From SAR324 cluster bacterium (GTDB lineage Bacteria > SAR324 > NAC60-12), in assembly GCA_022448485.1 (NCBI GenBank), contig JAKUUI010000009.1, positions 1 through 53,078 on the forward strand: a stretch of 53,078 bases of DNA. Direction: 5' to 3'. Shown piece after piece: positions 1-53,078 of this stretch. How positions within the stretch are numbered: position 1 is the stretch's first letter; every line of letters begins with the position of its first letter. The notes beneath the pieces are model-generated. The model saw only the letters and a list, made by a program, of their open reading frames with translations, ran no database searches and was not told the DNA's origin. A program made the position numbers and the translations under genes.

Positions 1-212
1 AACCGTGCTGGCAATCGCGTAAGTTGCCTGATATCACGTGTAAGAAGTCCATCCTGAGGTTCCACTAGGTAAATGGCTCCTACGATATCACCCTCACCAG
101 AAATAGTTTGACACAAGAAAGCCAGTCGCGAAGAGGGAGGTACTGCAAGGTCAATTTTGAGACGAACGATTATACTGTTGCTGGCATTAAAGGCCGGTTG
201 AATGACAGTCAT
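1..212 (-). CDS. ACT-domain N-terminus of a probable NAD-dependent malic enzyme (partial)
   Basis: The reverse strand carries an open frame of about 70 codons that begins with ATG at 212 and runs off the left window edge. The visible residues form an ACT-like regulatory domain: a strand reading SIIVRLKIDL, a GEGDIVGAIYLVE segment and a following TRDI. That layout resembles the N-terminal ACT domain of bacterial NAD-dependent malic enzymes, which decarboxylate malate to pyruvate. The start lies three bases after the proB stop, so the two are probably co-transcribed. The catalytic part is outside the window, so the enzyme assignment is inferred. Another ACT-domain enzyme is possible. Confidence 0.5.
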   Translation of the reverse strand, partial: MTVIQPAFNASNSIIVRLKIDLAVPPSSRLAFLCQTISGEGDIVGAIYLVEPQDGLLTRDIRQLTRLPAR

Positions 213-215
213 ATA

Positions 216-1325
216 TTATTCCAAAAAGAGATGATTTCGATGAATAACTGGTTTTCTGGAACGCACATCCACTCCAGTATTTGTAAGGTTTTGTTCTTTA
301 ATTTGCTGTCTTAATTCTTTGGCTGCACAATCGGCTCTTCCAACTCCAAGTCGCACACCTTCCTGATTGAATATTTCAACTAGATCTTTATTGTCAAATT
401 GTCCTACTACGCGAGTGACGCCTTTGGCCAATAAACTTTTTTTATTTTTCAACAGAGCTTGTTCTGCACCTGTATCGATGACCAAAGTTCCTTTGTTGAG
501 TGCTCCTGCAGCTAACCATTTCTGATAGCTGCGGATTTTTCGCCCATGAGCCACAAAATGCGTCCCACGCTGCTGGCCTTCCATTACAGCACAGACGCCT
601 TCAGGATATTTCCCATCCATAATGTACGTGTCAATTCCAAAAGACATTGCCATTCCTGCCGACCGAACTTTACTTTCCATTCCTCCTTTTCCTCCGGCTG
701 AAGTGACAGGCAGGCAGTGTCGTAATATTTCATCAGTGAGTTCCTGTACCTTTTCTACAACAACGGAACGCATACCTTCAGCTGTTTTTTCTTTTTTAAG
801 TAAACCCGAGGCAATAGTCAGGAAAAAAAGCTGATCAGCTCCAATCAGTGTAGCCAGATAAACGGCGAGCAAATCATTATCTCCAAAATTAAGTTCCAAT
901 TCCTCTGTGGCTACGACATCATTTTCATTAACAATGGGAACAATCTTATATTTGAGCAGATTTTCGAGAGTATTCCGAATATTCAGATAAGAAGTTCTGT
1001 GACCAAAATCTCCACGTGTTAACAAAATTTGAGCTACAGTGGTTTTGTGTTTCCGAAAAGCATCCGCATAAATTTGAATCAACCTCGCCTGACCTACTGA
1101 AGCCAATATCTGTTGTGAGGCCAAAGAGTTACTCGACTCATTTATGGAACACAACTCTCGACCGGCTCCCACTGATCCGGAGCTTACCACAAGCACTTCG
1201 TGTCCATACCTTCGGATTTTAGCAATTTGCCCAGCCAGTTTACCGATTAATTTATGATCCAGCTTGCCGTTCGGTTCCTGAAGAACATTTGTACCAATTT
1301 TTATAACAATACGTTTAGATTTCAC
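216..1325 (-). CDS. proB: Glutamate 5-kinase
   Basis: Phosphorylates L-glutamate to glutamyl-5-phosphate, the first committed and feedback-inhibited step of proline synthesis, in the cytosol. The 369-residue product has the normal full length. An amino-acid-kinase domain fills roughly residues 4-260, with RIVIKIGTNVL at the start, a VVSSGSVGAG loop and a NFGDNDLLAVYLATLIGAD nucleotide-binding segment. A PUA domain follows at about 275-365. Translation starts at ATG 1325. The next gene downstream starts three bases after its stop. proA, the usual partner, is not in the window. Confidence 0.95.
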   Translation of the reverse strand: MKSKRIVIKIGTNVLQEPNGKLDHKLIGKLAGQIAKIRRYGHEVLVVSSGSVGAGRELCSINESSNSLASQQILASVGQARLIQIYADAFRKHKTTVAQILLTRGDFGHRTSYLNIRNTLENLLKYKIVPIVNENDVVATEELELNFGDNDLLAVYLATLIGADQLFFLTIASGLLKKEKTAEGMRSVVVEKVQELTDEILRHCLPVTSAGGKGGMESKVRSAGMAMSFGIDTYIMDGKYPEGVCAVMEGQQRGTHFVAHGRKIRSYQKWLAAGALNKGTLVIDTGAEQALLKNKKSLLAKGVTRVVGQFDNKDLVEIFNQEGVRLGVGRADCAAKELRQQIKEQNLTNTGVDVRSRKPVIHRNHLFLE

Positions 1326-1546
1326 TTTGAAAATAATCAGTTACAGGAAATTTGATTCATGGAAAAAGACCAGGGGCGTGAATAAATTAAACCAGATTAA
1401 GCGCTAGTGAATATTAGCATGAAATCAGCGAGTTTCACAAGCTTGAGAAAATATCACCCTGTTCAATAATTATATCCTGCAAGCAAGCAACAGAATTTCG
1501 AATACAGTGCATATCGAATCAGCATGATTTTTCTTTGCTGATTTAA

Positions 1547-2011
1547 TTACATTTTTTTTGAACCTGCGGCAACTTCTCCATTGAAGTATTTTTCACATAA
1601 AACAGCATGCCGCAATAGTAATTTTTGGAGAAGAGCATGTGAAAACAAAAGTATACCTAATACACCAACATAATGACGAACCGGTTCAAAGTAAGTGAGA
1701 ATAAAAGTTGAGCTAAACAACAACAAAAGAAATTTATTACAAACTGAGCAGCCAAAACCAAAAAAACTCAAAATTCCTCCGATTCCAGCTTTTTTAGTTG
1801 CACAGCGCGGTGCCCGAATTCCAAGAAACAGGCCAATCAGCAGTGCTTCTACACTGAGAATTAGATAATCCCATACATTCTCTTCCGTCATACGTATGAA
1901 ATATGGATTGCTCCAAAGTGCTGTCATCGTTCCCATCAGCAAAAACGCCGACGAAGCAATTATCAAGGAACTCAACTTTTCTCTTATGCTGATTTGCTGT
2001 AATATTTTCAT
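1547..2011 (-). CDS. Small polytopic membrane protein of unknown function with a GCSVC motif
   Basis: Unrecognised 154-residue protein. It has about four hydrophobic segments (near residues 15-35, 48-65, 78-105 and 112-130), so it is probably an inner-membrane protein. A GFGCSVCNKFLL segment places a C-x2-C pair at the start of the third membrane helix. That is reminiscent of small redox or metal-binding membrane proteins, but no catalytic family could be assigned. Two further cysteines occur (APRCATKK and AVLCEKYF). It sits alone on the minus strand between proB and secG with flanking non-coding gaps, so the context gives no functional hint. Confidence 0.6.
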   Translation of the reverse strand: MKILQQISIREKLSSLIIASSAFLLMGTMTALWSNPYFIRMTEENVWDYLILSVEALLIGLFLGIRAPRCATKKAGIGGILSFFGFGCSVCNKFLLLLFSSTFILTYFEPVRHYVGVLGILLFSHALLQKLLLRHAVLCEKYFNGEVAAGSKKM

Positions 2012-2332
2012 GAGCAGCCCCTACTGGAAATACGTTTCGTAGAGCTCTCAAATTTCTTTGAGCCACAATGATTGAAATTCTGAATAGCCGCAGCAAACTC
2101 ATTTTCAATCAATTCAATGTAGAATACTGGATTTTTATAATATTGTGCTTGAGCCAAATTTGTAGTTGTAAGCTAAACTGGAAAGGTTTTGAAAAAAATG
2201 GGAATCATTGGGGATGCACAATCACGCTGCGCAAAGTTGAACAAAATTAAAGCGGTCGAAAAAAAGAACCGCAAAATAAACTCACGCTGCGTAGAGACGC
2301 AGCAAGCAGATGGACCAGTTATCCCACAGTCC
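2012..2332. other. 321-bp intergenic stretch between secG and the membrane-protein gene
   Basis: No convincing gene is seen. The short plus-strand frame inside it lacks a ribosome binding site and has no recognisable domain. The stretch contains a 10-base direct repeat, TCACGCTGCG, at 2222-2231 and 2282-2291. The second copy forms half of a perfect hairpin at 2286-2303, annotated separately. Confidence 0.4.
2286..2303 (-). terminator. Perfect 7-bp hairpin downstream of secG
   Basis: The stem GCTGCGT/ACGCAGC closes a four-base loop, about 30 bases after the secG stop in the direction of transcription. A T-rich tract follows on the minus strand after a few bases, but not immediately after the stem. 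It could end the tpiA-secG transcript. It is not a classical intrinsic terminator, so confidence is low. Confidence 0.3.
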
Positions 2333-2725
2333 TTAGTTGCCAGATGAAGATTCTATGGGTGGTGCTGCTTTCTGTTCTAATTCTGCAGCGGGAACCTCTT
2401 GGGGCTCTTCTTGTGCTTCTTCTTCTGGAAATAGCATTTGTTCTGAAACAGGAGCTGTTGTTGCGGACGGCTTCAAATCCCGCACCACAGAATCACGGGC
2501 AGTCTCTGAGGAAAGATAAGCAAGTGAGAGAGAGGTCAGCATGAAAACAATCGCCACGCCAGTTGTAATTTTTCCCACTCCAGTCATGCTTCCACGTACC
2601 GAATTTGCCTGCCCTACACTACCGAAGGCAGCTCCAAGTTCAGCTCCGCGGCCGGATTGGAGGAGTACAAAAAAGATAATGGCAATACAAGCAATAACGT
2701 GAATAACTAGAAGTAATTCAAACAT
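2333..2725 (-). CDS. secG: Preprotein translocase subunit SecG
   Basis: Accessory subunit of the SecYEG inner-membrane channel, which helps SecA-driven protein export. The 130-residue product has the two expected membrane helices (about residues 3-22 and 53-73) and the hallmark cytoplasmic loop with LLQSGRGAELGAAFG. The C-terminal tail of about 50 residues is rich in Glu, Pro and Ala and is poorly conserved in the family. It lies 27 bases after tpiA on the same strand, a common bacterial tpiA-secG pairing that supports the call. Confidence 0.93.
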   Translation of the reverse strand: MFELLLVIHVIACIAIIFFVLLQSGRGAELGAAFGSVGQANSVRGSMTGVGKITTGVAIVFMLTSLSLAYLSSETARDSVVRDLKPSATTAPVSEQMLFPEEEAQEEPQEVPAAELEQKAAPPIESSSGN

Positions 2726-2752
2726 AAATACTGGTCAAATAAGTGTTTTCGA

Positions 2753-3505
2753 TTAATTGCCCGCTGCAACAATTAGAGGGAAGGCATCAATTTTGAGGCT
2801 TGCACCTCCAACAAGAGCGCCATCAATTTCAGACTGAGAAAGTATGGTATCCGCATTTTCCGCATTTACACTTCCACCATATAGGATTTGCATTTTTCCT
2901 GCTACTTCCGGACTTGCCAGTGATTCCAGCTCTTTCCGGACTATCTTATGCATGGAATTGGCCTGTTCCGGAGTGGCAGTTTTTCCTGTACCAATAGCCC
3001 AGATTGGTTCATAGGCGACAACACAACGGTTCTGATCATCTACCGCTAACCCGGACAATCCTTTACCCAGTTGCGCAATTACCATTTCTTCGTGATTTCC
3101 TGATTTTCGTTGCTCCAACGTTTCTCCTACACAAAGAATTGGGCGAATACCATGTTTGAGCAGAGTTTCTGTTTTGCTCCGGATGAATTCATCAGTTTCA
3201 CCAAACAAAATTCTGCGCTCAGAATGTCCAACAATACACCACTGAACTCCACATTCCTGCAATAATGGCGCAGATGTTTCACCAGTAAATGCTCCTGAAA
3301 TTTCAGAGTGAACATTTTGTGCACCAACTGCGATTCGCGTTCCTTCAACAGCACTTTTCATTGAGTACAGGAGGACATCCGGCGGGCAAATCACCACTTC
3401 ACAAGACGCCCTTTCCATTAACGGACTGAGAACATTTAGCGTCTCGTCAAGCAGCTTAAAAGAGCCATTCATTTTCCAGTTTGCTGCAACCAGTTTGGTC
3501 CGCAT
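2753..3505 (-). CDS. tpiA: Triosephosphate isomerase
   Basis: Interconverts dihydroxyacetone phosphate and glyceraldehyde 3-phosphate in glycolysis and gluconeogenesis. The 250-residue length is normal. The catalytic set is visible: Lys in AANWKMNG near residue 11, His in IVGHSERR, and Glu in VAYEPIWAIGTG. The phosphate-binding LYGGSVN is near the C-terminus. It starts at ATG 3505 and is followed by secG. The AT-rich gap upstream separates it from the divergent chorismate mutase gene. Confidence 0.97.
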   Translation of the reverse strand: MRTKLVAANWKMNGSFKLLDETLNVLSPLMERASCEVVICPPDVLLYSMKSAVEGTRIAVGAQNVHSEISGAFTGETSAPLLQECGVQWCIVGHSERRILFGETDEFIRSKTETLLKHGIRPILCVGETLEQRKSGNHEEMVIAQLGKGLSGLAVDDQNRCVVAYEPIWAIGTGKTATPEQANSMHKIVRKELESLASPEVAGKMQILYGGSVNAENADTILSQSEIDGALVGGASLKIDAFPLIVAAGN

Positions 3506-3739
3506 ATCAATTTCTCAATAAATTATTCTCAAAATAAAAAAGTTAATCATTAAATGCTATAAATTTTGATGGTTAAAAACAAGATATTTCCATAAATAAC
3601 AACTTGCATCATCGTAACTATTGCGTTTTTTGAACTTTTTGCTACTTATTACATGTGATCAATTTTTTGTAACTATTTTCAAAAACAATATTTTTGTGGA
3701 ATAGACAGCAACCTGTGCAACAAGAATAACGGAGCTACT

Positions 3740-3988
3740 TTGGACAAATTGAGAAACCGCATCGACGAGTTGGATGCAGAATTGTTGGAACTACTCAACG
3801 AGCGAGCAAAATGCGTGATGGAGATCGGAGCAATAAAGCAAAAAGAGCAGACGGAAGTGGTCGTGCCACAGCGGGAAAAAGAGTTACTGGACCGTCTAAC
3901 CTCGCTTAACGAGGGGCCAATGACTGAAAGAATGGTACACCACCTGTTTCAGGAAATCATTGATACTCTCAAAGACCTGCAGAAATGA
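3740..3988 (+). CDS. Free-standing AroQ-type chorismate mutase
   Basis: Rearranges chorismate to prephenate at the branch to phenylalanine and tyrosine. The 82-residue all-helical product is a single AroQ domain. Active-site candidates are the N-terminal Arg of DKLRNRIDELD, Arg and Lys in LLNERAKCVMEIGAIKQ, and Gln/Glu in HHLFQEIIDTL. The start is TTG at 3740, preceded by a GGAG ribosome binding site at 3731-3734, five bases away. No prephenate dehydratase domain follows, because TGA comes straight after the mutase domain. It is therefore monofunctional and not the N-terminus of PheA. It converges with the FKBP gene. Confidence 0.88.
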   Translation: MDKLRNRIDELDAELLELLNERAKCVMEIGAIKQKEQTEVVVPQREKELLDRLTSLNEGPMTERMVHHLFQEIIDTLKDLQK

Positions 3989-4022
3989 TGCGTAAGCTGA
4001 AATAAAAAAGTTCACAACTATA

Positions 4023-4048
4023 AGCCAGATAGATTATATAACCTGGCT
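4023..4048. terminator. Possible bidirectional terminator between convergent genes
   Basis: An inverted repeat AGCCAG/CTGGCT with a 14-base loop lies between the ends of the chorismate mutase and FKBP genes. AT-rich but mixed tracts flank both sides. The convergent position suggests a shared terminator. The stem is short and the U-tract imperfect. Confidence 0.35.
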
Positions 4049-4054
4049 AAAATA

Positions 4055-4564
4055 TTATTTAATTTCAAGAAGTTCCACCTCAAAAATCAATGTTGCATCC
4101 GGAGGAATTGTGTTGCCTGCGCCCTGGCTTCCGTAACCTAATTCTGGCGGAATTGTCAGCTCCCACTTATCACCAACCTTCATTAATTGCAGGGCTTCTG
4201 TCCAACCGCGAATGACACCATTAACTGGGAAAGTTGCTGGCTGGCTTCGTTTGTAAGAACTGTCGAATTCAAATCCATCGGTAAGTTTCCCGCGATAATG
4301 CACGGTTACAACACTGCTCGGCCCAGGACTTTCTGTTCCGGAACCTTCTTTAAGTATACGATACTGCAAACCGCTTGAAGTGCTGATCGTGTTTGATGAA
4401 GTTGAATCTGTCATAGTTTCCTCTTGATTTGAAGTTGCTGGAGAAGGAGTATTGTTTGCCGGTGCCGGAGTATCCGTTTCATTTTTGGAATTTACATAAA
4501 GTGCGACTGCCCCCACAAGTGCAGCCAATGTCAGTAGAAAAATTCGGTTATTATTCACTCGCAT
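4055..4564 (-). CDS. Membrane-anchored FKBP-type peptidyl-prolyl isomerase
   Basis: Catalyses cis-trans isomerisation of X-Pro bonds, probably as a periplasmic folding aid. The 169-residue product begins with a short basic start and a hydrophobic helix (about residues 8-24), then a Ser/Thr/Pro-rich linker to about residue 62. One complete FKBP domain follows, with [19 protein letters not shown], the [18 protein letters not shown] core and [20 protein letters not shown]. There is no lipobox cysteine, so the N-terminus is a signal anchor or signal peptide. It follows the MoxR gene on the same strand with a 37-base gap. Confidence 0.9.
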
Positions 4565-4601
4565 TAAGTTGCTAAAAAATTAAATTTCATGGAAAAATTA
4601 A

Positions 4602-5528
4602 TCAACGTGACAAAAAATCCACCCTCTCTTCTACCGGAAGCTCCTTAATTTTTACACCTACCTTTTCAAAAAAATCAGTCAGCGAATCCTTTACATGTTC
4701 CACATCCATGCGATTTTTGAAAACAATGCCAAGCGTGGCTTCCACCATTTCAGGATCCAAATGATCTTGGTGAAGCGTGACCAGGGCTCTAGCCCAATCC
4801 AAAGTTTCTGCAACTCCAGGCACTTTTTCCAGCTTTTGTTCACGGATCATTTCCATAAAAACACAGATCTGCTCTGCCAGGTGCCGATCAATTCCGGGAA
4901 CTTTGCTTCGCACAATCGCCAGTTCTTTCTCGTATTCGGGATAATCCATCCACAAGTAAAAACAGCGGCGGCGAACAGCATCCGATAATTCACGAGTACG
5001 ATTGCTGGTCAAAATCACATACGGTTTTTCCTTGGCACAGATACTGCCGATTTCCGGTATAGTGATCTGCCATTCCGATAAAATTTCCAGTAAAAAACTC
5101 TCAAATTCCTCGTCAGAACGGTCAAGTTCATCAATCAGCAACACCGGCGGTTTAGGATTCGTGATCGCCTGCAGCAAAGGGCGCTTCAGCAAAAAATCTT
5201 CACTAAAAATCGTAGACTCCCGTTCTTCCAAAGATTTGCCTTCACCCTCTTCAAGTTTGATATGAAGCAACTGACGCTGGTAATTCCACTCATAAAGCGC
5301 CATATTTGCGTCAAGTCCTTCATAACATTGAAGCCGAATCAAATCTGTATCGAGAGCTTTAGCCATTACTTTGGCGATTTCCGTTTTTCCTACACCTGCC
5401 GGGCCTTCTACCAATAATGGTTTGTGAAGGGTTTTCGCCAAATAAACCGACATGATAATAGCTGAATCGGCTACATAATTCTGTTCCTCCAGCATTTTCT
5501 GGATTTGTTCTGTTTCATTAGAAAACAT
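4602..5528 (-). CDS. MoxR-family AAA+ ATPase, CoxD-like
   Basis: MoxR ATPases remodel or load cofactors into target enzymes. CoxD, a family member, acts in maturing the Cu/Mo site of aerobic CO dehydrogenase. This 308-residue protein has Walker A GPAGVGKTEIAK near residue 42, Walker B VLLIDELDRSDEEFE, sensor-1 ILTSNRTREL and the MoxR lid with RRRCFYLWMDYP. It is the last but one gene of a minus-strand run containing coxG, an MocA-like protein, xdhC, sufS and sufU, which favours a CoxD-type role. No vWA partner (CoxE) is visible next to it. Family assignment is secure; the CO-dehydrogenase role is inferred from neighbours. Confidence 0.85.
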   Translation of the reverse strand: MFSNETEQIQKMLEEQNYVADSAIIMSVYLAKTLHKPLLVEGPAGVGKTEIAKVMAKALDTDLIRLQCYEGLDANMALYEWNYQRQLLHIKLEEGEGKSLEERESTIFSEDFLLKRPLLQAITNPKPPVLLIDELDRSDEEFESFLLEILSEWQITIPEIGSICAKEKPYVILTSNRTRELSDAVRRRCFYLWMDYPEYEKELAIVRSKVPGIDRHLAEQICVFMEMIREQKLEKVPGVAETLDWARALVTLHQDHLDPEMVEATLGIVFKNRMDVEHVKDSLTDFFEKVGVKIKELPVEERVDFLSR

Positions 5529-5570
5529 AAAAAGATTCCGATGATAGCCTCATGCGTACGTACAGGAGAC

Positions 5571-5999
5571 TTAAGTTTGGTGTTGTGCCGCACAATCTTC
5601 GAGCGCATCCCACGCAAGCTTCATGCATTTGATACGGCTCCGATGCGTTTTCAAATCAATTAATGGACGTAACGATTCCACGGTTTCCGGAATTTCGCTC
5701 GTGGCTTTCCGGAGACTCTCAGTAAAAATATGACTGGTTTGTCGGGCTTCTTTCAGAGTTTTTGCTAAAATCAATTCACTCATCATTGAAGCGGAAGCTT
5801 GGCATATTGAACAACCACGAACTTGAGTTTTGCAGTCTTGGATGACTTCTCCTGATAAAGCCAGAGTTAGTTCCAATTCGTCCCCGCAAAGCGGGTTTTG
5901 TGCAAATGCCTGCAAGTCCGGATTATCAATTCGACCCGAGTTTTTCGGGTGACGTGCGTGTTCCAGCAACAGGTCACGATAGATAGTAGGTGTGGTCAT
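5571..5999 (-). CDS. sufU: SufU/IscU-like iron-sulfur scaffold or sulfur-relay protein
   Basis: SufU-type proteins accept persulfide sulfur from the desulfurase SufS and pass it to Fe-S assembly. The 142-residue product keeps the three cysteines and the aspartate of the family: NPLCGDELELT near residue 38, RGCSICQASASMM near 66, and RIKCMKLAWDALE near 126. The gap before the last Cys has the longer insertion typical of SufU rather than IscU. It directly follows sufS. Both lie between xdhC and the MoxR gene, so the pair may serve Moco sulfuration, general Fe-S assembly, or both. Confidence 0.88.
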   Translation of the reverse strand: MTTPTIYRDLLLEHARHPKNSGRIDNPDLQAFAQNPLCGDELELTLALSGEVIQDCKTQVRGCSICQASASMMSELILAKTLKEARQTSHIFTESLRKATSEIPETVESLRPLIDLKTHRSRIKCMKLAWDALEDCAAQHQT

Positions 6000-6083
6000 T
6001 GGTGCTACATTTGCAAAAACCTCGGATTTTCACGGATGCACGCTGATGCTTATTAACTTTTTTCCGCATTCATCTTCATTGAA

Positions 6084-7322
6084 CTACGGTAAAATAAAAA
6101 ATTTTCTTACCTGTTCAAGTGCAGAAAACAAACGGTCGATTTCTGGCACCTCGTTGTAAAGCCCAAAACTCATCCGGACGCTTGCCGCAATGCCGAGCCG
6201 CTCATGCAGAATTTGCGTACAGTGATGCCCGGCTCGCACTGCAATTCCGTTTTCGTCAAGAACTTGCGCCACATCGTGCGGATGCACTTCCCGGAGATTA
6301 AAACTCAATACACCGCTTCGATCAGTAGAATCAGCGGGACCATAAAGTTCCAAGTCCGTAAACTCCTGAAGCTTTTCGAGAGTATGAGTCATTAAATCCT
6401 GTTCGTGCTTTTTAATTTCAAGCATGCCGACATTCGATATATATTCCAATGCACTCATCAATCCGAAAACTTCGGCCACAGGAGGAGTTCCCGCTTCAAA
6501 TTTTTGCGGTACATCTGCCCAAGTTGAGGATTGTTGACCGACTTGACGTATCATTCCGCCGCCGCCTTGATACGGACGCATTTCATCGAGTCGTTCATTT
6601 TTGGCGTAAAGCACTCCGATTCCGGTAGGACCGTAAACTTTGTGTCCGGAAAAAGCAAGAAAATCACAGTCCCATTCAGAAACATCAATCGGCATTCTTG
6701 CTACCGCCTGCGCTGCATCAACAAGTACAGGAACGTCACGTTCGTGTACCTTTTCGACGATTTTAGCAATAGGATTGGCCGTACCCAAAACATTGGAGAC
6801 AGCCGTGACCGCAAGCAATTTGACTGAATCTGTCAGCAGTTCCTCCAACACTTCCAAATCCAAACGACCTTCTGGTGTGATCGGGCAGAATATCAGTTCT
6901 ACTCCGGATGACTGCGCGGCCAGTTGCCACGGTACCAAATTAGAATGGTGCTCCATTTCGGTCACAATAATCCGGTCGCCCGCCTTCAAATTTGGTTGCG
7001 ACCAGGCTGAGGCGACGAGATTGATCGATTCGGTGGTTCCACGGGTGAAAATGATATTTCCACAACTTTCAGCACCGATAAATTTTGCAACCGTTTTCCG
7101 GCCCTCCTCATAAATACCCGTTGCTTCTTCGGCCAAAGTATAAACACCCCGGCTGACATTGCAGTTATAATTTTCATAAAAGCGCACCAGTGCGTCAATC
7201 ACGCATTGCGGCTTTTGCGTTGTTGCAGCATTGTCGAGAAAAGCAAGAGGATAGCCGTTAATTTCCCGTTTGAGAATCGGGAAATCCTCACGCACTTTTG
7301 AAGTCAATGGATGGTTTTGCAT
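6084..7322 (-). CDS. sufS: Cysteine desulfurase SufS
   Basis: PLP enzyme that takes sulfur from L-cysteine as a persulfide. The 412-residue length matches group II desulfurases. The PLP lysine is in FSGHKVYGPTGIGVLYAK, the cofactor-stacking His is in VTEMEHHSNLVPWQ, and the active-site cysteine is in RAGHHCTQ near residue 368. It lies just upstream of sufU. Its place beside xdhC recalls Rhodobacter capsulatus, where a desulfurase sulfurates the molybdenum cofactor held by XdhC. A role in that step here is inference; housekeeping Fe-S synthesis is equally possible. Confidence 0.92.
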   Translation of the reverse strand: MQNHPLTSKVREDFPILKREINGYPLAFLDNAATTQKPQCVIDALVRFYENYNCNVSRGVYTLAEEATGIYEEGRKTVAKFIGAESCGNIIFTRGTTESINLVASAWSQPNLKAGDRIIVTEMEHHSNLVPWQLAAQSSGVELIFCPITPEGRLDLEVLEELLTDSVKLLAVTAVSNVLGTANPIAKIVEKVHERDVPVLVDAAQAVARMPIDVSEWDCDFLAFSGHKVYGPTGIGVLYAKNERLDEMRPYQGGGGMIRQVGQQSSTWADVPQKFEAGTPPVAEVFGLMSALEYISNVGMLEIKKHEQDLMTHTLEKLQEFTDLELYGPADSTDRSGVLSFNLREVHPHDVAQVLDENGIAVRAGHHCTQILHERLGIAASVRMSFGLYNEVPEIDRLFSALEQVRKFFILP

Positions 7323-7468
7323 AGATTCAAGACAAACTAGTCAAACCGTAGCCATTCCGGTTAAATTTTTTTTACAGGTTAGACAAGATCAACATGATTT
7401 TTCGAAATGTATTATCAAGAATAGTTTGCTTTAAATAACTTGCTTTTAAGATTTCTGTTAAGACTGTA

Positions 7469-7505
7469 GTCCCACTTAGATTATGAAAATAATATTAAGT
7501 GGGAC
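7469..7505 (-). repeat. 10-bp inverted repeat spanning the xdhC stop codon
   Basis: GTCCCACTTA at 7469-7478 and TAAGTGGGAC at 7496-7505 form a perfect 10-base-pair stem around a 17-base AT-rich loop. One arm contains the last codons and stop of xdhC. There is no T-tract directly after it on the minus strand, so it is more likely an mRNA 3'-end stabiliser or attenuator between xdhC and sufS than a strong terminator. Confidence 0.5.
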
Positions 7506-8295
7506 AAACTTCTTTAAGATCCATCATCGACTTTCCGGAACCGCCGCGCCGGATGGTCACCATTTCACCAACGATGCTTAAAGCAATTTCTTCCGGAGTC
7601 ATTGCCGAAAAATCCAAACCTGCAGGAGAGTGTACACGTTTTAATTCTTCGGGAGCAATACCTTCATCGAGTAAATATTCAAAGACCAGTTTCGCCCGTT
7701 TTGCGCTGGCCACCAAACCGATATACGGCCCCTGCCCCTCCAATGCCTTTTTGATCGAATGCTGGTCACCCTTGTGCTGTGTAACCACCACCACATAGGT
7801 TTGCGGCCCAACCTTCATTTGACTGAAATCCGGATCCGAAGTGATCAAGCGGTCTGCCATTGGGAATGCTTCGCGGTCCGCTCCGGAATCATTGACGGTG
7901 ATGGAAAAATGAACGGTGTGTGCCAGTTGCGCCAAAACTTCGGCAATGCGTCCATGCCCAACAATCATCAATTCCGGACGCGGCAAATACGGCTCTACAT
8001 AAACTTCCATTGTCCCTCCGCAAGGCATACCCACGCCTAAAATTTCATCATCGAGATCCAGCGACACAATCCTGATTTGGCCGTCCCGCATACTTTCAAG
8101 CGAGGCATCCCGCACGGCTTCCTCAGCACAACCTCCACCGACCCAACCAAACAAGGTTTTACCTTTTCCGTCAATGATCGATTTTGCTCCGGGCTTGGCG
8201 GAAACCGAACCAGTAATTTTAATCACCGTCGCCACCGCAAACGTAACTTCTGCAGCATTTAATTCTGCTAACTTATCAAAATATTCGATGGACAT
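7495..8295 (-). CDS. xdhC: XdhC/CoxI-family molybdenum cofactor insertion protein
   Basis: Binds Mo-molybdopterin, protects it during sulfuration and delivers it to xanthine- or CO-dehydrogenase-type enzymes. The 266-residue protein has the N-terminal XdhC/CoxI signature (GSVSAKPGAKSII, then FGWVGGGCAEEAV with the conserved Cys near residue 56). A C-terminal Rossmann-like domain follows with LMIVGHGRIAEVLAQLA and GLVASAKRAK. It lies 20 bp downstream of the MobA-like gene and upstream of sufS, matching the order expected for a Moco cytidylation, sulfuration and insertion module. Confidence 0.9.
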   Translation of the reverse strand: MSIEYFDKLAELNAAEVTFAVATVIKITGSVSAKPGAKSIIDGKGKTLFGWVGGGCAEEAVRDASLESMRDGQIRIVSLDLDDEILGVGMPCGGTMEVYVEPYLPRPELMIVGHGRIAEVLAQLAHTVHFSITVNDSGADREAFPMADRLITSDPDFSQMKVGPQTYVVVVTQHKGDQHSIKKALEGQGPYIGLVASAKRAKLVFEYLLDEGIAPEELKRVHSPAGLDFSAMTPEEIALSIVGEMVTIRRGGSGKSMMDLKEVCPT

Positions 8296-8314
8296 TTTTT
8301 TTATACAAATACGT

Positions 8315-8908
8315 TTAAGATCGTGAATTCAAAATATAATCTTCCGGAGTATCAACATCGCGAAATACGTTATCATTTTCCATCATCACTTCCATGACAC
8401 ACTGTGGATATTCCTGGAGAATGCCCCGACAACCCTCGCCTTTGTGCTGAAGAATTTTTTCCCGAAATTCTCTGGAAAACAAAACAGGGTTTCCGCGTTT
8501 TTCTTGAAAAACTGGGACAACAATCAGTGAACTTTCTGGAAGGCGGAAATCATTAAAAGCGTGAATTAAACAATTGAAATCAGAGGTTTCGGCAAATGGC
8601 ATGTCAGAAAGGCAAATCAGCAAGCCATCACTTTCCGGAGAAACGGCCCTTACGCCGGACTGAATGGATGTAGTCATGCCTACCAAGTAGCTGGGATTTG
8701 CAACAAACCGCACAGGCTGACCTTGCAAAATGTCTTTGATTTTTTCTGCTTCGTGGCCAACCACAACCAGCACATCATCAATATCTGAGGCACAAACAGA
8801 TTTCACAAACTTCAGGATCAGCACTTCACCGCCAATCGGAAGGAGGAGCTTGTTTTGCTCTCCCATCCTTCGGGACTCACCGGCAGCCAGAATGACAGCG
8901 GAAATCAT
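8315..8908 (-). CDS. MobA/MocA-like molybdenum cofactor nucleotidyltransferase
   Basis: Likely transfers CMP to molybdopterin to make the cytosine-dinucleotide cofactor used by xanthine/CO dehydrogenases. About 197 residues, with the nucleotidyltransferase signature AVILAAGESRRMG followed by KLLLPIGGEVLI. The metal-binding aspartate is in LLICLSDMPF, and RGNPVLFSREF lies further on. The ATG at 8908 puts the glycine-rich loop at the usual distance from the N-terminus. A TTG three codons upstream (8917) is the alternative start. It sits between coxG and xdhC, which supports MocA (CMP) rather than MobA (GMP) specificity, though this is not proven by sequence alone. Confidence 0.85.
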   Translation of the reverse strand: MISAVILAAGESRRMGEQNKLLLPIGGEVLILKFVKSVCASDIDDVLVVVGHEAEKIKDILQGQPVRFVANPSYLVGMTTSIQSGVRAVSPESDGLLICLSDMPFAETSDFNCLIHAFNDFRLPESSLIVVPVFQEKRGNPVLFSREFREKILQHKGEGCRGILQEYPQCVMEVMMENDNVFRDVDTPEDYILNSRS

Positions 8909-8942
8909 TGGTAACAAAAACTAAAATTACTCCAGAATTTTT

Positions 8943-9521
8943 TCATCCCGTCTCCGCTTTATTACCAAATTTTCTTTTGAGTTTCGAGACAATAACAGAA
9001 CCAACAAGTGATGTTGCTTTGACCGGTTCTGACTCAGCATGAAGCTCAGTTGTTTTTTCCTCCCAATTCTCTTGCTCGAGCAAATTGGAAAAATTATTGA
9101 TGAACTGCTCAAAAAGTTTGTTGTTAACCGCCTCAAACATTCTAGAACCAAACTGAGCGATCCGGCCTGTGATGGACACAGTCATCTTACAATAGGCTTC
9201 GGTACATGTTTCAAGCTCGTTGAGAGTTAGCCCCATGTTCATGGCTGCCCCTCCCTTTCCATTGATGTCGGCCCCTTTGCCCATCATGACCAGTTCATAA
9301 GTGGAGCTATCTCGTTTGCTAAATTCGACTTCCCCACGAAATTTAGCTATCACTGGACCAATTTTGACAGAGACTTTACCTTTGAAATGGTCCTCATCAA
9401 TGGTCTCGGTGAGTTGAGCTCCTGGAATGCAGACCACGATTATTTCCGGATTAGTGAGCGCTTTCCAGATAGCATTAATATCTGCATTGAGCTGAAAATT
9501 TTTTTCTGCTGTGACTTCCAT
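8943..9521 (-). CDS. coxG: CoxG-like SRPBCC-family carbon monoxide dehydrogenase subunit G
   Basis: CoxG proteins are START/SRPBCC-fold helpers of aerobic CO dehydrogenase, linked to its membrane attachment. From ATG 9521 the product is about 192 residues. The SRPBCC core is seen in IWKALTNPEIIVVCIPGAQ, then GKVSVKIGPVIAKFRGEVEF, a GKGADINGKGGAAMN turn and MTVSITGRIAQFGSRM. An upstream in-frame ATG (9560) would overlap the end of upp. The ATG at 9521 lies just past the upp stop and is preferred. No coxM, coxS or coxL lies in the window. Confidence 0.85.
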   Translation of the reverse strand: MEVTAEKNFQLNADINAIWKALTNPEIIVVCIPGAQLTETIDEDHFKGKVSVKIGPVIAKFRGEVEFSKRDSSTYELVMMGKGADINGKGGAAMNMGLTLNELETCTEAYCKMTVSITGRIAQFGSRMFEAVNNKLFEQFINNFSNLLEQENWEEKTTELHAESEPVKATSLVGSVIVSKLKRKFGNKAETG

Positions 9522-9525
9522 TTTT

Positions 9526-10158
9526 TTATTTTGTCCCGAAAATTCGATCTCCCGCATCACCTAAACCAGGCAAAATATAAGCGTGGTCATTCAATTTTTC
9601 ATCAACTGCAGCAGTGTAAATCGGCACATCAGGATGGGTTTTGCTAAAATACTCTATCCCTTCCGGAACAGCCAACAAGCAAACAAAGCGAATATTCGAC
9701 GCCCCGTTTTCCTTCAATCGCGTTACGGCTGCTGTAGAAGAATGTCCGGTAGCCAGCATTGGATCAAGAGCTAGGACCAGGCGTTGATTGATCAAATCCG
9801 GCAGCTTCATGTAATATTCTACAGCAGCCAGAGTTTTTGGATCACGGTAAAGCCCTATGTGCCCAACTCTAGCTGATGGAACAAGGTCCATAAAACCATC
9901 CAACAATCCGTTCCCAGCTCTTAAAATCGAAACCAGACAGAGTTTTTTCCCTTCCAGATAAGGCGCATTCATTTTCATTAATGGTGTTTCAATTTCTTCG
10001 AAAATGACAGGCAAATCTTTCGTCACTTCGTAAGCGAGCAGTGTACCAACCTCGCGAATCAAAGTACGAAAGCTCTGAGTGGAAGTATCTTTTTTACGCA
10101 TCAGTGTAAGTTTGTGCTGAACCAGTGGGTGATTAATAACCTGTAAATTTTCTGGCAT
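9526..10158 (-). CDS. upp: Uracil phosphoribosyltransferase
   Basis: Makes UMP from uracil and PRPP in pyrimidine salvage. From ATG 10158 the product has 210 residues, the normal family length. An AGGAG ribosome binding site lies just before this ATG, so the longer in-frame extension upstream is rejected. The PRPP loop is [17 protein letters not shown], and the uracil-binding C-terminus is [17 protein letters not shown]. It is followed four bases later by coxG, which suggests co-transcription. Confidence 0.95.
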
Positions 10159-10292
10159 TTTATGTCTCCTAAATTTAAGAAGGTTGAACTTTGAGTGTTG
10201 ACAATTCGGTACTGTACACTTGCAGACAGAGATGCGCAAACTTTAAACTTATAACCATAGACAAAACTATAAATGTAACAACGCAAAAAAGC

Positions 10293-11933
10293 TTAAACTT
10301 GTTTGTCTTCCTGACGTTGTTCGGCATTTAAACGGCCGAGGGAATATTCGTTCAAATCGACAAATTTGATATATTTCGCCAGGAGAGGTTGTGCTGTCTC
10401 AACTTTCCTGAACATTTCCTGCGCAATCCGTCGATATCCACTATGACCCTGCGGAGTACTGCGAAGCTCCGTCAACCAAACCAGGGCCCGCAAATTGATG
10501 TGGACATACCATCGAATATTGTAACTCATCGGTACAACATATTGAGCTTCAATGGGAAAATCCTTGGCTATCGTTTCAAAGGCTTCTGCAGATCGTGCCA
10601 TTGTTTCATGGTATTCTGCGCCTAAACCTGCATCTTCAATTTCATCCGGCGTATCATAACCAAAACGCGTCGTTAGCGGCTGACGTTCCTGAGTGAGCAT
10701 CCTGTGCCTCTGTAAGTCACGGTACATACCATAATCACCCAAAATATCAAAGGTATAGAATGCCATCTCCAATCCACGTTCAGGTTTATGGCGTCGGTGA
10801 TTACGCAAAGCTACTGCCTGCTCAATCAGTCTTGTTTTTTCGGAATCTGACATTCTACGTACACGTTCCTGTATTTGCAACAACGGTAAATCTGAGTGGG
10901 AGTAAAGCAATGCGGCCAAGAGTTTTGTTTCTGCTTCCGGATCAAAATCGATCAAGCGGACCGTTTCCGTCGTCTCGGCTTTCAATTGTCCAAGGTGCTT
11001 TGCAGCAAAATTACGAACAAGTTTCTGTTGTACCAGACTGAAATTCCTGAAATCTTGAAAGTGCTTGTGTTCCGCTTCAGCACGCCGGACAAAAGAAGGA
11101 ATCACTTTTGCTAATTCTTCATAGGCAACTCGTCCAATTTCATTCAGCTCAACAAACGGCTCGGTCCTCAATTTCATAATCAGTGTTTCAAAAAAACGCC
11201 CGTTGCCAAAAACTCCCATGTTAGTCAAAGTTGCGGCAGGCAGCAAACCGCGTATGATGTCAAATCCGCGAGCCCGAACGGATCTCTCGTAAGCGGCTTG
11301 GCTGGTTTTCGGTTCGTGAGGTAACTGCTTCCGGACATGTTCCCGAATTGGTACGGTGAAACGGACGTAGGTTTCAAATAAGTTCCGGCAAGTCGATAAA
11401 TACAAATCGCAGTGTGCAGATTTCAGCAAAGTTGGTTCTTGATAATACCCGAATTCGTCATTCGCACTGGAAGTTCCGGTTATTTTTTCTGCAAAACTGA
11501 CATAACGCGTCGATTTTTCAAGGGGCGACCCTCCGATTCGTGCATCTTCCAGAGTTTTGGTGGCCAAAATGGAAATATTTTCCAGCGCTAAATGTGCTCC
11601 GCCAAGTTCACCGATCGAATCGTCACCATAGCCGTCAAGAATCCTGTCATAAAACTTTTGTGCAGATTCGATGGCCAGTTCAGTGTTTTTGGCAAAATCC
11701 GGATGTTTTCCACCACCTTGAATTTCTGTAAACCTGGATTCCTTTTCCTGAATAAAATCTCGGAGCAGTAAAGTACGAAGTCCGAGTGTTGAGCGTGAAT
11801 AGCGGGAAAAAAGAGCTCCTTTGATCACTTCCGGTAGATTGGTAAGTGCAAAAATAGAACGGTTTGTATTGGTGACGTACAAAGATAGTATCTTCTTCTC
11901 AACAGGTGTGAAAACTTCGTTAAAGGTGCTCAT
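10293..11933 (-). CDS. thyX: Two-domain ThyX-like flavin-dependent thymidylate synthase
   Basis: ThyX methylates dUMP to dTMP with methylene-THF and FAD. At 546 residues this protein is about twice the classical length. Two ThyX-like segments are seen: SPLEKSTRYV at 136-145, which keeps the E-x-S-x-R-Y part of the motif, and RHRMLTQERQPLTTRF at 409-424, which keeps RHR but has Thr where Ser is usual. The protein looks like an internal duplication with motif parts split between halves. It follows nuoI by 9 bp and ends upstream of upp, so it sits with nucleotide metabolism. Membership is fairly sure; activity is not proven. Confidence 0.8.
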   Translation of the reverse strand: MSTFNEVFTPVEKKILSLYVTNTNRSIFALTNLPEVIKGALFSRYSRSTLGLRTLLLRDFIQEKESRFTEIQGGGKHPDFAKNTELAIESAQKFYDRILDGYGDDSIGELGGAHLALENISILATKTLEDARIGGSPLEKSTRYVSFAEKITGTSSANDEFGYYQEPTLLKSAHCDLYLSTCRNLFETYVRFTVPIREHVRKQLPHEPKTSQAAYERSVRARGFDIIRGLLPAATLTNMGVFGNGRFFETLIMKLRTEPFVELNEIGRVAYEELAKVIPSFVRRAEAEHKHFQDFRNFSLVQQKLVRNFAAKHLGQLKAETTETVRLIDFDPEAETKLLAALLYSHSDLPLLQIQERVRRMSDSEKTRLIEQAVALRNHRRHKPERGLEMAFYTFDILGDYGMYRDLQRHRMLTQERQPLTTRFGYDTPDEIEDAGLGAEYHETMARSAEAFETIAKDFPIEAQYVVPMSYNIRWYVHINLRALVWLTELRSTPQGHSGYRRIAQEMFRKVETAQPLLAKYIKFVDLNEYSLGRLNAEQRQEDKQV

Positions 11934-11942
11934 GAAAAGATT

Positions 11943-12527
11943 TTATGAAGCAGGTACCCCCTTAGAGTTGGGCAAAGCTTCCGACTGGCTGGTGGGTGAA
12001 GGAAGATCATGATCCTCATACTTAGTGTTTGAATGTGCTTTAGGATCGTAATTATCTCTCAGTAAATCACGCGTAAAATCAAAAGTTTGACGAGAAGTAT
12101 AAGCCATTGAAATCACCCCGGTATCCATACGTATTGCATCTTTAGGACATGCTTCAACACACAGTCCGCAAAATACACAGCGCAGTTCGTCGATATCAAA
12201 CACTGTCGGATATTTTTCAACTGAAAGGTCCGGATGTTCACCTGCTTCAATGTGAATGCATTGAGACGGACAAATTGTTTCACACATATAACAAGCAACA
12301 CAACTGAGAAATCCGTTTTCAAGTCTAGTCAGCCTGTGACGCCCGCGATAGCGTGCAGCAACATGTCGTTTCTCTTCCGGATAGTTTACAGTCACAACAT
12401 CTTTCGAACCAAAGAGATTCCTCCAAAAATGTTTTACAGTAAGACTCAAGCCTACAAAAATAGCGGGGAAGTATAAAGCCTCTCTTGTTCCGTCTAACCT
12501 TTGAACTTTTTTGACCTTCAACTCCAT
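11943..12527 (-). CDS. nuoI: NADH-quinone oxidoreductase subunit I
   Basis: Peripheral-arm subunit of complex I that carries clusters N6a and N6b. The 194-residue protein has an N-terminal amphipathic region and two 4Fe-4S motifs, CVACYMCETICPSQCI near residue 63 and CVFCGLCVEACPKDAI near residue 112. A Ser/Pro-rich tail of about 35 residues extends past the usual end. It is separated from nuoH by pdxH, an unusual interruption, and is followed by thyX. Confidence 0.95.
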   Translation of the reverse strand: MELKVKKVQRLDGTREALYFPAIFVGLSLTVKHFWRNLFGSKDVVTVNYPEEKRHVAARYRGRHRLTRLENGFLSCVACYMCETICPSQCIHIEAGEHPDLSVEKYPTVFDIDELRCVFCGLCVEACPKDAIRMDTGVISMAYTSRQTFDFTRDLLRDNYDPKAHSNTKYEDHDLPSPTSQSEALPNSKGVPAS

Positions 12528-12580
12528 ATAGCCTCCACAATATATTTATTTTTCGTTTTTATTATTTTTAATATTTTTTG

Positions 12581-13216
12581 TTAAGGTGCCAAACGCTCAA
12601 TTTCCCAGGATTCATTGTCCTTTTTAGAGTACAAAAAACGATCATGCAGACGATTTGGTCGGCCCTGCCAAAATTCAAAGCTTTTAGGTTTTATTCTGTA
12701 ACCACCCCAAAAATCTGGCAGTGGAATATTTCTTTTAGCAAATTTTCTTTTTAACTCTTGAAGCTTCATTTCCAATATTTTACGCGAAGTTAAAACAGAT
12801 CTCTGATCAGAAACCCATGACCCCAACTGACTGCCGCGAGGTCGACTCAAAAAATATTTGAGAGATTCACTTGTATCAACTTTTTCAGCAACTCCGTTAA
12901 TGCTTACCTGACGTTCTAAAGCAACCCAGTTAAATAACATTGCTACACTTGGATTATCAGTAATTTGGTCCGCCTTCCTGCTTTTATAATTCGTGAAAAA
13001 CACAAATCCATTTTCGTCAAACCACTTGAGCAGAACAGTTCTCACCATCGGTTCTCCGGACTTGCAGACTGTTGCCAAACTCATGGCATTTGGAATAGGT
13101 TCCGCTTCATTAGCCTCTTTAAACCATGCTTCAAATTGCAAAACCGGATCTGAATTTAACTGCTCTCTAGTCAGACCAACGTCCTCATAACCTTGACGAA
13201 TGAAAGTTAAGTCCAT
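12581..13216 (-). CDS. pdxH: Pyridoxamine 5'-phosphate oxidase
   Basis: FMN enzyme oxidising pyridoxine- or pyridoxamine-5'-phosphate to pyridoxal phosphate with O2. The 211-residue length is normal. Recognisable segments are MSLATVCKSGEPMVRTVLLKWFDENGFVFFTNY (shown here by its ends, residues about 45-77), SRPRGSQLGSWVSDQRS and the C-terminal EFWQGRPNRLHDRF with FMN/PLP contacts. It lies inside the complex I operon between nuoH and nuoI on the same strand with short gaps, so it is probably co-transcribed with them. No functional link to complex I is known. Confidence 0.95.
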   Translation of the reverse strand: MDLTFIRQGYEDVGLTREQLNSDPVLQFEAWFKEANEAEPIPNAMSLATVCKSGEPMVRTVLLKWFDENGFVFFTNYKSRKADQITDNPSVAMLFNWVALERQVSINGVAEKVDTSESLKYFLSRPRGSQLGSWVSDQRSVLTSRKILEMKLQELKRKFAKRNIPLPDFWGGYRIKPKSFEFWQGRPNRLHDRFLYSKKDNESWEIERLAP

Positions 13217-13254
13217 TAATTAATTTCTTTAGCCCTTTATTTATGTTGAAATAA

Positions 13255-14328
13255 TCAAGAGAAAGCAATAATTACAAATGCAGTTACAATAATGTTTACA
13301 AGAGAAAGCGGTAACAGTTTTTTCCAACCGAGAGCCATTGTCTGGTCAAAGCGAAATTTAGGTACTGTCCAGCGTAGCTGAATTTGAAACCAGCAGAAAA
13401 ATAAAGTAAATACGGAAAACTTGATGATTTGCAGGACAGTCACCAGCCACTGCGGAGCACTATCCCAAAGGTGCAGCCAGGGAACATGATAACCACCAAA
13501 AAATAGTGTCGTGATCAACGAAGCTACGCCAACTAGAGCCACATATTCTGCAAGCATAAAAGCCGACCAGCGCATACCAGAATATTCCAGAAAATATCCA
13601 GCAACAATCTCAGACTCGCCTTCAGGAGCATCAAACGGTGCACGTTTGGTTTCCGCAATCAGAGCAGTAAAAAAGAGCACAAAGCCGAGGGGCTGGGTTA
13701 ATACACCCCACATGGGAATCAGGTGGCCGAACCAGTATTCATTCTGCCCATCGACAATTCCGCTCACTCTCGTAGTACCGTAAACCATGAAAATCCCCAT
13801 CAAAGCCAGACCCATGAATACTTCATAAGAAATCATTTGAGCTGAAGCCCTCGTACCTCCAAGTAAAGCAAATTTGCTGTTGGAGCTCATACCAGCGAGT
13901 ACTGCGCCATATACACTGAGTGAAGTTATAGCAAATATGAATAGTAAACCTGGTTCAACATCTGTCACTTGAAAAGTAAAATCACCTATCGGACCCGCAA
14001 CAGGAATGATGGCAAAAGTTGCGACTCCTGCAATTAATCCAAAAAAAGGGGCAATCAAGTACAAAAAACTGTCTGCCCCTTTGGGAATCGTATCTTCTTT
14101 GAAAATTGATTTCAGACCATCTGCCGCAAGATGAAGAGCACCATGTCCTGTAAATTTACCAATGTTCGCTCGGTTTGGACCAACCCGGTCTTGAATCATG
14201 GCACTCCATTTACGCTCCATCAGGGTCAGTACTGTTCCCAAAGGCATGACAAACAAAAGAATTATTACCGCAATTTTGATTGTGGCAAGAACTGTAGGAA
14301 TCATGATTATATCTAATAATACTTCCAT
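13255..14328 (-). CDS. nuoH: NADH-quinone oxidoreductase subunit H
   Basis: Membrane subunit of complex I forming the quinone chamber and the start of the proton path. The 357-residue protein has about eight to nine hydrophobic helices. It carries the family signatures ERKWSAMIQDRVGPNRANI near residue 38 and APFDAPEGESEIVAGYFLEYSG (shown by its ends, about residues 228-249). Its gene follows nuoD with a 29-base gap and is followed by pdxH. Confidence 0.96.
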   Translation of the reverse strand: MEVLLDIIMIPTVLATIKIAVIILLFVMPLGTVLTLMERKWSAMIQDRVGPNRANIGKFTGHGALHLAADGLKSIFKEDTIPKGADSFLYLIAPFFGLIAGVATFAIIPVAGPIGDFTFQVTDVEPGLLFIFAITSLSVYGAVLAGMSSNSKFALLGGTRASAQMISYEVFMGLALMGIFMVYGTTRVSGIVDGQNEYWFGHLIPMWGVLTQPLGFVLFFTALIAETKRAPFDAPEGESEIVAGYFLEYSGMRWSAFMLAEYVALVGVASLITTLFFGGYHVPWLHLWDSAPQWLVTVLQIIKFSVFTLFFCWFQIQLRWTVPKFRFDQTMALGWKKLLPLSLVNIIVTAFVIIAFS

Positions 14329-14357
14329 ATTTTTTTAATATTTTCAACAATCTGGAC

Positions 14358-15584
14358 TTAGCGATCCAACTCTCCACCAATCATATTGACAGAACCAAAA
14401 ATGGGAACGATGTCAGCGACATAATGACCAATTGTCATTGCTGGCATGGCTGCAACAAAGTTGAAACAAGGAGGACGCAATCTAACTCGAACAGGATCAC
14501 CGCTCCCATCTGAAACCAGATAAAATCCTATTTCTCCATTACCGCCTTCAATTGGCATATATATCTCGCCGGCAGGTGGTTGATGTCCCTCCATAACTAA
14601 TTTGAAGTGATCTATAAGTCCTTCGATATTTCCGTAAACGTCTTTCTTGTCCGGATAGTGTAGCATCCGCTCATCAGTCATGAACGGACCTTCCGGTATT
14701 TTATCAGCGGCTTGCTCGATGATGTTAATACTTTGCCGGATTTCTTCCATACGCACCAAAAAACGATCAAAACAATCACCCGTGCTTCCTACAGGAATTT
14801 CAAAATCAAGTTCATCATAAACCGAATATGAATCAGCCCTTCTGACATCATAAGGAATTCCACAGGCCCTTAGCAAAGGACCAGTAAAACCATAAGAAAG
14901 GGCATCTTCTTTTGAAAAAGAACCGATATCCTTGACTCGATCAATGAAAATTTTATTACGTGTAAGGAGCTTATCACACTCCTCCATTACGTCTTTCAAC
15001 TTGGCCAGGCGGTCTGCCAATTCTGTTAAAAATCCATCCGGTAGGTCAGTGGAATTTCCGCCAAAGCGTGTCCAGTTTGTCGTTAACCTAGCACCTGTCA
15101 TTTCCTCAACCAATTCCCAAAGATATTCACGAGCTTTAATGAACCAAAGAAAAAAGGTAAATGCTCCAATTTCCATAGCTGCAGCCCCAAGGCACGTCAA
15201 ATGATCAGTTATGCGAGATATTTCACCCATAATGACTCTAGTGAATTCCGCTCGTCGAGGTGCTTCTATTCCGTAGAGCTTTTCCACAGCCATCGAATAA
15301 CCGATATTATTCAGCAAAGGCGAAACGTAATTCAAACGGTCAGTGTAGGGAATGACCTGAATCCATTTCGAATTTTCTGATTCCTTTTCAAAACCTCGAT
15401 GCAAGTAACCTATTTCAGTATCCATTCCGACAATCAATTCTCCATCCAAATGAGTGGTAAATCTTACAATTCCGTGCATGGCAGGGTGAGCAGGACCAAT
15501 CTCAATGCTCATAACTGAAGCCGAAAAGTCTTCCCCAGATGAATCCCCTTCGATACGGGACTGAAGCAAATTCATGTCCGTCAT
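14358..15584 (-). CDS. nuoD: NADH-quinone oxidoreductase subunit D
   Basis: 49-kDa-type subunit of complex I that lines the quinone site near cluster N2. The 408 residues include GPAHPAMHGIVRF near residue 32 with the quinone-site His, DTEIGYLHRGFEK and the C-terminal DIVPIFGSVNMIGGELDR typical of the family. nuoD is separate from nuoC, unlike the fused NuoCD of E. coli. The start overlaps the nuoC stop by four bases (15581-15584), which indicates translational coupling. Confidence 0.97.
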   Translation of the reverse strand: MTDMNLLQSRIEGDSSGEDFSASVMSIEIGPAHPAMHGIVRFTTHLDGELIVGMDTEIGYLHRGFEKESENSKWIQVIPYTDRLNYVSPLLNNIGYSMAVEKLYGIEAPRRAEFTRVIMGEISRITDHLTCLGAAAMEIGAFTFFLWFIKAREYLWELVEEMTGARLTTNWTRFGGNSTDLPDGFLTELADRLAKLKDVMEECDKLLTRNKIFIDRVKDIGSFSKEDALSYGFTGPLLRACGIPYDVRRADSYSVYDELDFEIPVGSTGDCFDRFLVRMEEIRQSINIIEQAADKIPEGPFMTDERMLHYPDKKDVYGNIEGLIDHFKLVMEGHQPPAGEIYMPIEGGNGEIGFYLVSDGSGDPVRVRLRPPCFNFVAAMPAMTIGHYVADIVPIFGSVNMIGGELDR

Positions 15585-16141
15585 GTATGTCTCCCGTAAA
15601 CGTGACGTTCATCTACTTCTTTAAGTTGGGACAAAGGCTGTTGTTTATCGATGGGATAGTCTTTGCGGAGAGGGTGCCCCTCAAATTCATCGTACATCAA
15701 AATCCTTCTCAAATCTGGATGTCCTTCGAAATGAATGCCAAACATGTCAAAGCATTCTCTTTCATACCAGTCTACTGCTTTCCACAAATGGTGGATTGAC
15801 GCTATTTTACAATCATCCTCAGTTAAACGAACCTTTAGTCGTAAACGACGGGCGTGGGTCAGTGACTTAAAATGATAAACCATTTCGAATCGTGGTTCCT
15901 CATTCATTTCAAGACGATCTACTGCAGTCAAGTCCATCATTATCTCAAAAGAACAACGTGAATCTTCTCGTAAAAAACGACAAACAGGCTCAAAAGAATC
16001 CCTTTTAATCACTACCGTTTCGTCTCCTCGGTGAGAATGATAGTCAGTGATTTCATCAGGAAATTCTTGTCTAAGAAGGCTGGTTAGTTCTCCAGTGTCC
16101 TGAGGTATTTCAGCTTCCTTTGTGGAAATTTCTTCACCCAT
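15581..16141 (-). CDS. nuoC: NADH-quinone oxidoreductase subunit C
   Basis: 30-kDa-type peripheral subunit of complex I. The 186-residue product has the conserved C-terminal half: the KAVDWYERECFDMFGIHFEGHPDLRRILM stretch near residues 127-155 and the following FEGHPLRKDYP. An acidic N-terminal extension of about 20 residues precedes the domain. It overlaps nuoD by four bases and lies 38 bases after nuoB. Confidence 0.96.
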   Translation of the reverse strand: MGEEISTKEAEIPQDTGELTSLLRQEFPDEITDYHSHRGDETVVIKRDSFEPVCRFLREDSRCSFEIMMDLTAVDRLEMNEEPRFEMVYHFKSLTHARRLRLKVRLTEDDCKIASIHHLWKAVDWYERECFDMFGIHFEGHPDLRRILMYDEFEGHPLRKDYPIDKQQPLSQLKEVDERHVYGRHT

Positions 16142-16179
16142 CGTTGTTTTTTGGATTCAAGTTTCTTGAATTAGATATG

Positions 16180-16872
16180 TTATTTTTCTTTAAGAGCAGC
16201 CTTATCTTTCTGCATTCTTGGAGAATCATAACCAATTTGCGGACTTACGTTAACATAATCGTCAGAATACGTGAATCCTGGCTTGCTGACACGGTTACTT
16301 TTAGGGTTTTGCAGATTTTCAAAGACCTCTTTATTTGAAATTTCAAAATATCGATCGAGCTGATCTAACTTTTGATCTTTATGCCTCATGTCAGTTGGGG
16401 AAATACCATTGGCCTTTGGGCCATCATTCTGTATGCTATTTTGCAACTCCAAAAGTCCGTCCAAAACAGCTTCAGGACGTGGAGGGCATCCTGCAATATA
16501 CAGATCAACTGGAATCAAACGATCAATCCCCTGGATAACAGAATAATTTTGATAAAATCCTCCAGAAGATGCACAAGCTCCAAAAGCTATAACCCATTTG
16601 GGGTCTGCCATTTGATCATAAATCGTCTTGAGTATCGGAGACAATTTGTGAGTGATAGTACCAACAACCCAGAGGACATCTGCTTGTCTTGGGGAAAACC
16701 GTGGAATTTCTGCACCAAAACGTGAAATATCGTAGTGCGAGCAAGCTGCGGCCATATACTCCATTCCACAACAAGCCGTTACAAAAGGATATTGAAAAAG
16801 GGAAAACTTTCTTGACCAGTTAACCACGCTATCAAATGTTGTTGTTTTAAAACCACCATAATCTGAATCCAT
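16180..16872 (-). CDS. nuoB: NADH-quinone oxidoreductase subunit B
   Basis: Holds cluster N2, the last Fe-S centre before quinone. The four ligand cysteines are visible: tandem CC in [11 protein letters not shown] near residue 34, one in FGACASSGG and one in [11 protein letters not shown]. At 230 residues it is longer than usual. The extra part is a charged C-terminal tail of about 60 residues with low similarity to the family core. It sits between nuoA and nuoC. Confidence 0.96.
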
Positions 16873-16935
16873 AAGTTATCCTAAGTAATACATTTTTAAA
16901 TTTTTTGTTCCTCATTTCTCTGCAAAACAAGTGTC

Positions 16936-17298
16936 TTACTCCCACTCCAGCGCACCTTTTTTCCAATCATAAGCCAAGCCTAGAATCAGTATCCCCAAAA
17001 ATACTGAACTGGCTAAGAATCCAAACCAGCCTAATTCACGTATCTGCACAGACCAGGGGTAAAGGAATACAACTTCCACGTCAAATATTAGAAAAACCAA
17101 TGCCGTCATATAAAACTTGACGTCATATCGATGTCCTTCCATACCATCTTTCAAGAAACCGGATTCGAACGGTGTTTCCTTGGCCTCACCTCTTAATTTA
17201 GGCCCCAGAAAAAGCCCTATACAACTAAACGTTGCGGCCAGAATGACTCCAAGAACAATCATAATCAATATCGGTAGGTAGCCGGCTGCAATTGTCAT
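16936..17298 (-). CDS. nuoA: NADH-quinone oxidoreductase subunit A
   Basis: Small membrane subunit of complex I at the quinone-chamber entrance. The 120 residues show three membrane helices (about 8-30, 62-82 and 88-110), the PFESGF motif in KETPFESGFLKDG and the conserved acidic FLIFDVEVVFLYPW segment. It opens the second block of nuo genes (A-B-C-D-H-I), downstream of metG. Confidence 0.96.
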   Translation of the reverse strand: MTIAAGYLPILIMIVLGVILAATFSCIGLFLGPKLRGEAKETPFESGFLKDGMEGHRYDVKFYMTALVFLIFDVEVVFLYPWSVQIRELGWFGFLASSVFLGILILGLAYDWKKGALEWE

Positions 17299-17402
17299 AG
17301 TATTTTTATTAAATGGCCTCTTAGTTAATCAATTAAACAATCTGGATTGAGCGTTAAATTATTCCACTCAGAACGCATTTTGTCAATACATTTCAGGAGC
17401 TT

Positions 17403-19328
17403 TCAATGTACTGTAACTCCAGGTTTTACCTTGTTTGGAGCATCTATTAAAACAAGTTTTCCATTATCGTCTGAAAAAAGAATCATCCCCTCTGAAATTT
17501 CGCCTCTTAATTTGATTGGTTTCAAGTTTGCGACTACGAGCACACGTCGATCAGTCATTTCTTCCGGCGTGTAGAACTCAGCTGCTCCGGAAACGATCAA
17601 ACGCAAATGTCCTTCACCTAAATCTACTTCAGAACAGAGCAACCTGGTTGAATTTTCAAGCTTCCGGCAAGATCGGATATGACCTACCTTCAGTTCCATT
17701 TTCTGAAAATCATCAAAAGCCAGCCATTCTTTTCCCATTTCCGGCTGCTTTGTTTTAGTTTTTTCTGGCACCTGAGCCTTTTCTGGAGTTTCATCCGCAA
17801 AAGAAACCTGAATTTTCTGAAACAATGGTTTTGGTTCCGGCAGCTCCGCTCCCGCAACTAATACTCCAGGAGTCAGTTTCTCAAATAAAATCAACTCTGC
17901 ACCAAGTCCGAGAGCTTTTCGAGCCTCACACATTTTTTCCGGCATCACTGGACCAAGCAGTCCAACCAAGATTCTTGCCATATCCAGTGCCGTGTAAAGC
18001 ACTGTTCCCAAGCGCTCACGCTCTTCAGGCTGCTTGGCCAGACTCCACGGTTTGCAGCTATCGATATATTTGTTGACCTGACTGCTAAGCCAAGCTACGT
18101 GTTCCAGAGCACGGTGTGGCTGAAAAGCAAGAATGTTTTCCCGACACGTTTCCACACCTTTGATGAATGAATTCCGGATATCTTTTTCCAGGTCTCCAAC
18201 TTCTCCCAATGGAGGCACACAGCCCTCAAAATTTTTGCGGCTCATACTAATCGAGCGGTTGAGTAAATTTCCAAAGTTATTGGCTAAATCACCATTGTAA
18301 CGTGTGATAGCCAGCTCTTCGGTAAAATTTGAATCTTCCCCAAAACTCATGTCACGCAACAAAAAATAACGTAGAGCATCAACACCAAGGTGATCTTTCA
18401 TGGCCAATGGATCAACTACATTACCCAGTGACTTGCTCATTTTGCTGCCACCCACTATCCAGTGACCGTGAACTACCAATTTTTTAAAGACGGGCAACCC
18501 TGCAGCTTTGAGCATGCATGGCCAGTAGATTCCGTGAGTTTTTAAAATATCCTTACCTATGATGTGGTGAACATGCGGCCAGTATTTATGAAACTTTTCC
18601 CCTTCCGGCCAGCCCAGTGCACTCGCATAATTTAACAGCGCATCAAACCAGACATAAGTAACAAATTTATCATCAAAAGGCATATCAATCCCCCAGTCCA
18701 GCCGGTTTTTTGGGCGCGAAATACACAAATCCTGAAGAGGTGCTTTGAGAAACTGAATCAGTTCATTGCGGTAACGTCCGGGATAAACCCAGCTTTCGTT
18801 GTGCTTCAACTCTTCAACCAGCCAATCCTGATAGGAACTCATCCGGAAGAAATAATTTTGTTCCTTATACGATTCCGGAGGAATTTGATGGTCAGGACAA
18901 TCTCCGTCCTCCAACTCAGCCTCATCCAAAAAACGTTCACAACCGACACAATATAGACCTTGATAGTCTTTGAGATAAATCTCACCCTGATCAAAAATTT
19001 TTTGCAAAATTTGCTGAACACAAGCTTTGTGCTCAGGATCAGTTGTACGAATAAACTGATCATTTTCAATGTGCAGATGCGGCCACATTTCACGAAATTC
19101 CTGGCTAATCTGATCTACAAATTCTTGAGGTTCAATTCCGGATTTTGCAGCTGATTCCACGATTTTTTGTCCATGCTCATCTGTTCCGGTTAAAAAATAA
19201 GTATCAGCACCAAACAATTTCCAGAAACGCGTCAAAACATCCGTTGCAATCGAGGTGTATGCATGCCCGATGTGCGGATGGCTATTCACGTAATAAATTG
19301 GAGTGGTGATGTAAAATGTGTTGTTCAT
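17403..19328 (-). CDS. metG: Methionyl-tRNA synthetase
   Basis: Charges tRNA-Met with methionine. The 641-residue class I enzyme has the HIGH motif in SHPHIGHAYTSIATD near residue 20 and a zinc-knuckle region CVGCERF with a later CPDH. KMSKSLGNVVDP follows near residue 298. A C-terminal Trbp111-type tRNA-binding domain spans about residues 540-641 (MELKVGHIRSCRKLE to the end). It lies between yhbY and nuoA in the gene block that splits the complex I operon. Confidence 0.97.
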   Translation of the reverse strand: MNNTFYITTPIYYVNSHPHIGHAYTSIATDVLTRFWKLFGADTYFLTGTDEHGQKIVESAAKSGIEPQEFVDQISQEFREMWPHLHIENDQFIRTTDPEHKACVQQILQKIFDQGEIYLKDYQGLYCVGCERFLDEAELEDGDCPDHQIPPESYKEQNYFFRMSSYQDWLVEELKHNESWVYPGRYRNELIQFLKAPLQDLCISRPKNRLDWGIDMPFDDKFVTYVWFDALLNYASALGWPEGEKFHKYWPHVHHIIGKDILKTHGIYWPCMLKAAGLPVFKKLVVHGHWIVGGSKMSKSLGNVVDPLAMKDHLGVDALRYFLLRDMSFGEDSNFTEELAITRYNGDLANNFGNLLNRSISMSRKNFEGCVPPLGEVGDLEKDIRNSFIKGVETCRENILAFQPHRALEHVAWLSSQVNKYIDSCKPWSLAKQPEERERLGTVLYTALDMARILVGLLGPVMPEKMCEARKALGLGAELILFEKLTPGVLVAGAELPEPKPLFQKIQVSFADETPEKAQVPEKTKTKQPEMGKEWLAFDDFQKMELKVGHIRSCRKLENSTRLLCSEVDLGEGHLRLIVSGAAEFYTPEEMTDRRVLVVANLKPIKLRGEISEGMILFSDDNGKLVLIDAPNKVKPGVTVH

Positions 19329-19499
19329 ACAAATTGAAAATCTATGGTGTTTTCTTAAAAAGACTCAAAATGCCAGAAATGATTATTATCGGATGAACAG
19401 CGAGGATTTATTTATGAGATCTTGATTATACCTTCTCCATGAAGTACAGCAGTTTTTTTACGATTCAGGTCTTTTTACAACTGCAACATCAGTGGAGAA

Positions 19500-19793
19500 T
19501 CATGTTGCAGGAAGTTCTATTTCTGGTTCATCTGAATGAGGGCAATAAAGCACGAGAGTTTTTCCAATCACCTGGACGACTTCAAGACTTTTGGCTCTAC
19601 TCAATTCGTCTGCACATTCTTTTTTTGTCAAGGGACAGTTGTCAAGAACTTTGAGTTTAATCAACTCATGGTCAAGCAACTGGACTTCGATTTCGCGTCT
19701 GGTTTCCTGAGAAAGTCCCTGTTTGCCAAGATTCACCACCGGTTTCAATGGATGTGCCAGTGCACGCAAATAACGTTTTTGTTTTCCGGTCAT
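19500..19793 (-). CDS. yhbY: CRS1/YhbY-domain RNA-binding protein
   Basis: Small ribosome-associated RNA-binding protein of the YhbY family, linked to large-subunit assembly. The 97 residues form one CRM domain with LTGKQKRYLRALAHPLKPVVNLGKQGLS (shown by its ends, residues 1-27) and the following IGKTLVLY strand. The GxxG-like loop falls in the expected place. It follows gatC by two bases on the same strand and precedes metG. Confidence 0.9.
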   Translation of the reverse strand: MTGKQKRYLRALAHPLKPVVNLGKQGLSQETRREIEVQLLDHELIKLKVLDNCPLTKKECADELSRAKSLEVVQVIGKTLVLYCPHSDEPEIELPAT

Positions 19794-19795
19794 GC

Positions 19796-20089
19796 CTAAT
19801 TATCCTGATCAATCACCCGCGGAACCTTAAAAAAACCATTTTCCAGATGCGGACTAAACTGTTCAGGAGAAACCGGAGATTTCACCATTTTATCTTCCCG
19901 ACTACCGCTTAAATAGCTTTCATCAGTTTCGACTGCAACTTTCGGAATTTCTGCCGTTTTCAAAAGTTCAAAGTATTCCAGAATCACAGAAAATTGTTCT
20001 GCAAAAATTTCCGTTTCTTGTTCTGTTAATTCCAATGATGAAAGACGAGCAATCTTACGTACTTCCTCCGGGCTGAATCTGCTTGTCAT
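19796..20089 (-). CDS. gatC: Glutamyl-tRNA(Gln)/aspartyl-tRNA(Asn) amidotransferase subunit C
   Basis: Small stabilising subunit of the GatCAB amidotransferase, which converts mischarged Glu-tRNA(Gln) or Asp-tRNA(Asn). The 97-residue protein has the typical EVRKIARLSSLELTEQE start and an FSVILEYFELLKTAEI helix, ending in a FFKVPRVID tail that matches the family C-terminus. Its start overlaps the fabZ stop by four bases. gatA and gatB are not in the window. Confidence 0.93.
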   Translation of the reverse strand: MTSRFSPEEVRKIARLSSLELTEQETEIFAEQFSVILEYFELLKTAEIPKVAVETDESYLSGSREDKMVKSPVSPEQFSPHLENGFFKVPRVIDQDN

Positions 20090-20523
20090 GTAGGTTGTAG
20101 CATTAATTTGATTTCTGCCTGTGCCGCCAACTTTCCATCAACGCTTGCTTTGCCCTCAAAGACCCAAAAGTTGCGGCGCTGATTACTCAAAGTTGTTTCC
20201 AAAATCAACTGATCCCCGGGAACAACCGGAACCCGAAATTTTGCGTTATTGATTCCGGCAAAAAAAACGATACTGCCGGCCTCAGCTTTACCTTTTCCTG
20301 AGTCAATTACAATTCCTGCAGTTTGTGCTAGTGCTTCAATAATCATTACGCCAGGAAGAACTGCCTGCTGCGGGAAATGCCCTTGAAAAACTTCCTCATT
20401 TGCAGAAATATTTTTCAGAGCTTTGCAGTACTTGCCATCACGAATCTCCAGCACTCTGTCCACAAGTAAAAAAGGGTAACGGTGCGGCAGAATTTTCTTG
20501 ATTCCCTCCAGGTTCATCATCAA
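20086..20523 (-). CDS. fabZ: (3R)-hydroxyacyl-ACP dehydratase FabZ
   Basis: Dehydrates 3-hydroxyacyl-ACP in fatty acid synthesis. The 145-residue hot-dog protein has KKILPHRYPFLLVDRV at the start, the catalytic His in FQGHFPQQAVLPGVM and Glu in IIEALAQTAG. It overlaps gatC downstream and the ompH gene upstream by four bases each, so the run is tightly coupled. Many Gram-negatives place fabZ near skp/ompH, lpxD and lpxA; here the lpx genes are absent. Confidence 0.96.
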   Translation of the reverse strand: MMMNLEGIKKILPHRYPFLLVDRVLEIRDGKYCKALKNISANEEVFQGHFPQQAVLPGVMIIEALAQTAGIVIDSGKGKAEAGSIVFFAGINNAKFRVPVVPGDQLILETTLSNQRRNFWVFEGKASVDGKLAAQAEIKLMLQPT

Positions 20524-21044
20524 TCCCCTCCTGCTTGTTTTAGTGCATTGTATGCATCGATCACTTTTTGTGTAAGATCAGTTGTATCTTCCTTCATGTA
20601 CAAAATTACTTGTGCGGCATTCTTTTCAAGCACCAAATCAAGCTTCTCTTTGATGGAAATGGTGCGAATCACGGTTTTGAGTTCTTTGAAAATCACCTCC
20701 GTTAAGCGGCGTTCTTCCAGCCTCATTTCCTGTTCAACGGAGCGAACTTTTTCACGCAGCTGCTGCTGTCGTGCAATCAACTCTTGTTCTTTGCCGACCT
20801 TGGCTTTGGGAGTCAACAAAGGATTATTCCGCAAGTCATCTGCAAGTTTGCGAAGTTCTGTCTCTTCAAGTTTAAACTCCTGCTGTTTTTGACGTCCTCG
20901 CCGCTCCAGTATATTTTTTGACCGAATTCCTGGTTCAGACCGGTTAAGAGCTTCATTCAGATCAACAACACCAATCTCCATGGCATAAGCAGGAGAGATC
21001 AGGCAAAAAAAAGCAAGAATAATAAAAGATAGAAAATATTTCAT
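20520..21044 (-). CDS. OmpH/Skp-family periplasmic chaperone
   Basis: Skp-type chaperones hold unfolded outer-membrane proteins in the periplasm. The 174-residue product starts with a signal peptide (hydrophobic to about residue 19, cleavage likely after AYA). EIGVVDLNEALNRSEPG follows, then a long charged coiled coil (about residues 45-115) and a C-terminal return, the OmpH layout. It lies between nuoL and fabZ, a remnant of the usual skp-fabZ neighbourhood, without bamA or lpxD here. Confidence 0.88.
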   Translation of the reverse strand: MKYFLSFIILAFFCLISPAYAMEIGVVDLNEALNRSEPGIRSKNILERRGRQKQQEFKLEETELRKLADDLRNNPLLTPKAKVGKEQELIARQQQLREKVRSVEQEMRLEERRLTEVIFKELKTVIRTISIKEKLDLVLEKNAAQVILYMKEDTTDLTQKVIDAYNALKQAGGD

Positions 21045-21102
21045 GTCTTTGTTATTGCTAGTGATTATCTTTCCAGCAAAAGAAATAAAACCACAAATAG
21101 TT

Positions 21103-23013
21103 TTACATCACGTACCATAGAATCAGGAAAGTTCCAAGAGTGAAGATGAGGGCATAATTCTGAGTTAATCCGTTTTGGAAAGGTCGGATAGTATTTCCGA
21201 CCATACGTGCAACGATGCCAGTTGTATTAACAGAACGATCAATAACATTTTGATCAAAAAGCCGCCAGAGCAAATGGGTCGAAAGTAGACGACCCGGTTG
21301 AATGATCAGCGCATCATAAATTTCATCAACATACCACTTGTTGAGAGAAAGTTGATATGCCCATTCCCATTTGCTCCGCAATGCGGAGGCAATCTTAAAT
21401 CCAGAATGATACAAACGACTTGCCACAAACCAGGCCAATAGTGCAAACATTACAGAAAGTATCATCAGTGTCCACTCGGTTGAAACTGTTCCGTGACCTC
21501 CGGGGATCTCCGCAAAGAAATCATGGAAGAAAACTTCTATTCCATTAGGGATTAAATGGAATACATGTGGCACGCCGAAGAACCCGCCTAAAACTGCGAG
21601 TACGGCTAAAATCATCAATGGTATGGTTATCGTAAAAGGGGACTCCCGAACATGTTTGGCTACGTGTGAATCCACCCGGGACTCTCCGTGAAATGTCAAA
21701 TATATCATTCTGAACATATAAAATGCTGTCATTCCGGCAGTTAAAAAACCTACTCCCCAGAGCCAAGGACCTCCATATGAAGAACTGAAGGCTTTCCATA
21801 GAATTTCGTCTTTGCTGAAAAATCCAGAGAAAAACGGAATCCCGGATATTGCAAGTGTACCAAGCAGCATGGTTACATAGGTGATCGGCAGCTTGTTGCT
21901 TAGTGCACCCATTTTTCGCATGTCTTGCTCATGATGAATTGCAAGAATGACTGATCCGGAACCCAAAAAGAGAAGTGCCTTAAAAAAAGCATGTGTCATG
22001 ACATGAAAAACTCCTGCACCAAAAGCTCCGACTCCCATTGCCAAAAACATGTAACCCAACTGGCTGACCGTTGAATAAGCCAGGACTCGCTTGATATCGG
22101 TTTGCGTGATGGCAATGGTTGCCGCCAAAAGTGCAGTTGTTGCCCCAACGACAGCAATGACGTTCATCGTGAAAGGAGCCAACACAAACAGATGACTCAA
22201 ACGGGCAACCATGTATAAACCGGCAGTCACCATCGTTGCGGCATGGATCAGGGCAGAGACCGGAGTTGGACCTTCCATTGCGTCAGGCAGCCAAACGAAA
22301 AGTGGAATTTGTGCTGATTTGCCGGTAGCTCCAAGAAAGAGCAACAGAGTAATTGCTGTTACCAGCGAACCACCATAATCCAGTCGTGTTGCGGCTTCTG
22401 CATTCACGGTGGCAAATTCTATCGATCCAAAAGCTAAAAAAATCAGCAATACTGCTGACAATACGCCAAAATCACCGACTCGATTGAAAAGGAAAGCTTT
22501 TTTGGCGGCTTCAGCAGCAGAGTCTTTTTCCAAATAGTAACCGATCAATAAATAAGAGCAAAGACCTACTCCTTCCCAGCCTACGAACATCAGCAAAAAA
22601 CTGTCTCCAAGAACCAGGAGCAGCATGAAAAAAACAAATAAATTAAGATAGGCAAAAAAACGGTAGTATCCAGATTCTCCATCCATGTAGCCTACGGAAT
22701 AGACGTGAATCAAAAAACCAACTCCCGTGATCACCAACAAATACAGGCTGGAAAGTTGATCAACCTGAAAGTTGATGCCCGCTTCAAAATTTCCACTGAC
22801 GATCCAGGTATAAAGATGTTCATGGAGCACGTTGCCTTCAACCTCAAGCATCTGAAAAAACAGGACCAGCGACTGAGCAAAAGCCAGTGCAATTGCCAGC
22901 GGCCCGACAAATGTAACAAAACGTGTTCCAAAACGTTTGCCCAAAAAACCATTCAGAATAAATCCCAGCAAAGGGAATGCGGGTACAAGCCAAATTTGCG
23001 ACATACCTACCAC
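21103..23013 (-). CDS. nuoL: NADH-quinone oxidoreductase subunit L
   Basis: Distal proton-pumping antiporter-like subunit of complex I. The 636-residue protein has many hydrophobic helices. Family landmarks include [18 protein letters not shown] near residue 145, [19 protein letters not shown] near residue 252, [15 protein letters not shown] and the C-terminal lateral-helix region. It overlaps nuoK by seven bases. It is the last nuo gene before the ompH-to-metG block; nuoM and nuoN do not follow. Confidence 0.97.
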
Positions 23014-23309
23014 TTTAATAAGTTGAATTCGTCAATATCCAGCGTTTTACTTGTCCGAAAAATTGAAAGAATGATCGAAAGACCGACTACTGCTTCTGCC
23101 GCAGCAACTACGATGATAAAAAAGATAAACACCACGCCTGTCATAGAATCCATGCCCCGGGCAAAGGTAGCAAAGGACAAGTTGACCGCGTTTAACATCA
23201 ACTCAATGCTCATAAACATTATAATCACATTGCGGCGTAACATCACACCAAGTACCCCTATTGTAAAAAGGAGTGCACTCAGCAATAAAATGTGCTCAAT
23301 GGGAATCAT
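23007..23309 (-). CDS. nuoK: NADH-quinone oxidoreductase subunit K
   Basis: Small membrane subunit of complex I with three helices and two conserved glutamates. The 100 residues read as a standard NuoK, with [19 protein letters not shown], the [16 protein letters not shown] helix (Glu near residue 36) and [15 protein letters not shown]. It lies between nuoJ and nuoL, overlapping the latter. Confidence 0.96.
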
Positions 23310-23318
23310 AAAAAAGTC

Positions 23319-23831
23319 TCATTGAAAACGACGTTTTGCAATCACCACCGCACCAATCACGGCAATGAGTAGGAGAATAGCAATAATTTCAAATGACAAA
23401 ATATAATCAGTAAAAAGCAAACGACCTATCAGAGCAACCGAACCGACTTCTTCTACTATCTCAATAGGATATGCCCCTTTGGGACCAAGCTGTAATTCGT
23501 CTGCCGTGAAGAGACTGGCTATTTGCACGAAAATCCACAATGAGAGAAGCCCCGCCAATAATTTTCCAATTGACCATTTGTTGACATACTTCTCATTATC
23601 CTTTGAGGACAGCAGCATCAGTACAAAAAGGAAAAGAACCATAATAGCGCCAGCATAAACCAAAACCTGAATGACTGCCACAAATTCTGCGTTGAGCATC
23701 ACATAGATTGCACCCAAACAGAAAAATGTGCCCACCAGGGACAGAGCGCAATGAATTGGGCTTCGCAAAAAAAGCACACCCAATGCGCCCAACACACTTA
23801 GAGAAGCAAAAACGTAGAAAATTGTTAACAT
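23319..23831 (-). CDS. nuoJ: NADH-quinone oxidoreductase subunit J
   Basis: Membrane subunit of complex I with about five helices. The 170-residue product carries SPIHCALSLVGTFFCLGAIYVML near residue 25 and the family core FVAVIQVLVYAGAIMVLFLFVLMLL (shown by its ends, residues about 50-74), then a C-terminal helix ending VIAKRRFQ. It is followed by nuoK with a nine-base gap and preceded by nuoG. Confidence 0.96.
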   Translation of the reverse strand: MLTIFYVFASLSVLGALGVLFLRSPIHCALSLVGTFFCLGAIYVMLNAEFVAVIQVLVYAGAIMVLFLFVLMLLSSKDNEKYVNKWSIGKLLAGLLSLWIFVQIASLFTADELQLGPKGAYPIEIVEEVGSVALIGRLLFTDYILSFEIIAILLLIAVIGAVVIAKRRFQ

Positions 23832-23869
23832 CTTTTTTGATTACGATATGAGTTATAAAATCACAGAAA

Positions 23870-25501
23870 CTAAGCCTGTTTCACAAGCACTTTCATTCCA
23901 GTGTCTTTTGTTTTATTCTTTAGCTCTATTCCAAGACTGCCAATTTCATCAAAACTGACTCCGGAAAATGCTTTTGCTTCCTGAACCATTGCAGCAAAAA
24001 CTTGTGGTACACTATCAAAACAACTTGTCTGTCCAAGAGATTGTAACAGTTCTGCAAGAATCTGCCACTCTGGACGAGTCCTGCGCAAGGCCTGAATCGC
24101 AATTTCAGTTGATTGAACTCGCTGATGTTTGTTGGTATACGTTCCCTCTTTCTCAGAATAATACTGACCAGGAAGCACAACGTCCGCAATCTCGCCCCAG
24201 GAATTGTGAAAAACTCCAAGATGGACTACCAACTGCGTTCTTTTTATTATTTCCTTAATCTCCGATTCGGCTTCAAATGGGTTCCCCAAGATAAAAACCA
24301 CTTTCAATTCACCTTCAATTACCTTCTTAAGTTTTGCGTTTTTCTCATCTCCCTTGATTTTCAGAGCTAGCGCCCCTGCACGGTTGGGCGTCTTGTCTGT
24401 TGTGATAAGGGTATTTATGAAAAAATCACTTTCACTTTGTCCCCATTTCGGCAAAGGACAAAAGATGTTATCAGAAGAAAATCCTTCTTTCAGCAGCTTT
24501 TGCAATAAAAATAGTTCTTCGTTGCTCGCACGGGTATCGGTAAGCGCAAGCACCTCATGCGGAAACGGCTTCAGTTCTTTGACTCGTTTAACAATTGCGC
24601 CATATGCCTCTTCCCAGGATACCCCTTCCAGGTTCCCTTCAACACGTCCTAACGGCCGGGGTATCCTGGTTTTTCGTTCATTCATCATTCTATAAGTCAA
24701 ACGCCCCTCATCACACAACCACCATTTGTTGACGTTTTGGTTTTCATGGGGCTTGAGCCGAAAGACTTCATTGCGGTCATGCTCAATTGTGACGTTGCAA
24801 CCGCTTGAACAACCGGTACAAATGGAGTAATTTTTTTTCAGTTTCCAAACACGGCGTTTGAAGCGGAATTCCTTCTCAGTAATGGCGCCTACTGGGCAGA
24901 TGTCTGCCATGTTACCCTGAAATTTATTCGTCATCGGCCTGTCAGCATAGGTATCCAGAGTCAATTCATGTCCGCGGTTAAACATACCAAATTCATTTGT
25001 ACCGGTGATTTCCCTGGTGAAACGATCACAGCGAGAACACTGTATGCAGCGGTTGCGTTCCATTGCGACAAAAGTACCAATGTCGCGCCAGCCGTTAACC
25101 CGTTTTGAGTAATCCATTTCCGACTTTCCGGAACCATATTTAAAAGAATAGTCTTGTAAAATACACTCTCCGGACTGGTCGCAAACTGGACAATCCAGAG
25201 GGTGATTTACCAGCAGAAACTCGTTTACAAGTTTCTGTCCCTCTTCTACTTTTTGATTAAGAGTTTCGACCTTCATGCCTTCCATGGCATCTAAAGAACA
25301 GGCAGTTTGGAGTTTTGGGGCGGGGCGGCCATTGCCCATATCGATGACATCCACAAGACACATTCGACATGTGGCAACAACAGACATTCCTGGATGGTAA
25401 CAATAATGGGGAATGATTTTTCCACTGCGCAGCACGGCAGAAAGAACTTTTTCACCTGGCTCATATTCAACCGGCTCACCATCAATCTGAAAGAAAGGCA
25501 T
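23870..25501 (-). CDS. nuoG: NADH-quinone oxidoreductase subunit G, short form
   Basis: Large Fe-S subunit of the complex I NADH module. The 543 residues carry the 2Fe-2S ligands (HYCYHPGMSVVATCRMCLV) and cluster N3 (HPLDCPVCDQSGEC). N4 is at RCIQCSRCDRFT with ICPVGAIT, and an N7-type set follows at CTGCSSGCNV with WWLCDEGR. The molybdopterin-oxidoreductase-like C-terminal part is much reduced compared with the 700-900 residue NuoG of many bacteria. A QYYSEKEGTYTNKHQRVQ motif near residue 452 remains. The gene sits between nuoF and nuoJ. Confidence 0.94.
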   Translation of the reverse strand: MPFFQIDGEPVEYEPGEKVLSAVLRSGKIIPHYCYHPGMSVVATCRMCLVDVIDMGNGRPAPKLQTACSLDAMEGMKVETLNQKVEEGQKLVNEFLLVNHPLDCPVCDQSGECILQDYSFKYGSGKSEMDYSKRVNGWRDIGTFVAMERNRCIQCSRCDRFTREITGTNEFGMFNRGHELTLDTYADRPMTNKFQGNMADICPVGAITEKEFRFKRRVWKLKKNYSICTGCSSGCNVTIEHDRNEVFRLKPHENQNVNKWWLCDEGRLTYRMMNERKTRIPRPLGRVEGNLEGVSWEEAYGAIVKRVKELKPFPHEVLALTDTRASNEELFLLQKLLKEGFSSDNIFCPLPKWGQSESDFFINTLITTDKTPNRAGALALKIKGDEKNAKLKKVIEGELKVVFILGNPFEAESEIKEIIKRTQLVVHLGVFHNSWGEIADVVLPGQYYSEKEGTYTNKHQRVQSTEIAIQALRRTRPEWQILAELLQSLGQTSCFDSVPQVFAAMVQEAKAFSGVSFDEIGSLGIELKNKTKDTGMKVLVKQA

Positions 25502-25511
25502 GTAAAACTCG

Positions 25512-26771
25512 TTAGAGAGTGGCGTAATATTTCCGGAATTCCTCCGGAAATTTGTTTACAAAACTTTGAATCGGCATTGCAGCAGCATCTCCCAAAGCGC
25601 AAAGAGTGGTCCCCAACATATTTCCACCAACACGGTAAAGGCGCTTTAATTTTTCGTCACTTCCGTTTCCTCTTAGAAAATCCTGGATAATTTGGCTCGA
25701 CCAGTGAGTTCCTTCTCTGCAAGGAGTACATTGGCCGCAGGATTCATGTGCGTAAAAACGGGTAATGCGATGGAGTAATTTTACTATATCAGTGCCTTCA
25801 TCAAATACCATCATTGCCGCAGATCCCAGCATGGTGCCGATTTTTGCTAAATCATCAAAATTATAAAGCACATCCACTTCATCGGCCTTCATGACCGGGG
25901 AAGAAGAGCCTCCAGGAATGACACCTTTGAGCTTCTTACCGTCCCGTATACCTCCGCCGATATCGTAAATAATGTCCTTCATACTTACGTCCATCCTCAA
26001 CTCATAAACTCCCGGACAATTAACATGACCGCTCAGGCTGACTAAATGAGTTCCAGAATTATTTTGCGGACCAAAACTTTTAAATGCCTCTGCTCCTCCA
26101 TCGCTTAAAATGAAGGGTATGCAGGCCAGTGTTTCAACATTATTCACACTCGTTGGACATCCATTAAAACCTGAAACTGCAGGAAACGGCGGCTTAACTC
26201 GAGGTTGGCCGCGTTTGCCCTCCAACGAATCGAGTAGTGCAGATTCTTCTCCGCAAATATAAGCACCAGCTCCAGTGTGAATAGTTATGTCCAGCTTAAA
26301 ACCGCTACCCAGAGGATTCGTACCAAGAAGTCCATCTGCGTATAACTCACCAACTGCAGCATTTAAGGTTTTGATGGCCGGAAAAAATTCTCCACGAACA
26401 TAGACATAAGCATGATGACAGCCAATAGCATAGCTGCTTATCATCAACCCTTCTAAAAACAGGTGCGGGTCTTTGAGCATCAGCTCACGATCCTTACAGG
26501 TTCCCGGTTCAGATTCATCCGCATTGGCAATCAGATAACTTGGCTTACCCGTACCTTTGGCCATGAAGCTCCACTTTAAACCTGTAGGGAATCCAGCTCC
26601 ACCCCGTCCACGTAAACCAGACTCTTTGACTTCCTGAACAACCTCTTCCGGCTTCATGCCAAATACTTTTTTTAAAGACTTAAAACCTCCGGATCTTTTG
26701 TAACCGGCCAGTGACTTGTCGTATTTGGGATTTCTAATATTTTTAAAAAGAACAAGTGTCTCTTCTGCCAT
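25512..26771 (-). CDS. nuoF: NADH-quinone oxidoreductase subunit F
   Basis: NADH-binding, FMN- and N3-cluster-bearing subunit of complex I. The 419-residue product shows the nucleotide loops GLRGRGGAGFPTGLKW near residue 53 and GAGAYICGEESALLDSLEG near residue 168. The 4Fe-4S motif is ESCGQCTPCREG near residue 338, with the fourth Cys in GTTLCALGDAA. The length is normal. It is three bases after nuoE, and nuoG follows. Confidence 0.97.
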   Translation of the reverse strand: MAEETLVLFKNIRNPKYDKSLAGYKRSGGFKSLKKVFGMKPEEVVQEVKESGLRGRGGAGFPTGLKWSFMAKGTGKPSYLIANADESEPGTCKDRELMLKDPHLFLEGLMISSYAIGCHHAYVYVRGEFFPAIKTLNAAVGELYADGLLGTNPLGSGFKLDITIHTGAGAYICGEESALLDSLEGKRGQPRVKPPFPAVSGFNGCPTSVNNVETLACIPFILSDGGAEAFKSFGPQNNSGTHLVSLSGHVNCPGVYELRMDVSMKDIIYDIGGGIRDGKKLKGVIPGGSSSPVMKADEVDVLYNFDDLAKIGTMLGSAAMMVFDEGTDIVKLLHRITRFYAHESCGQCTPCREGTHWSSQIIQDFLRGNGSDEKLKRLYRVGGNMLGTTLCALGDAAAMPIQSFVNKFPEEFRKYYATL

Positions 26772-26774
26772 TTT

Positions 26775-27245
26775 TTACTGCCTTAGCTCTTTGATCATTT
26801 TATCCATTTCTTCCGGAGTTACCTGCTCATGATAATCTTCATTCACGATCACCGCAGGTGCATAGCTGCACGCACCAATGCACTCCATCTCTTCGATGCT
26901 GAAGACACCATCATCAGTCGTGTGCCCTGCCTGAATTTCCAGTTTTTTTTCTGTGTGTTCCAACAGTTCCGTTCCACCCACTAGACAACACGGCACGCAG
27001 GTACAAATCTGCAAATGGTATCTCCCTGGACGCTTCAAACGGAACATGGTGTAGAAGGTTACCACACCTTCGATGTGAGTAAGCGGCACTTCACAAATAT
27101 CAGCTACGTGTTGCATCCACTCCTCTGTCAACCATCCTTCATTTTCTTTCTGAACCAAAAGTAAAATTGGAATCAGCGCATTCTGCTTGATGGGATAACG
27201 GCACAGCAGATTGTCAACCTGTGCCTGAATGTCCTCAGAAAACAA
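26775..27245 (-). CDS. nuoE: NADH-quinone oxidoreductase subunit E
   Basis: 24-kDa-type thioredoxin-fold subunit holding the 2Fe-2S cluster N1a. In the 156 residues the ligands are in ICTCVPCCLVGG near residue 79 and IGACSYAPAV near residue 120. The start is TTG at 27245, with an AGAGG ribosome binding site six bases upstream. This is the first gene of the whole nuo run, so the upstream promoter probably drives nuoE-F-G-J-K-L. Confidence 0.95.
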   Translation of the reverse strand: MFSEDIQAQVDNLLCRYPIKQNALIPILLLVQKENEGWLTEEWMQHVADICEVPLTHIEGVVTFYTMFRLKRPGRYHLQICTCVPCCLVGGTELLEHTEKKLEIQAGHTTDDGVFSIEEMECIGACSYAPAVIVNEDYHEQVTPEEMDKMIKELRQ

Positions 27246-27291
27246 ATTTAACCTCTTTTTTCTATGAAATGTCTAAAAATAACGTACATCA

Positions 27292-27319
27292 ATTGTATCA
27301 AATTCAGTCAAATAATCAA
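27292..27319 (-). promoter_or_regulatory. Probable sigma70-type promoter of the nuo operon
   Basis: On the minus strand TTGATT is followed after 16 bases by TACAAT, about 47 bases ahead of the TTG start of nuoE. The boxes differ from consensus by two and one bases. It is the best match in the gap for leftward transcription. Confidence 0.5.
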
Positions 27320-27547
27320 CAAAATTCGCTTATTAAACATGTTTTTTTAGGATAATGACACCTGCTTCCAGCACAGATCATTATTCCTTAATGATAAAAA
27401 CATCAGACTTTTTTCATAATTATTAAAATGTTAACCTTCATTTGGCGTGACAATAAAAATAAATCACTATTAATGGGTACAATTAACAGCTAATCTCAAG
27501 ATGAGATATTAATAATCCAATTTATTTAATAATGTTTGCTTTTTATC

Positions 27548-27576
27548 TTGAACAGACATCCAGATAGTGATAAATT
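27548..27576 (+). promoter_or_regulatory. Probable sigma70-type promoter of ilvB
   Basis: TTGAAC at 27548-27553, a 17-base spacer and TAAATT at 27571-27576, which would give a leader of roughly 40 bases before the ATG at 27623. Confidence 0.45.
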
Positions 27577-27622
27577 TTAGGTAAAACTCGACATTATATA
27601 AAACGTTAACATAGAAACGCAT

Positions 27623-29332
27623 ATGAATGGTGCTCAAATCGTAGTTGAAGTCCTGAAAAAACAAGGAGTTGAGTATATTTTCGGATATCCTGGTGGTGCA
27701 TGTATGCCAATTTTTGATGCACTGGTTGATGCTCCAGAACTGAAAATAATTTTGGTTCGTCATGAACAGGGGGCGACACACATGGCTGACGGTTATGCTA
27801 AAGCTACCGGAAAAACAGGAGTGGTCCTGGTGACCTCCGGACCGGGAGCAACCAACACAGTCACAGGAATTCTTACCGCTCATATGGATTCTGTTCCTAT
27901 TGTTATTTTAACGGGACAAACCATCACTCCAAATTTAGGGAAAGATGCTTTTCAGGAGGCCGATGTGTTTGGTGTAACTATGCCCATAGTCAAACACAGC
28001 TATTTGGTCAGGGATGTTAGAGATTTATCAAGGATCGTTAAAGAAGCATTCCACCTCGCTTCTACAGGACGGCCAGGTCCGGTACTAGTAGATTTACCAA
28101 AAGATGTGGTATCGGTTGAATGGGATGAGAATTTTTCGTCTGATTTGGATCTTCCAGGTTATGAGGTGCAGACAAGTGGGAGCACCGAAAGTATCAAATA
28201 TGTCTCGGAGCTGCTTTCAAAATCCAAACGACCATTACTTTATGTTGGCGCAGGTGCTGTTATTTCCGGAGCAGCAAAACAATTAAAAAAACTGGCTGAA
28301 ATTCTTCAGGCTCCAGTTACCACTACTCTACTCGGCAAAGGCGCATTTTCCGAAATTCACCAGCTTTCGGTTGGAATGCTTGGTATGCACGGTACTGCTT
28401 ATGCCAATAAAGCAGTTATTGAATGTGATCTAATCATGGCGATCGGCGCTCGTTGGGACGACCGTATCACTGGTAAAGTTAGTGAATTTTGTCCGAATGC
28501 AACAAAAATACATATTGACATCGACCCTGCTGAATTTGGAAAAATAATCCAACCGGAAATAAGCGTGAATGGAGATGCGGCCAAGGTTCTGGAAGAACTG
28601 ATTCCGCTAGTTAAGAAACTTGATACCAACGAATGGTTGAAAAAAATCGAACAATGGAAACATAAACACCCACTAAAATATCCAAAGCGAGGCGGTTTGC
28701 GTGCACAGCATATTTTAGCTGAACTAGACCGTTTGACAGGTTCTAATGCAATCATTTCTACAGACGTTGGACAACACCAGATGTGGGCTGCACAATTTTG
28801 TAAATCCATCCGTGAGCGGCAATGGCTCTCCAGCGGCGGAGCCGGAACTATGGGATATGGATTCCCAGCAGCAATTGGTGCACAACTTGGTAACCCTGGA
28901 GATCTTGTAGTTGCGATAGTTGGTGACGGAGGCTTCCAAATGACAATGTCTGAACTGGCTACAGCGGCTATTCACAAGTTGCCGATCAAAATTTTGATAA
29001 TTAATAACCGTTACCTCGGCATGGTTCGGCAATGGCAGCAGCTATTTTTTGAAAATAGGGAAAGTGGCGTGGACATGGAAGGTAATCCGGATTTTGTCAA
29101 AGTTGGTGAAGCTTTTGGGGTCAAGGGGTTCCACCTTCGGAGAGCAGGTGATGTAACCAAAGTGTTAAAAAAAGCATTGGCTTATAACGAAGGTCCCTGC
29201 ATTGTCGAAGCCGAAGTGGTTAAGGCTGACAATGTTTTCCCGATGATTCCAGCAGGAGCAGCTGTGTCAGATATGCTGATTGATGAGCCTCCGAAAACCA
29301 AAAAAATGAAAAAGCCGGTAGGCAGTACCTGA
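27623..29332 (+). CDS. ilvB: Acetolactate synthase large subunit
   Basis: ThDP- and FAD-dependent enzyme making acetolactate or acetohydroxybutyrate for valine, leucine and isoleucine. The 569 residues carry the ThDP glutamate region GYPGGACMPIFDAL near residue 21 and VTSGPGATNTVTGI. The central FAD domain is present, and the metal/ThDP motif runs from GDGGFQMTMSEL to IINNRYLGMVRQWQ. The regulatory subunit gene ilvH follows 101 bp downstream; ilvC and others are not in the window. Confidence 0.96.
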   Translation: MNGAQIVVEVLKKQGVEYIFGYPGGACMPIFDALVDAPELKIILVRHEQGATHMADGYAKATGKTGVVLVTSGPGATNTVTGILTAHMDSVPIVILTGQTITPNLGKDAFQEADVFGVTMPIVKHSYLVRDVRDLSRIVKEAFHLASTGRPGPVLVDLPKDVVSVEWDENFSSDLDLPGYEVQTSGSTESIKYVSELLSKSKRPLLYVGAGAVISGAAKQLKKLAEILQAPVTTTLLGKGAFSEIHQLSVGMLGMHGTAYANKAVIECDLIMAIGARWDDRITGKVSEFCPNATKIHIDIDPAEFGKIIQPEISVNGDAAKVLEELIPLVKKLDTNEWLKKIEQWKHKHPLKYPKRGGLRAQHILAELDRLTGSNAIISTDVGQHQMWAAQFCKSIRERQWLSSGGAGTMGYGFPAAIGAQLGNPGDLVVAIVGDGGFQMTMSELATAAIHKLPIKILIINNRYLGMVRQWQQLFFENRESGVDMEGNPDFVKVGEAFGVKGFHLRRAGDVTKVLKKALAYNEGPCIVEAEVVKADNVFPMIPAGAAVSDMLIDEPPKTKKMKKPVGST

Positions 29333-29433
29333 TTTCAAGAAAATACGGATCTGCATTATTAACTCATTAAAAAATATTATATTTAGTTAATTCTCGAAAA
29401 TAGCCGATCATCATTGAATACAGTTAGTCCTTT

Positions 29434-29925
29434 ATGGAAGAAAAATTTGCCATTAGTATTTACGTTTGCAACAAGCCAGGAGTTCTTGTCAGGTTAGCTC
29501 AAACTTTTGCACGTCGTGGCTACAACGTGGACTCTCTGGTAGTTTCTCCGGCGCACGATGCAAATTTTTCCAGAATTACAGTAGTTGTGCAGGGAGAGCC
29601 GAGTACTTACGACCAAATTCTTCGGCAACTGAATAAATTAATAGATGTCGTTCACGCAACGAGTCACCAGACCACGGATGTTGTGGATCGGGAAATGGCG
29701 TTATTTAAAGTCAGGGTAGATCCCAGTCAGCGTGCAGAAATTTTTCAGATTGTCGAGGTGTTTCGTGCAAAAACTGTAGATATCACAGATCATTCATTGG
29801 TAATTGAAACAACCGGTGATTCTTTAAAAATAGATGCTCTGGAGAATCTCCTTGGGCCAATGGGACTTCTGGAAATGGTGAGATCTGGTAAGTTGATTAT
29901 GAAGAGGGGACTTGAAGAGACGTGA
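29434..29925 (+). CDS. ilvH: Acetolactate synthase small (regulatory) subunit
   Basis: Activates the catalytic subunit and confers valine feedback inhibition. The 163-residue protein has an N-terminal ACT domain (ISIYVCNKPGVLVRLAQTFARRGYNVDSL, shown by its ends, residues 6-34) and the conserved C-terminal half ending EMVRSGKLIMKRG. Its last 80 bases or so recur, diverged, at about 34918-34999 as a remnant, which marks a duplication around the peroxide-defence island. Confidence 0.95.
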   Translation: MEEKFAISIYVCNKPGVLVRLAQTFARRGYNVDSLVVSPAHDANFSRITVVVQGEPSTYDQILRQLNKLIDVVHATSHQTTDVVDREMALFKVRVDPSQRAEIFQIVEVFRAKTVDITDHSLVIETTGDSLKIDALENLLGPMGLLEMVRSGKLIMKRGLEET

Positions 29926-30177
29926 GCTCATTCACATGAAATGTGAAACAAGATATTTACGGAAATCTTTTCCTTCTTTCATAGGTCTATCACCAGTAAC
30001 TAAGCAAGGTACCGTTTCATTTCCAGTCAGTTCTGCCAGCTCTTTTGCATAGTCCGGATTCACAAGGATATCCTTGAATGTTAATTTATTCTTTATTTTT
30101 AGATTTGAAATCGTATTGAGAACAATCTGAGAATATTCACAGTCTTCATGAAAATAAAGTTCTATCATCAACATTAG
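29844..30177. repeat. Left copy of a ~330-bp duplication (ilvH 3' end plus glutaredoxin gene)
   Basis: This segment and the one at 34918-35245 align end to end in the same orientation. Each has the last codons of ilvH, the ilvH stop, the shared palindrome around TTCACATGAAATGTGAA, and then a convergent glutaredoxin-like gene. Similarity stops just outside the glutaredoxin start. The two copies bracket the oxyR-to-rhodanese genes. Confidence 0.8.
29932..30174 (-). CDS. Glutaredoxin-like small redox protein, CxxS variant
   Basis: Thioredoxin-fold protein of about 80 residues. It has a beta-alpha start ELYFHEDCEYS, a cis-Pro segment NETVPCLVTG and a C-terminal helix, as in GrxC/NrdH-size glutaredoxins. 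The active site reads C-E-Y-S: the second cysteine is replaced by serine, as in monothiol types. Its paralogue at 35006 keeps C-E-Y-C. Counted by eye, 64 of 78 residues are identical. The ribosome binding region ahead of this copy is poor. It may be specialised or decaying. Confidence 0.7.
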   Translation of the reverse strand: MLMIELYFHEDCEYSQIVLNTISNLKIKNKLTFKDILVNPDYAKELAELTGNETVPCLVTGDRPMKEGKDFRKYLVSHFM

Positions 30178-30266
30178 AGGAGAAGTGGTAATAGTGAAAA
30201 TCGATCATCTTACTGAAATTATTGTCCTTGCTTGTACCAATATCCCCCTGTTTACCAATTACGTAA

Positions 30267-30310
30267 GACTTCTAATCAGTAATTTACAGGTTCAAATCCT
30301 GTCTGGTGCG
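30267..30310 (+). pseudogene. Degenerate tRNA-Arg(TCT) 3' half
   Basis: The bases match the 3' half of a tRNA. There is an anticodon-loop segment CTTCTAA with TCT, then a T-arm with the five-base-pair stem ACAGG/CCTGT around TTCAAAT. An acceptor 3' strand CTGGTGCG completes it. Upstream, GTACCA could pair with TGGTGC, but no D-arm can be drawn and the anticodon stem is broken, so this is not a functional tRNA. A 3' tRNA fragment is the usual trace of tailed-integrase insertion at a tRNA gene. Confidence 0.55.
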
Positions 30311-30341
30311 TCGCTAACGATGCTACATCACTGATTAGAAG
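30269..30341. repeat. 12-bp inverted repeat around the tRNA T-arm remnant
   Basis: CTTCTAATCAGT at 30269-30280 is exactly inverted at 30330-30341 (ACTGATTAGAAG), separated by 49 bases that hold the T-arm hairpin. The arm is tRNA anticodon sequence, so the second arm is an inverted copy of part of that tRNA. It lies just past the oxyR stop on the minus strand. Confidence 0.6.
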
Positions 30342-30391
30342 ATGACTTAACTGCACTCTCCCGAACATTCTTTGGGGAAGATATGTCTCTT

Positions 30392-31327
30392 TTATTTTAC
30401 TGGAAGAATCTCTACTGCTTCTTTGGTTGAAAATTCTTTTTGAGTGATGCTTTGGATCGAAACAGCCAATTTTTGGAAACACACTTTTCTCGTGTAAGTT
30501 TCCCGAAATAATAATCCGACTCTTCTTGCCGGTGCTGGTTCATTAAACGGAATGTATTTGATAGAAGAATTTTGAATTAAATTTTTATAATCAATTGCAG
30601 TTTGAGGAATTAGTGTAATACCAATTCCTGCGGAAACCATATGTCTAATTGTTTCTAAACTTGTACCTCGGAAATCTTTTCTTTCTTTGGTCATAGCATC
30701 TGAGCAAACATCAAGAGCTTGCCCTCTCAAACAATGACCATCTTCAAGCAAAAGTAAAGTTTCACCATGCAAATCCTCTTTTTTGATTGATAATTTGGAA
30801 GCAAATGGATGTTGACTGTTAGTGGCCACATAAAATGGCTCAGTGTATAAAATAATCTCTTCAAGTCCAGTCATTTCTATCGGGGTAGCTAAGATTCCCG
30901 CATCCAATGTTCCTTCACTAAGTTTATTCAACATTACTTCTGTTTGAACTTCATGTAAGATGATTTCTAGTTGAGGATATGTTTGATTTATAGGCTCCAC
31001 TATCAGTGGCAAAAGATAAGGGGCTATTGTTGGAATTAGACCAATATTGACTGTACCATTCATCGGATCTGAATAGGTTGTAACCATATTTTCTATAGAA
31101 GCCACATCAGCTAAAATTGTCCGTGATATTTTTACAATTTCTTCACCAATGGGGGTTAAAAAGACATACCTAGTGGTACGTTCTACCAGTTGAACTCCCA
31201 TGTATGCTTCTAATTTTTTTAGTTGTCCACTCAAAGTAGGTTGGCTTACAAAACATTTCTCTGCAGCTTTTCGAAAATGTTTTAATTCGCCAATAGCTAC
31301 AAGATATTCCAAATCTCTCAAATTCAT
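30392..31327 (-). CDS. oxyR: Peroxide-sensing LysR-family regulator OxyR
   Basis: Transcription factor activated by peroxide through a disulfide. From ATG 31327 (GGAG seven bases before; an in-frame TTG one codon upstream is rejected) the product has 311 residues. It has an N-terminal LysR helix-turn-helix (MNLRDLEYLVAIGELKHFRK onward) and a substrate-binding domain. The redox segment EDGHCLRGQALDVC places cysteines at residues 199 and 208, the same numbers as in E. coli OxyR. It diverges from the rubrerythrin gene with a matching operator between them, so autoregulation is likely. Confidence 0.92.
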   Translation of the reverse strand: MNLRDLEYLVAIGELKHFRKAAEKCFVSQPTLSGQLKKLEAYMGVQLVERTTRYVFLTPIGEEIVKISRTILADVASIENMVTTYSDPMNGTVNIGLIPTIAPYLLPLIVEPINQTYPQLEIILHEVQTEVMLNKLSEGTLDAGILATPIEMTGLEEIILYTEPFYVATNSQHPFASKLSIKKEDLHGETLLLLEDGHCLRGQALDVCSDAMTKERKDFRGTSLETIRHMVSAGIGITLIPQTAIDYKNLIQNSSIKYIPFNEPAPARRVGLLFRETYTRKVCFQKLAVSIQSITQKEFSTKEAVEILPVK

Positions 31328-31363
31328 CAAACACTCCTCAAATCAATGGGCTAATTTGTATTA

Positions 31364-31400
31364 ATAGACATTACCTATCAGTATAATAAAAACAAACGAT
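31364..31400. promoter_or_regulatory. Four-element OxyR operator between oxyR and the rubrerythrin gene
   Basis: The sequence reads ATAG-N7-CTAT-N7-ATAA-N7-CGAT, against the established OxyR consensus ATAG-N7-CTAT-N7-ATAG-N7-CTAT. The phase is exact in all three spacers and 14 of 16 consensus bases match. It lies 36 bases upstream of the oxyR ATG and 118 bases upstream of the rubrerythrin ATG, suited to control both. Confidence 0.8.
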
Positions 31401-31433
31401 TAGACAAATCAATTTAAATATTTGATAATCACA

Positions 31434-31462
31434 TTGAGTTCATTTAGGACTCATTTAAATAA
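31434..31462 (+). promoter_or_regulatory. Candidate promoter of the rubrerythrin gene
   Basis: TTGAGT, 17 bases, then AAATAA, downstream of the OxyR operator. The operator ends 33 bases before the -35 box, farther than in classical OxyR-activated promoters, so the real start may differ. Confidence 0.3.
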
Positions 31463-31518
31463 CAAGGGGAGTTTTTCAACAAACCTAAGATTTCAACCTA
31501 TAAAAAGGAGAATACAAT

Positions 31519-31938
31519 ATGAGTAATTTGAATGGCACAAAAACTCACGAAAACCTTAAAGCTGCTTTTGCTGGAGAATCTCAAGCAAATAGACGCTATC
31601 TTTATTTTGCAAAAGTCGCTGACATCGAGGGTTATCCTGAGATAGCAAGCAATTTTCGTGAAACCGCAGAAGGAGAAACTGGGCACGCTCATGGGCATTT
31701 AGATTATTTGAAAGAGGTTGGTGATCCTGCAACAGGTTTACCTATTGGAGATACTCTAGATAATTTAAAAGCCGCAGTAGCTGGTGAAACACATGAATAC
31801 ACAGACATGTATCCAGGCATGGCCAAAACCGCTCGAGAAGACGGTTTTGCTGAGATTGCTGATTGGTTTGAGACATTGGCAAAAGCAGAAAAATCGCATG
31901 CAGGTCGATTTCAACAAATGGCAGATAGCGTTTCTTGA
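31519..31938 (+). CDS. Short rubrerythrin (diiron domain only)
   Basis: Rubrerythrins reduce hydrogen peroxide at a diiron site. The 139-residue product is a four-helix ferritin-like protein with the ligand motifs [37 protein letters not shown] and EKSHAGRF. It ends there: the C-terminal rubredoxin domain with its CxxC pairs is absent, so electrons must come from a partner. AAGGAG lies eight bases before the ATG. It is divergent from oxyR, shares its operator, and is followed by a strong terminator and then an Fe-S oxidoreductase gene. Confidence 0.93.
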
Positions 31939-31950
31939 AGAATCCTTAAA

Positions 31951-31992
31951 ACGCCTCGAAGCAAGTATCTTTGAGGCGTCATCCTCTTTTTT
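31951..31992 (+). terminator. Intrinsic terminator after the rubrerythrin gene
   Basis: An 11-base-pair stem (31951-31961 with 31969-31979, one G-T pair) with a seven-base loop is followed by a T-run at 31987-31992. It starts 12 bases after the rubrerythrin stop and lies ahead of the next gene on the same strand, so it probably lowers read-through into that gene. Confidence 0.75.
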
Positions 31993-32015
31993 CCTAGACA
32001 TTCTAATTAGAACTT

Positions 32016-33338
32016 ATGACAGACAATCAAACTAGAATATCTTATTTACCAACAGACGGTATAACTTACGACCCCAGTGATTCAAAGTATTGGAATAAGA
32101 AAGCTTTGGATAAAGAAATTGAAAGAACCTTTGAAATTTGCCATGGTTGCAGAATGTGTTTTAAGTATTGTGACTCTTTTCCTACTCTATTTAAGTTTCT
32201 GGACGAACGATATAACGGTGACGTAAAAAAAATTAAACCAAAGGATACGCAACAAATCATGGATGCATGTTTTCAGTGCAAATTGTGTGAAGTTCAGTGT
32301 CCTTATTCAATACGAGATGGACATGAATTTAAACTCGATTTCCCCAAATTGGTTCATCGTCATAAAGCAATCCACTCCAAAGACAAACCCAAGAGTTTGC
32401 GTAATAATATTTTAGGAAATCCTGATAAATCCGCCAGTATGGCTCGTGCGAGTCTCGGATTAGCAAATGTAATGAATCGCGTCGGCATCCATCGATGGTT
32501 TTTGGAAAAATTTCTGGGCATTCATCGAAATAAATTACTACCATATTTCAGTTTCACGACATTTGAACAATGGGCAACTAAACTGGCACTGATTCGTGAA
32601 AATGATAAAGCTGAAACCGTATTATTTCAAACATGTTACGTCCAGCACAATGAACCGCAAATTGGAAAAGATACGATAGATGTACTAGATAAAAACAAGG
32701 TTGACTGTGCTTGTGTCAAAGGACTGAAGTGTTGCGGGATGCCAGCATGGGAGCAAGGTGATTTGGAAACATTACGAGCCAATGCCAAACACAATCTGGA
32801 TATCCTCATTCCATTTGTGGAACGAGGTAGTAAGGTCCTCGCGATCAACCCCACTTGTGTAATGATGATGAGAAGAGAGTATCCAGCACTGCTGGAAGGA
32901 GACGATCGGGAAAGGGCCAATAAATTAGCTGACGCAATAAACGATCCCTCAGAATTTTTATGGAACATTCGAAATGAAAGCAGATTTAACACGAACATCA
33001 ATAATGTACCAACTGAAACTATTAGCTATCATGCCCCTTGCCATTTACGGGCTCAAGGAGTCGGGTTTAAGGGACGAGACTTAATTAAAAAAGTTACAGG
33101 ATCAAAAATCAAAACTGTAATAGAATGTTGCGGACACGATGGAACTTATGCCATGAAAGTTGAAAGCTTTGACGCATCCAAACGAATCGGTCAAAAATCA
33201 TTTGATGGAATGAAAACTGAAGAAACTGAAGTATGGGTCACCGATTGTCCCTTGGCGGCGCTTCAGTTTAAACAACATGCTGGTGTGAAACCAAAACACC
33301 CCATGTCAATTCTTGCAGATGCTTATCATTCTAAATAA
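32016..33338 (+). CDS. GlpC/HdrD-like (CCG-domain) iron-sulfur oxidoreductase
   Basis: The 440-residue protein has a ferredoxin-like part with two 4Fe-4S motifs (CHGCRMCFKYC near residue 42 and CFQCKLCEVQCP near 87). Two cysteine-rich CCG-type domains follow (KCCGMPAWEQGD, and HAPCHLRAQ with ECCGHDGTYAM). This is the architecture of anaerobic glycerol-3-phosphate dehydrogenase subunit C and heterodisulfide reductase D. Such proteins pass electrons between quinones or thiols and a redox partner. Placed between a rubredoxin-less rubrerythrin and a DUF3501 gene under OxyR, it may supply electrons for peroxide reduction; this is inference. It is not part of a glpABC operon. Confidence 0.85.
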   Translation: MTDNQTRISYLPTDGITYDPSDSKYWNKKALDKEIERTFEICHGCRMCFKYCDSFPTLFKFLDERYNGDVKKIKPKDTQQIMDACFQCKLCEVQCPYSIRDGHEFKLDFPKLVHRHKAIHSKDKPKSLRNNILGNPDKSASMARASLGLANVMNRVGIHRWFLEKFLGIHRNKLLPYFSFTTFEQWATKLALIRENDKAETVLFQTCYVQHNEPQIGKDTIDVLDKNKVDCACVKGLKCCGMPAWEQGDLETLRANAKHNLDILIPFVERGSKVLAINPTCVMMMRREYPALLEGDDRERANKLADAINDPSEFLWNIRNESRFNTNINNVPTETISYHAPCHLRAQGVGFKGRDLIKKVTGSKIKTVIECCGHDGTYAMKVESFDASKRIGQKSFDGMKTEETEVWVTDCPLAALQFKQHAGVKPKHPMSILADAYHSK

Positions 33339-33406
33339 TACAGTTAATAAATAGTAATTTGTTGTGCTAATTTTACCAAATCTCAATTAATTGAAGAAAA
33401 ATCAGA

Positions 33407-33955
33407 ATGAAGCATGTCAGCCGGAAAGAGATTCTGGATTATGTAACTTACGAAGATCAACGAAGCGAAATCCGTGAAAAAATAATGAAAATAAAAGAAC
33501 TCCGCCGAATTAATGTTGGAGGAATTTTGTCCTTCCTTTTTGAAAACATAGATACAGTGCGTTATCAAATTCAGGAAATGATTCGAGTGGAACGCATAGT
33601 AAAAGAGGCAGATATCCATCATGAAATAAAAACATACAATGAACTTCTTGGTAAGCCTGGCGAGTTAGGATGTACGCTTTTTATAGAAATTGATGATCCT
33701 ACTGAAAGAGATGAAAAACTGACCCAGTGGCTTGATTTGCCAAAGCATCTTTATATAAAATTAGATGATGGAACTCGAATTATGGCTACTTTTGACAAGA
33801 GACAAATTGGAGATGGTCGACTATCTTCTGTTCAATACATTAAGTTCAATACTGAAGGTAAAATACCTTTAGCGATTGGTTCAGATTATCCTTTATTTAA
33901 AATGGAGACTTTTCTCACACCTAAACAAAAAAAAGCACTTTCAGATGATTTGTAA
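33407..33955 (+). CDS. DUF3501-family protein
   Basis: 182-residue soluble protein of unknown function. The start KEILDYVTYEDQRSEIREKI, a basic and acidic helical first half, and the LYIKLDDGTRIMATFDKRQI strand region are the features by which I place it in DUF3501. It has no cysteines in obvious redox motifs and no membrane helix. It lies 68 bases after the CCG-domain gene on the same strand. As far as I know, the rubrerythrin, CCG-protein and DUF3501 combination recurs in other bacteria; that should be confirmed by search. Confidence 0.7.
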   Translation: MKHVSRKEILDYVTYEDQRSEIREKIMKIKELRRINVGGILSFLFENIDTVRYQIQEMIRVERIVKEADIHHEIKTYNELLGKPGELGCTLFIEIDDPTERDEKLTQWLDLPKHLYIKLDDGTRIMATFDKRQIGDGRLSSVQYIKFNTEGKIPLAIGSDYPLFKMETFLTPKQKKALSDDL

Positions 33956-34500
33956 TATAATCGATTCTGTATCGTTTCATCAATTTCTAATAAAAAGGTT
34001 TAATACTCTGAAAAGAAGGCTCCGCAGTAGATAATGGTATGAGTGTTAGCCCCAAACATTATGCAAATTAATGTTCAATTCGTTTGATTACATGATTTTT
34101 CTTGTAAGCAATGGAATTTAAAAGCGTCATTGCTGGTATTGATCCAAATATCAAGACTCCACCAAAAGGAGTAGACTGGATTGGTGAATTCGAACGGAAT
34201 AAACCTTCTAAAATCACTTTGGTCTCCAAAGGCAATAACATCTTCAGAAAGTGGGTGGTAGAAAATAGAAAGTAAGGAACACTTTAAAACAAAACCCCTC
34301 ATCTCCTTTGATTGACCCACACTAATTCTTCACATTAAGGATAACCTTCCAAAACCTTACATGTGGTATGTGTATCATAATGTGATTATTAGGTTAGATG
34401 AATCGTATTAATTTGATTTCTTGAATTAGATGGTTCACGATTAAGCAATAATTTTATTTGTAAACTATTTTTGAGCAACATTATTCTTTTAAGGAGCGCT
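33956..34500. other. 545-bp mostly non-coding gap before the rhodanese gene
   Basis: Apart from a 54-codon plus-strand frame at 34111-34275 (annotated separately), no gene is supported. The 81-codon minus-strand frame over the same bases is its shadow and lacks a ribosome binding site. The part from 34276 is AT-rich and could hold the rhodanese promoter. Confidence 0.4.
34111..34275 (+). CDS. Small hypothetical protein, 54 residues
   Basis: The frame starts ATG at 34111 and ends TAA at 34275. The product is basic and has a coherent look (a GIDPNIKTPPKGVDWIGEFE segment, then KITLVSKGNNIFRKWVVENRK), with no repeats or runs. There is no clear ribosome binding site, so it could equally be the 3' end of a decayed larger gene. 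I do not recognise a family. Confidence 0.3.
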   Translation: MEFKSVIAGIDPNIKTPPKGVDWIGEFERNKPSKITLVSKGNNIFRKWVVENRK

Positions 34501-34875
34501 ATGTCAAAAACAGTAAAAAACATGCTTGAAGAAGCATTTGCAAAAGTTCCCATGGTAGAACCTAAAGATGCTATGGAATGGCTTAATGATTCAGATACAA
34601 TTTTTGTTGATGTCAGAGATACTTTATCTATCCAGGATACTGGGAAAGTGAAAGGAGCCATCCATGCTGAACGTGGAATGATTGAGTTTTTTGCAGATCA
34701 GGAACATGAATTAGGAAAAGAAGAAATGAAACCTGAAAAAAGAGTAATTCTCTACTGTGGAGCAGGAGGACAGGCTGCTTTAGCTGGGAAAACTCTCATA
34801 GATATGGGATATGAGAAAGTCTTCAATGTAGGAAGTTTCAAAGGCTGGAAGGACGCAGGAGGTCCAACCGATTGA
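34501..34875 (+). CDS. Single-domain rhodanese-like protein
   Basis: Probable sulfurtransferase or persulfide-handling protein. From ATG 34501, with AAGGAG at 34491-34496, the product has 124 residues. One rhodanese domain is seen with FVDVRDTLSIQDTG, the HAERGM loop, the active-site cysteine in LYCGAGGQAALAGKTL, and FNVGSFKGWKDAGGP at the end. The active-site loop is C-G-A-G-G-Q, with Gln where many family members have Arg. It is the last plus-strand gene of the island, next to the right copy of the duplication. Confidence 0.9.
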   Translation: MSKTVKNMLEEAFAKVPMVEPKDAMEWLNDSDTIFVDVRDTLSIQDTGKVKGAIHAERGMIEFFADQEHELGKEEMKPEKRVILYCGAGGQAALAGKTLIDMGYEKVFNVGSFKGWKDAGGPTD

Positions 34876-34917
34876 TGAAAAAGATCTATAAATAACACTA
34901 AAGATAATTTGTATTAA

Positions 34918-34999
34918 AATTCTCCCAGGGCTAATGGGACCTGCAGAAATGGTACGTTCCGGCATGTTGAATATGAAAAGGGGAATGGAACAGACTTGA
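34918..34999 (+). pseudogene. Remnant of an ilvH 3' end
   Basis: In one frame this stretch reads ILPGLMGPAEMVRSGMLNMK and then RGMEQT followed by TGA. That matches the last 27 codons of ilvH (NLLGPMGLLEMVRSGKLIMK then RGLEET and stop). No ilvH sequence exists before it; the similarity starts abruptly about 40 bases after the rhodanese stop. It is the left part of the right-hand copy of the duplication. Confidence 0.75.
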
Positions 35000-35005
35000 G
35001 TTCAT

Positions 35006-35242
35006 TCACATGAAATGTGAAACGAGATATTTCCGTATATCATTTGCTTCTTTCATTGGTCCATCATCAGTAACTAAACAAGGTACAGTTTCATTTCCAG
35101 TCAGTTCTGCCAGCTCTTTCGCATAGTCCGGATTCACGCGGATATCCTTGTATGTAAATTTATCCTTTATTTTTGAATTTGTAATCGTATTGAGCACAAT
35201 CTGACAATATTCACAGTCTTCATAAAAATAAAGTTCCATCAT
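35006..35242 (-). CDS. Glutaredoxin-like small redox protein, CxxC form
   Basis: 78-residue thioredoxin-fold protein with ELYFYEDCEYC at the start (cysteines 10 and 13), the cis-Pro segment NETVPCLV near residue 55 and a C-terminal helix ending KYLVSHFM. A dithiol active site makes it a candidate reductant for protein disulfides, mixed disulfides or the neighbouring peroxiredoxin, whose gene lies just upstream on the same strand. A terminator separates the two. It is the paralogue of the CxxS copy at 29932. Confidence 0.8.
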   Translation of the reverse strand: MMELYFYEDCEYCQIVLNTITNSKIKDKFTYKDIRVNPDYAKELAELTGNETVPCLVTDDGPMKEANDIRKYLVSHFM

Positions 35243-35264
35243 CAGTGCTTCAGATTAATTTCCC

Positions 35265-35294
35265 AAAAAAAAGGCGGTCCACAAAGAGACCGCC
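35265..35294 (-). terminator. Intrinsic terminator after the peroxiredoxin gene
   Basis: On the minus strand a perfect GGCGGTC/GACCGCC stem (35294-35288 with 35279-35273) with an eight-base loop is followed directly by eight T. It lies about 30 bases after the peroxiredoxin stop and before the glutaredoxin gene. Confidence 0.85.
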
Positions 35295-35324
35295 ACGAAA
35301 AAATCAAATAAGATTTTTAGCTGT

Positions 35325-35783
35325 TTATCCGTTTACTTTTTGGCACTCGGCTAAAAGCTCAGAAATATTACGCTCTCCGTTTGCCATAACGGAATATTGA
35401 ACTGAGCCTTGCTTGTCAACAATAACCGTTGCTCGTGCTGTGTATCCTTTATTCTCCAAATAAACCCCATAAGAAGTCGCCATGGCGCCTTTTGGATGGT
35501 AATCCTGTAGGAGTGGGTAGGACACACCACCAAGGGAATTAGCCCAATTATAATGTGACTGTTTACTGTCTATGCTAACACCCAAAACTTGAGTGTCTGC
35601 GGCTTTGAATTGTTCAATCTTCGATTCAATCCCGGGTATTTCTTTGCTTCAAGTGGATGTCCAATCTTTCGGGTAAAACACCAGCATCACATTCTTTGTT
35701 CCCTTGAATTGACTTAAGGTAAACTCCGTATCAAACTGGCTATCCAATTTAAAATCCGGGGCCTGTGATCCAACTGCAATCAT
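35325..35783 (-). CDS. Peroxiredoxin, probable selenoprotein with in-frame TGA at the peroxidatic position
   Basis: Reduces hydroperoxides. The frame from ATG 35783 (strong GGAGG five bases before) to TAA 35325 is 153 codons. It has one internal TGA, at 35651-35649, codon 45. Before it the product reads VGSQAPDFKLD and LVFYPKDWTST; after it SKEIPGIESKI, GVSIDSKQSHYNWA and HPKGAMATSYGVY. In AhpC/TSA peroxiredoxins the D-W-T-x-x position 45 is the peroxidatic cysteine. The TGA therefore replaces exactly the catalytic residue, the hallmark of selenocysteine. A second cysteine lies at 147. No other stop or frameshift is present. A one-base pseudogene is the alternative. Confidence 0.8.
35601..35633 (-). 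promoter_or_regulatory. Candidate bacterial SECIS element after the peroxiredoxin TGA
   Basis: Twenty bases after the TGA a stem UUGAAU/AUUCAA (35629-35624 with 35610-35605) closes a 13-base loop that begins C-G. The loop starts 26 bases past the stop. A three-pair lower helix can form below a 2x2 internal loop. A guanine in the first two loop positions and a loop at about 16-37 bases are the known bacterial SECIS constraints. Drawn by hand; not energy-checked. Confidence 0.45.
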
Positions 35784-35906
35784 TCATACCTCCTATGAAT
35801 TAATTAAAAAACCTTCAAAAGCGACATGATCTCAGAGTACACAAAACTGTGTCTGTATACCAAAATAATCTAGCAGCTCTTAGCAAACAAATTTTTTGAC
35901 CAAATC

Positions 35907-36950
35907 TTATTTATTCAGCTGATTCAGTGTTTGACCGATCGGTAAAAAAGGAAGGACGTTTCCTCCAACCTCTTTGTCTGCAATTATCTTATTTACTTTG
36001 GGGAGTATGCTGGCCATCGTCTCCAGCAGAATGCGCTCACGGGTAATATCTTTGGCCTTTTTATATTCTTCATAAACCATATTAAACCGTTCTGATTCAC
36101 CCGTGGCGACTAGAACTTTTTCTTTGGCATAAGCCTTGGCATTATTGATCATCTGCGCAGCTTCGCCTCTGGCCTTCGGAACGAGATTGTTTCTGTAGCC
36201 TTCTGCATCATTGATCATTTTTTCCCGATCCTCACGGGCACTAACCACATCTTTAAAAGCTTCTTTTACCGCATCTGGAGGATGAACATCTTGCAGCTTC
36301 ACATTCTCAATCTTTATTCCACCTTTGTAGCTATTCATTGTCTGCTGAAGAAGCTGCGCTGTAGTATCTTCGATAATCCCCTTTCCAACAGTCAGTGCTT
36401 TGGTGACAGTTGTATCACCTACCACTTCACGCATCGCGGACTCTGCTGCAGATTTTACAGTTTCATCCGGATTAGTAAGACTATAAAAATAATTTTCTAA
36501 ATCAGAAATGCGATATTGGACAATGAACTGCACATCAATGATGTTTTCATCTCCAGTGAGCATAAGTGACTCTTTTAAGACACGCCGATATTTGGCTGGA
36601 GGACCGGTCTGAATCGTCCGGAATCCAATCTCAAGTCTCCGCACTGCTGTTACAGGTGCTATCTGCACGGTTTCGATTGGCAACGGCAAATGGTAATGCG
36701 GACCGGGGCCGACTACATCAGTAATTACTCCAAACCGTTTAATGACACCCTGCTCTTCTGGATCAATAATAAAAATTCCTGTGGCAAACCAAAGGGCAAC
36801 TGCCAAAACTAGGATGAAAGCCACCCCTCCTTTTTTTGGCAAACCAATCTTAAATTTATTCTGAAGATTGTTGAGTATTTCATCAATATCGGGAGGTTGC
36901 GGCCCATTTCCCCAAGGCGATTTATTTGGCGGTTTGTTCCAAGTACCCAT
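35907..36950 (-). CDS. hflK: HflK, FtsH protease modulator
   Basis: SPFH/prohibitin-family membrane protein that normally forms a large HflK-HflC complex around FtsH. The 347 residues begin with a Gly/Pro/Asn-rich cytoplasmic start, one membrane helix (about 45-65), then FIIDPEEQGVIKRFG and the SPFH domain. A helical C-terminal part carries the AEGYRNNLVPKARGEAAQMI coiled segment. hflC, which usually follows directly, is missing: the next gene on this strand is the peroxiredoxin. It may lie elsewhere. Confidence 0.92.
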   Translation of the reverse strand: MGTWNKPPNKSPWGNGPQPPDIDEILNNLQNKFKIGLPKKGGVAFILVLAVALWFATGIFIIDPEEQGVIKRFGVITDVVGPGPHYHLPLPIETVQIAPVTAVRRLEIGFRTIQTGPPAKYRRVLKESLMLTGDENIIDVQFIVQYRISDLENYFYSLTNPDETVKSAAESAMREVVGDTTVTKALTVGKGIIEDTTAQLLQQTMNSYKGGIKIENVKLQDVHPPDAVKEAFKDVVSAREDREKMINDAEGYRNNLVPKARGEAAQMINNAKAYAKEKVLVATGESERFNMVYEEYKKAKDITRERILLETMASILPKVNKIIADKEVGGNVLPFLPIGQTLNQLNK

Positions 36951-37102
36951 TTGAATCTGTCATGTTATAAGTTGCAACAGCTTGTGTAGTAAGTTAAGTG
37001 AAGCATTGCGAAAATACAAGCTATAATGCTCACATGCTTTCAAAAAATCTGAAAAAATATCTTTATCTGTGAAATGCAAAAACATTTTCCATGCAGAATG
37101 CC

Positions 37103-38008
37103 TTATGCAGTCAATACTTCTACTCCACTTTCAGTAACCAGCAACGTGTGTTCCCATTGTGCAGATAGCTCCCCGTCTACTGTAACAGCCGTCCAGCCAT
37201 CACCCAGAACTTTGCATTCATATCTGCCCATATTGATCATTGGCTCAATAGTAAAAACCATGTTTTTCCGCAGGACCTCACCTTTCCCGGGTTGACCATA
37301 ATGCAGCACCTGTGGTGCTTCGTGAAAATGAACTCCAACTCCATGTCCAGCAAAATCCCTGACGACCGAAAAGCCGTGTTTTTCTGCATGCTGCTGAATG
37401 GCGTGTCCAATGTCTCCAAGTGTGTTCAAGGGTCGAACCTGCGCAATTCCCAGTTCTAGACATTCCCGGGTGACTTCCACCAATTCCCGTGTTTTTTCCG
37501 GGACATCACCAATGATAAACATCCGGCTGGCATCGCCAAAAAATCCATTTAAATTGCAGGTTACATCCACATTCACTATATCACCGTTCTGCAACGCCTG
37601 GTTGTTTGGAATGCCGTGACAAATAACATTATTCAAGGAGCTGCAGATACTTTTAGGAAACGGCATCCTGCGTCGACCTTGTCCGTGCCCGTAATTCAGT
37701 GGGGCCGGAATTGCTCCATTAGCTAAAGTTTCCTGATGAACCCATTCATCTATTTCATTTGTTGTCACCCCTTCAGTGATTCGTTCCTCAACCATATCGA
37801 GCAGTTCTTTGGTCAATTGACTACTTTTTCGGATACCCTCAATTTGCTCCTCAGTTTTTATAATAACATTGCGTTCTTTGGGTTTAGGTTTTTTTTCAGG
37901 AGGCAATACCTGTTTTTGTTCTTTTCCCAAGTGACATTTTTTATATTTTTTCCCACTTCCGCACCAGCAGGGAGCATTGCGCGAAAGTGTACTTGCAGCT
38001 GTCTTCAT
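37103..38008 (-). CDS. map: Methionine aminopeptidase type I with N-terminal SEC-C motif
   Basis: Removes the initiator methionine from nascent proteins. From ATG 38008 (GGGGA seven bases before; an in-frame TTG at 38029 is the alternative) the product has 301 residues. The first 25 hold the SEC-C zinc motif APCWCGSGKKYKKCH. The catalytic domain follows from about residue 50, with metal ligands in VNVDVTCNLNGFFGDASR, GHGVGVHFHEAP, FTIEPMIN and QWEHTLLVT. SEC-C extensions probably aid ribosome binding. It lies 36 bases after lepB. Confidence 0.93.
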   Translation of the reverse strand: MKTAASTLSRNAPCWCGSGKKYKKCHLGKEQKQVLPPEKKPKPKERNVIIKTEEQIEGIRKSSQLTKELLDMVEERITEGVTTNEIDEWVHQETLANGAIPAPLNYGHGQGRRRMPFPKSICSSLNNVICHGIPNNQALQNGDIVNVDVTCNLNGFFGDASRMFIIGDVPEKTRELVEVTRECLELGIAQVRPLNTLGDIGHAIQQHAEKHGFSVVRDFAGHGVGVHFHEAPQVLHYGQPGKGEVLRKNMVFTIEPMINMGRYECKVLGDGWTAVTVDGELSAQWEHTLLVTESGVEVLTA

Positions 38009-38043
38009 TCTATCATCCCCAAAAACCAATTTATGATACAGTG

Positions 38044-38955
38044 CTATTTCAACAAATCAAATACACGTCCTAATTGATAACCACCAAAGAAGTTTTCTCC
38101 AGGATCATGCGACCAATAAATAATCTGACCTTTGCCGACAACAGTTTTTATATCTACAAAACCCCAGTAACGGCTATCAGCGCTGTTGTAACGGTTGTCA
38201 CCCATCGCAAATAATTTGCCCTCCGGAATCACAATAGGCCCAAAGCGACTGACAGGTGCAGCATCCGTTAAGCCTTGAGCCTGCCTGGAAATCTGTTCCT
38301 TCGGTTCAAAATAAGCATAGGGTTCATCCAGCTTTTCTCCGTTGATGAAGACTTGATCATTCTGAATTTCCAGGGTTTCTCCGGGCAGGCCGACAGCTCG
38401 TTTAATGTAGTCAATCGAAGGATCCCGAGGATAAGGGAAAATGATGATGTCTCCCCTCTCGATCGGTTTTTTAAAGAGCTTTATCTCAGTAAATGGAACG
38501 GGTGAACCATAGGAGTACATACTAGCAAAAATGTGGTCTCCAATCTGAATTGTCGGCAGCATCGAACCGGATGGAATTTGGAAAGGCGCAAACAGATACG
38601 TCCGGACAATCGTCGCTACCACAACTGCAAAAATCAAAGCCTCAGTCCATTCTCTTATGGTGCGGTTTGGAATCAGGCGATCCAGGCGGAAAAAACCCTT
38701 AGCTGTTTTCAATAGATCATCCTGATTTTTCATAATTTCTTGTGCCTGTGGAAGTTTTTTGACTCGATTCAAAAAGCTTTCTTTGCTTGAGTAAACCCTG
38801 TCCTTTAATTCTGCAAGATCATTCAGAACAGTTTCGCTGACGCCTTTTTTTTGAAGTTTATTTAATGACTTTTCGGAAAGTTTGTAGGTTACAAACATAT
38901 TTAATTGCACTTGGTTTTTCTGGTTAACGACTTTTTCTTGACTGACCTCAGTCAA
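38044..38955 (-). CDS. lepB: Signal peptidase I with a long N-terminal extension
   Basis: Cleaves signal peptides on the outer face of the inner membrane. The membrane helix is at about 105-122, the nucleophile serine is in FQIPSGSMLPTIQIGD, and the general-base lysine is in DYIKRAVGLPGE. The GDNRYNSADSRYWG box lies near the C-terminus. About 100 residues precede the helix. They are charged, mostly helical and unusual for single-anchor LepB. The start used is TTG at 38955; ATG 38898 would shorten it by 19 residues. Neither has a strong ribosome binding site. Confidence 0.92.
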   Translation of the reverse strand: MTEVSQEKVVNQKNQVQLNMFVTYKLSEKSLNKLQKKGVSETVLNDLAELKDRVYSSKESFLNRVKKLPQAQEIMKNQDDLLKTAKGFFRLDRLIPNRTIREWTEALIFAVVVATIVRTYLFAPFQIPSGSMLPTIQIGDHIFASMYSYGSPVPFTEIKLFKKPIERGDIIIFPYPRDPSIDYIKRAVGLPGETLEIQNDQVFINGEKLDEPYAYFEPKEQISRQAQGLTDAAPVSRFGPIVIPEGKLFAMGDNRYNSADSRYWGFVDIKTVVGKGQIIYWSHDPGENFFGGYQLGRVFDLLK

Positions 38956-39113
38956 CTTGTTTTTGAATCCATGACTAAAAAATTCTGAGCAGCAGCATTC
39001 AACTATTATTTATTAAGTTGACGCCTGGCACAGCCAAACTCTATAAAGGATAATGTATTATTTTGAATTGCCCGGAGAAAATAGTCAAATGCTCGTATTC
39101 TCTTCAGCCAAAA

Positions 39114-40181
39114 TTATTTGCCAGAAAACTTCGGTTCACCGCGAAAATAACACCATCCCCGAAACAGCGAATAACCCATCATCCACGGAAGCACATGCAA
39201 CTGACTGACAAATACCAACCAATCTTTTAGTGAAAGATCCCACAAATTTGCAAAGCGCAGACTTGCTCCCGCGGTTATTACTAATCCCACCAGATATGCA
39301 CTTCCGGGCAGAAATAAACCTACACCGGAAAAACCCAGCAGCAGTGCTCCAAGAAAAACAATTTGTGAAAGCGCAAATAAAGCGTATAATTTTTTCTTTA
39401 AATGCGGAATTTTCTGACCAAAGACCCGATACGCGTCCAATTCATGGCGGTAACGTGAAGGAAACCTGCGGGCAAGCAAGCCATCATAAAAATAACGGCG
39501 CGCTAAAAGCAACGGGCGCAAATAGCTCGAGGGAAGAGGCGGATGCTCCACAATCAGTTCAGGTGCAAAAATAATCGGATATCCGGATTCTAAAATGCTG
39601 AAAGCTAAATCTGTGTCCTCTCGGAATGGAATAAGATAAGCAGGATGAAAATGAGCTAAGCTTTTGCGAACAAGAAAATTACAAGTTGGGTAGCGTCCGC
39701 CGTCAATATTTTCGGTCTGATGCGTGAATGGTGTCGCTCGGCAGCGCTGAGTAACTTCGGTACGGCCCTCAAATGCTCCGGAATCCGGTTTTTGCTGAAT
39801 CAGTATAATTGCATTTTCTACCCAGTCCGGATGTGGAATGACGTCCGCATCAATCAAACCAATCCATGATCCGGAAGAGATTGCAACTCCTGCATTTCGG
39901 GCATTCCCTGGACCGGAATTCTGAATTGTAATCCATTGAAGTTTAAGCTCAGAGCGGGCTTGAAACTGACGCAGCATTTCCACAGTATCGTCTGTGGAGC
40001 CATCATTCGCAACTGTCACTTCAAACTCGGATTTTTGCGCCGATTGTTTTTCCAAGGCTTCAAGACAGCGTGACAGCAGCTTTGCACTGTTGTAAGCTGG
40101 AATTACAATTGAAAAGACATCCGCTTTTTGTTTACTTTCCGGTAATGACTCCGGTTCAACTTTTTTTTCAATGTAACTCAT
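39114..40181 (-). CDS. Family 2 glycosyltransferase with C-terminal membrane segments
   Basis: GT-A fold glycosyltransferase of about 355 residues. The N-terminal catalytic domain starts FSIVIPAYNSAKLLSRCLEAL near residue 23. It has the nucleotide-sugar aspartates in VANDGSTDDT and IGLIDADVIPHPDWVENA, and ends in a FREDTDLAFSILE acceptor-side motif. Residues about 265-310 form two to three membrane helices, so it acts at the inner membrane, perhaps in polysaccharide or lipid glycosylation; the substrate cannot be told. Its ATG overlaps the divergent argA start in the bases CATG. Confidence 0.87.
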   Translation of the reverse strand: MSYIEKKVEPESLPESKQKADVFSIVIPAYNSAKLLSRCLEALEKQSAQKSEFEVTVANDGSTDDTVEMLRQFQARSELKLQWITIQNSGPGNARNAGVAISSGSWIGLIDADVIPHPDWVENAIILIQQKPDSGAFEGRTEVTQRCRATPFTHQTENIDGGRYPTCNFLVRKSLAHFHPAYLIPFREDTDLAFSILESGYPIIFAPELIVEHPPLPSSYLRPLLLARRYFYDGLLARRFPSRYRHELDAYRVFGQKIPHLKKKLYALFALSQIVFLGALLLGFSGVGLFLPGSAYLVGLVITAGASLRFANLWDLSLKDWLVFVSQLHVLPWMMGYSLFRGWCYFRGEPKFSGK

Positions 40182-41484
40182 GCCACAGCATTCTCTTGAT
40201 CCGGAGTTATCCGGTTTTATTCACAATTTGCGCGCTGCCTTGCCGTATCTGGAAGAGTTTCATCAGCAAACTTTCGTGATTCAAATCAGCGGAGATTTAC
40301 TGGAAATTCACGATTCCAGAGTAATTGAAGATTTGGCGCTTTTGCAACAAGTTGGTATCAGAATCGTTATAGTGCATGGAGCAGAAGCGCAAATCCACAA
40401 GCTCCTTGCTGCAAAAGGTCACGATTACCAAACAGAAGACAGTATTCTTGTCGCTGAAGAAGCACATTTACCGCTGATTGAACAGGCAATTTCATCTACC
40501 AACTGGCAGCTGCTGACCAAACTCAGGAGTTGTGGTCGACAGCTTCAGCCTTTTTCCGGCCATTTTCTGTTTGCAGAAAAAAAATCTTTTTCCGGAAATT
40601 TTGGTTTCCACTTTACTGGAAGTGTTTGCGGGCTTGACCTGGAAACCCTCCACCAGGCTATTTCAGACTCGAAACTAGTAATTCTACCACCTTTTTCACT
40701 TGGAGAAAAGGGACGATTGTGGATTCTAGATCCAAATCAGGTTGCCTTCGAAGTAGCAACACGTTTACGGGCAAAAAAATTGATTGTACTTGATACACAT
40801 CCACTTCCGCAATTTGGTGAAACTGATTCTTTGGAAATGACAACAGACAATGTTCTGCAATGGTTGAAAAAAAATCCGGATTTACCTTCACCACAGCGCC
40901 TACAGTTAAACACTCTGACAGAAGCCTGCGTGCGTGGAATTGAGCGGTGTCATTTACTGGACGGCAGAGTTGAAGGTGCTTTGCTTGCAGAACTGCTCAC
41001 GCCAAAAGGAGCAGGAGTGATGATCACTAATAGTTCATACAAACGCACACGTCCGGCCAGATTCAACGATGTGCAATCGATTTTGGAAATCCTCAGCAGT
41101 CCTGTTCAGCATGCTGCAGTTGTCTTGCGCACAGCTTCTTACATTGAGCAGCAAATCGATAATTATCTGGTTTTTTGTGTGGACGAAGATGTGGTGGGAT
41201 GTTGCGAAATTATTAGTTTTCCGGACGGTTCCGCTGCAGAAATTGCCAGTTTGGCAGTTGATAAATTGTATAGGAATCAGGGGATCGGCAGTGAACTGAT
41301 ACAGGCGGCCTCAGAAAAAATTCGCTCAAACAGTTGCAAACTTGCATTTGCCTTAAGTGCTGCAACTTCCCATGTTTTTACACAATGCGGATTCCGTGAA
41401 ATAAGTCCCAAAGAACTTCCGGGGAAAAAACAGAAAAACTACGACTTTCAGGAGTCAATAGTTTACGGACGGAATTTGGATTGA
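40180..41484 (+). CDS. argA: N-acetylglutamate synthase, ArgA type
   Basis: Acetylates glutamate as the first step of arginine synthesis. The 434-residue protein has the classical two-part layout. An amino-acid-kinase-like domain fills about 1-285, with FIHNLRAALPYLEEFHQQTF near the start and GIRIVIVHGAEAQIHKLL. A GNAT acetyltransferase domain fills about 288-434, with the acetyl-CoA segment VDKLYRNQGIGSELI. Start ATG 40180 matches the E. coli ArgA N-terminus in length, although no ribosome binding site is visible and the codon overlaps the divergent glycosyltransferase start. Confidence 0.9.
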   Translation: MPQHSLDPELSGFIHNLRAALPYLEEFHQQTFVIQISGDLLEIHDSRVIEDLALLQQVGIRIVIVHGAEAQIHKLLAAKGHDYQTEDSILVAEEAHLPLIEQAISSTNWQLLTKLRSCGRQLQPFSGHFLFAEKKSFSGNFGFHFTGSVCGLDLETLHQAISDSKLVILPPFSLGEKGRLWILDPNQVAFEVATRLRAKKLIVLDTHPLPQFGETDSLEMTTDNVLQWLKKNPDLPSPQRLQLNTLTEACVRGIERCHLLDGRVEGALLAELLTPKGAGVMITNSSYKRTRPARFNDVQSILEILSSPVQHAAVVLRTASYIEQQIDNYLVFCVDEDVVGCCEIISFPDGSAAEIASLAVDKLYRNQGIGSELIQAASEKIRSNSCKLAFALSAATSHVFTQCGFREISPKELPGKKQKNYDFQESIVYGRNLD

Positions 41485-41495
41485 ATCCGGTTTTT

Positions 41496-42137
41496 TTATT
41501 CCGGAAGTACAACGACTTCCACCCGGTTGTTCAAGTTCCTTTGAGTTGGCGACGCTTCACGGAAACGGGGGCGGGTTGAACCAAAGCTCTTGACTGTAAT
41601 TTTTGTAGGATCAAGCCCATTTTTAATAAAGAAACGGGCAACCTTGGAAGCTCTTGCTCCAGCCAATTCCCAGGTTGAATTCCAGTTTTTTGGGGGTGTT
41701 TTTTCCGCATGTCCTTCGATCTGAATTCTGTTGGGAAGGAGAAAAACAAGTTTGGAGAACCGGCTCATTTCCTTGACTGCCTTTTGACTCAAATTCGCAG
41801 AATCAGGCTTAAAATAAGCGCTGGCTTTGAATGAAACAACAACTCCTTTTTCTTCAACATTGATATTTGCATCATCTCCCAATTCACTTTCCTCCAACCG
41901 GTCTGCAATCTGTTCAACGATAGAGTCTTTACCCTCATTCAAATAAGGAGTACCTGCCGGCAGCGGTTTGAAGCTTGCGGCTAGGCTTTTGAACTTCATT
42001 GTCTCATATTTACATGACGCAAAAAGCAAAATGAAAAAGCAAAGCAGGAGCGTTACCAAATCACCATAAGTAAAAATCCACTCCTGGTCGAACGGAACAC
42101 AAACCTCACAATCCTCCTCATCAATGAGTTGTCCCAT
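41496..42137 (-). CDS. MotB/OmpA-family stator protein, second paralogue
   Basis: MotB-type proteins pair with MotA in ion-driven stators and anchor to peptidoglycan. The 213 residues show a short acidic N-terminus with C-E-V-C (cysteines 10 and 13), then the single membrane helix with the ion-binding aspartate (FTYGDLVTLLLCFFILLF, Asp26). An OmpA-like domain follows with IQIEGHAEKTPP and NNRVEVVVLPE. It is 46 bases downstream of the first paralogue. The OmpA motif H-A-E-K differs from the usual H-T-D. It may be a flagellar stator or a stator for gliding or envelope machinery. Confidence 0.85.
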   Translation of the reverse strand: MGQLIDEEDCEVCVPFDQEWIFTYGDLVTLLLCFFILLFASCKYETMKFKSLAASFKPLPAGTPYLNEGKDSIVEQIADRLEESELGDDANINVEEKGVVVSFKASAYFKPDSANLSQKAVKEMSRFSKLVFLLPNRIQIEGHAEKTPPKNWNSTWELAGARASKVARFFIKNGLDPTKITVKSFGSTRPRFREASPTQRNLNNRVEVVVLPE

Positions 42138-42183
42138 CTTTAGATGCGCAGTTTTAAGTTAAGGATTAAAGGCAGCAGCATAG

Positions 42184-42840
42184 CTAGCGAGTTTGGTCTT
42201 CAGGCAAGAGTAGAATCTGTACACGACGATTTAAGTTGCGTTTATAGGCAGTGTCCGGATTAAACCTTGGGCGTGAATCACCATATCCGGCTACCTGGAT
42301 ACGTTCTACTGGAATCAATTTTGATTCCAAAAAAGCGGCAATCACACTTGCTCGTGCAACAGAAAGTTCCCAGCTTGATGGATATTTTTTGTTTGAGTCC
42401 GACTCATCGGTGTGCCCGGATATTTCAATATTGTTCTGCAGCTGCCCGATAATTGGCAGCATTTTGTCCAGAGTCTTTTTTGCTTTCTCTGAAATAGATA
42501 CAGAACCTTGTTCAAAGGCTACAGTTTTGCTGAATGTAACCTCCACTCCGGCTTTTGAGGCATTGATTGTGACATCATCCGGAACCTCCAACTGCTCGAG
42601 CTCTTTTGAGGCTTTATCTAAATTTGAACTTTGTCCATTAAAGATAAATGGACTCCCCGGAGGCATGCCTTTTAGACTATCTGAAATTTGTTTACTTTTT
42701 TCGACATCAGTCCTGCACATGGAAAAAAGTAAAATGAAGAAGCAAAGCAGTAGCGTTACCAGATCACCATATGTAAATATCCATTCCTGTTCGAATGGAA
42801 TACAAACTTCACAATCCTCCTCATCAATCATCTGACCCAT
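42184..42840 (-). CDS. MotB/OmpA-family stator protein, first paralogue
   Basis: 218-residue protein built like its neighbour: acidic N-terminus with C-E-V-C (10 and 13), membrane helix FTYGDLVTLLLCFFILLF with Asp26, and an OmpA domain with the standard peptidoglycan-binding IEISGHTDESDSNKKYP and RRVQILLLPE. It lies 25 bases after motA on the same strand, so MotA and both MotB paralogues are probably one operon. This copy has the more canonical OmpA motif. Confidence 0.88.
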   Translation of the reverse strand: MGQMIDEEDCEVCIPFEQEWIFTYGDLVTLLLCFFILLFSMCRTDVEKSKQISDSLKGMPPGSPFIFNGQSSNLDKASKELEQLEVPDDVTINASKAGVEVTFSKTVAFEQGSVSISEKAKKTLDKMLPIIGQLQNNIEISGHTDESDSNKKYPSSWELSVARASVIAAFLESKLIPVERIQVAGYGDSRPRFNPDTAYKRNLNRRVQILLLPEDQTR

Positions 42841-42865
42841 GATTCACTCCTTTTTCATGTTCAGA

Positions 42866-43705
42866 TCACTCCTCTCCGCCTTCTGCGACTGCTGCCCCTT
42901 CGCCGCCTCCTTCAAACTTCAGAGCTTCGTACATTGTCTTTTGAGCTGGAGGCAGATAGTTCATCAAGTCGTTTTCAATAAAATCCGGACGCTGTCCGCC
43001 CTCAATGTAAAGCACTCCGTCACGGATCATTTCCATCAAAACTTTTTCCTCACCAGCATAGCCTTCAAGCTTCTTTTTGGCTGGAGCAAAAATAGTGTTC
43101 GCAAAAAGGGAACCATAGAAAGTGGTAATCAAAGCCACGGCCATTGCCGGACCAATCGCAGAAGGATCATCCAGGTTTTGCAAGAGCAGCACGAGTCCAA
43201 CCAGCGTTCCAAGCATTCCCCAAGCAGGGCAAAGAGAAGCCATCGTTCCAACCACAGCAATTTCACCGTCTTTACCGGCCATAGTGTACTTAACTTGGTG
43301 CGCCATCATTTCCACAATTGCTTCGCGGTCAGCCCTGTCAACCACCAGTCTCAGTCCTCCGCGCAAGAAAAGGTTTTCGATACTGGGTAGTGCGTCTTCA
43401 ATCGCAAGAATATTTTTCCGAGCAATTTTAGAAACGTCAACAATCAGGGTTAGCGTTTCAACCAATTGCACCGTACTCGGTTTCCATGATTTGCCGATGT
43501 AGCCCAGAAAGCCCTTTGCGTCTCCCATTGGATGCGAAATAAATGTGGAAGCAACAGTTCCTCCAAAAACTATCATTATTGAAGGCGTGTCCCAGAAGTA
43601 CATCCCGTTTCCGAATTTGATTGTGAGTGTGGCAAAATCAAACATCATGGCAAACAACAACATAAACCATGCTAAAATGGTCCCAATTAGCGTTCCCTGT
43701 TCCAT
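42866..43705 (-). CDS. motA: MotA-family stator protein
   Basis: Inner-membrane stator subunit with four helices that forms the ion channel with MotB. The 279-residue protein shows FGGTVASTFISHPMG near residue 47, a cytoplasmic loop with RGGLRLVVDRADREAIVEMM, and the proline-containing third and fourth helices (CPAWGMLGTLVGLVLLLQNL then AVALITTFYGSLFANTIFAP). The C-terminus is Gly/Glu rich. Other flagellar genes are not in the window, so a non-flagellar motor cannot be excluded. Confidence 0.92.
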   Translation of the reverse strand: MEQGTLIGTILAWFMLLFAMMFDFATLTIKFGNGMYFWDTPSIMIVFGGTVASTFISHPMGDAKGFLGYIGKSWKPSTVQLVETLTLIVDVSKIARKNILAIEDALPSIENLFLRGGLRLVVDRADREAIVEMMAHQVKYTMAGKDGEIAVVGTMASLCPAWGMLGTLVGLVLLLQNLDDPSAIGPAMAVALITTFYGSLFANTIFAPAKKKLEGYAGEEKVLMEMIRDGVLYIEGGQRPDFIENDLMNYLPPAQKTMYEALKFEGGGEGAAVAEGGEE

Positions 43706-44045
43706 AAAAATATTCTCCAGATATCAAATAAGTGAGGGTTCTTTGAGCCTCAAATTCAATTTAACAAAGTGTCAATTTTTGCAACACGTTTTAGATTAGC
43801 AATAACTGTGAAAATTCAAACAGTTGGTGTGAATTATTTGTGGGACATCTAATGATCTCGTCCGAAAATTCCTGCTTCAGACAAATCCGAGTAAATTTTT
43901 CCGCCACTTTATACGTCTCTCAGAAAGGCAAAAACAGCTAAAACTTTATTCAATCTTGATAGTCATAAGCTTTTGTTTTTAAATTATTTTATTGTATATT
44001 GTGCTAATATTTTCGATGCCGTACTTTTTGCGGCTGCGGGACTTT
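43706..44045. other. 340-bp intergenic region upstream of motA
   Basis: AT-rich stretch between motA and the downstream end of tatD, both on the minus strand. It should hold the promoter of the motA operon, but I found no convincing sigma70 or sigma28 boxes. No gene is supported. Confidence 0.4.
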
Positions 44046-44816
44046 TTAGTCGGAAAAGTTGAACAAACGTTGAGCGTTTGCTGAAGTTTGTTCAGATAAT
44101 TGTTCCAGAGAAATTCCTCGCAATTCTGCGATAAAAGTTGCAATGGCTGGAATATGGGCTGGTTTATTGGGCTTTCCCCTGAAGGGAGTAGGGGCAAGAA
44201 AAGGTGAGTCTGTTTCCAGAAGCAAACGATCAAGTGGAAGCCAACTCACCACTTCCCGTAGATCTTCTGCATTTTTGAAGGTCACAATCCCGTTAATTCC
44301 AATATACCAGCCCATTTCTATCAAGGTCTTGGCCATCTCAAATGAACTCGTGAAACTGTGTGCCACACCTAGAGGCGGTACTGGAATCTCCTGCAGAATA
44401 TTGAGGGTATCTGTTTCTGCTTCACGGCTGTGCATGATAACCGGCAGATTTAGCTCAACTGCCAGCTGCAGCTGTTTACTGAATACTTGTTGCTGGACCT
44501 CAGCAGAACTGTACATGTAATGATAATCAAGCCCGGTTTCTCCAATTGCAATCAGCTTCTTTTCTTCCAGGGCCAGCTTGCGAATTTTTTGTTCAAGATC
44601 TTCAGTTAGCTCTGCAGCATCATGCGGATGAAAACCGACACTTCCGTAAACTTCAGGAAATTGCTGCACCATACTTGAGACAAAATCCAGCGACGGTTCA
44701 TCTACGGAAACAGTGACCATACGCTGAACTCCAGCCTGTTTTGCCTCAATAATTGCTTCTTCCGGAGTTGAATCCAGTTTGTCCAGGTGGCAGTGAGTAT
44801 CGATAAAACTTGTCAT
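44046..44816 (-). CDS. tatD: TatD-family metal-dependent deoxyribonuclease
   Basis: TIM-barrel metallohydrolase with DNase or aminoacyl-tRNA-type hydrolase activity in the cytosol. The product has 256 residues from ATG 44816; an ATG three codons upstream is possible. Metal ligands are in FIDTHCHLDKL, the glutamate of IGETGLDYH, PVIMHSREAE and LLLETDSPFLAP with PFRGKPNKPAHI, all typical of TatD. It is divergent from the small membrane ORF and the lipoprotein gene. Confidence 0.92.
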   Translation of the reverse strand: MTSFIDTHCHLDKLDSTPEEAIIEAKQAGVQRMVTVSVDEPSLDFVSSMVQQFPEVYGSVGFHPHDAAELTEDLEQKIRKLALEEKKLIAIGETGLDYHYMYSSAEVQQQVFSKQLQLAVELNLPVIMHSREAETDTLNILQEIPVPPLGVAHSFTSSFEMAKTLIEMGWYIGINGIVTFKNAEDLREVVSWLPLDRLLLETDSPFLAPTPFRGKPNKPAHIPAIATFIAELRGISLEQLSEQTSANAQRLFNFSD

Positions 44817-44855
44817 AGAGCACATAAATGGGCTAAATTGATGGAGTTAATTTTT

Positions 44856-44930
44856 ATGAGTTTTTGGTTGCTGTTCTTAATTGCCGTGGCCGTCATTCTT
44901 GCCTCTGAACTATCAGCCGTAACTCGTTAG
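44856..44930 (+). CDS. Possible 24-residue small membrane protein
   Basis: The frame ATG-TAG encodes MSFWLLFLIAVAVILASELS then AVTR: one membrane helix of about 15 residues with a short polar tail. GGAG lies nine bases before the ATG. It precedes the Bor-like lipoprotein gene by 30 bases on the same strand. The size is typical of small regulatory membrane proteins. Chance cannot be excluded for so short a frame. Confidence 0.4.
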   Translation: MSFWLLFLIAVAVILASELSAVTR

Positions 44931-44960
44931 CTGCCCTGCACCTCATCAAATTATTAGCAA

Positions 44961-45296
44961 ATGTTCAACTTGAAACTCAAATTTAATGCTGCGGTAATTT
45001 TATGTTTGCTGATCACTACCGGTTTGACGATCATGCTTTCCGGTTGCTATACCTTACGTGTTTATCATGATACAGATAAGTTGCGGGAAAAGCACGATGG
45101 AGAAATTTCCAGCATCAGCATGATCTTCGCTGGGAGCCAAATTGGCGGCCCTGCTCAAATTCGTTCTGTCTGTCCTAGTGGTGCTTCACTGATTGAAATT
45201 GAGCAAACTGCCACTGACGGCCTGGTACATTATATGAGCCTCGGACTGTACAGCCCTCAAACCGTGCGAGTCTGGTGCAAACGAAGAATTCGGTAA
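44961..45296 (+). CDS. Bor/Iss-like outer-membrane lipoprotein
   Basis: 111 residues with a signal peptide ending in the lipobox LSGC (lipidated cysteine near residue 28). The mature part ends LVHYMSLGLYSPQTVRVWC. This resembles the end of lambda Bor and Iss lipoproteins, which have a GLxxxxTLGIYTPxxxRVYC-like end and two cysteines, here also in RSVCPSG. Known Bor proteins are surface lipoproteins linked to serum resistance; in a free-living bacterium the role is unknown. It is followed four bases later by rnc. Confidence 0.65.
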   Translation: MFNLKLKFNAAVILCLLITTGLTIMLSGCYTLRVYHDTDKLREKHDGEISSISMIFAGSQIGGPAQIRSVCPSGASLIEIEQTATDGLVHYMSLGLYSPQTVRVWCKRRIR

Positions 45297-45299
45297 AAA

Positions 45300-46037
45300 A
45301 TGAAACAAGAATGGATCCGTATCTGTCAGCGTCTTGATTATCAATTTCAAAACCCTGAAATCCTGCGTCAGGCACTGACTCATAAGTCTTATCTGCCTGC
45401 TGAAAAAGATGAATATTACGGTAATAACGAAAGAATTGAGTTTCTCGGTGATGCAGTATTGGACCTGGTAATCAGCGAAATGCTGATGGAAGAGTTCCCG
45501 GAACTGGACGAGGGTGGCCTCTCAAAGTTCCGGGCCAGCCTGGTTAGTGAGTCAGGACTCAGCAAACAGGCCCGCGCCCTGGAATTAGGCACTTGTTTAC
45601 TATTGGGCAGGGGCGAAGAAATGACCGGAGGACGAAATAAAACATCTTTGCTGGCTGATACTTTTGAAGCAGTCATGGCGGCCATCTACCTCGACAGCCG
45701 TGAAATACACGGGCTTTCTGAAATCACCCGCGTAATTCAAGGGATTTTTCTGCCTCATTTGCCTCAAGATGCAGAAGGTTATATTACGAGAGATTATAAA
45801 TCGGAACTGCAGGAACATGTACAGAAAATAATTGGGGTTCCCTCGACATACGAACTGGTGGAAGAATCCGGCCCGGATCACGAAAAGGTTTTTACGATGG
45901 CAGTTTTTATCAGGGAAAGGGAGTGCGGACGCGGTAGAGGAGCCAGTAAAAAGCTGGCCAGCCAGCTTGCCGCAGAAAATGCTTTGCTGCGAATCCAGCA
46001 AGATCCTTCTTTTCTTCTAGCAGAAAAAATCAACTAA
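45300..46037 (+). CDS. rnc: Ribonuclease III
   Basis: Double-stranded RNA endonuclease for rRNA and mRNA processing. The 245-residue product has the signature ERIEFLGDAVLDLVISEML near residue 44 and the second acidic cluster LLADTFEAVMAAIYLD. A C-terminal dsRNA-binding domain fills about 160-230 (DYKSELQEHVQKII to GRGASKKLASQLAAENALL). It overlaps rluB by one base and follows the lipoprotein by three bases. Confidence 0.96.
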   Translation: MKQEWIRICQRLDYQFQNPEILRQALTHKSYLPAEKDEYYGNNERIEFLGDAVLDLVISEMLMEEFPELDEGGLSKFRASLVSESGLSKQARALELGTCLLLGRGEEMTGGRNKTSLLADTFEAVMAAIYLDSREIHGLSEITRVIQGIFLPHLPQDAEGYITRDYKSELQEHVQKIIGVPSTYELVEESGPDHEKVFTMAVFIRERECGRGRGASKKLASQLAAENALLRIQQDPSFLLAEKIN

Positions 46038-46780
46038 TGCAAAATTTTCATTCAGGAGAACCTGTCAGGATCCAAAAAGTCATCGCCCAGGCCGGAATTG
46101 CCTCAAGACGTGCCGCAGAAAAATTAATTCTGGCCGGCGAAGTGGCACTGAATGGCGAAACTGTCAGGGAGATGGGCCAAAAAATGCTCGTCGGAAAAGA
46201 CCATTTGAGCGTGGAGGGCCGACGGGTGAAAATACCACAGCGTCAAAAAACGCATGTCTATGCGCTTTACAAGCCTAAAAATTGCATCACGACTCTCAAT
46301 GATCCTGAAGGACGCACCGCAATCAGTCACTTTTTTCCTCGAACTTCAGCAAGACTTTTTCCTGTAGGTCGACTTGATTATGATGCAGAAGGCTTGATTT
46401 TACTCACCAATGACGGTGATTTGGCCCAGCAGTTGATGCATCCGCGGCACAAGGTCTGGAAAGGTTATTTTGTTAAGGTGCGCGGCATCGTCAATAACGA
46501 GACTCTGTCAACTCTGCGGCAGGGACCGGTGATTGAAAAACGCAGACACCAGCCGGTTCGAGTTAAAATTCTGCACACTGTCAACGATAAAACATGGCTC
46601 GAGATTTTCCTCAGAGAAGGTACAAACCGGCAAATTAAAAAGATGCTCATGACCCTTGGTTATCAGGTGCAAAAAATTAAGCGCTTTCAGATTGGAACTG
46701 TTTCTTTGGGTGAATTACAGTCCGGAGAAAGCAGGGTTTTGACTTCTGAAGAACTTAAACAAATTATGACAAGTTCGTAA
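46037..46780 (+). CDS. rluB: Pseudouridine synthase, RluB/RsuA family
   Basis: Makes pseudouridine in rRNA. The 247-residue protein has an N-terminal S4 RNA-binding domain (RIQKVIAQAGIASRRAAEKL near residue 11). The catalytic domain has the aspartate in FPVGRLDYDAEGLILLTND and ends with EGTNRQIKKMLMTLGYQV. RluB (23S U2605) is more likely than RsuA on length and motif, but the two are close. It is translated right after rnc, a pairing that suggests coupled RNA processing. Confidence 0.88.
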   Translation: MQNFHSGEPVRIQKVIAQAGIASRRAAEKLILAGEVALNGETVREMGQKMLVGKDHLSVEGRRVKIPQRQKTHVYALYKPKNCITTLNDPEGRTAISHFFPRTSARLFPVGRLDYDAEGLILLTNDGDLAQQLMHPRHKVWKGYFVKVRGIVNNETLSTLRQGPVIEKRRHQPVRVKILHTVNDKTWLEIFLREGTNRQIKKMLMTLGYQVQKIKRFQIGTVSLGELQSGESRVLTSEELKQIMTSS

Positions 46781-46787
46781 AAAGTTG

Positions 46788-46815
46788 TCATTCCAGCGAA
46801 AGCGGGAATTCGGGG
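46788..46815 (+). repeat. REP-like intergenic palindrome
   Basis: The stretch GTCATTCCAGCGAAAGCGGG followed by AATTC folds into ATTCC-x-GC, a GAAA loop and GC-x-GGAAT. It resembles the GTCATTCCCGCGAAAGCGGG repeat common in intergenic regions of many proteobacteria. It lies just after rluB. Copy number in this genome cannot be judged from one window. Confidence 0.5.
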
Positions 46816-46967
46816 ATTTGTGATTATCTGAAATAATTGATTCCTGCTTTCAATGTAATAACAGACAAGTGTGGCATTTTGACTTTTTGCGGGTTTACTA
46901 ATTCACGAATTAAGTCAGAAAATCAGTACCACCCTCCACTCAAAACCCGAGATTCTACACGCAAAAA

Positions 46968-48629
46968 ATGCCCAAGGCAGACTTATACAAAATTACGATT
47001 GCAGACGGGAAAGTGATGCTGCGTATTCCTCAGCAGCTGGTTGGGGCGGACACTGCCGATATGGACGATATTCAGGCAGAACTGCACCTGATGAATGTGG
47101 ACTACGTTCCGGAACATCTGCTGGAAATTTATAATCGGACCAGCGGTGAATTTGATTTCCTGGCAGATCTTGAGACCACTGATTACACTTTGCAAGTTGA
47201 ACTTAGTGAAGATGAAGCAGAGGCCCTCATAAACGTCATTCCTCCTAAGGTAGAAGAAGAGCCTTTGACATCGGAACGGATTATTGCCGCACTAAGAGAA
47301 CAAAATATTCTTCAGGGAATCAGCAACGAAAATATTAATAAAATTATTGCAGAAAAGATTTATTACGAGCCAACTGTAGTCGCCCGCGGTAAATCGGCGG
47401 TACATGGAAAGAACGGGTATCCTGAACTACTGTTTCTTCCTGAGAAGTCTCGACCGGCTCCAGGAGCTCATGTAAACCTCCAGGAGTTGCCGGCTTTACA
47501 GAAAGTGAAAGAAGGCCAGGAACTGGTACGCGTGGAGACGGCCACAATGGGTCAAGACGGCTATACCATTACCGGAAAATTGATTACTGCTTCAACCGGA
47601 AAACAGTACCGCATCCGTCCGGGACGCAACACCAGTTATAATCCGGAAGGCACTCATATCATTGCGACAAAATCCGGAGTGGTCTGTCTCCACAACGACA
47701 GCATTTCGGTGGAACAGATAAAAATCGTAGATAAAGTTGATGCAACCACCGGACATCTGCGTTTTGACGGAATTGTATGTATCCGGGGTAATGTTTCTGA
47801 TCGCGTCAGTGTAGAAGCGGTCCGGATTGACGTCAGCGGTTCCGTCGGGAAAGCACGCTTACGCTCGCTCGGTGAAATTAGGGTCGCACAAAGTCTCAAG
47901 GGCACCATCGTTCAATGCGGAAGTTCGCTGCGTGCAAACAACATGACTGATATTCAGGCAAATGTCGGTGAGCATGTTTTGGTAGATGATTTCGTTCTCA
48001 ACTCAAAAGTCTTTTGCGGTTCAACTTTCCAGATTGCATCATCAAACGGATATGTTTCCGGAGGAGACCTTCAAGCCGGAAGCCTTATCCGGCTGCCGAA
48101 TGTCGGTTTGCCTGGAGCAGAAGAAGCTAAGAAGGCTGAAAAAAAAACAGAAAGCAGTGAGTCCCAGACTGTTTTAGAAGTTGGAATCTCACTTAAAAAC
48201 CGCAAGCAGTTTAATGATCTCGAAAAACAGGCTCGTGAATTCTTGTATGCACTGAAGGACGATCTTCAGGAAATTACCTCTATTCTTAATGAAATCGAGG
48301 AAAGCGGCTGGGATGATAAAAAAATTGAGGCCTTAAGTGAGTTGGAGACAAAGGCCAATAAGAATGTGTCGAGTGCATTCGCTGATCTCCGGAAGCGGGA
48401 AGTTCACGACGAAATCAATGACTTGAACAAGATCACAAACGGAGGTGCCGTTTTCATTACCGGTAAAATTCCGGCCGGCACGATAATCAATATCCGTCGT
48501 TCCCGCTTCAATGTACCGGCAAGTACAACCGACAAAGCCTATAGTTTCGATGAAAACGGCATTAAGTTCGACTCCTGTAAAGAACTCTTGAAGAGCTACC
48601 AAGAATATTTTTTCAAGATGCCAACCTGA
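46968..48629 (+). CDS. FapA-like DUF342 protein
   Basis: 553-residue protein of the DUF342 (flagellar assembly protein A) family. It has an N-terminal region to about residue 100. The conserved core then holds YEPTVVARGKSAVHGKNGYP, a DGYTITGKLI segment, and a beta-helix-like stretch with FDGIVCIRGNVSDRV, VRIDVSGSVGKARLRSLGEI and NGYVSGGDLQAGSLIRL. The C-terminal part is a coiled coil of about 90 residues (about 410-500). Function is poorly known, with links to motility and surface processes. It is followed by a pentapeptide-repeat gene. Confidence 0.85.
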   Translation: MPKADLYKITIADGKVMLRIPQQLVGADTADMDDIQAELHLMNVDYVPEHLLEIYNRTSGEFDFLADLETTDYTLQVELSEDEAEALINVIPPKVEEEPLTSERIIAALREQNILQGISNENINKIIAEKIYYEPTVVARGKSAVHGKNGYPELLFLPEKSRPAPGAHVNLQELPALQKVKEGQELVRVETATMGQDGYTITGKLITASTGKQYRIRPGRNTSYNPEGTHIIATKSGVVCLHNDSISVEQIKIVDKVDATTGHLRFDGIVCIRGNVSDRVSVEAVRIDVSGSVGKARLRSLGEIRVAQSLKGTIVQCGSSLRANNMTDIQANVGEHVLVDDFVLNSKVFCGSTFQIASSNGYVSGGDLQAGSLIRLPNVGLPGAEEAKKAEKKTESSESQTVLEVGISLKNRKQFNDLEKQAREFLYALKDDLQEITSILNEIEESGWDDKKIEALSELETKANKNVSSAFADLRKREVHDEINDLNKITNGGAVFITGKIPAGTIINIRRSRFNVPASTTDKAYSFDENGIKFDSCKELLKSYQEYFFKMPT

Positions 48630-48645
48630 ACTTTAAATCAAAACA

Positions 48646-49485
48646 ATGGCCGATATCACCAGAAAAGATGTTGAACGCCAAGTCAAGCGCCGGGCTCCGC
48701 TGAAGGAGGTCGATATGACTGGGCTTAATCTTGATGACTTTAATTTTGAAGGCGCAATTTTTAGTAAGTGCAAATTAACCGGAAGTACCTTCAACGGCTC
48801 TGATTTTGCTTTTTCCCGCTTTGAAAAATGCCTGATCAATGATTGTGATATGAGCAACTGCAACGTACAGGAATCTTCTTTCACAGAATGTGATATCAGC
48901 AAATCAGATTTGCATGACAGCTTGCTGATAGAAGTAAACTTCCGTCAGGCAGTTTTCCACAGTACTGATTTCAGCGGTGCTTATATTAAAGATTCAGTCC
49001 TGATTGAGGCAGAAGGTGATCTGTGTAATTTTTCTTTTGCAACTTTATCTTCATCCAATCTGTCCGGTGCAAAAATGCAAGTCTGTGACTTCAGTGCCTG
49101 CCAGGCTTTTGGTATCAAGGCAGCAGGTTCGGACTTCACCGGTTCAGATTTTACTGGAGCCCGCCTAGATTCATCTCAGCTGCAGGATTCAATTTTAAAT
49201 TTTTGCAATTTCTCGCAAGCCTCTTTGCAGGAATGTGATCTGAGCCAGGCCAAGCTCTTTTCTGCAACTTTGAACAGCGCACTTTTAAATTCTGCGATTT
49301 TGAATACAGCGTTATTAATGAGTGCAAAAGCGAGGGCTGCAGTGCTGAATGACGCCAGCCTCGATAATGCAAATATGGCAAAAGCAGATTTTTCCAAAAG
49401 CATTTTTAATGGTTCTTCCATGAGCGGAGTTTTGGATCATGAAACGGTTTTTGACGGAGCCAGCCTGGAGGGAGTAACAAGATGA
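48646..49485 (+). CDS. Pentapeptide-repeat protein
   Basis: 279-residue protein made almost wholly of five-residue units of the form A(D/N)LxX, starting near residue 25 with TGLNLDDFNFEGAIFSKCKL. It forms a right-handed quadrilateral beta-helix. About 45 units can be counted, with phenylalanine, leucine or serine at the inward positions and many cysteines (over ten), unusual for the family. No signal peptide or membrane helix is visible. The stop overlaps the next gene by four bases. Confidence 0.9.
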   Translation: MADITRKDVERQVKRRAPLKEVDMTGLNLDDFNFEGAIFSKCKLTGSTFNGSDFAFSRFEKCLINDCDMSNCNVQESSFTECDISKSDLHDSLLIEVNFRQAVFHSTDFSGAYIKDSVLIEAEGDLCNFSFATLSSSNLSGAKMQVCDFSACQAFGIKAAGSDFTGSDFTGARLDSSQLQDSILNFCNFSQASLQECDLSQAKLFSATLNSALLNSAILNTALLMSAKARAAVLNDASLDNANMAKADFSKSIFNGSSMSGVLDHETVFDGASLEGVTR

Positions 49486-49940
49486 AGTGGAAACTACGCG
49501 GGAATTTAACTGCAGTCCTTTTTCTGCTGTGTACAACAACAGTATTTGCGGAATACCGGGCCTATGAACTGGAGGTTTTTGACCGCATCGTAAACACTTC
49601 CCGTAAGGTGATTACCTCATTTTCGCCATCTGATTTTATTCAAGTCAACGGCGGCCCGCAGCGAATCGGCATTATCATCCGTGCTTCATGGATTTGCTAT
49701 GGAGACACTTCTCTGTATAAAAAAGTATGTCCAATGCCGAAAGCTGTCAACCCGCGTTTTCAGGAAGGCGACCGCGTGCAGATAGTATTGAAAAAACATT
49801 TGACTGATCAGTGGCTTGGTGTAATAGAAAACAGTTTTTTTCGACCGGGACTGCGGAGTAACGTTTACGGTGTGCGCTTTGCGGAGCGTGGAAATCTTTA
49901 CACACGTTATTACGAATCCAACCTGAAAAAAGCTCCCTGA
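49482..49940 (+). CDS. Secreted hypothetical protein
   Basis: 152 residues with a clean Sec signal peptide (basic start, hydrophobic core to about residue 20, likely cut after TVFA). The mature part is beta-rich and basic and has two cysteines (SWICYGD and KKVCPMPKA) that could form a disulfide. No family is recognised. It is translationally coupled to the pentapeptide gene and shares its operon with fapA. Confidence 0.7.
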   Translation: MKWKLRGNLTAVLFLLCTTTVFAEYRAYELEVFDRIVNTSRKVITSFSPSDFIQVNGGPQRIGIIIRASWICYGDTSLYKKVCPMPKAVNPRFQEGDRVQIVLKKHLTDQWLGVIENSFFRPGLRSNVYGVRFAERGNLYTRYYESNLKKAP

Positions 49941-50092
49941 TATTTTTTCTTCGCCCGTCTTGAAGGTTTCTCTTGTTTGCAGTAGACTGAGCGTTCCATT
50001 CTGGATTGAATTTTTGTACTTATTTGAGCTTTTCAGCAGCTGGAATGGAAAAACCAAATAACACCCGGGTTTATCGGCAGGAACCTTAATCA

Positions 50093-51013
50093 GTGAAAAA
50101 TACAATGGAAAAAATAAAATCTGCGAGCCTGATGACCGCAATCAAAACACCTTATAAGCCGAACGGAGAAGTTGATCTGGAAAGCTATGACCGACTGGTT
50201 GAAACGCAAATTAAAAATGGTGTGGAAGGCTTAATAGTCTGTGGAACCACAGGCGAAGGTCATTTGATGGACTGGGAAGAACACCTGATGCTGATTGCCC
50301 ACAGCGTTAATCAATTCGGTGACACTCTGGTTATTGTCGGCAACACCGGAAGCAACAATACACGCGAAGCACTCAAAGGCACCAGGTACGGATTTGCTTT
50401 TGGAATGGACGCAGCACTGCAGATTAATCCATATTACGGTAAAACATCTGATGCAGGACTCAGAGAACACTTCAAGCGAGTTTTAGATTTAGGGCCTTCC
50501 ATTATTTACAATGTTCCCGGAAGGACCGGGCAGGATCTGCATCCTGAAATTATTGAGGAACTGGCAGAACATCCAAATCTAATCGGCGTCAAGGAGTGTG
50601 CCGGCAACGAACGAATGGGTCATTATGAATCGAAAGGAATCGCCTGCTGGTCCGGAAACGATGATCAATGTTTTGAGGGCCGTCACCGTCACGGTTCGCA
50701 CGGTGTGATTTCCGTGATCAGCAATTTGCTTCCTGGACTGATGCGGCGTCTGATGGATACTGATGATCCGGAACTGAATGCACGTTTGCAGCCCCTGATG
50801 TCATGGCTTTTTCATGTGCCCAGCCCCAATGCACTAAATACGGTGCTGAGCATGACTGGAGCAATAAAACCTGTTTTTCGGCTACCTTACTCTCCGGTTG
50901 ACCTGGAGGCACGCCAGCAAGTCATAGATTTACTGCTGGGCTTTTCACCTGAAGAATGGGTCGGTTCCGGACTCGAACTGATGGAAGACAAGCAGTTTAT
51001 TCTCACTGCCTGA
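50093..51013 (+). CDS. dapA: Dihydrodipicolinate synthase, plant-like type
   Basis: Condenses aspartate semialdehyde and pyruvate in lysine synthesis. The 306 residues have GTTGEGHLMDWEEH near residue 44, the catalytic tyrosine in IIYNVPGRTGQDL, and the Schiff-base lysine in LIGVKECAGNERM. Unlike classical bacterial DapA, the segments VGNTGSNNTREAL, INPYYGKTS, WSGNDDQC and HGVISVISNLLPGLMR match plant-type enzymes. Start GTG 50093; ATG 50105 is the alternative. It stands alone with no other lysine genes here. Confidence 0.85.
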   Translation: MKNTMEKIKSASLMTAIKTPYKPNGEVDLESYDRLVETQIKNGVEGLIVCGTTGEGHLMDWEEHLMLIAHSVNQFGDTLVIVGNTGSNNTREALKGTRYGFAFGMDAALQINPYYGKTSDAGLREHFKRVLDLGPSIIYNVPGRTGQDLHPEIIEELAEHPNLIGVKECAGNERMGHYESKGIACWSGNDDQCFEGRHRHGSHGVISVISNLLPGLMRRLMDTDDPELNARLQPLMSWLFHVPSPNALNTVLSMTGAIKPVFRLPYSPVDLEARQQVIDLLLGFSPEEWVGSGLELMEDKQFILTA

Positions 51014-51033
51014 AGATCACAGGCCTACGGTAG

Positions 51034-51053
51034 GGCCGCATTACAAGGCGGCC
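51034..51053. terminator. GC-rich hairpin between dapA and the nucleoside hydrolase gene
   Basis: GGCCGC/GCGGCC with an eight-base loop sits between the convergent stops of dapA and the hydrolase gene. No T-run follows on the plus strand, so it is at most a weak bidirectional stop. Confidence 0.35.
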
Positions 51054-51059
51054 AAAACC

Positions 51060-52007
51060 TCACCCTTCCTGGGTCCAAGCCAGCAAACTTTGCATGAGTC
51101 GGGTTTTGAAGCGCTCCGCATCGACTTCCAGCGCCACCTGCATATTCTCCTCACCCAAAGGTGTACGGCCGCGCCGATCCACCACTGTCATTCCGCGGGT
51201 TAATTCTCCTCTCAACTCCACGTCCACATAACGTTTTTCGGTTTTCACCAAATCCGGAAAGATGCAAACTCCTGCCGCCAGCGGATCATGTAAAACACAG
51301 CGCCTCCAACCTGAAAGACTTTCGTAGGCAGCAGAAATGAATCTTATGATCTGCAGCAGAAATGCTGAGCGCTCATTGCCAATTTTCACTAAAGGCTCCA
51401 GATCTGCCTCTTCCCAATACACCTCATGTGTCACATCGAGGCCGACAAGAGTCATCTCCATTCCAGAGTGGAAAACAATCCGTGCCGCTTCAGGGTCGTT
51501 GGTAATGTTGGCTTCAGCCACAGCAGAAACATTACCGCTGAAAACTGCTCCGCCCATGATCACAAGATTCCGGATCCGCCCGGCCAGGCTGGTATCACGC
51601 AATAAAGCCACGGCAATATTAGTCAAAGGCGCGGTGGTGAGCAAGGTCAGCTCTCCGAAATATTCATGGCTCAACCGTAAAATCATATCCACAGCTGATT
51701 CTTCAGATGCTGACTCCCGTGGCACTGAGAGGAAAGTGTTGCCCAGTCCGTCGTCGCCGTGTACAAATGGCGCTGTCTCCAAGGGACCCAGCAAGGGCCG
51801 TTCTGCTCCGGATGCAACCGGAATTTCCAGTTCCAGCATTTCCCAGATCTTAAGTGTGTTCAATGTCGTTTGTGCCACTTCAGCATTCCCACCGACAGTG
51901 GTACTGCCCAGAATTTCAAGCTGACCCTGTTTTTGCGCATGGGCCAGAAAAAAAAGCGCAAGGGCATCGTCAATGCCTGTGTCCACATCCAGTAATAATT
52001 TAATCAA
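51060..52007 (-). CDS. Inosine-uridine-type nucleoside hydrolase
   Basis: Splits ribonucleosides into base and ribose. The 315-residue protein has the diagnostic calcium motif LLLDVDTGIDDALALFF near residue 4, a VHGDDGLGN segment near residue 80 and the LTTAPLTNIAVAL phosphate-side loop. The active-site asparagine and aspartate regions NITNDPEAARIVF and VLHDPLAAG complete the match. Substrate specificity cannot be told. It converges with dapA. Confidence 0.92.
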   Translation of the reverse strand: MIKLLLDVDTGIDDALALFFLAHAQKQGQLEILGSTTVGGNAEVAQTTLNTLKIWEMLELEIPVASGAERPLLGPLETAPFVHGDDGLGNTFLSVPRESASEESAVDMILRLSHEYFGELTLLTTAPLTNIAVALLRDTSLAGRIRNLVIMGGAVFSGNVSAVAEANITNDPEAARIVFHSGMEMTLVGLDVTHEVYWEEADLEPLVKIGNERSAFLLQIIRFISAAYESLSGWRRCVLHDPLAAGVCIFPDLVKTEKRYVDVELRGELTRGMTVVDRRGRTPLGEENMQVALEVDAERFKTRLMQSLLAWTQEG

Positions 52008-52469
52008 CTTTTCCTTTTTAGTTTTGAGGTTATTAATATCTCATCTTATCTCTGCAATTTTTGCAAATGAAGTTCTTAGTCTTGTGCCATTCCCGCTAGT
52101 GAAGAAATCCGGAATTGCCAATACGATTTTTTCCCAAAGAGGACTTGTCAATTACTCAAACGAGGGAATCCTGAATTGCTGAAACATCACTTAAAAGTCC
52201 TTTCAGTGTGGATTTTTTCTAACGGAGCCTCATTTTTAAACACTTTTTCTACATTACATAAAGTAGTTAGACTCATTTCTGCCTAGATGCTCACTCAGAT
52301 GCTCCAACTAATTCTTCACAGTCAGACAACACTCTAAAAACTATCACCCTCATTCTTGTAAAATCTCCCAAATTCTGGTATATATTGGGTTCTTCTAAAA
52401 CCAACCGATTATACTCGATAAAATACATATAATTCTCGTCAAATCATCCTGGCAAAACTGGTTAAATCC
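52008..52469. other. 462-bp intergenic region before the truncated membrane-protein gene
   Basis: AT-rich stretch between the divergent starts of the nucleoside hydrolase and the membrane protein. The one plus-strand frame inside it has no ribosome binding site or family. It must hold promoters for both directions, but none is clear. Confidence 0.4.
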
Positions 52470-53078
52470 GTGAAACAAACAAACTTGTTCTCAAGGCCCA
52501 TATTCCATATTTTTTTGATCATAACGATTATTTCTATTGTCTATTCAAACACGCTCGAAGCTCCTTTTGTATTTGACGACAAATTTGTTATTGTTGAAAA
52601 TCCAATAGTTAGAGACCTTGGTTACATGGTAAATCCTTCAGAAGCGAAGGTTCATAAAGGGCATTTCGAATACGAATCTTTTAGGCACAGATATATCGGT
52701 TATCTCACATTTGCCATCAACTATTGGTTTCACAAACTTGATGTAACAGGTTACCATTTGGTCAACATTGCTATTCACATCATCAACAGTTTGATTGTAT
52801 ATTGGCTTGTTATCTTAACATTCAAGACTCCCTTTTTAAATTCGTCAGTCCTCAGGGGACGTATAAACGAAATAGCATTTTTTGCTAGTCTGTTTTTCGC
52901 CTGCCATCCTCTTCAGACACAGGCAGTTACTTACATTTGGCAACGGGTCACTTCATTATCCACAACATTCTACTGCCTCGCTCTGGTTTTTTACATTTTA
53001 TGGAGGCTTACATCAAAAAAAACCAGTTCATTTGCCACCCAAATGCCAATATTGTTTTACTTTGGCTCGGTTATTTCT
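52470..53078 (+). CDS. TMTC-like TPR membrane protein, 5' part
   Basis: Frame of 203 codons open to the right edge, starting GTG 52470. It opens with a signal-anchor helix (about 10-25). Then comes APFVFDDKFVIVENPIVRDL, with the acidic pair typical of membrane O-glycosyltransferases, then RYIGYLTFAINYWFHKLDV and GYHLVNIAIHIINSL. A later HPLQTQAVTYIWQRVTSL segment completes the match. This arrangement matches bacterial TMTC/DUF1736-type proteins, which continue into TPR repeats and probably glycosylate at the periplasmic face. The C-terminus is outside the window. Confidence 0.75.
   Translation, partial: MKQTNLFSRPIFHIFLIITIISIVYSNTLEAPFVFDDKFVIVENPIVRDLGYMVNPSEAKVHKGHFEYESFRHRYIGYLTFAINYWFHKLDVTGYHLVNIAIHIINSLIVYWLVILTFKTPFLNSSVLRGRINEIAFFASLFFACHPLQTQAVTYIWQRVTSLSTTFYCLALVFYILWRLTSKKTSSFATQMPILFYFGSVIS

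Follow-up and report, generated by a model that had tools for sequence, protein, structure and literature searches.

A peroxiredoxin gene interrupted by a single in-frame TGA

The locus was analysed within a window of 53,078 nucleotides (the whole stretch of DNA under study), which belongs to a SAR324 metagenome-assembled genome of 2.70 Mb in 246 contigs that is 86.9% complete. On the minus strand, positions 35,325 to 35,783 hold a peroxiredoxin gene that runs from an ATG to a TAA and encodes 152 residues. An AGGAGG ribosome binding site lies upstream of the ATG (35,784 to 35,795, minus strand). The frame is free of lesions other than a lone TGA at codon 45 (35,649 to 35,651, minus strand), where translation gives the context YPKDWTST(TGA)SKEIPG. 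The gene is followed by an intrinsic terminator with an 8-bp stem and a T tract (35,273 to 35,294, minus strand) and then by a glutaredoxin-like gene (35,006 to 35,242, minus strand). An initial annotation of this DNA had described a single-TGA frame with a ribosome binding site, a start and a stop, all of which are present; the 153 codons that it counted are 152 codons and a stop.

The same annotation had anticipated that a pipeline would split off a short fragment starting at 35,585. A mechanical ORF caller indeed keeps 35,325 to 35,585 alone, giving an 86-residue piece with a TTG start at 35,585. When the TGA is read through, the protein matches the Pfam AhpC-TSA family (PF00578) over residues 4 to 130, across the TGA, with a score of 122.8 bits (E = 1e-35; cut-off 26 bits).

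The whole window was then scanned in six frames for reading frames joined by a single TGA and not buried under a long ORF. Six such frames were recovered, among which the peroxiredoxin is the sole recognisable protein created by read-through; the scan of the window yielded no further credible selenoprotein gene, and Rfam and ARAGORN found no RNA genes within it. The scan for read-through frames bears on the possibility that TGA has been reassigned throughout the genome, for example to tryptophan or cysteine, with selenium not involved. No support was found for such a change. TGA serves as the stop codon of ordinary genes in the window, the two glutaredoxin-like genes described below included, only one credible read-through frame is present, and tRNA-Sec and selB occur in the lineage. 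The normal TGA stops rule out genome-wide reassignment, to which we attach a negligible probability.

The TGA occupies the peroxidatic position of an AhpE-like protein

The read-through protein possesses a PxxxTxxU pocket formed by P38, T42 and U45, and U45 aligns with Cys45 of Mycobacterium tuberculosis AhpE, in agreement with the initial placement of the TGA at the catalytic cysteine of AhpC/TSA peroxiredoxins. T42 and R117 are invariant in the aligned orthologues, and Cys147, the lone other cysteine of the window peroxiredoxin, is found in 15 of 16.

The protein had also been termed PrxU-type. The best NCBIfam match is the PrxU model NF040737, but the score of 83.9 bits falls below the cut-off of 270, so that the term applies in a loose sense only; the nearest solved structures are those of the 1-Cys peroxiredoxin AhpE (1xxu and 1xvw; 93 bits by single sequence and 126 bits by profile). 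PrxU was described from Eubacterium acidaminophilum (Sohling et al. 2001, as cited in PMC13188914). Both are selenocysteine peroxiredoxins, although the SAR324 protein is much shorter than the 233-position NF040737 model. The resemblance to AhpE extends to length (153 residues in AhpE, 152 here), to a peroxidatic residue at position 45 in both and to the lack in both of a C-terminal extension of the Prx1/Prx6 type. The two differ in that the SAR324 enzyme would carry selenocysteine where AhpE has cysteine, and in the conserved Cys147 of the former, which may resolve.

A small tree left the placement of the SAR324 peroxiredoxin with AhpE without firm support. Since the tree does not settle the subfamily, we name the protein AhpE-like rather than AhpE. 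AlphaFold gave a model with a middling pLDDT of 77.5, and a fold search with it returned many peroxiredoxins with AhpE among the top few; the model adds little beyond the sequence. A literature search combining AhpE with selenocysteine returned no title or abstract describing a selenocysteine-containing AhpE.

Selenocysteine peroxiredoxins with a TxxU motif were reported from the Sargasso Sea in 2005 (43 sequences; PMC1088965) and from the GOS data in 2008 (253 sequences; PMC2398784), and selenocysteine peroxiredoxins appear in the current selenoprotein list (PMC13188914). The marine sequences (PF00578/COG1225) are known as family counts, and the likeness drawn here from their descriptions consists of the AhpC/TSA fold, selenocysteine at TxxU/PxxxTxxU and an origin in marine bacteria. 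The SAR324 gene belongs to this kind of selenoprotein, known since 2005, and introduces no new principle.

The TGA is conserved and the sequence beyond it is under purifying selection

Homologues were sought in 98 genomes. Close full-length matches numbered 18 in 17 genomes, the window included, and every one of the 18 contains one TGA; those outside the window are 61 to 83% identical to it. Across 16 distinct orthologues, which span genus, family and class, the TGA falls in the same alignment column in all 16 and is never replaced by TAA, TAG, a cysteine codon or any other codon. No cysteine orthologue was found in the 98 genomes searched. Two SAR324 genomes came up in a scan of public genomes, and codon 45 is TGA in each of them.

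Comparison of the window copy with each orthologue gave pN/pS values of 0.19 to 0.34 downstream of the TGA. Such low values indicate that protein is made beyond this codon. A nonsense mutation or sequencing error in an ordinary cysteine peroxiredoxin could be entertained on the grounds that TGA is one base from the cysteine codons TGC and TGT and that the source is a metagenome assembly. Seventeen independently assembled genomes, with copies as distant as 61% identity, nevertheless share this TGA, the downstream sequence is under strong purifying selection and there is no second lesion. Conservation of the TGA together with purifying selection rules out a pseudogene, and the chance that the codon is an accident is very small. 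The initial annotation had named close relatives with cysteine, coupled with other decay in this copy, as the finding that would count against it; neither was seen.

The remaining homologue matches, at or below about 44% identity, are other peroxiredoxins, and those that were translated have cysteine at the site with one exception. This is a distant peroxiredoxin of about 37% identity from the same order (genome G038, C194:4167-4604; L043), which possesses a TGA at the peroxidatic position (PLAFTGGU) and reads as a separate selenocysteine peroxiredoxin. A partial, diverged copy in genome G023 (C154; L036) keeps the TGA and goes out of frame beyond residue 84 or so, either through decay or through an assembly error, and was excluded from most analyses. 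Seven genomes of the same genus as the window (G001, G006, G007, G009, G010, G012 and G014) gave no close peroxiredoxin match, through either loss of the gene or gaps in assembly; most of them have selA, selB and selD.

An RNA folding signal is strongest at the TGA

A bacterial SECIS hairpin would be expected in the 48 nt from the TGA (35,604 to 35,651, minus strand). Folding of 48-nt segments was compared with that of synonymous recodings. The excess was strongest (mean z -1.83) in the segment whose first codon is the TGA, amounted to -1.21 at codon -24 and was near zero from codon +24 onward, the z values being mutually dependent as the sequences are related. Individual copies ranged from -0.3 to -3.9, with eight of the 16 reaching -2 to -3.9. 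The window's own copy gave -0.6, and its SECIS candidate was no better than synonymous shuffles, 29.5% of which reach it.

In several members of the genus a hairpin, UUGARUCGAU-GAUUG-AUCGAUUCAA, lies approximately 22 to 47 nt from the selenocysteine codon. Its loop starts with G, as is expected of bacterial SECIS elements. When the proposed 10-bp helix was counted on the alignment, 76% of cells were paired, with little covariation. RNAalifold found no common structure among 17 homologues because the register of the hairpin differs between genera. Codon choice at two positions after the TGA also stands out: Ser46 is encoded by AGC in all 15 copies that have serine, unlike the codon usage of the family, and Phe59 by TTC in 15 of 16 copies, though TTT is the commoner phenylalanine codon in the family.

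Selenocysteine machinery in the lineage and in the genome of the window

Matches above cut-off were obtained in SAR324-group genomes for selA (42 of 51), selB (47 of 51), selD (43 of 51) and the tRNA-Sec model (41 of 51), a few of the last, just above the cut-off, probably being tRNA-Ser. ARAGORN confirmed a tRNA-SeC with anticodon TCA in all six genomes checked. Selenocysteine at the peroxidatic position of the SAR324 peroxiredoxin family is thus strongly supported, given the conservation of the TGA, the purifying selection beyond it, the RNA signal at the TGA and a selenocysteine system in the lineage.

For the window's own genome, the initial annotation had set its reading against a search for sel genes, with a lack of selC and selB as the adverse outcome. 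The result is divided: selB and selD are present, selA is absent and selC is represented by a 5' half alone. The selB gene is intact (C2:26351-28237; 378.7 bits). The selD gene (C166:240-1163; L090) has a UGA of its own, in frame within the motif TCGUAAK, and is probably a second selenoprotein gene of this genome. No selA was found in this 87%-complete assembly, while genus mates possess it, and a DNA search of the assembly for the selA region, run without a control, was empty. Searches with the genes that neighbour selA returned only a 39% paralogue for rng and no match for the adjacent lipoprotein gene. As both are missing along with selA, the whole selA block is probably unassembled.

No intact selC was found in the same assembly, and the matches to the tRNA-Sec model were rejected as tRNA-Ser, tRNA-Leu and others. 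Contig C201 runs colinear with the selC region in genus mates as far as the middle of selC, whose 5' half survives over about 43 nt (native locus C201:12300-12487; L105). This remnant has substitutions in the acceptor stem and an anticodon changed from TCA to TTA, after which the sequence diverges for the 145 nt that remain to the contig end; ARAGORN and Rfam found no tRNA in the fragment. The half-gene may reflect actual decay, insertion of an element or an assembly break. Within the genus, selC is intact in eight of 17 genomes. In G010 the final 24 nt of selC recur at two additional places (C22:4041-4064, L123, and 10332-10355, L122), a pattern that insertion of mobile elements at selC would produce; these repeated 3' ends, together with variable downstream flanks, suggest that the selC site is an integration hotspot in the genus.

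The family might accordingly be a true selenoprotein in a strain that has recently lost selenocysteine decoding, so that its copy now stops at the TGA and yields a 44-residue fragment. The altered acceptor stem and anticodon of the selC remnant, when eight genus mates are intact, are consistent with this, as are the absence of selA and the weak local SECIS candidate. However, the selC break lies next to a contig end at a hotspot-like site, where assemblies tend to break, and the loss of rng and the lipoprotein gene together with selA fits an assembly gap. Furthermore, selB is intact, selD has kept its UGA and the peroxiredoxin has evolved at a normal rate (end branch of 0.089 for the window copy against a median of 0.084). 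We therefore consider recent loss in this strain unlikely. A slightly smaller chance is given to the related notion that a SAR324 lineage has been caught losing selenocysteine decoding, with the UGA genes and selB still intact and the enzymes orphaned or decoded otherwise. With neither selA nor a complete selC in the assembly, selenocysteine insertion in the window's own strain is judged likely rather than proven.

A glutaredoxin-like neighbour in a peroxide-defence island

The glutaredoxin-like gene lies directly downstream of the peroxiredoxin gene in nine of 13 inspected genomes and is absent from that position in the other four. In three genomes from other genera the gap between the two genes is only about 10 bp; in the genus of the window a terminator separates them, similar ones being present in genus mates. 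The active site reads CEYC in the window copy; most relatives have CEYS or CGFS instead. The best NCBIfam match of this neighbour is the Uxx-star family of glutaredoxin-like (seleno)proteins (NF041212), but its 34 bits fall below the cut-off of 66, and all copies seen have cysteine, not selenocysteine. A similar gene with CEYS (29,932 to 30,174, minus strand) is located at the opposite end of the island, and the two are likely the products of a duplication.

Between them, in what the initial annotation had called an OxyR-controlled island, lie genes for an OxyR-type LysR regulator (30,392 to 31,330, minus strand; 329.0 bits against NF008361, cut-off 329) and a rubrerythrin-family protein (31,519 to 31,938, plus strand). 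The island also holds an Fe-S oxidoreductase, a DUF3501 protein and a rhodanese.

The reductant of AhpE is a glutaredoxin-like mycoredoxin, according to a review of the work of Hugo et al. (2014) (PMC4360819). By analogy, the protein encoded next to the SAR324 peroxiredoxin is a plausible candidate for its reductant; the terminator that parts the two genes in this genus and the four genomes with no such neighbour count against the pairing.

Discussion

Taken as a whole, we favour, with a probability of roughly 0.93, the explanation that the locus encodes a SAR324 selenoperoxiredoxin in which UGA45 is decoded as selenocysteine and which reduces peroxides with a glutaredoxin-like protein as reductant. 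SelB and tRNA-Sec would decode the UGA, aided by an RNA hairpin in the roughly 48 nt that follow it; the signal of this hairpin is family-wide and weak in the window's copy. From what is known of the family, the selenolate of Sec45, held in a pocket with T42 and R117, would attack hydrogen peroxide or organic peroxides and be converted to a selenenic acid. The reductant of this acid would be a glutaredoxin-like protein, probably the CEYC/CEYS protein encoded next to the peroxiredoxin, just as mycoredoxin-1 reduces AhpE. Cys147 is possibly a resolving residue.

Selenocysteine in every close orthologue, with no cysteine version seen in the SAR324 genomes searched, suggests a stable requirement for selenium. 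Two SAR324 single-cell genomes were formerly listed only as orphan-SelD organisms in an ISME J survey of 2016 (PMC5029168), the one paper in the literature searched to mention SAR324 together with selenoproteins; most of the SAR324-group genomes analysed here carry selA, selB, selC and selD. Automated annotation would cut the enzyme to the 86-residue fragment and so hide both a probable peroxide-defence enzyme and the selenium dependence of an uncultured marine lineage.
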